IMG/VR virus record: IMGVR_UViG_3300006803_000079
Span: 1-27,295 of that record
Length of the DNA: 27,295 bases
Origin: a virus
Reading direction: 5' to 3' (one strand)
A program made the translations under genes and the position numbers. The notes below the pieces were generated by a model that saw only the letters and a program-made list of their open reading frames with translations, did not search any database and had not been told where the DNA came from. Shown here piece after piece: positions 1 through 27,295 of the stretch (its first letter is position 1; each line of letters starts with the position of its first letter).

Positions 1-273
1 AGCCCGCAAGCACACAAGGCCGCAAGCACTGAATATATATACATGCCCCTAGGCCGCAAGCACGAGGCCGCAGGGGGCCGCAAGGCCGCACCCACCCAAA
101 CGCACTAGGCCGCACGCAAACGCTCTCAAATCAAACGGTGTTGCCCCTGTGGGAGGGAGGGGGTGCAATTCCCACCCACAAATACAGCACATTTTATTAG
201 ACCCTAACTAAATGCTTGACTCTGTTACCCCATTGCATTACCGTGATCGAACCTAAAGCAAAAAGAGATTGAT
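1..273. other. Non-coding left end with repeats
   Basis: No credible gene lies here. The first 115 bases are packed with short G+C-rich repeats (separate entry). TGCCCCTA, the motif that dominates 3785-3962, also occurs at 44-51, with a TGCCCCTG variant at 142-149. A plausible but weak promoter for the plus-strand genes is TTGACT at 216-221, followed 17 bases on by TACCGT at 239-244. The region could be a replication, packaging or terminus-associated control region; the sequence alone does not decide. Confidence 0.6.
3..115 (+). repeat. GGCCGCA / CGCAAGCAC short repeat cluster
   Basis: GGCCGCA occurs exactly at 18-24, 52-58, 66-72, 76-82, 84-90 and 108-114. Copies 17-29 and 51-63 share the longer unit AGGCCGCAAGCAC, and a further CGCAAGCAC lies at 5-13. 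All copies have the same orientation and the spacing is irregular. The window begins inside or next to the cluster, so more copies may lie to the left. Function is unknown; protein-binding iterons are an inference. Confidence 0.75.
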
Positions 274-864
274 ATGAAAAACCCTAACCCATTTGTGGCA
301 GCGGCCACTGACCCCACGCTTGAAGCTTTCGGGCGTCGATATCCAATGGAGTTGAAGAGCATCAAGTTCAACGCTCACTTCACTCGTGAGACTCACTGCT
401 TCAGTGCAACGGTGCACTTGGATGGCAAGGCGGTGATGAAAGTTGAGAACGATGGCAACGGTGGTGCACACAACTACTACCCTGTCCATGGTCAGAGTCG
501 TGAGTCATTCAAAACCATGTTTGATGAAGCTTGTGATTCTGCTTACGAATCCTTGGATGATTCTGTCCGCGAAGAATACAAATCCATTCTGATCAACAAC
601 CCTTACGCCAAAAGCACTGCACTTGAATGGGTCATAACCGAACTGCTCAACGAGCATCTGTGCTTGAAAGATATGCGCCGACTGCTGAAGTCCAAGGTCG
701 CAGTGTTCGATGAAAGCGATGGCAAGATCTATCAGTACAGTTGCAAGCCCACCGAAGAGAACTTGACGTTCCTCAAAAAAGAGACCGCTGCCGAGCTGTG
801 TGTGTTCCTCAACGACCTCCCCGAACACGAAGCCATGGTCTATTGGCGCAGAGCGGAGGGTTAA
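274..864 (+). CDS. Hypothetical protein, 196 aa
   Basis: I do not recognise this protein. It opens the plus-strand block of small genes. ATG 274 is preceded by AAAGAGAT at 262-269, an acceptable ribosome binding site, and the frame is open to TAA at 862-864. The product is soluble and mixed in charge, with no signal peptide or membrane segment and no obvious catalytic motif. The next gene starts two bases after its stop, so the two are probably translated together. Position ahead of the methyltransferase suggests an early accessory protein, but that is inference. Confidence 0.7.
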   Translation: MKNPNPFVAAATDPTLEAFGRRYPMELKSIKFNAHFTRETHCFSATVHLDGKAVMKVENDGNGGAHNYYPVHGQSRESFKTMFDEACDSAYESLDDSVREEYKSILINNPYAKSTALEWVITELLNEHLCLKDMRRLLKSKVAVFDESDGKIYQYSCKPTEENLTFLKKETAAELCVFLNDLPEHEAMVYWRRAEG

Positions 865-866
865 TC

Positions 867-1055
867 ATGTACGGAGAAGACACTGTTGCGCAAAGATTGT
901 TACAGGTTGTGCGCGTGATCGTTACTCATGAGATCGACATCGTCACTGAGTCAGATTGGTTTGAAGAATACGTTGAGACCATGGTCGATAAACGGATCAA
1001 GGAAATGACTGCTCGCAGAACAGAACAAGGGGAGATCATTGATGCCGAAGTTTGA
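867..1055 (+). CDS. Small hypothetical protein, 62 aa
   Basis: Unrecognised small protein. The frame is open further upstream (to 741), but that part overlaps the preceding gene. ATG 867 has a good site, GGAGGG at 855-860, and is the better start. The product is acidic-to-neutral and probably helical, with no cysteine motif or membrane segment. Its last 14 bases overlap the next gene, so coupled translation is likely. Confidence 0.6.
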   Translation: MYGEDTVAQRLLQVVRVIVTHEIDIVTESDWFEEYVETMVDKRIKEMTARRTEQGEIIDAEV

Positions 1056-1227
1056 AATAAGAATAACAAGCACCGTCACTAATCATTATTTGGTGGAGGC
1101 CGAAAATTGTGAAGAGGCTGAAGACATTGCTACGTTTGGAGAAGCCAATAGTGATGACATGACACCTCACTACACCAAGCATGGTGAAGAGATCATTGAT
1201 GTGGAGGAAGTCGATGAAAGTCCTTGA
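1042..1227 (+). CDS. Small acidic hypothetical protein, 61 aa
   Basis: I chose ATG 1042, preceded by AAGGGGAG at 1027-1034; a TTG one codon upstream is also in frame. The product starts with a beta-strand-like stretch (KFEIRITSTVTNHYLVEA) followed by an acidic helix (EEAEDIA) and an acidic tail. This strand-strand-helix pattern is common in tiny phage proteins and is also seen in the protein at 2786-3052. Its end overlaps the methyltransferase start (1214) by 14 bases. Function unknown. Confidence 0.6.
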   Translation: MPKFEIRITSTVTNHYLVEAENCEEAEDIATFGEANSDDMTPHYTKHGEEIIDVEEVDESP

Positions 1228-2320
1228 CCTATTCTCAGGCATAGGTGGCTTCTCATTGGGGCTAGAGTGGGCAGGAATGTCCACTGTGGCCTTTTGTGAG
1301 CGTGACCCCTACTGCACCACCATTCTCAACAAACACTGGCCTGACACGCCCGTGCACAACGATGTGAGGAACTTAGATGGAAAAGACTATGCCGATTCAA
1401 TTGACCTTGTGGCAGGAGGATTCCCCTGTCAGCCATTTTCAGTCGCAGGAAACAGACGGGGGTCAGACGATGACCGCCATCTCTGGCCTGAGATGCTTAG
1501 AATCATCCAAGAAGCCAAGCCGCGATGGGTCATTGGAGAAAATGTTTTTGGCCTCATCAACATGGCACTCGACGATGTGCAAGCTGACTTGGAGAGAGAA
1601 CACTACGAAGTCAGGAAATTCGTACTACCGGCTGTTGCCGTCGATGCTCACCACCGAAGAGACCGAGTCTTCATCATTGCCTACCGAGACCCAGCTTTGG
1701 TCAACGCCAGCAGCGAGCACAGGCGGGGGGATACCGACAGACGCAGCGGAGCGGGGATGGAAATGGGAGGGAGCATACTGGCGCAGACCAGACGGCACCA
1801 AGTACCAGACGCAACTGATCGACCAAGCACGCATGTGGCCCACTCCCACGGTGAAAGGCAACTACAACAAGAAGGGCTTGAGTGCGAAGTCGGGCGATGG
1901 TCTGGCGACAGCGGTAAACAAGTCTCGGATGTGGCCGACAGCCACGGCAAGGGATTGGAGGTCAGGCAAGGCATCAGAGAAAAGCATGCGCCGCAACTCT
2001 CGCCCTCTGAACGAAGTGGTAGTGAGAGAAGAGAGGATGTGGCCTACACCAATGGCACACGAGGCGAGGTTGGGATATCAGGACAGGAGTCGTGGCAAGA
2101 AGGGCACGCAGGAGAGTCTCACCACCAAGGTGATCAACAACTTAGGCGGTCGCCAAGAGGTGAGTGGCCAGCTGAACCCAGAGTGGGTCGAGTGGCTAAT
2201 GGGATTCCCAATCGGGTGGACAGAATCAAAGGACTAGGCAACGCCGTTGTCCCGCAACTCATTCAAGCAATCGGCGAGCTTGTGCTTGCCGCAGACAAGG
2301 AGATCTACGGATGCAAATAA
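1214..2320 (+). CDS. dcm: C5-cytosine DNA methyltransferase, 368 aa
   Basis: Transfers a methyl group from S-adenosylmethionine to carbon 5 of cytosine in DNA. Motifs appear in family order: DLFSGIGG (residues 5-12, cofactor binding), GGFPCQPFS with catalytic Cys72, GENV at 108-111, RRDRVFIIA at 148-156, and GLGNAVVP at 340-347. Residues 160-330, where the target recognition domain should lie, are hydrophilic and contain repeated VADSHG/VAHSHG/VAYTNG units. ATG 1214 follows GGAGGAAG (1203-1210) and places motif I at the N-terminus; a longer frame from 1181 is unlikely. No restriction enzyme is adjacent, so this is an orphan enzyme, probably for evading host restriction. A second open frame (1377-2237) lies wholly inside it. 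The gene symbol is a family-level name. Confidence 0.93.
   Translation: MKVLDLFSGIGGFSLGLEWAGMSTVAFCERDPYCTTILNKHWPDTPVHNDVRNLDGKDYADSIDLVAGGFPCQPFSVAGNRRGSDDDRHLWPEMLRIIQEAKPRWVIGENVFGLINMALDDVQADLEREHYEVRKFVLPAVAVDAHHRRDRVFIIAYRDPALVNASSEHRRGDTDRRSGAGMEMGGSILAQTRRHQVPDATDRPSTHVAHSHGERQLQQEGLECEVGRWSGDSGKQVSDVADSHGKGLEVRQGIREKHAPQLSPSERSGSERREDVAYTNGTRGEVGISGQESWQEGHAGESHHQGDQQLRRSPRGEWPAEPRVGRVANGIPNRVDRIKGLGNAVVPQLIQAIGELVLAADKEIYGCK
1377..2237 (+). CDS. Nested ORF inside the methyltransferase gene, 286 aa (WPTPTA-repeat protein)
   Basis: This frame lies entirely within the methyltransferase gene, shifted by one base. ATG 1377 has its own ribosome binding site, GAGGA at 1366-1370, six bases away; a second ATG at 1389 would give MPIQLTLWQED. 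The product has recognisable structure: SSTWHSTMCKLTW (60-72), four related units LWSTPAAS (108-115), MWPTPTVK (153-160), MWPTATAR (185-192) and MWPTPMAH (221-228), and a C-terminal LNPEWVEWLMGFPIGWT (266-282). From memory, such proteins recur in phages, often annotated as methyltransferase-associated. The stop falls just as the methyltransferase's last motif begins. Length alone is weak evidence, since antisense frames of 213 and 233 codons also occur here. Function unknown; it could modulate the methyltransferase. Confidence 0.55.
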   Translation: MEKTMPIQLTLWQEDSPVSHFQSQETDGGQTMTAISGLRCLESSKKPSRDGSLEKMFLASSTWHSTMCKLTWRENTTKSGNSYYRLLPSMLTTEETESSSLPTETQLWSTPAASTGGGIPTDAAERGWKWEGAYWRRPDGTKYQTQLIDQARMWPTPTVKGNYNKKGLSAKSGDGLATAVNKSRMWPTATARDWRSGKASEKSMRRNSRPLNEVVVREERMWPTPMAHEARLGYQDRSRGKKGTQESLTTKVINNLGGRQEVSGQLNPEWVEWLMGFPIGWTESKD

Positions 2321-2526
2321 AATTAAATCTTAATCAGAGCGAGGATTGTCTCAAGGGCTGTTACATCATCGATGTCTCTGGTGACTCTGACTTTCTTGGG
2401 GTATTCGCTGCCATCACCAAAGCCATGCGCGATGAATGCATCTACGAAGATGAGATTCAATCGATAACCTTTGATGCTGAAGGCAGACTACGGCTAGGCC
2501 ATTTGTTGAGTGGTGATCCGTCATGA
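2311..2526 (+). CDS. Small hypothetical protein, 71 aa
   Basis: Unrecognised. ATG 2311 lies within the last codons of the methyltransferase gene (10-base overlap) and is preceded by AAGGAGAT at 2297-2304, a strong site. The product looks like a compact alpha/beta protein with an N-terminal beta strand and many acidic residues. Its stop overlaps the next start in an ATGA junction at 2523-2526, so it belongs to the same translationally coupled set. Confidence 0.65.
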   Translation: MQIKLNLNQSEDCLKGCYIIDVSGDSDFLGVFAAITKAMRDECIYEDEIQSITFDAEGRLRLGHLLSGDPS

Positions 2527-2789
2527 CCTCGACACGCGGAGGCTTGCGTGAGAACTCTTCTGGCCTGTACCGTCACAAGAAGATGCACACGCACACATGT
2601 GAGTGGTGTGGCAAGAAGTTTGAGACCATGCAAAAGGTTGGCAAGTTTTGCTGTAGGGCGCACAAGATGAAGGCGCACCGACTGCTGATTGTCATGAAGA
2701 ATCGTAAACGCCTGACGGACATTGCTCGCAAGGGCAAGGACTTCAGGCTTCACTTTGGTGATATCGCAGAAGTAAGGAGAAAGCGATGA
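2523..2789 (+). CDS. Small zinc-finger-like basic protein, 88 aa
   Basis: A lysine/arginine-rich protein with a probable zinc site: CEWCGKKF (Cys26, Cys29) followed by GKFCCRAHK (Cys43, Cys44, His47). The spacing fits a short treble-clef or zinc-ribbon finger, and the basic C-terminal half fits nucleic-acid binding. It begins and ends with ATGA overlaps to its neighbours (2523-2526 and 2786-2789). A DNA- or RNA-binding accessory role is inferred; I do not recognise a named family. Confidence 0.65.
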   Translation: MTSTRGGLRENSSGLYRHKKMHTHTCEWCGKKFETMQKVGKFCCRAHKMKAHRLLIVMKNRKRLTDIARKGKDFRLHFGDIAEVRRKR

Positions 2790-3052
2790 CAAACTTATTC
2801 TCGTTCCATGGACTGCACCCACAGGGCATGCCTGATCGTGGTGATGAAGACCGTACCAATCCTCGTGCACCATTCAACTGGCCGTGGAACAACAGGTCTG
2901 ATGGAGACATGCGCGAGTATGTCGTGACTGTGGAGTTCTATGTGAACGCAACGGATCAAGACAGTGCATCTCAAAAGGTCGAGTCTGCTTTGGGCAAGAG
3001 CAACATAGAAGATTGCGAGCTATGGCAAACGGAGAACACAGAAGAGATCTAA
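2786..3052 (+). CDS. Small acidic hypothetical protein, 88 aa
   Basis: The last gene of the left plus-strand block. ATG 2786 overlaps the preceding stop, with AAGGAGAAAG at 2773-2782 as the site. An alternative ATG at codon 42 (MREYVVTVEFYVNAT) would give a 47-residue protein that resembles the 61-residue product at 1042-1227: strands followed by an EA/SA-rich helix and an acidic end. The stop overlaps the converging small terminase gene by four bases. Function unknown. Confidence 0.6.
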   Translation: MTNLFSFHGLHPQGMPDRGDEDRTNPRAPFNWPWNNRSDGDMREYVVTVEFYVNATDQDSASQKVESALGKSNIEDCELWQTENTEEI

Positions 3053-3681
3053 TCTAAGTCCGGGTCTTCTTCGATTTCTTCGTACTCGGCGTCTTCGTAC
3101 TGTTCCGAGGACAGTTCGTTTTCGTCGTAGTCTTCTCCCTGGACAACTTGTCCGTAAAGCTGGGGCGCGAGTTGGTTGTTATCAATAAGCGCCTGTAGCC
3201 TGGCTTCGACTTCTGCTTTGTCCATCTGATCGATTCGCCCGTGCTTGATCTCTTTCTTGTCGATGAGAAGGCCCGCAAGTTTTGCTCTGCCCATCTCTGC
3301 TGTGACGGCTGCACCATACGATCCGTCCTCCATGGCAGAGTTACGAATCTCTAGCAGATCTCGAGCAACCTTCTCGTAAGTGATCTCAAATTTTTTCTGC
3401 TCGCATTCTTGGAGCTCCCTCACCTTCTCCTGAATGTGCGCGTAGCGTGGGTCATGCAAAAGCATGCTCGCAACCTGTGCTGGGTGTGAGTACCCCGCTC
3501 TGTGCGCGCACTCTGTATTTGTCAGATCGTGATACACATACAGCTGCACGAACTTCTGCTGCTTCTTAGTCAACGGCCTGTTTTTGAACTGAGCTATTGC
3601 GTACCGCTTAGGGTTCGCAAGTATGTCCTCATCAGGTTCAATTGCGCTGCGTGTCATCTCACTCATTTGTTTTTTTTCCAT
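3049..3681 (-). CDS. terS: Terminase small subunit, 210 aa
   Basis: Recognises phage DNA and delivers it to the large terminase for packaging. The segment from LTKKQQKFVQLYVY through NTECAHRAGYSHPAQVASMLL matches the DNA-binding helix-turn-helix start of the Terminase_2 family, followed by a helical middle for oligomerisation and a very acidic C-terminal tail (the last 30 residues are mainly D and E). Start choice is uncertain: ATG 3681 is used; TTG 3711 would add ten residues, and ATGs at 3666 and 3657 are also in frame. None has a strong ribosome binding site, and the start sits in long A and T runs. It lies next to the origin-like repeats and far from the virion genes; no large subunit is in the window. 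Confidence 0.85.
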   Translation of the reverse strand: MEKKQMSEMTRSAIEPDEDILANPKRYAIAQFKNRPLTKKQQKFVQLYVYHDLTNTECAHRAGYSHPAQVASMLLHDPRYAHIQEKVRELQECEQKKFEITYEKVARDLLEIRNSAMEDGSYGAAVTAEMGRAKLAGLLIDKKEIKHGRIDQMDKAEVEARLQALIDNNQLAPQLYGQVVQGEDYDENELSSEQYEDAEYEEIEEDPDLD

Positions 3682-3720
3682 GCTGCTAAAAAAATTTTTT
3701 TGCTTTTCCAATCCTAATTC

Positions 3721-3780
3721 TAAAGGGGGAGAAGGGGTATCCCGAAGGGGAGATATTTAATATATCTCTCCCCCTCTTTA
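3721..3780. repeat. Large imperfect inverted repeat with AT-rich core
   Basis: Outer arms TAAAGGGGGAGA (3721-3732) and TCTCCCCCTCTTTA (3767-3780) pair with one bulge. Inside, AGATAT (3751-3756) and ATATCT (3762-3767) form an alternative inner stem around TTAAT. The two foldings share a right arm, so they compete. It could be a DNA-unwinding element, or an RNA structure in the leader of the small terminase mRNA. There is no clean T-run in either direction, so a simple intrinsic terminator is not supported. Confidence 0.65.
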
Positions 3781-3800
3781 GAGGTGCCCCTATGCCCCTA

Positions 3801-3914
3801 TGCCCCTACCCTTATAAATCAATGACTTACGAGCCGTAGGGGCACAAGGGCACGCAAGGGCACTCTGCCCCTATGCCCCTGCCTGCCCCTACTATATAAA
3901 TCAACAACTTACGG
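3801..3914 (+). repeat. Composite 31-bp imperfect direct repeat, two copies
   Basis: Copy 1 (3801-3832) and copy 2 (3884-3914) both consist of TGCCCCTAC, a 2-3 base linker, and TATAAATCAA followed by ACTTACG two bases later. The 20-base second part differs at three positions only. The copies are about 82 bases apart. In each, an inverted TAGGGGCA follows shortly after. This is a duplicated functional unit, not simple low complexity. Confidence 0.8.
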
Positions 3915-3916
3915 AC

Positions 3917-3925
3917 TTATCCACA
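3917..3925 (+). promoter_or_regulatory. DnaA box TTATCCACA
   Basis: Exact match to the strong bacterial DnaA box consensus TTATNCACA, placed directly after the second composite repeat and just before an inverted iteron. A 9-mer could occur by chance in a window of this size, but its position inside the repeat array makes a real initiator-binding site plausible. Confidence 0.5.
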
Positions 3926-4019
3926 GGGGTAGGGGCAATCTGAAAAAAGGCCACTGCCCCTACGGTTTTCGCCAAAAGTAGGGCCATACCGAACCTAGAA
4001 TTTACTTTAAGTTTCGCTC

Positions 4020-4187
4020 CTAAGTGCACTTCAACTCCTTGTCGTTTGCCCTGCATCTGATGCAGTAATACTGCCCGTTCCAAGCGATGTCCGGGATGTC
4101 CTCACAGGCGCATCCGATTGCCGTCTTGAGGTTTGCCAGAGCCACGGAGGTAGGTTCCAGGGGCACATCTTCCCACTCATACTCCAC
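4020..4187 (-). CDS. Small cysteine-containing protein, about 55 aa
   Basis: Unrecognised. The frame is open from a TTG at 4238, which would overlap the upstream gene by 49 bases. I prefer GTG 4187, which has GGAG (4194-4197) six bases ahead and begins three bases after the upstream stop. The C-terminal part has CACED, then YYCIRCRANDKELKC: five cysteines in C-x-C and C-x2-C spacing, suggesting a small zinc site. It is the last gene before the origin-like region in this direction. Start and function are uncertain. Confidence 0.5.
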   Translation of the reverse strand: MEYEWEDVPLEPTSVALANLKTAIGCACEDIPDIAWNGQYYCIRCRANDKELKCT

Positions 4188-4189
4188 GC

Positions 4190-4507
4190 TTAGCTCCACG
4201 GCTGCACGCCCATTGACTGCTCTATGATGGGCACACAACTGCTGTTGCTGTTGAGATATCCCAGCGTCAGAGCCTGGCGTATGCCATCATCTGTGAGTTC
4301 GATGTCGATCTTTGTCACCATACCTGCGAAGCTTTCATCCCAGTTTGTTTCTGCTTGGGCCACCACTTCATCTGTCAGCGTGTCATCCTGTTCCAGATCC
4401 GCATCGATCTTATCTGACAACCATGCCTTCAGCTGCGCTAGATCTTCTTCTGAATCTGCGTACACGATTCCGTACTTGCCTCCTGTATTCACCTGATATA
4501 TCTGCAT
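4190..4507 (-). CDS. Hypothetical acidic protein, 105 aa
   Basis: ATG 4507 is preceded by AGAGGA (4513-4518, read on the minus strand), a good site, and starts two bases after the stop of the upstream gene. The product is acidic, with an N-terminal strand (MQIYQVNTGGKYGIVYA) followed by helical stretches. There is no cysteine motif or membrane segment. I do not recognise a family. Location downstream of the primase-helicase suggests an early accessory role. Confidence 0.65.
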   Translation of the reverse strand: MQIYQVNTGGKYGIVYADSEEDLAQLKAWLSDKIDADLEQDDTLTDEVVAQAETNWDESFAGMVTKIDIELTDDGIRQALTLGYLNSNSSCVPIIEQSMGVQPWS

Positions 4508-4509
4508 AT

Positions 4510-4731
4510 CTATTCCTCTTCTTTCTTCACTACACTCGCTAATTCTTTCGCCAGCTTCCTGATCTCTGAGTTGTTCTTATTGATTGCTTTGACCAATGCC
4601 TGCAGAGAATCTGACATGTCTTTGTTCGCCTGTTCAAGCCCAGCGAACTTACTCATTAATTTTTGCACTGAGCCGACTGCATCTTCTACCGTGTCATCAT
4701 CCACGTTCATCTCAATTGTTACCTTTGCCAT
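4510..4731 (-). CDS. Small coiled-coil protein, 73 aa
   Basis: After a short N-terminal strand (MAKVTIEMNVDDD) nearly the whole product is predicted helix with heptad-like hydrophobic spacing (residues 15-70) and a lysine/glutamate tail, so a small oligomer is likely. ATG 4731 follows AAAGAGAGAG on the minus strand. It is separated from the helix-turn-helix gene upstream by a 141-base gap, the only sizeable gap in this operon apart from the origin-like region. Function unknown. Confidence 0.65.
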   Translation of the reverse strand: MAKVTIEMNVDDDTVEDAVGSVQKLMSKFAGLEQANKDMSDSLQALVKAINKNNSEIRKLAKELASVVKKEEE

Positions 4732-4825
4732 CGACTCTCTCTTTGTTTATCATCGGCTTGTGGGTTACTCCTTTATATCCACACCTTGGTTGGGTTTCCT
4801 TTTATGCTTTGGGGGCCACCACCTG

Positions 4826-4861
4826 CCCCGGCCAGTTTGGCTATCTCCCTGCTGGCTGGGG
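4826..4861. other. GC-rich hairpin in the 141-base gap 4732-4872
   Basis: CCCCGGCCAG (4826-4835) pairs with CTGGCTGGGG (4852-4861) over ten base pairs with one G-T pair, around a 16-base loop. It lies just downstream of the helix-turn-helix gene on the minus strand. No T-run follows in that direction, so it may be a factor-dependent terminator, an mRNA 3' end stabiliser or an attenuating structure. Closer to the next gene a TATAAAGGAG stretch combines a possible -10 element with a ribosome-binding-like sequence. No small gene is visible in the gap. Confidence 0.45.
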
Positions 4862-4872
4862 TTCCTAATCAA

Positions 4873-5142
4873 TCAAATCCCCACCGACTTGTACCATTGG
4901 GTTCCGTTCTTCACATCGATCAGTATGTACCTTTGTCTGACGTTGTACACAGTCTGAGCGGGCACACTCACTTCTTTGGCTATGTCTTTTACCATCAGGC
5001 CCATCTCCTGCAGCTTCAGGATCTGCATGATCACAGAGTCTTTGAGCTTCTCCCGTTTCTCTGACGGCAGGTGCGACCTAGGTTTCTTGGGCTTCTTCTG
5101 CCACGCTTCTTGTGCCCTGATTGCGGCGAGTAATTTATTCAT
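4873..5142 (-). CDS. Helix-turn-helix DNA-binding protein, 89 aa
   Basis: A basic N-terminal arm (residues 12-36, rich in K, R and P) leads into a helix-turn-helix at about 49-72: MVKDIAKEVSVPAQTVYNV has the spacing of the resolvase/Hin-like or sigma-like recognition helices. Such short proteins act as phage transcriptional regulators or bind origin repeats. ATG 5142 overlaps the end of the primase-helicase gene by eight bases, tying its expression to replication. Its target could be the nearby iterons or the divergent promoter at 7435-7540; that is inference. Confidence 0.7.
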   Translation of the reverse strand: MNKLLAAIRAQEAWQKKPKKPRSHLPSEKREKLKDSVIMQILKLQEMGLMVKDIAKEVSVPAQTVYNVRQRYILIDVKNGTQWYKSVGI

Positions 5143-7174
5143 CCCATGGCCTCGTCATTTCATTTGATTCTAAGTAGTGCCACACCGCCTGTCCGGGCAC
5201 GGCATGTGTCTTAACTATGTTACCTTTGTACTTCTGTACATAACTGACGGCACTTCTTGCCGACTTTTCTCCGCTCGCCATCTTGGCATTGCTCAAAGCC
5301 TCTCGTGCCAAGATCTCCAGTTCCTTTCTCTTGTAGAACTTTGTGCTGCTCATGGCGTTCACCACCACATCAGCAATCTGCACTTCATCCTCTTCGCTTA
5401 GTTGCGGCCTAGTGTTGCGCTGCGTAAACTCGTTGACCTGCCACAAGCCCTGCTCAAAGTCGAAGTTAGCCAGATGTTCTTTGGGCTCCTGTGCATTACG
5501 CGCTTCATAGAAGATAGATACATCAGGCTTCTGACCACTGAGCTTGATGCCAGAGTCGAACCATCCTGCGAACACGGAGCCACCTCGAGCAGACATAAAC
5601 GACTTATCATCTGCCCGCTCTTTACCTGTATGGTGGGCGAGGATCACGGCAACGTCGTTCAACTCCATGAGCATATCGACTCTGTCCATGAGTTTGCGTA
5701 TCTCTGTGTTGGAGTTCTCTTCACCATCAAAGAAGTTGATGATGGGGTCAATCATGACGATGTCTGGGTTGTGGAATGCGATCTCATCAGAGAACGCTTG
5801 GATGTCTTGGTCTTTCATCAGGTTCTTGCGCAGACGCCCACTGATGATCAGGTTGTTGTGCCCCATGCGGATGAGGTCATCGTCCCCTGCGAACCGCTTG
5901 TAATACGTTTCGATACGGCGTTTCAAGAACTCTGCGATGATCTCTGCCTGAAACCACATCACCTTGAGTGGGCGACTGAACGGCACATCCATGAAGTCGG
6001 TGCCTGTTGTTGCACCTGCTGCGAATGCACCAAGCCAGTTTGATTTACCTATCTTTGGCTTACCGAGGAGCAGCACCCGGCTCTTCTGAAATATGAATGC
6101 ATCACCCCAGTACTGGTCGATGCCATCGTCGTTCATGTCATACCATTCAGCTGCACTGAACGGTTGCAGTCCGAGCGGGCCTTGTTCTGGCTTCTCTTCG
6201 CCTTCTCGCTTCAGTTCATCCAGTGGATCTTCTTGTGACTGAATCTCTTTGAGATCTTCATTGATATCTGTCTGCCACTTAGATGTCTGCCACTGCATGA
6301 CACCTGCATCGACATCGTCTGGGTGCCGTTTAATGTGGCCACTTACAATGCTGATGGTAGTGCGTGTGACTTCGATCAAGTCCATGGGTGGGAAGCAGGT
6401 CTGGTTCCAATCCTGCGCTTTGATCATGACCTCGCGCATCCCCCAGCCTTCTTTCACCCACTTGCCGACCAAGCGTGCCAGGGTATCGTTACGACTGCCC
6501 TCTTGCTTGGGGTCTTCGGTCAGCTTCTCGCGTATGCTTTCGACCTTGCCACCGTTGTTGTACATGTGGACTTTCTGCAGATCGTCTTGCAGCAGCACGG
6601 GAAGATCTTCCATGCTGGACATGGGATAGTTCTTATCGAACTCAATGTTGTAGCCATGGCTGGGCGCGACCATGATGTATCCACCATCGCCTCGTATGTC
6701 GATCTTGTTGAGGCCCACGCTGTTGCGGATCAGTTCACTGCCGAGTGAGTAGAAGTAATGCACGCCACCGCGAGGTGACGTTTGTTTGAGTGGGGTACGG
6801 CTGATGTTGCCTTCTTCAACCCAATCAACTGCTTCATCCTTATCGACATCGACCACGGCGAACGTAATGCCTGTTATCGCTGCCCAGTTAGCGGATGGAT
6901 ACTGGGAGTGCCACTGCTGTATTTCATCGCGTGACGGTTGAATCTTTTGATAGTGCTGCCACTTGACTCGTGGTGTCTTGGCCCACTTGGCTTTGAGTGC
7001 ATCTTCGGTATCGAAGGGATGCCGGGTTCTGAAGTATTGCGGCACTGCCTCTGTTGGTGAGCCACATGGGATGATGTGCATCCCGTTCTCCCACATGTCG
7101 CTAAGCAGTTCTAGTTTTGCTTCGGGTGCGAGTTCAGAGCCGTTGACCCCTGATGGTAGGAATGATGGCATCAT
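5135..7174 (-). CDS. Primase-polymerase / RecA-fold helicase fusion, 679 aa
   Basis: Probable replication initiator that makes primers and unwinds DNA. The N-terminal part is a bifunctional primase/polymerase (Prim-Pol) domain: VDVD with metal-binding Asp109 and Asp111, SPRGGVH (133-139), and DIRGDGGYIMVAPS (159-172). Residues about 225-285 resemble the PriCT linker. The C-terminal part is a RepA/AAA_25-type hexameric ATPase: Walker A GKPKIGKS (371-378), Walker B IVMIDP (472-477), and LAHHTGKE (512-519). This order is known from phage and plasmid replication proteins. ATG 7174 forms a TAATG junction with the preceding stop. No DNA polymerase gene is visible in the window, so elongation probably uses a host enzyme or one encoded outside. 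Confidence 0.88.
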   Translation of the reverse strand: MMPSFLPSGVNGSELAPEAKLELLSDMWENGMHIIPCGSPTEAVPQYFRTRHPFDTEDALKAKWAKTPRVKWQHYQKIQPSRDEIQQWHSQYPSANWAAITGITFAVVDVDKDEAVDWVEEGNISRTPLKQTSPRGGVHYFYSLGSELIRNSVGLNKIDIRGDGGYIMVAPSHGYNIEFDKNYPMSSMEDLPVLLQDDLQKVHMYNNGGKVESIREKLTEDPKQEGSRNDTLARLVGKWVKEGWGMREVMIKAQDWNQTCFPPMDLIEVTRTTISIVSGHIKRHPDDVDAGVMQWQTSKWQTDINEDLKEIQSQEDPLDELKREGEEKPEQGPLGLQPFSAAEWYDMNDDGIDQYWGDAFIFQKSRVLLLGKPKIGKSNWLGAFAAGATTGTDFMDVPFSRPLKVMWFQAEIIAEFLKRRIETYYKRFAGDDDLIRMGHNNLIISGRLRKNLMKDQDIQAFSDEIAFHNPDIVMIDPIINFFDGEENSNTEIRKLMDRVDMLMELNDVAVILAHHTGKERADDKSFMSARGGSVFAGWFDSGIKLSGQKPDVSIFYEARNAQEPKEHLANFDFEQGLWQVNEFTQRNTRPQLSEEDEVQIADVVVNAMSSTKFYKRKELEILAREALSNAKMASGEKSARSAVSYVQKYKGNIVKTHAVPGQAVWHYLESNEMTRPWDE

Positions 7175-7407
7175 TAAATTATCCGCTGCACGATCCTGTT
7201 TTTGTTTTCATCTGTTCCAGATTTGACCTTCATGTCCAATGACTTTGCTGCAATCCTGATGGAGTGATAGACATAACCCTTGGGGTCTTCCTCTTTGCTG
7301 AGCACAAAGCTGTCGCCAATTTCCATGTCTTTCAAAAGCGTTTGCCATTTACCTGCCCCCCTTGCGGGGTGAGGCGGTAGCTCGAGGTTTTTTTCAATTG
7401 TCTTCAT
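7174..7407 (-). CDS. Small hypothetical protein, 77 aa (DUF7303-like)
   Basis: First gene of the minus-strand replication operon. ATG 7407 is used because the product then starts MKTIEKNLELPPHPARG, as in related small phage proteins; ATG 7434 is also in frame and would add nine residues. The pattern is a proline-rich beta start, then KDMEIGDSFVLS, a helix, and a basic C-terminal strand. The same layout is seen in the protein at 10225-10452, and I recall it from the DUF7303 family; the function is unknown. It ends in a TAATG overlap with the primase-helicase. Confidence 0.6.
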   Translation of the reverse strand: MKTIEKNLELPPHPARGAGKWQTLLKDMEIGDSFVLSKEEDPKGYVYHSIRIAAKSLDMKVKSGTDENKNRIVQRII

Positions 7408-7434
7408 GACCTTTCGCCTATTGGAAAGTCGCAT

Positions 7435-7540
7435 TCTCTATGAGGTTCTTTGATCATGCAATAAAAAAGTGAAATTAATTGTTGCAATGAAATGGTTGGT
7501 GAACTACTGTGCACTTCAGTAGAGATGAGATGAGATTGAA
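7435..7540. promoter_or_regulatory. Divergent promoter region
   Basis: The only place where two gene blocks diverge, so promoters for both the minus-strand replication operon and the plus-strand recombination operon should lie here. The centre is AT-rich (7460-7490). TTGCAA occurs on both strands near 7482-7497; a minus-strand reading gives TTGCAA and TTTATT 16 bases apart. No candidate is a strong sigma70 match. An operator-like inverted repeat is listed separately. Confidence 0.45.
7504..7522. promoter_or_regulatory. Operator-like inverted repeat
   Basis: CTACTG (7504-7509) and CAGTAG (7517-7522) form a perfect 6-base inverted repeat with a 7-base centre, 19 bases ahead of the start at 7541 and inside the divergent promoter region. 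The size suits a dimeric helix-turn-helix regulator. A second copy was not found nearby, so this is a candidate only. Confidence 0.35.
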
Positions 7541-7975
7541 ATGAACGAGCGGATTAAGAATCTAGCTTTGCAACTGCATGGCGCGAAAGAAAAGAAGCAA
7601 GAGGTCGAGCGACATATCAAGTCGGTTGAACGCGAGCTCCTAGACCAGAAAGAAGTAAGTCAACTTCTACTCCCCCTGAACAATGAGGGCGGCGAAAGAA
7701 CCCAAGACGGCATAACTGTTGAGATCAAGCGTGAACACGTTTGGGATCAGTTTTTGTTGGATGAGATTCTGGAGTCAATGCCACGAGAATCGTGGCCCTC
7801 GTTTGTAGCCCAAGTTACGAATTACAAGGTAGACATGCGCGGCTTTACTGCGTGGGCTATGGCTCACCCAGACGAAGCTGGGCGTTGGCATGCCTGTCAT
7901 TCGATCAAGCTTGGCAAAGAGCGGGTCAAGTCGATTGACCCAGATAAACTTAACCAACCAGAAGAGGAGGTGTAA
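7541..7975 (+). CDS. Hypothetical protein upstream of the Sak4-like ATPase, 144 aa
   Basis: Starts the plus-strand recombination operon. The first 40 residues form a charged coiled coil (NLALQLHGAKEKKQEVERH). The middle has a short beta hairpin (DGITVEIKREHVWD), and the C-terminal half contains FTAWAMAHPDEAGRWHACHS. The arrangement resembles small phage proteins that sit just ahead of a RecA-like ATPase (DUF7173-like, from memory). The stop lies two bases before the ATPase start. ATG 7541 is preceded by GAGATGAGATT. Function unknown; a recombination accessory role is inferred from context. Confidence 0.65.
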   Translation: MNERIKNLALQLHGAKEKKQEVERHIKSVERELLDQKEVSQLLLPLNNEGGERTQDGITVEIKREHVWDQFLLDEILESMPRESWPSFVAQVTNYKVDMRGFTAWAMAHPDEAGRWHACHSIKLGKERVKSIDPDKLNQPEEEV

Positions 7976-7977
7976 CT

Positions 7978-8760
7978 TTGAGTTTACTCAATCAAGTTAC
8001 TACCCATCGGGAGATCAATCCTGATGTGACCATGCCCCCTGTACGGATGAACATCCAAGGTACAGATGGTATTGGTAAGTCCACGTTTGGAGCGAACGCT
8101 CCTGACGCTATCTTCATACAAGCGGAAGACGGCCTGTCTTTCATCAACGCTGCACGGTTTCCCCAGGCGAACACTTGGGAAGAGATCTTGGAGCAGGTGA
8201 AGACCCTGGCCATGGAAGAGCATGGGTACAAGACAGTTGTCTTGGATACTACTGATGCTGCAGCCAAGCTTGGTGAAGCGAACGTCTGTGAGAAGAACGG
8301 TTGGTCATCGGCGGCAGACCCCAAAGCAGGATACGGTGCGTTTTACGTTGCCGAAGAGAATGCTTGGTTGAACCTGTTGAATGGCCTGAACGTATGCTTC
8401 CAGCAGCGTGGCATGAATGTGATTCTATTGAGTCACGTTGCATCTAAGTCGTACAAGGATCCAGAACTGGAACCTTATGATCGATGGGAGATGCGTTGCA
8501 ACAAGAAGGTGAATGCCCTGATCAAGGATTGGGTTGACTTCAACTTGTTCGCAAACTACGAAACCACCTTGATCAAAGATGGTCAGAAGGCTCGCGGTGT
8601 GAGCTACGGCAACCGAGGTTTATTTACCAAGTTTGCTGCAGCGTATGACGCAAAGTCTCGCTTAGATCTTCCATCGAAGATCGAATTCTCTTGGCAATCA
8701 TTTGCAGATGCTTATGGCGCTGCTCTTGGTCTGCCAGTAAACAATAACGAAGCCGCATAG
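7978..8760 (+). CDS. Sak4-like RecA-fold ATPase, 260 aa
   Basis: A single-domain P-loop ATPase of the AAA_24 / Sak4 type, a phage counterpart of RecA/Rad51 that assists strand annealing and exchange. Walker A is GTDGIGKST (28-36), Walker B is KTVVLDTTD with Asp90, and VILLSHVASK marks the strand ahead of the sensor region. The start is TTG 7978, with a very strong site GAGGAGGTG (7965-7973); no ATG near the N-terminus is better placed. It is followed after eight bases by a single-strand binding protein, the usual Sak4 neighbour. Confidence 0.85.
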   Translation: MSLLNQVTTHREINPDVTMPPVRMNIQGTDGIGKSTFGANAPDAIFIQAEDGLSFINAARFPQANTWEEILEQVKTLAMEEHGYKTVVLDTTDAAAKLGEANVCEKNGWSSAADPKAGYGAFYVAEENAWLNLLNGLNVCFQQRGMNVILLSHVASKSYKDPELEPYDRWEMRCNKKVNALIKDWVDFNLFANYETTLIKDGQKARGVSYGNRGLFTKFAAAYDAKSRLDLPSKIEFSWQSFADAYGAALGLPVNNNEAA

Positions 8761-8768
8761 GAGGAACC

Positions 8769-9260
8769 ATGGGCTTATTAGATCAAGGTATCGATGTCAG
8801 TAACATCGACGAGTCAGGAGGCGGGGTATCAGAACCCATGCCAGCTGGCGAGTACACCTTAGCTGCGGCTGTGTACAGCGAGGAGACTTCAAAGGCAGGT
8901 AATCCATACCTGAAGGTGGAGTACAACGTCGTTGGGCCTAGCTATGCAGGTCGTAAGATCTGGGAGAACTTCACGCTGACTCATGCTGTAGGGCTGGGAC
9001 GGTTGAAGTCTTTCATTAATGCGACGGGTGGTGATGCAACGCAGACTGTCAATACTGACATGATGCGCGGAGCCATGGGTAAGCAGTTCACTGCACAAGT
9101 GGCCATCGAAGAAGGCAACAATGGTTACGCAGCTAAGAACAAGATCTCTTCTTTCAAGAGCGGATCTGCTCCTGCGGCTGTGCAACCACAAGCGCCACAA
9201 CAGGCACAGGCAACCCCTGCGCCAGGCTTGAACACCGCCAATGTAGATTGGAATGGTTAA
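8769..9260 (+). CDS. DUF669-type single-stranded DNA-binding protein, 163 aa
   Basis: Probably coats single-stranded DNA for the recombinase and helicase. MPAGEYTLAAAVYSEETSKAGNPYLKVEY at about 24-52 (an OB-fold-like start), then GRKIWENFTL and the LGRLKSFINATGG helix fit the DUF669 pattern. Residues 130-158 are a flexible A/P/Q-rich tail, as in many single-strand binding proteins, ending NVDWNG. The start ATG 8769 follows GGAGGA. It forms a unit with the Sak4-like ATPase. Confidence 0.8.
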   Translation: MGLLDQGIDVSNIDESGGGVSEPMPAGEYTLAAAVYSEETSKAGNPYLKVEYNVVGPSYAGRKIWENFTLTHAVGLGRLKSFINATGGDATQTVNTDMMRGAMGKQFTAQVAIEEGNNGYAAKNKISSFKSGSAPAAVQPQAPQQAQATPAPGLNTANVDWNG

Positions 9261-9312
9261 GGGCTAGGGCTTGGGACTCATCACCCATCCAGCACGTTCC
9301 CGTCCGTGTGCC

Positions 9313-9482
9313 CGAAGGCGGGACTTCAATGGAAGTTATTTATGAGCAGTGCAAAAGATATTTTTATAGTCCCAAAGGACTATGTTTTTCGCCCACTTGG
9401 TTGGAGACAAAGCACCATAGTGGTCGATGGAAAAACTATTTACCTGTCATTCAACACCGTCAAGGTGGTCGAAGGCGGGACT
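9313..9482 (+). repeat. 13-bp direct repeat pair bracketing a small gene
   Basis: CGAAGGCGGGACT is found exactly at 9313-9325 and 9470-9482. The first copy lies ahead of the 54-residue gene at 9342, the second near that gene's end, where it encodes part of VEGGTD. The pair may mark insertion of a small cassette or may be chance. The 81-base gap 9261-9341 around the first copy holds no other gene or clear hairpin. Confidence 0.5.
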
Positions 9483-9506
9483 GATAAACCCCAAAGCAAG
9501 GAATAG
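9342..9506 (+). CDS. Small hypothetical protein, 54 aa
   Basis: ATG 9342 has GGAAG (9331-9335) six bases ahead, making it better than the GTG at 9306, which has no site. The product is a small basic beta-rich protein (KDIFIVPKDYVF, STIVVDGKTIYLSF). Its stop is two bases before the next start, and it is separated from the single-strand binding protein gene by 81 bases. No family recognised. Confidence 0.55.
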   Translation: MSSAKDIFIVPKDYVFRPLGWRQSTIVVDGKTIYLSFNTVKVVEGGTDKPQSKE

Positions 9507-9508
9507 AA

Positions 9509-10225
9509 ATGGAACTACATTCTGAAAAGACATTGCGCTTTGCGCGTAATGCGTTGAAATCTCATGTGGCAACAATGGCGGCTGACCACGGTATAAAAGA
9601 ATCTACGGCTCGAGCCAACATCTCAAATTCAATTGGAGTTGATCCAAGCTCAATCAGGCAGTTTGTAAACGGCGAGATCGTTAAACCTGCTCTGAAAACC
9701 ATGCAGAAGTATGTGACCTGGCTGGCAAACAACCCTGAATCTCAAGACTTTGATGAAAGAGACGTAGAGCGCGGCAACAGAATGCCTACTAAAGAGGAAT
9801 TGCGTCAAAAAATTACGCGGCTTCGGGATGACCTCGATCATGCACAATCATACATGCAGGAACTACGAGAAAAGCGTGATGAACTTTTGGACAGACACCA
9901 AGCTGCTCATCCTGAAAACTCTTACTGGATGCAGAATTCAGAGGCGCTGATTGAGATCTCTACTGGCTGTATGTATGAAGCAGACAATGTGCGCAAACGT
10001 GTCTGCACGATACCGATACCGATGCTGCAGGGTAATTGGAGATGGGATCAGGAAGAAGAGACCCGCGAAGAAAACAATGCGCGACGAGAAAAAGCGTTGT
10101 CAGAAAGTTTCGGCAAGGTGTATCAGTTTGCGAGATCGATCACTGAGTTGTACTCCAACCTTGGTGGCTGGCCTGATGATGAAGTTATCGTGGACGTTAG
10201 GTTCCAAAACATTGAGGGCATGTGA
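9509..10225 (+). CDS. Hypothetical HTH and coiled-coil protein, 238 aa
   Basis: The N-terminal 75 residues look like a helix-turn-helix domain of the HTH_3 type: IKESTARANISNSIGV, then SSIRQFVNGE, whose S-x-[IV]-x-x-[FW]-x-x-G-E pattern is typical of the recognition helix and following turn. A long charged coiled coil follows (about 95-140, LRQKITRLRDDLDHAQSYM), then a C-terminal domain with Trp and Cys residues that I do not recognise. ATG 9509 follows AAGGAATAG. A regulator or DNA-binding replication accessory is likely; it could act on the divergent promoter. Confidence 0.65.
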   Translation: MELHSEKTLRFARNALKSHVATMAADHGIKESTARANISNSIGVDPSSIRQFVNGEIVKPALKTMQKYVTWLANNPESQDFDERDVERGNRMPTKEELRQKITRLRDDLDHAQSYMQELREKRDELLDRHQAAHPENSYWMQNSEALIEISTGCMYEADNVRKRVCTIPIPMLQGNWRWDQEEETREENNARREKALSESFGKVYQFARSITELYSNLGGWPDDEVIVDVRFQNIEGM

Positions 10226-10452
10226 TGAAAGACACCGAAACCATTCACAGCGACATCCCGCTGCCAATAGAGAAGCGTGGTAAGTCTTCTAGGTGGGACA
10301 AGTTTGTTGGCATCGAAGTCGGTCAGTGTGTGTTTGTGGATAGCCGTAAAGAAGCTAACTCGTTGAAGATTTACTTATCTAGGCACGGCATGAAAGTGGC
10401 AACGCGCAGCGTGGATGGTCAATTTGGGGTTTGGAGAGTGGCTGATGAGTGA
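10225..10452 (+). CDS. Small hypothetical protein, 75 aa (DUF7303-like)
   Basis: Starts in a TGATG overlap with the preceding stop (GTG 10222 is one codon upstream) and has GAGGG at 10214-10218. The product has SDIPLPIEKRG, then FVGIEVGQCVFVDS, a helix, and a basic C-terminal strand ending FGVWRVADE. This matches the layout I associate with DUF7303 and with the protein at 7174-7407 of this phage. Function unknown. The next gene starts inside its last codons. Confidence 0.65.
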   Translation: MKDTETIHSDIPLPIEKRGKSSRWDKFVGIEVGQCVFVDSRKEANSLKIYLSRHGMKVATRSVDGQFGVWRVADE

Positions 10453-10726
10453 TCACGCAGGTCTGATCAATGGCTCTACTGGAGAACCGTTAAGCATCAA
10501 AGAGGATGTGGTCAATCACCCCGGACACTACGCGAAGGGCGGTGGCATAGAGTGCGTTGAGGCAATCAAAGCGTCGATGTCCTCTGACGCCTTCAAAGGG
10601 TATCTTAAAGGTAACGTCATGAAGTATGTCTGGCGTTATGAAAACAAAGGCAAGCTAGAAGACTTGCAGAAAGCCAACGTCTATTTGGGTTGGCTGATCA
10701 AGGAGGAAACTGATGGATCATCATGA
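10445..10726 (+). CDS. DUF3310 family protein, 93 aa
   Basis: VNHPGHYAKGGGIECVEAI, then KGYLKGNVMKYVWRYENKG and LEDLQKANVYLGWLI match the DUF3310 signature (HPxHY, GNxxKYxxRxxxK, DLxKAxxYL). Members are sometimes annotated as nucleotide kinases, but the biochemical role is not settled. ATG 10445 lies in the last codons of the preceding gene, with GGAG at 10433-10436; an in-frame start at 10415 is unlikely. It overlaps the next gene by 14 bases. Confidence 0.85.
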   Translation: MSDHAGLINGSTGEPLSIKEDVVNHPGHYAKGGGIECVEAIKASMSSDAFKGYLKGNVMKYVWRYENKGKLEDLQKANVYLGWLIKEETDGSS

Positions 10727-10970
10727 AGAGTTTGATTTCAGCTGGCAGAGCGAAGAGCACGAAGTTGCGGCAGAGGCGCTGGCATTGTTTGTGAAAGCGA
10801 TGAGAAAGAGAGACATCTCAGAAGATGTTTTGATGGAAGTTCTTTTTGTCGCCGCGTTTACATATCACTTGCACTTTACTGATCGTAGCTCCCTTCGCAG
10901 GTTGGTTGATGACGGCATGCTTGCAGTGGTGGATCCTGATTCATCAACAGAGGAAAGGATATGTCATTAA
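10713..10970 (+). CDS. Small acidic hypothetical protein, 85 aa
   Basis: ATG 10713 has AAGGAGGAA (10700-10708), a very strong site, inside the DUF3310 gene. The product is acidic and largely helical (EEHEVAAEALALFVKAMRK), with a hydrophobic middle (VLMEVLFVAAFTYHLHF) that is too charged at its edges to call a membrane segment. Its last ten bases overlap the next small gene. No family recognised. Confidence 0.6.
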   Translation: MDHHEEFDFSWQSEEHEVAAEALALFVKAMRKRDISEDVLMEVLFVAAFTYHLHFTDRSSLRRLVDDGMLAVVDPDSSTEERICH

Positions 10971-11125
10971 ATGAAAACCAACACGCCGTAAGAGAACAGG
11001 CTGTGCTTCGTATCTTACATCGTCACAACCTATCACCGTGGGCCAGAACGTACTGGGCACGCACTTATTCAGGACTAAAGAGGGCCAGGCATGCAGCTAA
11101 GGTATTACCAGCAGGACGCCATTGA
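10961..11125 (+). CDS. Small basic protein, 54 aa
   Basis: This short frame fills the gap before the helicase gene. ATG 10961 follows AGGAAAGG (10950-10957), a strong site. The product is rich in Arg, His and Ala, with LHRHNLSPWARTYWARTY and KRARHAAK, which suits nucleic-acid binding. It overlaps the preceding gene by 10 bases and the helicase gene by 35 bases. Without it there would be a 120-base gap in an otherwise gap-free operon. I do not recognise the sequence, and a translated leader for the helicase is an alternative. Confidence 0.5.
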   Translation: MSLNENQHAVREQAVLRILHRHNLSPWARTYWARTYSGLKRARHAAKVLPAGRH

Positions 11126-12797
11126 TGCGGCGTTTCATTGGTTCGACACTCAAGATACGAACCCTTTAATTGTTTTACCCACAGGCTCTGGCAAGACTGT
11201 TGTCTTTGCCTCAATGATCAAGAAGATCTTTGAAGACAATCGTGACAGCCGTGTGTTGATCCTTGCTCACAGGCAGGAGCTAATCAGCCAGGCAGATGAA
11301 AAGCTAAAGACCGTATGGCCTTGTGCACCCAGTGGGTTGCTGGCTGCAGGGTTGAAACAGTTTGATTCGCACGAGCCTATCGTGATCGCTAGTCGGGATA
11401 CCCTGGCCACACCAAGCAGGTTGATGGACGCAGGTCAGTTCGACTACATCATCGTGGATGAAGCCCATCATGTTGGGCCAGAGAAGAACAGTCGGTATCG
11501 GAAGATCTTTGATCACTTCGACTCAACACAGTATTACGCACCAAAAGTCTTGGGCGTGACGGCAACACCGTATCGCATGGGCCAAGGGTTCATTTACGGG
11601 TTGGACGATCACTTCTTTGGAGGTGTGGCCCATCGGGTCACCATCCCGGAGCTAATCAAAGCTGGATATCTGTGCCGACTGTCGGCTTATCAGGTGGCGT
11701 CTGAGGCGGTGATCGATGCATCTACTGCCAGGGTCAAGTTCAAAGGTGGTGACTATCGTGAGTCAGACATTGAGCACCTCGCCATGGAAGACCAAACCAT
11801 GTTGGCGATTGTCGGCGATTGGATTGATAAGGCGTACAGCAAAGGGCGACTGAGCAGTGTGTTCTTCTGTATCACTGTCGCTCATGCGAACAAGATGTGC
11901 ATGTACCTGCGCAATGCAGGTGTAGAGGCGGCTGTCGTGACGGCAGAAACGCCCAGTGAAGAGCGCAAGAAGATCCTTGAGGACTTTGAGCATGGTGTCA
12001 TCAACGCGCTGTGTAACGTCGCTGTGTTGACTGAGGGCTGGGATGCGCCACGCACAAACTGCATCGCGTTGCTTAGACCGACCAAGTCGCTGGGCTTGTA
12101 TGTGCAGATCTGTGGTCGAGGCATGCGCACTTGGGGTGACAAGAAAGACTGCATGCTGCTGGACTATGGCGAGAACATGCAGCGCCATGGCTGCATCGAT
12201 ACAGCTAGGCCAGAGAAGCCTGATGAAGAAGAATCAACTGAGCCTAAGATCTGGATATGTGACCACTGCTATGCAGTGAATGATATGTATGCCCGCAACT
12301 GTGTCGAGTGCGAAGAGCCTAGATACAGCGTTGAGCAGATGCTTCAGCGTCAGCAAGACTTGTTGAACCAGCTGGAGGAAGAGCGCAAACAGCAAGAAGA
12401 AAAAGACGCCGCTGCAACACGAGAAGCGGCACAGGGCAATGTGCTTTCTGACGAGCTTGAAGAGCCTTCGCAGAAGTTTGAGAAGATCAAAGACATCGAC
12501 TTTGTCTCTGCTCAGATCAAGACATCCAAGAACGGCAACGAGTATCTCAACGTAATGTTCTCCACGCCCGGTGAGTACTGGCCACAGAGCATGCCCATCA
12601 TGCTGGGTATGCACGGTAAAGCGGGAATGGTTGCTACAAAGAAGTGGCGCACTCTGACTAGGCCAGGGACGCCCATAACACATAGCCTCACGCACGCGGC
12701 GGGTCTTGTTAACGAAGACAAAGTCATGAGTCACATCAAACAAATTACTGTAAGAAAGGAGGGTAAGTACTGGAATGTTGTCAGCGTCCATTTTTAA
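11091..12797 (+). CDS. Superfamily 2 DEAD/DEAH-box helicase, 568 aa
   Basis: An ATP-dependent DNA unwinding or remodelling enzyme. Core motifs in order: PTGSGKT (30-36, Walker A), LILAHRQEL (motif Ia), VDEAHHVG (122-129, DEAH box), GVTATPYR (155-162, motif III), LTEGWDAP (313-320, motif V) and QICGRGMR (339-346, motif VI). The closest family layout is the ResIII/Helicase_C group used in phage recombination and replication restart. A four-cysteine zinc ribbon follows (Cys390, 393, 404, 407), then a charged coil and a C-terminal domain of about 110 residues with beta character. ATG 11091 is preceded by AGAGGG (11080-11085). Its end overlaps the nuclease gene by 23 bases, suggesting a helicase-nuclease pair. 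Confidence 0.9.
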   Translation: MQLRYYQQDAIDAAFHWFDTQDTNPLIVLPTGSGKTVVFASMIKKIFEDNRDSRVLILAHRQELISQADEKLKTVWPCAPSGLLAAGLKQFDSHEPIVIASRDTLATPSRLMDAGQFDYIIVDEAHHVGPEKNSRYRKIFDHFDSTQYYAPKVLGVTATPYRMGQGFIYGLDDHFFGGVAHRVTIPELIKAGYLCRLSAYQVASEAVIDASTARVKFKGGDYRESDIEHLAMEDQTMLAIVGDWIDKAYSKGRLSSVFFCITVAHANKMCMYLRNAGVEAAVVTAETPSEERKKILEDFEHGVINALCNVAVLTEGWDAPRTNCIALLRPTKSLGLYVQICGRGMRTWGDKKDCMLLDYGENMQRHGCIDTARPEKPDEEESTEPKIWICDHCYAVNDMYARNCVECEEPRYSVEQMLQRQQDLLNQLEEERKQQEEKDAAATREAAQGNVLSDELEEPSQKFEKIKDIDFVSAQIKTSKNGNEYLNVMFSTPGEYWPQSMPIMLGMHGKAGMVATKKWRTLTRPGTPITHSLTHAAGLVNEDKVMSHIKQITVRKEGKYWNVVSVHF

Positions 12798-13866
12798 TCG
12801 CATAGATGAAGTCATCGCCAGCAAAGATAACCGACACCGAGGGCACCTTGGTTTCAGTGGGATCGGGGATGACGATGAATACAAGCTGTGGATGGGTTTC
12901 CGTTGGTGCTTACCGTCCACGTTTGGTGGGCGCATGCTTCGCCTGTTTGATCTTGGTCAGAGGATAGAGGAGCAGATCGTTGACAACATAAAAGACAGCG
13001 GCCTGATATCCATCGCCTCGCACGACAAAGACGGTAACCAGTTTCGGGCATCGTTCTTTGGTGGCCACTTCGCAGGTTCGTGCGACGGGCTGCTCAAAGG
13101 TGTGCTGCCTCCACCTGAGAGCGAGGTGGTGTTGCTGCTCGAGGTGAAGAGCGCCAACGACAAGCGATTCAAGGAGCTTGTGAAGCTTGAAAGCTATGAA
13201 GCGTGGAGCGAAACGTATCGCTGGCAGATTCATGCGTACATGGGTGCGCTTGGTCTGACCAAATGCATGGTTGTTGTGATGAATAAAAACAACAGCGAAA
13301 TCTATTCAGAGGTGATTGAATACAACGCCGCTATCTGGGAGCGCGCACAAGAGAAGGCAGAGCGGATCATCTGCAGTGACGCACCACTCAAAGAAACACG
13401 GCGGTCAGAGAAAGATTGGCGCATGAAGAACGAGCCTGACCTGTATAAAGATATCTACTACGGACGGCGCTTGCCTGAGTCGGTGAACTGCAGGAACTGC
13501 ATGCACTCAAAGCCATTAACAGAGTCTCACGGTGCCGTGTGGGTGTGTAAGAGGACAGGTGAGGCTCTCTCGCTTGATGAGCAGCGTGCTGGGTGCCATA
13601 AACACATGTGGATACCAAACCTAGTGGGTGCAGATTACATGCCTGAGAGAAGCACACAGGACGCCACAGCGTACAGAGCGGGCATCATCGACTTCTACAA
13701 TGGTGTGGGGCCAGAGGATGGTGAGTACTACTACTCAAGTGCTGAGATGCGTGAGCTATCCAAGGTGCGGTTCGATACTCAGATGATGATCGATAGTGAG
13801 AAGATCAGGGCTGAGTTCCCAGGGAGCCAGATCGACAACATGGATGAACGCACTGAGCCTTTCTAG
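12775..13866 (+). CDS. PD-(D/E)XK exonuclease, RecB/Cas4-like, 363 aa
   Basis: Probable DNA exonuclease that works with the helicase to make single-stranded ends. The nuclease core shows LGQRIEEQI (Glu65 region), HFAGSCDGLL with Asp104, LLEVKSA with Glu123 and Lys125, and WQIHAYMGALG with Gln151: the RecB-family motifs I to IV. The C-terminal part has NCRNCMHSK (C-x2-C), WVCKRTG and AGCHKHMW, four or more cysteines that could hold a zinc ion or, as in Cas4/AddB-type nucleases, an iron-sulfur cluster; the sequence cannot decide. ATG 12775 has AAAGGAGGG (12755-12763). The stop shares four bases with the converging DUF1064 gene. Confidence 0.85.
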   Translation: MLSASIFNRIDEVIASKDNRHRGHLGFSGIGDDDEYKLWMGFRWCLPSTFGGRMLRLFDLGQRIEEQIVDNIKDSGLISIASHDKDGNQFRASFFGGHFAGSCDGLLKGVLPPPESEVVLLLEVKSANDKRFKELVKLESYEAWSETYRWQIHAYMGALGLTKCMVVVMNKNNSEIYSEVIEYNAAIWERAQEKAERIICSDAPLKETRRSEKDWRMKNEPDLYKDIYYGRRLPESVNCRNCMHSKPLTESHGAVWVCKRTGEALSLDEQRAGCHKHMWIPNLVGADYMPERSTQDATAYRAGIIDFYNGVGPEDGEYYYSSAEMRELSKVRFDTQMMIDSEKIRAEFPGSQIDNMDERTEPF

Positions 13867-14237
13867 TCCCAGCTGCGGGGGTCTTTGACGATCAGTATCT
13901 TGGTGCCGGGGTAGAGGGCTTCGACTAGTTTCTTCTTGAGCCTAAACACCTGAGTGATTACACCCTTGGTGTCTTCAACCACATACTCACCATCGCGCTT
14001 GTATCGGAAGTCTGCTATGTACGAGCAGATCTTCTGATCCTCGCCGTTGACGGTGACCACGCAGGGAAAGTCTACTTGAACCTCAAGCTCGGATAGCTCG
14101 CCAGCTTGTTGTAGTTGTTTGAGTATCTTGTACCTGGCCGCTTCAAGCTTAGAGTCGAACACGATGCCATCGTATTCAGTCTTCTTTGCAAAGTATTTTG
14201 ACTTTGGCCGCTTTCTTTTTGGGATCAAACTAATCAA
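13863..14237 (-). CDS. DUF1064 nuclease, 124 aa
   Basis: A small PD-(D/E)XK-fold protein, likely a Holliday-junction or branch nuclease that clears DNA before packaging. FDSKLEAARYKIL (28-40, Glu32), CSYIADFRY (71-79, Asp76), YVVEDTKG (85-92, Glu88 and Lys91) and VFRLKKKLVEALYPG follow the DUF1064 pattern. The N-terminus is strongly basic. It is the last gene of the late operon although its role suits the recombination operon with which it converges. ATG 14237 overlaps the 1380-residue gene by eight bases. Confidence 0.85.
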   Translation of the reverse strand: MISLIPKRKRPKSKYFAKKTEYDGIVFDSKLEAARYKILKQLQQAGELSELEVQVDFPCVVTVNGEDQKICSYIADFRYKRDGEYVVEDTKGVITQVFRLKKKLVEALYPGTKILIVKDPRSWD

Positions 14238-17200
14238 TGCCTAGGAGTTTGTTTAACTCTACTTGCCTGAGAGCATCAGTGCCACGGTTAAATAATGACG
14301 TAGGCGCTGTGCTAGGCTGTGTAGGCGCGATTGGAGGCGCAGGTTGTGGTTGTGTAGGGGTTGGTGCAACAGGCGCTTGTGCGGCTTCTTGCGCAGCCAT
14401 CTGTTCAGCTTTCGCTTCTGGCCTAAAAGCTGAGCCTTGAAAACCTTTTCTAACCTCTGCCATCGCTTTAAAGTCAAATGGATTAGAAAGTTTGTTTTCA
14501 TTTCCTTGCAGTGCAAATCGTATTGTTTCTTTGCTCGGAGTGAATGCGTTAAATCTACCGGCCATAACAGCGTTAAGCTGCGGTACTTTGGCTTTCTTTA
14601 ACGGCTTCATGATCTCAGAGTTAGAAAGACCAAGAGTCTTTGCATCCTCAATGGCCATGTTTAAATCACGCAATGCTTTAAATCGCTGCTCGTTGGCCGT
14701 GATGTATGCCTTAGTCATGTCTTCTGCAGAAACACTACCACTTGTTTTGGCAATCTGATTGAAAATGCCTGATGCATCTCGCACCGCTCTTCCAGCCTCG
14801 TAACCTCTATACAGTAATGAAGTTTCAATTTTTGGTTTCACTGCTTTGATGCCTGTCAAAGCCTCTATAAACTCGCCAGCTGGATCAATTCTGACGCCAG
14901 ATCTTTTGACTGCTTCTCTAGAATCAGTTATGCCAGCCGCAAGCCCTAGTGCTTTTGGAAAATCACCAACCCTGATATCAAGGCCACCAGGGAGAGAAGA
15001 AGTAACAGTCGATGTTATTTCAATTGGTGACGCGCCGGGAGTCAAACCCTCTGCTAAATGGGCAAAAGACTTACCAACCCTTACATCAAATGGATCTTCG
15101 TTATTGTAAACAGATCGACCAAACCTAGTTTGATTACGCCCTATATCTAAAATCTTTTCAGTTAATATAGATTCGCCAAGGAAGGGTGAAAAGAACTCTC
15201 TTCCACTTTCCATTGCTGCATCAAAAGCAATTGCATTTAACTCTTTTTCGCCAGTTATGCCTGAGTTAACAGCGTTGAAGATTGCTCTTCCTGAACGAGT
15301 TAAATAATCATAAGGATTGGTGTACGAGAAGTTATAAAAGTCTGTGATCTTGCCATCTTTGTTTGTTGCAAGAGGTATGAGCATTGCGTTCTTTTCCCAA
15401 TCGGCAGCGAAAGAACGCTTGAAAGCATTCACTTGTTCCATGTCAGAACCAGTAAGCGCAAGACCCCCAGCCATTAATCCACCGTAAAGACCGCCATCAA
15501 CAGTCAAAGAACCAAGCAACCGACGCATGCCAATAGATCTAATTGCAGTAGACTCATTGCCAAGTTCTTTCATCGCTCGACCATAAACGCTGGCAGAGGT
15601 TCTAATAATCTCAGCAGGGAACGCAACAAAGTTACCGAATGGTAACCGCCTTAGTTGTTGTATTGCTTGAGGCACACGAGCGTAGTTGGGGACTGTGTCC
15701 TTGACTATGGATGCAGCTTCTCGTTTTAAAAGCTGTTGAAGTTCTGGGCCACTTAATTCAGAAACAGAACGGCCTCTTAGCATTAATTGGTTTTGAACAT
15801 CTGTTATAGGTATGTTTTTTGCGCCTTTCTTAAACGCATCCATGAGCCGACCGAGTTCCATTTCATAGCTGTATATCTTCCAGATATCGTCTGATCCTTG
15901 ATACAGCTTTCCAGCAAAAGTGTTTTGTATATTCGCTGCTTTCTCAACATACTTCTTACCGAAGACGCCTTGTTTGGCGCTAAGTGCATCTTTAAATAAG
16001 TTTTCAAATTCACCAATCTTGGCGTTGGTGTTAACGATTCCTAACTCAATAAGGTCATCGTAGTAATTATCTATGTCGCCCTTCTTGATGTTAGCAGTGC
16101 CGTCAACGCCTTTATCAACAAGCCTTCCAGATCGATTAATCTTTGTGGCCAAAGCTTCTGCCGCGCTGCTACCCGGCAAATCAACAAGTCGTTGGCCAAT
16201 TTGACTAAAGACCGTTTGAGCAGAGTCGATTAAGTTTTCTGCATTGCCGAAGTTGCCGTTCTTTAGTGCAAAGAAAGATGCGGTGGTCGCGTTTCTTATT
16301 TGCGTCACTGGGCTTAGAACTGTCTTAGCGACTTGCGAGAAACCTTTTGCTGCTAAGAACGTGGCCCAAAGCCTGTTAGTGTCTGCACTCAAGAACTGTT
16401 GTGGCATATCTTCGATTGCTCTTAGATATTCTTCTTTGACGTACTTACCTGCAAGCGGGCCATATTTTTTTCTAGCAATGTCCGATACTTCTGTTGCAGT
16501 AGATGCGCCTTCCATGCCAACACGAACGTAGTTTTCAGCTTCTTGAAATGTTACGTTTTTGGGTACTGCGTCAAAAATAAACCTGTTTGCTTCAGGCAAA
16601 GTGCTGTTATAAATATTTAAATTGTCAAAGTACTTTGACTTGTTGATAGCTTTAGCCATGCCATCAATGGTGTCGATAGCTTTAGTTCTAAGACCAAGGC
16701 GTTGTTCTTCTAGTGATCTTTGTCTAATTGGCTCAACACCAAATGTACCGTCTTTCTTTTTAACTCTTGCAAGCACATCAGATGCACCAGAGTACTCGCC
16801 CAAAAAGTCTCTAACTGCAGGCAAATCATCAAGTCTTCTGCCTTTCATTATTCCTTGAGCCACGCCACTTAGAGTGCTTTCGGCAAACTGATCTGCTGGC
16901 TTCATGCTGGCGTTGTTGAATGAAACCCTTTGTCTCAAATCATTAAGTATTCCTAAAGCAGCCTCTTCAGATACTCCTTGGCCTGGGTTTGCTGCTTCTG
17001 AAATCTTCATTATTTCATCAAGCGCACTCCTAACTTGTGGCTCAGTAGGAACATATGCATCTGAATCTTTCAAAGATCGGTACATTCTTGTGGCGTAGTA
17101 CCCTTTGTTGTCGCCAATGGCTGTCGTAAGTTCATCCGACATCTCTTTGCTTAAAAATGTATCGTCACGAATTGTGTCTGATAACTTGTCTATTTGATTT

Positions 17201-18372
17201 CTGAATTTGTCTGCCGCATTGAGAAGGCTTAAATCACGCCTGCCTCCAAACAAAGATTTAGACTTTCCAGCTTTGAGTTTTTCGTCTAAAGCAACAAGAG
17301 CTTGCCTTCCCTCTTCTTTTACAACGCTTCTCGGTTTAAACCCACTTGTGCCAGGCACTCCAACCTCCTCTGCAAACATGTAATTGTTTAAGGAATTTAG
17401 TGTGAGGCGTTCATCCGTTTCATTTAGGTTGCCACTCTTTTTTAAAGATTTAAGAGCGTTATCAACCTCTTCCATGCTTTGCCGAGCACGTTGGTTTTGG
17501 GCGCTTACTTGTTGAACTCTTAACGCTTGTAGCTGACGGCTGAAAACATCAGGCATTTCGCCTTGAAAGGTTAAATACTTCTTTGCCCTCTTGCTGACCT
17601 TGGCTATGTTCTGTTGTAAAAAAGTTGGGTCATCTATATCAGCCTTGACACCAACATTTGTCAAAACACTATCTGGGTTTTTAATAGCTTGTGCAGTTCT
17701 CTTAACAACGTCTGTGCTTGCAACTGCATCAACGCCTTTGCCTATTACGGGAGCGGCAACTTTTACTGCACGAGGTACTCCAAGTAGTAAAGTTGCACCC
17801 TCTGCAGCTACCTTTAGTCGGTTACTTAACTCTGCAGCTGCACGTTCAGCGCCAACTAATTCAGACGCATCTAACCTTTTTGTGGGGCCACCATCAAAGA
17901 AGTCGCCAAGGGTTTCAACATCAGGAGTTGTAGCAGCAACATCAGCAGCCGCAAATGAACCAATCTGCCCAGCACGCCCAAGCTGAGCAGCTTTCGCTGC
18001 CTTGGCGGCAAGACCACCGGGTACGGCAAATTGTGTAATAAACTTGGCGGCTTCGCCTAAAGTTGTAGATGTGGTTGGTTTGTATTGACCAAAGAATTCT
18101 CTTACTGCTTCAGCATTACTTTCTTCTGGATCGGTAACTAAGTCTGCAAGTTCTGCGGGGAGAGAAGCTATACCCTCAACAGTACCAACAAGACCAGCGC
18201 CCACTCCTCGAGCTATGTCGCCTAAAGCTGATACATCTTCTTCGCCAAGTTGAGCACCACGTTCAGTTATAGGGTTTTTAGATATGTATTTTTTTGCAGC
18301 ACTTAAAGCAGCATCTTTATCATCTGTATCAATGTTGATAGACCTGCCATCTGGCAAATTTATCGTTATCAT
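14230..18372 (-). CDS. Large internal virion / ejection protein, 1380 aa
   Basis: Probably part of the inner capsid core or ejected with the DNA, by size and place at the end of the virion genes. It starts with a short beta module (ITINLPDGRSINIDTDDKD), followed by Ala/Gly-rich amphipathic segments (about 50-260) of the kind that insert into membranes during ejection, and long helical regions. A segment near 690-720 with TVLSPVTQIRNATTAS resembles a motif in large polyvalent phage/plasmid proteins. Another hydrophobic stretch, GGLYGGLMAGGLALTG, lies in the C-terminal half. The end is Pro/Gln/Ala-rich and then LRQVELNKLLGID. I see no clear transglycosylase or protease motif. ATG 18372 overlaps the preceding gene by four bases. 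Confidence 0.75.
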   Translation of the reverse strand: MITINLPDGRSINIDTDDKDAALSAAKKYISKNPITERGAQLGEEDVSALGDIARGVGAGLVGTVEGIASLPAELADLVTDPEESNAEAVREFFGQYKPTTSTTLGEAAKFITQFAVPGGLAAKAAKAAQLGRAGQIGSFAAADVAATTPDVETLGDFFDGGPTKRLDASELVGAERAAAELSNRLKVAAEGATLLLGVPRAVKVAAPVIGKGVDAVASTDVVKRTAQAIKNPDSVLTNVGVKADIDDPTFLQQNIAKVSKRAKKYLTFQGEMPDVFSRQLQALRVQQVSAQNQRARQSMEEVDNALKSLKKSGNLNETDERLTLNSLNNYMFAEEVGVPGTSGFKPRSVVKEEGRQALVALDEKLKAGKSKSLFGGRRDLSLLNAADKFRNQIDKLSDTIRDDTFLSKEMSDELTTAIGDNKGYYATRMYRSLKDSDAYVPTEPQVRSALDEIMKISEAANPGQGVSEEAALGILNDLRQRVSFNNASMKPADQFAESTLSGVAQGIMKGRRLDDLPAVRDFLGEYSGASDVLARVKKKDGTFGVEPIRQRSLEEQRLGLRTKAIDTIDGMAKAINKSKYFDNLNIYNSTLPEANRFIFDAVPKNVTFQEAENYVRVGMEGASTATEVSDIARKKYGPLAGKYVKEEYLRAIEDMPQQFLSADTNRLWATFLAAKGFSQVAKTVLSPVTQIRNATTASFFALKNGNFGNAENLIDSAQTVFSQIGQRLVDLPGSSAAEALATKINRSGRLVDKGVDGTANIKKGDIDNYYDDLIELGIVNTNAKIGEFENLFKDALSAKQGVFGKKYVEKAANIQNTFAGKLYQGSDDIWKIYSYEMELGRLMDAFKKGAKNIPITDVQNQLMLRGRSVSELSGPELQQLLKREAASIVKDTVPNYARVPQAIQQLRRLPFGNFVAFPAEIIRTSASVYGRAMKELGNESTAIRSIGMRRLLGSLTVDGGLYGGLMAGGLALTGSDMEQVNAFKRSFAADWEKNAMLIPLATNKDGKITDFYNFSYTNPYDYLTRSGRAIFNAVNSGITGEKELNAIAFDAAMESGREFFSPFLGESILTEKILDIGRNQTRFGRSVYNNEDPFDVRVGKSFAHLAEGLTPGASPIEITSTVTSSLPGGLDIRVGDFPKALGLAAGITDSREAVKRSGVRIDPAGEFIEALTGIKAVKPKIETSLLYRGYEAGRAVRDASGIFNQIAKTSGSVSAEDMTKAYITANEQRFKALRDLNMAIEDAKTLGLSNSEIMKPLKKAKVPQLNAVMAGRFNAFTPSKETIRFALQGNENKLSNPFDFKAMAEVRKGFQGSAFRPEAKAEQMAAQEAAQAPVAPTPTQPQPAPPIAPTQPSTAPTSLFNRGTDALRQVELNKLLGID

Positions 18373-20096
18373 TGCGCTATCTCGTTACCTTCTGCATCAA
18401 CATTTATAGAAGTACCGCCAGATGCCGCCTCTCTCGGCTCCATCTTTAAATCTTTTCTAGCTAATCGATCAGCTATTATATCAATTTGATCAGGACTTAA
18501 ATCTTGACCCGACAAGCTATCGCTAATGCTTTCATAGTATTGCGCTTTTACATTTGAGAACAAAGTTAATTGCTCTAACTGAGATGGATCTTTACTAAGC
18601 AGTAAGTTGATTCGACCTGCCGCATCAAGATCGGGGCGCTCTTTCTTTAATATCTCAAGCTGTTGTTCAAACGCAGTACCGCGTTCTTCTTGCTGCATTC
18701 TTCTTTCATCAAGATCTCTCTGCCGCTCAAGCTCTCTGTACTCTTCTTTTCCAAGAACCATGTCGCTTAGGAAGTTTCTAGGCACTCTACCTTCTGTTGG
18801 TTGTGCAGCTTTTGCTAAAGCATATTGAGTTGCGGGGTCTTGAAGCATACTAAATATGCCACCTGAACTTTCAGGCTCAACCTCCTCTGCTTGCTGCTCA
18901 ACAAAAGCTTGGCTTTCTGGAGTCACAGATGCAAAAGGATCCTCTTCAACTTCGGAAACTGCAGGCGCAGAGGGAAGAGCAGGTGGCTCTAAACCTTGCT
19001 TCAATTGTTCCATGGTGGCGGGCGCATTTCTTCTAGCTCCCTCTGCCATGGACTCAGACATAGGGAACATCTCAAAAGGTTCATCAACATCGCCTGGATC
19101 GGAAAGACCAAGAACTCTACCTAATCGGCTTTGAGCGATAGCCTCTAAACCTTCTCCAACGCCTCTAACTGGTGCAGTTAAAATATCGCCCATGCCTGCG
19201 ATGCCAGAGCCAATATTGTAACCAGTGTTAGCGGCTAGTCTTTTGTCATTAAGAAGCTGTAAGTATTCTTGTTGCACTTGTGGTTTAAGTTTTGCAAATT
19301 CTTCAGCAGTAACTCCAAGGCTTTCAATTTCTTCAACAGTGACTGGATTTTCTGCAGAAACTTGAACTTCCTCAACAGGAAGAGATGCTATTCCACCAGT
19401 AGCTGGAGAAGCCTCTTGAGCAATAGCTTCCTCTGAACCTAGCAAAGCAGGTGCCATTCGCGCTGTTTGTCCTCGACCAAAAGTTTTTGCTCTAGTGTCT
19501 CCAACACCAAGACGCACAGCTTTTTCTACAACATCAGCAACTTTCTTTCCTTTATAGCCCATTCTCCCAAGTTGAGCAGCAATCGCGCCGGGTGCTCCAA
19601 CACCAGATGCCATAAGACCAGCTGTTGTGGTTGCAATTGCAACGTCTGTTGGATCCTCTGGATCAACAATAAAAAAATCAAAGAGATCTCTTGCAGTTAA
19701 ACCTTGGCCTTCAGCAGTTTTTTCTGTAGTGAAGAAATCAGACATAGTGCCGTCATCACCCACAACCATGTCTTTTATCACGCCAGGCATCACACGAGCG
19801 TAATCCATAAAGCCAAGATCTTCAGCTTCACCGCCATTTGCATACCCACGCACAGGCGCAACGCCTGCCATGATGCCCATGCCTTGGCGCTGTTGAGGCG
19901 TTTGGAACATTGGTCGCTGCATGATTTGGTTGTACATCATCCCGCCTTGGTTCATCCCTTCTGCCTCCGACAAAGCAATCGCTATGGCTTGCTTTGGATT
20001 TGTTACCTTTTTACCCGAACCGCCTGATTTGAGAGCGCCATCCTTGAACTCGCTCATCACCTTGCTGATTTTTTTCTGGCGTTTAGATTGCTTCAC
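18369..20096 (-). CDS. Virion-associated protein with DUF6496 N-terminus, 575 aa
   Basis: Residues about 8-46 (SKVMSEFKDGAL, then NPKQAIAIALSEAEG) match the small DUF6496 module, normally seen as a separate short basic protein. The rest is a long protein with the stretch GYANGGEAEDLGF, a Gly/Ala-rich hydrophobic region near 155-180, the motif GGIASLPVE shared with the 425-residue protein, an acidic middle, and a charged coiled coil near 455-500. Position between the S74 protein and the large internal protein suggests a virion or assembly component. ATG 20096 overlaps the preceding gene by 14 bases. Function unproven. Confidence 0.7.
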   Translation of the reverse strand: MKQSKRQKKISKVMSEFKDGALKSGGSGKKVTNPKQAIAIALSEAEGMNQGGMMYNQIMQRPMFQTPQQRQGMGIMAGVAPVRGYANGGEAEDLGFMDYARVMPGVIKDMVVGDDGTMSDFFTTEKTAEGQGLTARDLFDFFIVDPEDPTDVAIATTTAGLMASGVGAPGAIAAQLGRMGYKGKKVADVVEKAVRLGVGDTRAKTFGRGQTARMAPALLGSEEAIAQEASPATGGIASLPVEEVQVSAENPVTVEEIESLGVTAEEFAKLKPQVQQEYLQLLNDKRLAANTGYNIGSGIAGMGDILTAPVRGVGEGLEAIAQSRLGRVLGLSDPGDVDEPFEMFPMSESMAEGARRNAPATMEQLKQGLEPPALPSAPAVSEVEEDPFASVTPESQAFVEQQAEEVEPESSGGIFSMLQDPATQYALAKAAQPTEGRVPRNFLSDMVLGKEEYRELERQRDLDERRMQQEERGTAFEQQLEILKKERPDLDAAGRINLLLSKDPSQLEQLTLFSNVKAQYYESISDSLSGQDLSPDQIDIIADRLARKDLKMEPREAASGGTSINVDAEGNEIAQ

Positions 20097-22170
20097 GACT
20101 GCGGTTTACTCTGGAGTAGTCAACACGATAGTAGCCATCATCGCCTACAATAACTGCGCTTGGGTCAACTGCTTTGAGTTCTTGTGCAATCACACCCTCA
20201 GTTGGGTCATCAATACCCATATCCTTAGCTGTGTCATTCCAATCCCATGTGTACCAGCCTACGCCGGGTTGAACGTCATCAATCTTCATCACGTTTTCTT
20301 TGAGGCGTATGTCAGAGACATTAAAAAGACTTCCAATCGCACCAGCGACATTGCCTAAGAAACCAACAGCTTGCCCAGCTTTTGCTGCTTTACTTGGTTC
20401 TTGATAAGCGCCTGCTTGATTTGCTTGCATTCCATAGCCACTGGTGTATTGAGGCATAAATGGTGCGCCACCCTGTAGCAAGGCTTGTCCACGCTGCAGT
20501 CTCATGAACGGCTCATCAGCCATTTGAGTTGCAGCCCTGTACTGCGCATCAAGACCCGCTTGCTGTATGCCTCTACCTGTTGTTCCTAACTGACCCAAGG
20601 TTTGTATTTGAGTTCCAAGCATCTGCTGACCTTGTTGACCAAGACCTGCGATACCAGACGCGGCTGCACGTTGTGCACCAGTACCTGCGCCAAATGCTTG
20701 CAAGGCTGTGCCAAACTGATCTTGTGTAAGACCGCCAAGACCTTGAGCGGCTTGTGCAGTTCTGCCCATCTGCTGGCCAAATATATCTGCGCCAAGTTGT
20801 TGGCCCTGAAGACCAAGCTGACCTATGCCACGAGCGATGTCTGCGCGTTGACCTGCAAGCCCTGCTTGAGCTTGTGCGCCCTGCAGCCCAAGAGCGCCAC
20901 GCTGTTGAGCAAGAGATCCAATGTCTCTACCTGCTTGCATGCCCATTTGCCCAGCTTGCCCAAGCAGCGAACCAATACCTTGCTGCCCTGACAATCCAAG
21001 CTGCCCACTTTCAAGCGCACCTCGTTGAGCCAGTTGCTCCGCACTCAAACCAAGCTGTCCTGCTTGCTGTGCTGCCTGTAGAGAGGTTCCTGCGCCTGCT
21101 TGACCCAATGACCCAGTAAGTTGTGCGGCCTGCTGACGGCGTCCCTGCGCCTGCTCAAAGGCTTGTTGTGCTTGTTGTGCTGCTTGTTGAAATCCTTGTG
21201 ATCGTAACTCAGCACCTGTCTTGGCTTGTTGCTGTAATACATTACGGCCAATCTCTGCCTCTTGTATTGCGCCTCGAGACCCACCAAATGCGCCTGCTCG
21301 TATCTGCTGTGCGCGTGCATCTCGTTTCTGTTGCTCGCCTAACCTTGCAATCTCTGCTTGTTGTGCCTCAATAACCTGTTGGTTAAAGGGATCTTGGAAT
21401 CTAGCTATGCCTGCAGGATCGAACTGGTCACCAGTGCCAGCAAGCCCAGCTATGCCTTGAAGTGCTGCTGCACGGCCCATTTGGCCAGCAGACCGCAAGT
21501 CTGTACCAGCCATTTCAGTTTGTGCACGCGCTCTTTGTGCGGCTTCTGCAGCGCCTGTCTGCGCCCCAGCGACCTCACCCGTGATACCACGAGCAGCTTC
21601 TGTAATTCCTGTTGTTGCAGTGCCACTTGCTTCAGCTATGGCACGCTCAGCATCAGACATACCTGCTTGTGCACTACCAAGAATAGAAGGAATGCCTCTG
21701 CCTGCTTCTGCAATATCGCCAATCGCAGTTTCCATGCCTTGTCGTGCACGTTGATCTACAAACCGCTCACCTGTCGCTGGGTCAAAAACGCCCAAGCTTT
21801 GTTCGTACAGTTCACGCGCTCGTGGATCGGCAAACAAACCAGCAGAACGAGGGTCAAACCCTTGGCCAGCCTGTCTGAAAAGATCTTGCGCTTCTGCGAG
21901 TTGAGCACCAAAACCACCTAACCCTTGTGCAGCATTGCGTGCTTGAATCTCTAATGGTGAAAGACCAGCGACTTGTTGTATCGGTATGGGGATGGGTTGA
22001 CCCATGAGGCCAAGGTCACCAGGTTGCCCACTGCCAAAGTAACTAGCAAGGATATTCCGAGTCGCCAACTCCATTGCTGGATCGGCAAAAGTCTGTCCTG
22101 CACTTGGGAGAACAACAGGCAGCGTATCATCAGTCTGCACTGTGCTGCTTTGTAAAAGATTCTGAACCAT
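20083..22170 (-). CDS. Structural protein with C-terminal S74 chaperone domain, 695 aa
   Basis: The last 79 residues start NVSDIRLKENV and end VDYSRVNRSREAI. SDxRLK with Ser619 and Lys624 is the catalytic pair of the peptidase S74 / endosialidase intramolecular chaperone, which trimerises the protein and then cleaves itself off. The preceding 500 residues are extraordinarily rich in Q, A, G and L and degenerate into repeats such as LGLSGQQGIGSLLGQAGQ and LGLQGQQLGADIFGQQ, likely a long helical or fibrous shaft. There is no receptor-binding domain that I recognise. ATG 22170 has GAGGAAAG upstream. It could be a tail fibre, needle or internal scaffold-like virion protein. Confidence 0.8.
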   Translation of the reverse strand: MVQNLLQSSTVQTDDTLPVVLPSAGQTFADPAMELATRNILASYFGSGQPGDLGLMGQPIPIPIQQVAGLSPLEIQARNAAQGLGGFGAQLAEAQDLFRQAGQGFDPRSAGLFADPRARELYEQSLGVFDPATGERFVDQRARQGMETAIGDIAEAGRGIPSILGSAQAGMSDAERAIAEASGTATTGITEAARGITGEVAGAQTGAAEAAQRARAQTEMAGTDLRSAGQMGRAAALQGIAGLAGTGDQFDPAGIARFQDPFNQQVIEAQQAEIARLGEQQKRDARAQQIRAGAFGGSRGAIQEAEIGRNVLQQQAKTGAELRSQGFQQAAQQAQQAFEQAQGRRQQAAQLTGSLGQAGAGTSLQAAQQAGQLGLSAEQLAQRGALESGQLGLSGQQGIGSLLGQAGQMGMQAGRDIGSLAQQRGALGLQGAQAQAGLAGQRADIARGIGQLGLQGQQLGADIFGQQMGRTAQAAQGLGGLTQDQFGTALQAFGAGTGAQRAAASGIAGLGQQGQQMLGTQIQTLGQLGTTGRGIQQAGLDAQYRAATQMADEPFMRLQRGQALLQGGAPFMPQYTSGYGMQANQAGAYQEPSKAAKAGQAVGFLGNVAGAIGSLFNVSDIRLKENVMKIDDVQPGVGWYTWDWNDTAKDMGIDDPTEGVIAQELKAVDPSAVIVGDDGYYRVDYSRVNRSREAI

Positions 22171-22172
22171 GG

Positions 22173-23450
22173 CTAAGCTTTCCTCATCGCTTGCTCGCCT
22201 GCCTTCTGTAAGGCATACATCATGCGAGCGCCCTCACGGCGTTGTTCCTCTTTTGATTTGCCAGCGCCATTCATTCTGCCGACGCCACGAACCGCCTTAG
22301 CGTTCACAACAAATTCACCATCGCTAAGCATTGCAGGAATGTCATCACTTGTTTCTGTGCCTGGACCGGCTATAGGGCCGTTCATACGAGGGAAATCTAC
22401 GTCACCACCTTGTGCAAGTGCTGCTAACCCGCCACTTTGCATACCTCCAACCATGGAAGCTAGTTTAGCTATTTGGCCAATGTCTGGGCCATCAGATGAA
22501 CTTGCGTTTGGATCTCTTCCTGCACCCGGATTTGATCTCATGCCTCCTCTGCTTTGCATAATTAAGGCAATCAATTGTTCTTTAGACATATTTTTAAGAT
22601 CGGCATCACCTTGAGATGATGAACCGCCAGCCAATTCAGATGAGAAATTTTTTAGCTTGCCGCTTAGTCCTGTCATCATGGTGCCAAACTTTTGCATGCC
22701 AGTTGGCTCTGGCGCGCCTCCATACAATTCCATTCCTCCGGGCATGCCTCCACCACTCATCTCAACAGGCAAGCTTGCAATCCCGCCTTGCGCAGCGAGC
22801 ATTAAGTCATCGCCAAAAGTTGGAGAGAATGGTATTTCAGAATCAGGTGCACGCTCAGGTTCAGGCGCAGAGTCAGGCGCAGAGTCACCTTTAAGACGCG
22901 CCTCAAATTCTGCTTTACCCTTGTTCCAACGATCTAACGCCGCCTTGTTCTCCCTTTTAATCCTTGTTTGCCTACCAATGTTGCCAGCAGCCTTCTTAGG
23001 TATAGGCTTCGGCACAAGGTCTTCGTAAGAGCCAAAAGTAGGCAAATCTAAATCTTGTCTTATGGACGCTATGATCGCTTGCGAATCTTCTGGCAAAGAA
23101 CCAAAACTAGAACCCGCTTGAGATGCGCCACCCCCGATACCCCCGCTTGCTGGAGGCGTTGTGGCTACAGGAGGGGCCACGTTTGCTTGTGGGTAAAAAG
23201 GTTGCGTGGTTCCCGGAAGATTCGCATAAGTCATACCAGCTAAGCGTTGAGGAGCTAGAGATTGTGCATATGGGCTTGATGCACCGCCTAAAAAAGATGA
23301 TGTTTGACTAAACCTAGGATCTTTTGTGGCTAGTGGAGAATCAGGAAACCGTTTAAATCTAGCATCATCAGATATTATTTCAGAAGCACGCGCTCTGCTT
23401 TGCGTTTGCAAGCGGTCTATTTCTTTGCTCGACTGTGGTTTTTTTCCCAT
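22173..23450 (-). CDS. Virion-operon protein with TSDDIPAMLSDGEFVV motif, 425 aa
   Basis: Disordered Pro/Ser/Gly-rich N-terminal half, then AAQGGIASLPVEM, a Gly/Met-rich segment, and a C-terminal conserved block GPGTETSDDIPAMLSDGEFV followed by NAKAVRGVGRMNG. I recall this last block from many marine phage proteins of unknown function. The final 40 residues are a charged helix. It lies between the basic proteins and the S74 protein, and its stop is two bases before the next start. A minor virion or assembly protein is inferred. Confidence 0.7.
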   Translation of the reverse strand: MGKKPQSSKEIDRLQTQSRARASEIISDDARFKRFPDSPLATKDPRFSQTSSFLGGASSPYAQSLAPQRLAGMTYANLPGTTQPFYPQANVAPPVATTPPASGGIGGGASQAGSSFGSLPEDSQAIIASIRQDLDLPTFGSYEDLVPKPIPKKAAGNIGRQTRIKRENKAALDRWNKGKAEFEARLKGDSAPDSAPEPERAPDSEIPFSPTFGDDLMLAAQGGIASLPVEMSGGGMPGGMELYGGAPEPTGMQKFGTMMTGLSGKLKNFSSELAGGSSSQGDADLKNMSKEQLIALIMQSRGGMRSNPGAGRDPNASSSDGPDIGQIAKLASMVGGMQSGGLAALAQGGDVDFPRMNGPIAGPGTETSDDIPAMLSDGEFVVNAKAVRGVGRMNGAGKSKEEQRREGARMMYALQKAGEQAMRKA

Positions 23451-23467
23451 ATCAGTTACTCACCTGC

Positions 23468-23794
23468 TTAACACTTCCATCGCCGTCTGGCCTGTCTCAG
23501 CCTAGAGTTAGGATCTTTTGCTGCTTTTGGAAACTTCTTCATTTGTCCTGCAGATCGTGCGCAAAAAGACTTTCTACGCGCTGCTCGCTTCCCTGTAGGC
23601 TTACTCTCCGTCACAGCAGTCTGGAGTTTACTACCAGGATTAGCTTTACGATACGCCTTTACACCAGCTTCTGTCATGCCAGCGCCTTGTTTTGTAGGGC
23701 GAAAGTTCTTTTTATTGCGCTTTGGCATCTTGTCACGGCGTCGTTTCTTGACCTCGCCACCGCCATTGAACTCTTCTGCGTATCGTCTAAACAT
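23468..23794 (-). CDS. Small basic protein, DUF6321-like, 108 aa
   Basis: Strongly Lys/Arg-rich. The segment GAGMTEAGVKAYRKANPGSK followed by LQTAVTES and then RRKSFCARSAGQMKKF matches what I know of DUF6321, with a conserved SFCAR cysteine and a C-terminal WKC. The N-terminus has an NGGGEVKKRRR linker. Its start forms a TGATG overlap with the preceding gene. Such proteins are probably DNA-binding; their function is not established. It is the third of three consecutive basic proteins. Confidence 0.75.
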   Translation of the reverse strand: MFRRYAEEFNGGGEVKKRRRDKMPKRNKKNFRPTKQGAGMTEAGVKAYRKANPGSKLQTAVTESKPTGKRAARRKSFCARSAGQMKKFPKAAKDPNSRLRQARRRWKC

Positions 23795-24135
23795 CAGGAG
23801 TACCTAGTTCTCTTGCGTCGATCCGACATAACAGCACCGCAACCACGGTGATTACGGCGAACTTCACCACCATTGGCTTTTTTTACAATGGTCTTCACAT
23901 TTGTTGGCTTGCCGCCCACACCTTGGGGCTTTGCACGCTTGCGCGCAACAGCACTACGCCGCTCGCCCTCAGTCATAGATTTTGCTTTTGACCTAGGCAC
24001 GCACTTTGGATACTTGCGCTTTGAACCTTTTACTTTGGCACGGCCACACTTCTGGAACTTACCGTCTTTCTTCGGTGCCCCAATATCTACCCAATCACCT
24101 TTTGGGCCTTTGCCGAACCATTCTTTTAAACTCAT
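23794..24135 (-). CDS. Small basic protein, DUF5872-like, 113 aa
   Basis: MSLKEWFGKGPKGDWVDIGAP at the start, KKDGKFQKCGRAKV, then KYPKCVPRSKAKSMTEGERRSAV and RKRAKP match the DUF5872 pattern (WF, WVDIGAPKK, CGR, YPKCVP). The two cysteines (CGR and KCVP) may bind metal. A KKANGGEVRRNHRGCG linker ends the protein, with an added RRKRTRYS tail. Overlapping ATGA and TGATG junctions tie it to both neighbours. Function unknown; nucleic-acid binding is suggested by charge. Confidence 0.78.
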   Translation of the reverse strand: MSLKEWFGKGPKGDWVDIGAPKKDGKFQKCGRAKVKGSKRKYPKCVPRSKAKSMTEGERRSAVARKRAKPQGVGGKPTNVKTIVKKANGGEVRRNHRGCGAVMSDRRKRTRYS

Positions 24136-24380
24136 CTGTCTATCAATCTAGCTCGTCTGGATATGAAGCCCCCGCCTCTCACGTTTCTTATTTTCTTCGC
24201 TGCAGATGACGTACCACTGCTTTTAGGCTTCGGGCCTTTGAAGTCTTTACGTTTCTTACCAGACGGATCTTTAATCTTGCCTGCACAAATCTTGCTGGCG
24301 TAAGCGTTTGCATACGCGGACGGGTATACCTTGAACTTGCGCTTGGCTGCAGCTTTACCTCTTGGGCATAGTTTTGTCAT
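24132..24380 (-). CDS. Small basic protein with YPSAYANAYASKIC motif, 82 aa
   Basis: CPRGKAAAKRKFKVYPSAYA followed by NAYASKICAGKIKD is a recognisable small-protein motif shared, to my knowledge, with tailed phages and large DNA viruses, often near DUF5872 modules. The rest is Lys/Ser/Gly-rich and probably disordered, with FISRRARLIDR at the end. ATG 24380 overlaps the preceding stop in an ATGA junction. Role unknown; compaction or packaging of DNA is conceivable. Confidence 0.75.
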   Translation of the reverse strand: MTKLCPRGKAAAKRKFKVYPSAYANAYASKICAGKIKDPSGKKRKDFKGPKPKSSGTSSAAKKIRNVRGGGFISRRARLIDR

Positions 24381-24721
24381 GAACCTACACTCACTACGAT
24401 TGCTCCTTTGTTTATCACCTGAACAGAACCAACCTCACCTTGTGCTTCAAGAGGATCAGTTGTGTAAGGCAGCTCCTGAGATAAACTAATCCAATTGCTC
24501 CCATCAAACACCTGTAAGGTGTTGATAGTTGTATTCCAGATTAAATCACCTGTATTGAATTTCAAAGTGTCTCTTTTCTCTCGCGTGAACTGCGGCGTAG
24601 AGTCTGGGTCAAACGCATCTAAGCTCAGTTCAAGCAAGCGCACTGTTCTATTGAACGTGGTGCCGTCAACAGAAGCACCATTGTTAATGAGAGGCAGTCT
24701 GCTTTTTAACAACTTGCTCAT
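24377..24721 (-). CDS. Fibre-like structural protein, 114 aa
   Basis: FNTGDLIWNTTINTLQVFDG followed by SNWISL is the beta-strand unit found in phage tail and head fibre proteins (G-x-L-[IV]-[YW]-N-T-x-x-x-x-L-x-V-[FY]-D-G). The first 40 residues resemble an attachment segment, and the C-terminus is a short beta stretch (GSVQVINKGAIVVSVGS). At 114 residues it is far shorter than a full fibre, so it may be a short fibre, a fibre base or a head decoration. ATGA overlaps on both sides. Confidence 0.7.
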   Translation of the reverse strand: MSKLLKSRLPLINNGASVDGTTFNRTVRLLELSLDAFDPDSTPQFTREKRDTLKFNTGDLIWNTTINTLQVFDGSNWISLSQELPYTTDPLEAQGEVGSVQVINKGAIVVSVGS

Positions 24722-26604
24722 CGTCTACCGTTGGGCTGTATATCAAGTCGAGTACCACCAACTCTGAAACCAACGCCTAGTTGCGAATCAGTGACTGCGT
24801 CATCATCAGACTCAAAGCGCACCACTGCTTGACGCCCTCTTGCTCGAGTATCGACCTTGGTGGTTGAGCTTGTGATTGCAGTAGTCTGATCGGTGGTCAG
24901 CGTACTGCCGGGGAAGTTGCGCGCTTTGACTACCACATTAATTGTTTGAGTTGAGCCTGTGCCTGTAAACTTGATGTCTGGTATGCAGCGGCGAATGAAC
25001 TGAAACTCCTCACCATCGCCAATATCAAAGTCAGCAGATTCGATGAACACGTTAGTCATTGGACTGCCATCATCATCGTGACCTGTCTCGTGTTGAAACA
25101 AATAATTTGTGGAGCTTGATTTACCTGCTGCTCTTGGAAAAGCAACGATGCCTTCATCAAGCCATGCAGTTCTAGATAGCTGCCCAATGTTCCATGTTTG
25201 TTCTTCGTAGTTGTACGCAACAAACCTATCTATGGTGATTGAGTCTGCAGAGCAGTAGAACCAACCGACCTCGTTGAACTGCTTGTTCAAAAACGCAAAC
25301 ACTTGAAACGCCTGGCCTTCGTTGAAGTCATCAAACACATACGACTTTACTGAACAAGGCAGCGGAGTGACGTTGCCTCCGTATGAATAAAAACCTTTCT
25401 TATCCATCCAAAACACGCCAGATGGTGCATTCACCGCACCATTAGGGCCAATCAGGCTAACGCCTTCATTGATTAGATTAAGACCAAAGGTCAAAGGTGG
25501 CCCAATAAACTGCAGGCTGTACAGCGCAACGTCAGTCCATATCAAAGTCTCTTGCCTAGCTCGCAAGCCACCTATGATCTCGCTGCCTGCAGAACATCTT
25601 AATGATCCTGCCGTATTCGTAGCTAATGGCTCAAACTCAGTGGCGTTTTCTTGATCAGAGAACGCAATCAACAGCGGGTCAATAGAGCCAGTTCGCGCAG
25701 TGCCTGCTGCATTGATAGGGTCAGCGCCAAGCACAAGAACGTGTCTGTCGATGTCTGAGACTATGACCTGCAGCCCCTTTGTGGGAACCAAGTTTGCGCC
25801 ACTGATGCCTGACAAAGCGACGGCCCTGGTGCTAAGGCCATTTGTTTTGTCCCAGTAGTAGATGCTTCCTGCGCGAGGATTAGATATTAAGTCTTCACCA
25901 AAGTTATCCATTGACCACAAACGCAGCTGGTTTGCATCAGTCAAAGCAGAGGTTGAACCCCAAGAGCCAGAGCTCCAAGCACCAACACCCCAACCTGTGC
26001 CATCAACAAAGACATCTAGCCCGCTTGTTATCTGATATGTCCCTACAGTCGAGCTACCTCCATTACCACTGTCACTACTGTTTGCAGTAACTTCTGCACC
26101 GCTTGTGTCTTTTGCGACAATAGTAAACGTGCTTGTGCTTGGCACAGATGCGATTTGATATTCTTGGTTTAAGACTGCTGCAACAACATTCCCACCTAAA
26201 CTTGCTGCATCAGAAAAAGTAACAAAGTCACCTTCTGCGGCACCGTGACCTGTGTCGGTGACAGTTATCGTGCTTGATCCATTGGTTGCAGCAAAGGTAA
26301 CGTCGCCCGCACCCGTTGTGCTGCGTATTGGAGTGATGTCGTTGTAGCTTGCACCTTCTTGTATGTACAGTTTGAACCGTGTCCCAAGTCCCAAAAGCTT
26401 TGTACCATCAAGGTCAACCCAACCATGAAGCTTGCGGCCTGTGCCTTCGTATGATGACTGAATGTATTTCTGCCAACCGCCTATCTTCTCTGGCAAACCC
26501 TTACGAAACCGCACCAAGTTGCCATCAAACCAACCGCCTTCTGCAGTGTAGTCAGTGCCTTCTTTGTTGATGCCAGGGTTGAAGATAAACTTTTGCAAAG
26601 GCAT
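24718..26604 (-). CDS. P22 gp10-like tail stabilisation protein, 628 aa
   Basis: Likely closes the portal channel and links it to the tail. The N-terminus (FIFNPGINKEGTDYTAEGGW, then NLVRFRKGLPEKIGGWQKY) and the later PSGVFWMDKKGFYSYGG and FNEVGWFYCSA repeats match the beta-propeller-like packaged-DNA stabilisation family of podoviruses. Residues about 98-190 form a beta-rich insertion (ITVTDTGHGAAEGDFVTF and following), which helps explain why it is longer than the roughly 470 residues of P22 gp10. The C-terminus ends RVGGTRLDIQPNGRR. ATG 26604 forms a TAATG junction with the endolysin gene. Confidence 0.8.
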   Translation of the reverse strand: MPLQKFIFNPGINKEGTDYTAEGGWFDGNLVRFRKGLPEKIGGWQKYIQSSYEGTGRKLHGWVDLDGTKLLGLGTRFKLYIQEGASYNDITPIRSTTGAGDVTFAATNGSSTITVTDTGHGAAEGDFVTFSDAASLGGNVVAAVLNQEYQIASVPSTSTFTIVAKDTSGAEVTANSSDSGNGGSSTVGTYQITSGLDVFVDGTGWGVGAWSSGSWGSTSALTDANQLRLWSMDNFGEDLISNPRAGSIYYWDKTNGLSTRAVALSGISGANLVPTKGLQVIVSDIDRHVLVLGADPINAAGTARTGSIDPLLIAFSDQENATEFEPLATNTAGSLRCSAGSEIIGGLRARQETLIWTDVALYSLQFIGPPLTFGLNLINEGVSLIGPNGAVNAPSGVFWMDKKGFYSYGGNVTPLPCSVKSYVFDDFNEGQAFQVFAFLNKQFNEVGWFYCSADSITIDRFVAYNYEEQTWNIGQLSRTAWLDEGIVAFPRAAGKSSSTNYLFQHETGHDDDGSPMTNVFIESADFDIGDGEEFQFIRRCIPDIKFTGTGSTQTINVVVKARNFPGSTLTTDQTTAITSSTTKVDTRARGRQAVVRFESDDDAVTDSQLGVGFRVGGTRLDIQPNGRR

Positions 26605-27023
26605 TACTGATACTCCCCGGTACGAATCATCTCAGTCACCTCTACGGCACGATTGCCCACCTGTTGACTCCAGCGGCTGTCCATAAACTCGTCGGCTGCG
26701 ATGTCAAACTGCTCACGAGACATGGCCTCAAGCGCCTTCACAAAACCACGCAGTCTTGTGAGGCCAAGGTTAAAAGAAATATCAATCATGGCGTCTTGTC
26801 GTACTTCATTAAGTGCAGCAAACCAAAAGTAATTATCTTCAAGTTCTTCTCGCACGCGCTTGATGTCATTGTTTAATAGGTACTCTATTTCATCGTCAGA
26901 TAACCCAAGACCAGATTCAGCAATGTTGCGGCCAACACCAATAGTTTCATAGCCAGCAGAGCACATATAAACTTTAGACCGCACGCCTTCATGCAACTTG
27001 AGCATTTCAATTAGTTTTGTCAT
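26604..27023 (-). CDS. Endolysin, T4-type lysozyme (GH24), 139 aa
   Basis: Cuts the glycan strands of peptidoglycan at lysis. LKLHEGVRSKVYMCSAGYET then IGVGRNI has the GH24 catalytic triad in its E-8-C-5-T form: Glu12, Cys21 and Thr27, where T4 lysozyme has Glu11, Asp20 and Thr26. Residue ISFNLGLTRLRGF and NRAVEVTEMI fit the C-terminal lobe. There is no signal sequence or membrane anchor, so it needs the upstream holin to reach the cell wall. Start ATG 27023 overlaps the holin stop (TAATG). Confidence 0.9.
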   Translation of the reverse strand: MTKLIEMLKLHEGVRSKVYMCSAGYETIGVGRNIAESGLGLSDDEIEYLLNNDIKRVREELEDNYFWFAALNEVRQDAMIDISFNLGLTRLRGFVKALEAMSREQFDIAADEFMDSRWSQQVGNRAVEVTEMIRTGEYQ

Positions 27024-27295
27024 TACTTCTCCCTGCTCACGCCTCTAGTTTTTTCGTAGGATCTCATAGCGCCGAGACCGAGCATGCCAGTCATAGTAGT
27101 CATTAACAGCGACGGGTCTATCTCTGGAACCTCTACCCAGATACCTGCTATGGGCGCAATCAATACATGATACAGAAGACCCAGACTACAGCACCAACCA
27201 ATCGAGGGACGCCACCCGGCAACGAACAGCGACTTGTGAGCAGCCTCGACCTTGTTGATCTCCATTTGACCCTTGGCAAGTTCAGCGGCATGGCG
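27023..27295 (-). CDS. Holin, 3-TM type, 5'-truncated by window end (91 aa visible)
   Basis: The frame runs off the right edge: codons ahead of the internal ATG at 27265 read RHAAELAKGQ, so translation starts outside the window. KGQMEINKVEAAHKSLFVAG followed by WRPSIGWCC is the typical start of the membrane part of GTA/3-TM holins. Two hydrophobic segments are visible (IGWCCSLGLLYHVLIAPI, and LLMTTMTGMLGLGAM), followed by a charged tail SYEKTRGVSREK on the inside. It would form the membrane lesion that releases the endolysin encoded immediately downstream. Confidence 0.8.
   Translation of the reverse strand, partial: RHAAELAKGQMEINKVEAAHKSLFVAGWRPSIGWCCSLGLLYHVLIAPIAGIWVEVPEIDPSLLMTTMTGMLGLGAMRSYEKTRGVSREK

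Follow-up and report, generated by a model that had tools for sequence, protein, structure and literature searches.

A viral C5 cytosine methyltransferase gene that contains a second long open reading frame raises the question of whether that frame encodes a protein and, if so, what the protein contributes to the enzyme. We analysed a 27,295-base IMG/VR virus record (the whole stretch is referred to here as the window), which carries tailed-phage genes for a primase/polymerase, a helicase, a Cas4-like exonuclease, a terminase small subunit and tail proteins; no restriction endonuclease gene was recognised among the scanned window ORFs. The outer gene encodes the large chain of the methyltransferase (alpha) and most likely starts at ATG 1214 rather than at 1181, with GGAGG at 1203-1207, 6 nt upstream of that ATG, and a product that starts MKVLDLFSGIGG. 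A preliminary description had reported a 286-codon ORF with its own ATG and a GAGGA site wholly inside this gene, paired motifs in the two products (VAHSHG/MWPTPTV, VADSHG/MWPTATA and VAYTNG/MWPTPMA) and a nested protein ending in LNPEWVEWLMGFPIGWT. The sequence bears out all of these features (Table 1), and the nested frame (beta) is the +1 frame of alpha. Short G+C-rich repeated words (aggccgcaagcac; gcccctatgcccct) occur in the non-coding flanks of the methyltransferase region, at window positions 1-130 and 3721-3960.

Table 1. Features of the alpha and beta genes, in window coordinates.
Feature	Positions	Strand	Basis or remark
Alpha subunit (C5 cytosine methyltransferase large chain, 368 aa)	1214..2320	+	Motifs I-VIII and X
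Alpha motif I, DLFSGIGG	1226..1249	+	Sequence; alignment
Ribosome-binding site of beta, GAGGA	1366..1370	+	Sequence; 6 nt before beta ATG
Beta, putative subunit (286 aa, ATG)	1377..2237	+	Alpha's +1 frame; putative target-recognition region and motif IX
Alpha motif IV, GGFPCQPFSVAG, catalytic Cys	1415..1450	+	P71, C72 and Q73 invariant in 71 sequences
Beta N-terminal conserved domain, residues 36-95, SG..C...SSTWHSTMCKLTW...	1482..1661	+	Overlaps alpha motifs as far as VIII
Alpha motif VIII, HRRDR within DAHHRRDRVFI	1652..1666	+	H147, R149 and R151 invariant
Beta putative recognition cassette 1, WSTPAASTGGGIPTDAAERGWKWEGAYWRRPDGTKYQTQLIDQARM	1698..1835	+	Eight family members at other loci
Alpha linker, residues 184-341, predicted disordered and overlapped by beta	1763..2236	+	AlphaFold pLDDT; frame kept open
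Beta putative recognition cassette 2, WPTPTVKGNYNKKGLSAKSGDGLATAVNKSRM	1836..1931	+	Largest cassette family
Beta putative recognition cassette 3, WPTATARDWRSGKASEKSMRRNSRPLNEVVVREERM	1932..2039	+	Same family block as cassette 2
Beta putative recognition cassette 4, WPTPMAHEARLGYQDRS...	2040..2171	+	Family of 14 loci, virus and bacteria
Beta motif IX, LNPEWVEWLMGFPIGWT	2172..2222	+	L266, P268, L274, M275, G276 and P278 invariant
Alpha motif X, GLGNAVVP	2231..2254	+	C-terminal helix pLDDT ~96; G342, N343 and P347 invariant

A long open frame of this kind could be a by-product of the composition or codon usage of the methyltransferase. Even after synonymous shuffling of the alpha codons, the longest open stretch in the +1 frame averages 110 codons, but 286 codons was reached in none of 5000 shuffles. 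The test was extended to the relatives: in each of the 76 clusters, no more than 3 of 300 shuffles reached the length of the nested frame, and none of 300 did so in 58 clusters. Together with a reversed codon-position spectrum inside the overlap and with homologues that occur in other genetic arrangements, both described below, the shuffles refute this explanation, to which we attach practically no probability.

Scans seeded with beta and, separately, with alpha showed that both frames are present, always in the +1 relation, in 159 of 159 related viral loci, a number that includes the window and comes from overlapping scans (about 139 other contigs); the fair count of relatives is 76 clusters at 95% identity. 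Relatives of the nested protein are abundant and positioned within methyltransferase genes, and a nested frame broken by stops beside an intact methyltransferase, which the preliminary description had named as grounds for abandoning the gene, was not seen among these homologues. The +1 nested arrangement was also found in 82 of 82 annotated-phage and bacterial loci, and every match with readable frames in two genome samples carried both frames. Prevalence was 5 of 398 genomes of the Brevibacillus phylum and 12 of 369 of the Pseudomonas class (samples that include the centre genomes). Apparent stops inside beta in some bacterial matches were rejected, as these matches ran beyond the end of intact beta frames. 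A beta-frame ATG with an SD-like site is present in 58 of the 76 clusters, compared with 20.5 expected from synonymous shuffles; by the criterion used, a clear ATG with SD is missing in the other 18. The SD-forming Arg codon is AGG in 32 of 43. Judged from these sequence comparisons, the nested ORF is a genuine protein-coding and conserved gene.

Substitutions in 33 independent pairs were used to determine which frame selection acts on, based on the ratio of changes at alpha position 1 to changes at alpha position 3 in each segment. This ratio was 0.42 upstream of beta and 0.69 over the beta N-terminus, rose to 1.48 in the middle of beta, where the cassettes described below are encoded, was 1.34 over the beta C-terminus and motif IX, and stood at 0.41 after the beta stop codon. 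Within the middle and C-terminal parts, first-position changes outnumbered third-position changes in 30 of 33 pairs; outside the overlap this was so in 1 of 33. Third-position variability is therefore abnormal within the overlap, where the preliminary description had held that normal variability would count against a nested gene. Because first positions of alpha codons coincide with third positions of beta codons, these ratios mean that alpha prevails over motifs IV-VIII and beta prevails across the recognition region and motif IX. Over the linker, alpha nevertheless remains stop-free in 75 of 76 clusters, compared with 4.7 stops per locus expected from synonymous beta shuffles. This open frame serves to reach motif X, since alpha stops 2-81 codons past motif VIII in relatives that have motif X in beta; in these relatives, the singly coded part of beta has an ordinary codon spectrum (third-position share 0.58).

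Alpha carries motifs I, IV, VI, VIII and X of a C5 cytosine DNA methyltransferase (PF00145), but the recognition domain and motif IX, which share a chain with these motifs in PF00145 enzymes, appear to be read in beta. PF00145 matches alpha with an E-value of 6e-47 (residues 12-202 of the 379-aa ORF), TIGR00675 matches residues 3-173 of the alpha ORF, and the alpha profile aligns to M.HhaI 9-177 (E 3e-36), with motif X aligned sub-threshold at M.HhaI 300-316. The M.HhaI segment that alpha does not match holds the recognition domain and motif IX. The best Foldseek match to the alpha model was M.HaeIII. When alpha was modelled alone with AlphaFold, most of residues 1-170 and the motif X helix were confidently predicted, and pLDDT was below 50 for residues 184-196 and 198-341, with values of 30-45 in the doubly coded region. 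The doubly coded half had previously been taken for the target-recognition region of the methyltransferase itself. This part of the claim does not hold for the large chain: by the structure prediction and the motif content, its doubly coded part is a predicted disordered linker and not a recognition domain of alpha, and the recognition region is read in the nested frame instead, with alpha losing its third-position freedom there.

Beta comprises a conserved N-terminal domain, a variable middle and an invariant end, LNPxWVEWLMGFPxGWT, and matches phrog_1008 ‘DNA methyltransferase’ (E 4e-29). Pfam and NCBIfam searches with beta returned no family, and a PDB sequence search gave chance matches only. 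The N-terminal domain features a series of invariant or near-invariant columns (S36, G37, W63, S65, L70-W72, T77 and L86) and a predicted hairpin (pLDDT 81-85), and we propose that it is a docking domain. Beta alone was predicted poorly (mean pLDDT 56), as could be expected of a chain that folds only in a complex; a Foldseek search with this low-confidence model was uninformative and matched the N-terminal domain to no known fold. As a profile comparison of beta with eight canonical methyltransferase chains gave no significant match, motif IX was assigned by position and pattern. In relatives, the segment that matches it is followed after 31-33 aa, in the same frame, by motif X, a spacing found in 58 of the 61 cases in which IX and X share a frame, whether alpha or beta.

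The middle of beta is an array of approximately 40-residue ‘WPTPTA’ cassettes, four of which (32-46 residues each) are present in the window. A survey of 145 betas yielded 461 such units with a median length of 40 residues, which open with [WLF]PTP, usually end near L..AV and fall into 123 similarity families. These families recur and are common to phages and several bacterial phyla. The largest has 65 members in 56 loci (30 viral and 26 bacterial) at differing array positions, where cassettes 2 and 3 of the window are scored as one unit because the split pattern misses WPTATA. Beta proteins that are 97-98% identical when aligned can nevertheless differ by one or two whole cassettes, as seen for L007 and L009 (41 aa), L123 and L129 (41 aa) and L020 and L113 (70 aa). 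Cassette 4 was gained or lost between L009 and L097, and L010 is without cassette 3 as a unit. Multispecific phage methyltransferases have recognition modules of roughly 40 aa, and tandem modules between motifs VIII and IX, the hallmark of these enzymes, are found here in beta, where the equivalence is one of position and behaviour. By analogy, we lean towards one cassette per target, i.e. multispecificity. The simplest form is represented by betas of 160-165 aa that hold one cassette each (L140 and L146-L150), which would be useful for biochemistry.

Mapping of the motifs across all loci showed that they have been split between the two frames in more than one way. By pattern counts that miss some divergent motifs, the TRD and motif IX are in beta with motif X in alpha in 189 loci, the TRD, IX and X are all in beta in 37 loci, which show the early alpha stop after motif VIII described above, and the cassettes are in beta but IX and X in alpha in 19 loci. 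Alpha ends after motif VIII and beta runs through IX into X in Brevibacillus L167, in L169, in L231 and in gp54/gp53 of Gordonia phage Upyo. In L309, L333 and L334, the chain of the methyltransferase itself holds cassettes between VIII and IX, and the beta profile matches these cassettes (E 1e-13 to 1e-15). L309 and L333 share the same two cassettes (PTPRATDGTKGGPNQRGSSGD... and RTPT.QLA.NGGSQHPDK...) in opposite frames, beta in one and alpha in the other, and this frame swap provides the strongest evidence that the cassettes of beta belong to the methyltransferase. The locus might therefore be an overlapping-frame combinatorial array, in which each ~40-residue cassette would read its own target, cassettes would come and go and pass between phages and bacteria within the limits set by two open frames, and the same cassette could move between subunits by a change of frame; we consider the case for this full picture evenly balanced.

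Several loci have individual features. A nine-G run near position 2380 (locus coordinates) in L328 and L329 lies exactly where alpha motif VIII gives way to the recognition region and fuses both frames. This run, which may have arisen as an indel or an assembly error or may be a slippery/phase-variable tract, makes it doubtful that these are true single-chain enzymes. In L183 (2331-3314) and L288 (948-1736), alpha has a stop between VIII and X, motif X is in a separate short ORF and beta is intact, which reflects either decay or a three-piece enzyme. The alpha frame of L231 (2590-3223, from a Spirochaetia genome) is broken at the catalytic PCQ motif, between GGFP and CQPHS, apparently due to a short insertion. 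On the Roseovarius chromosome OX638333.1, the locus is present at least five times (L174, L175, L176, L180 and L181) with identical match statistics, probably in several related prophages, and Lihuaxuella thermophila carries three copies (L178, L179 and L182).

The co-evolution of the two genes, the distribution of motifs between them, the homology of beta to the recognition/IX part of methyltransferases and the gain and loss of cassettes make it very probable that beta is the recognition/motif IX subunit of a C5 cytosine DNA methyltransferase encoded as two chains. Alpha would provide the SAM-binding and catalytic motifs I-VIII, while its C-terminal helix with motif X, beyond the long disordered linker, would pack back on the catalytic domain. 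Beta, started at its own ribosome-binding site inside alpha in the +1 frame, would bring the docking domain, four cassettes and motif IX, and its cassettes would set the sequences that are methylated. We expect the two chains to assemble physically and both to be needed, and the methyltransferase most likely protects phage DNA from host restriction.

Two other readings of beta were weighed against this model. It is conceivable that beta is not made alone and that a programmed +1 frameshift in alpha yields a I-VIII/TRD/IX fusion, given that the beta frame is always +1, that a shift would give a complete chain in M.AquI-like relatives and that L328 and L329 have the G9 run at the alpha/TRD junction. 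We regard this as very unlikely: a shifted product of the window type would be without motif X, which sits in the alpha frame, beta has its own ribosome-binding site and ATG, enriched over shuffles (58 versus 20.5), and its conserved domain is encoded upstream of any sensible shift point. Equally slim is the prospect that beta is an inhibitor, a regulator or a protein whose only connection to the methyltransferase is the shared DNA. In relatives, the cassettes and motif IX of beta are found within methyltransferase chains, and alpha is without both, even if a conserved N-terminal domain of its own, without known fold, would suit such a protein. Of the roles initially suggested for the nested product, partner or specificity factor is thus supported, but inhibitor is not.

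Bacteria and their phages have few long nested genes for which both products have a clear function. In the present locus, a single enzyme would be divided between two frames, with a family-wide view of motifs moving between them, and the locus family offers a direct test bed for overlapping-gene evolution and modular DNA recognition. In some Paenibacillus phages the internal gene has been annotated and others list one gene only, while the annotation of Lacticaseibacillus phage R9.1 has the outer frame only, as a hypothetical protein. As automated annotation often lists a single member of the gene pair, the half responsible for target recognition has likely been missed, or recorded as ‘hypothetical’, for many methyltransferases of phages and prophages.

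Among known systems, M.EcoHK31I, which targets YGGCCR, has a 176-aa beta whose gene likewise lies within alpha in a different frame. This beta is shorter than that of the window and would fit a single cassette. M.EcoHK31I and M.AquI are natural two-polypeptide C5 methyltransferases and, as described, the large chain of M.AquI has motifs I-VIII, while that of M.EcoHK31I has I-VIII and X together with a predicted recognition domain, only motif IX being placed in the small chain (PMC3404938). Compared by description, the window resembles M.EcoHK31I in that its large chain holds I-VIII and X and its small chain IX, but differs in that its cassettes are in beta. The apparent M.AquI topology, with TRD, IX and X following in the second chain, is seen in relatives L167, L169, L231 and Upyo, whereas the window keeps X in the large chain and its small gene is fully nested. 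Tandem recognition modules in a variable region are shared with multispecific phage C5 methyltransferases of the SPR, phi3T and H2 type, and the gain and loss of whole cassettes also resembles the behaviour of their modules (Trautner, Wilke; cited in PMC8936443 and PMC12707154). These enzymes are single chains, however, whereas the WPTPTA-type array of the window is a separate overlapping gene. A search for literature on nested methyltransferase genes found no relevant paper in the collection covered. Members of phrog_1008 and gp56 of Paenibacillus phage Shelly (‘g55 internal gene’) belong to the same family, occupy the same nested position and are already annotated, as methyltransferase or hypothetical protein, with no role given for the overlap. 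The nested arrangement is therefore already known as a kind and, as far as could be found, what is new is that the recognition array lies in the nested frame and that motifs and cassettes have moved from one frame to the other.
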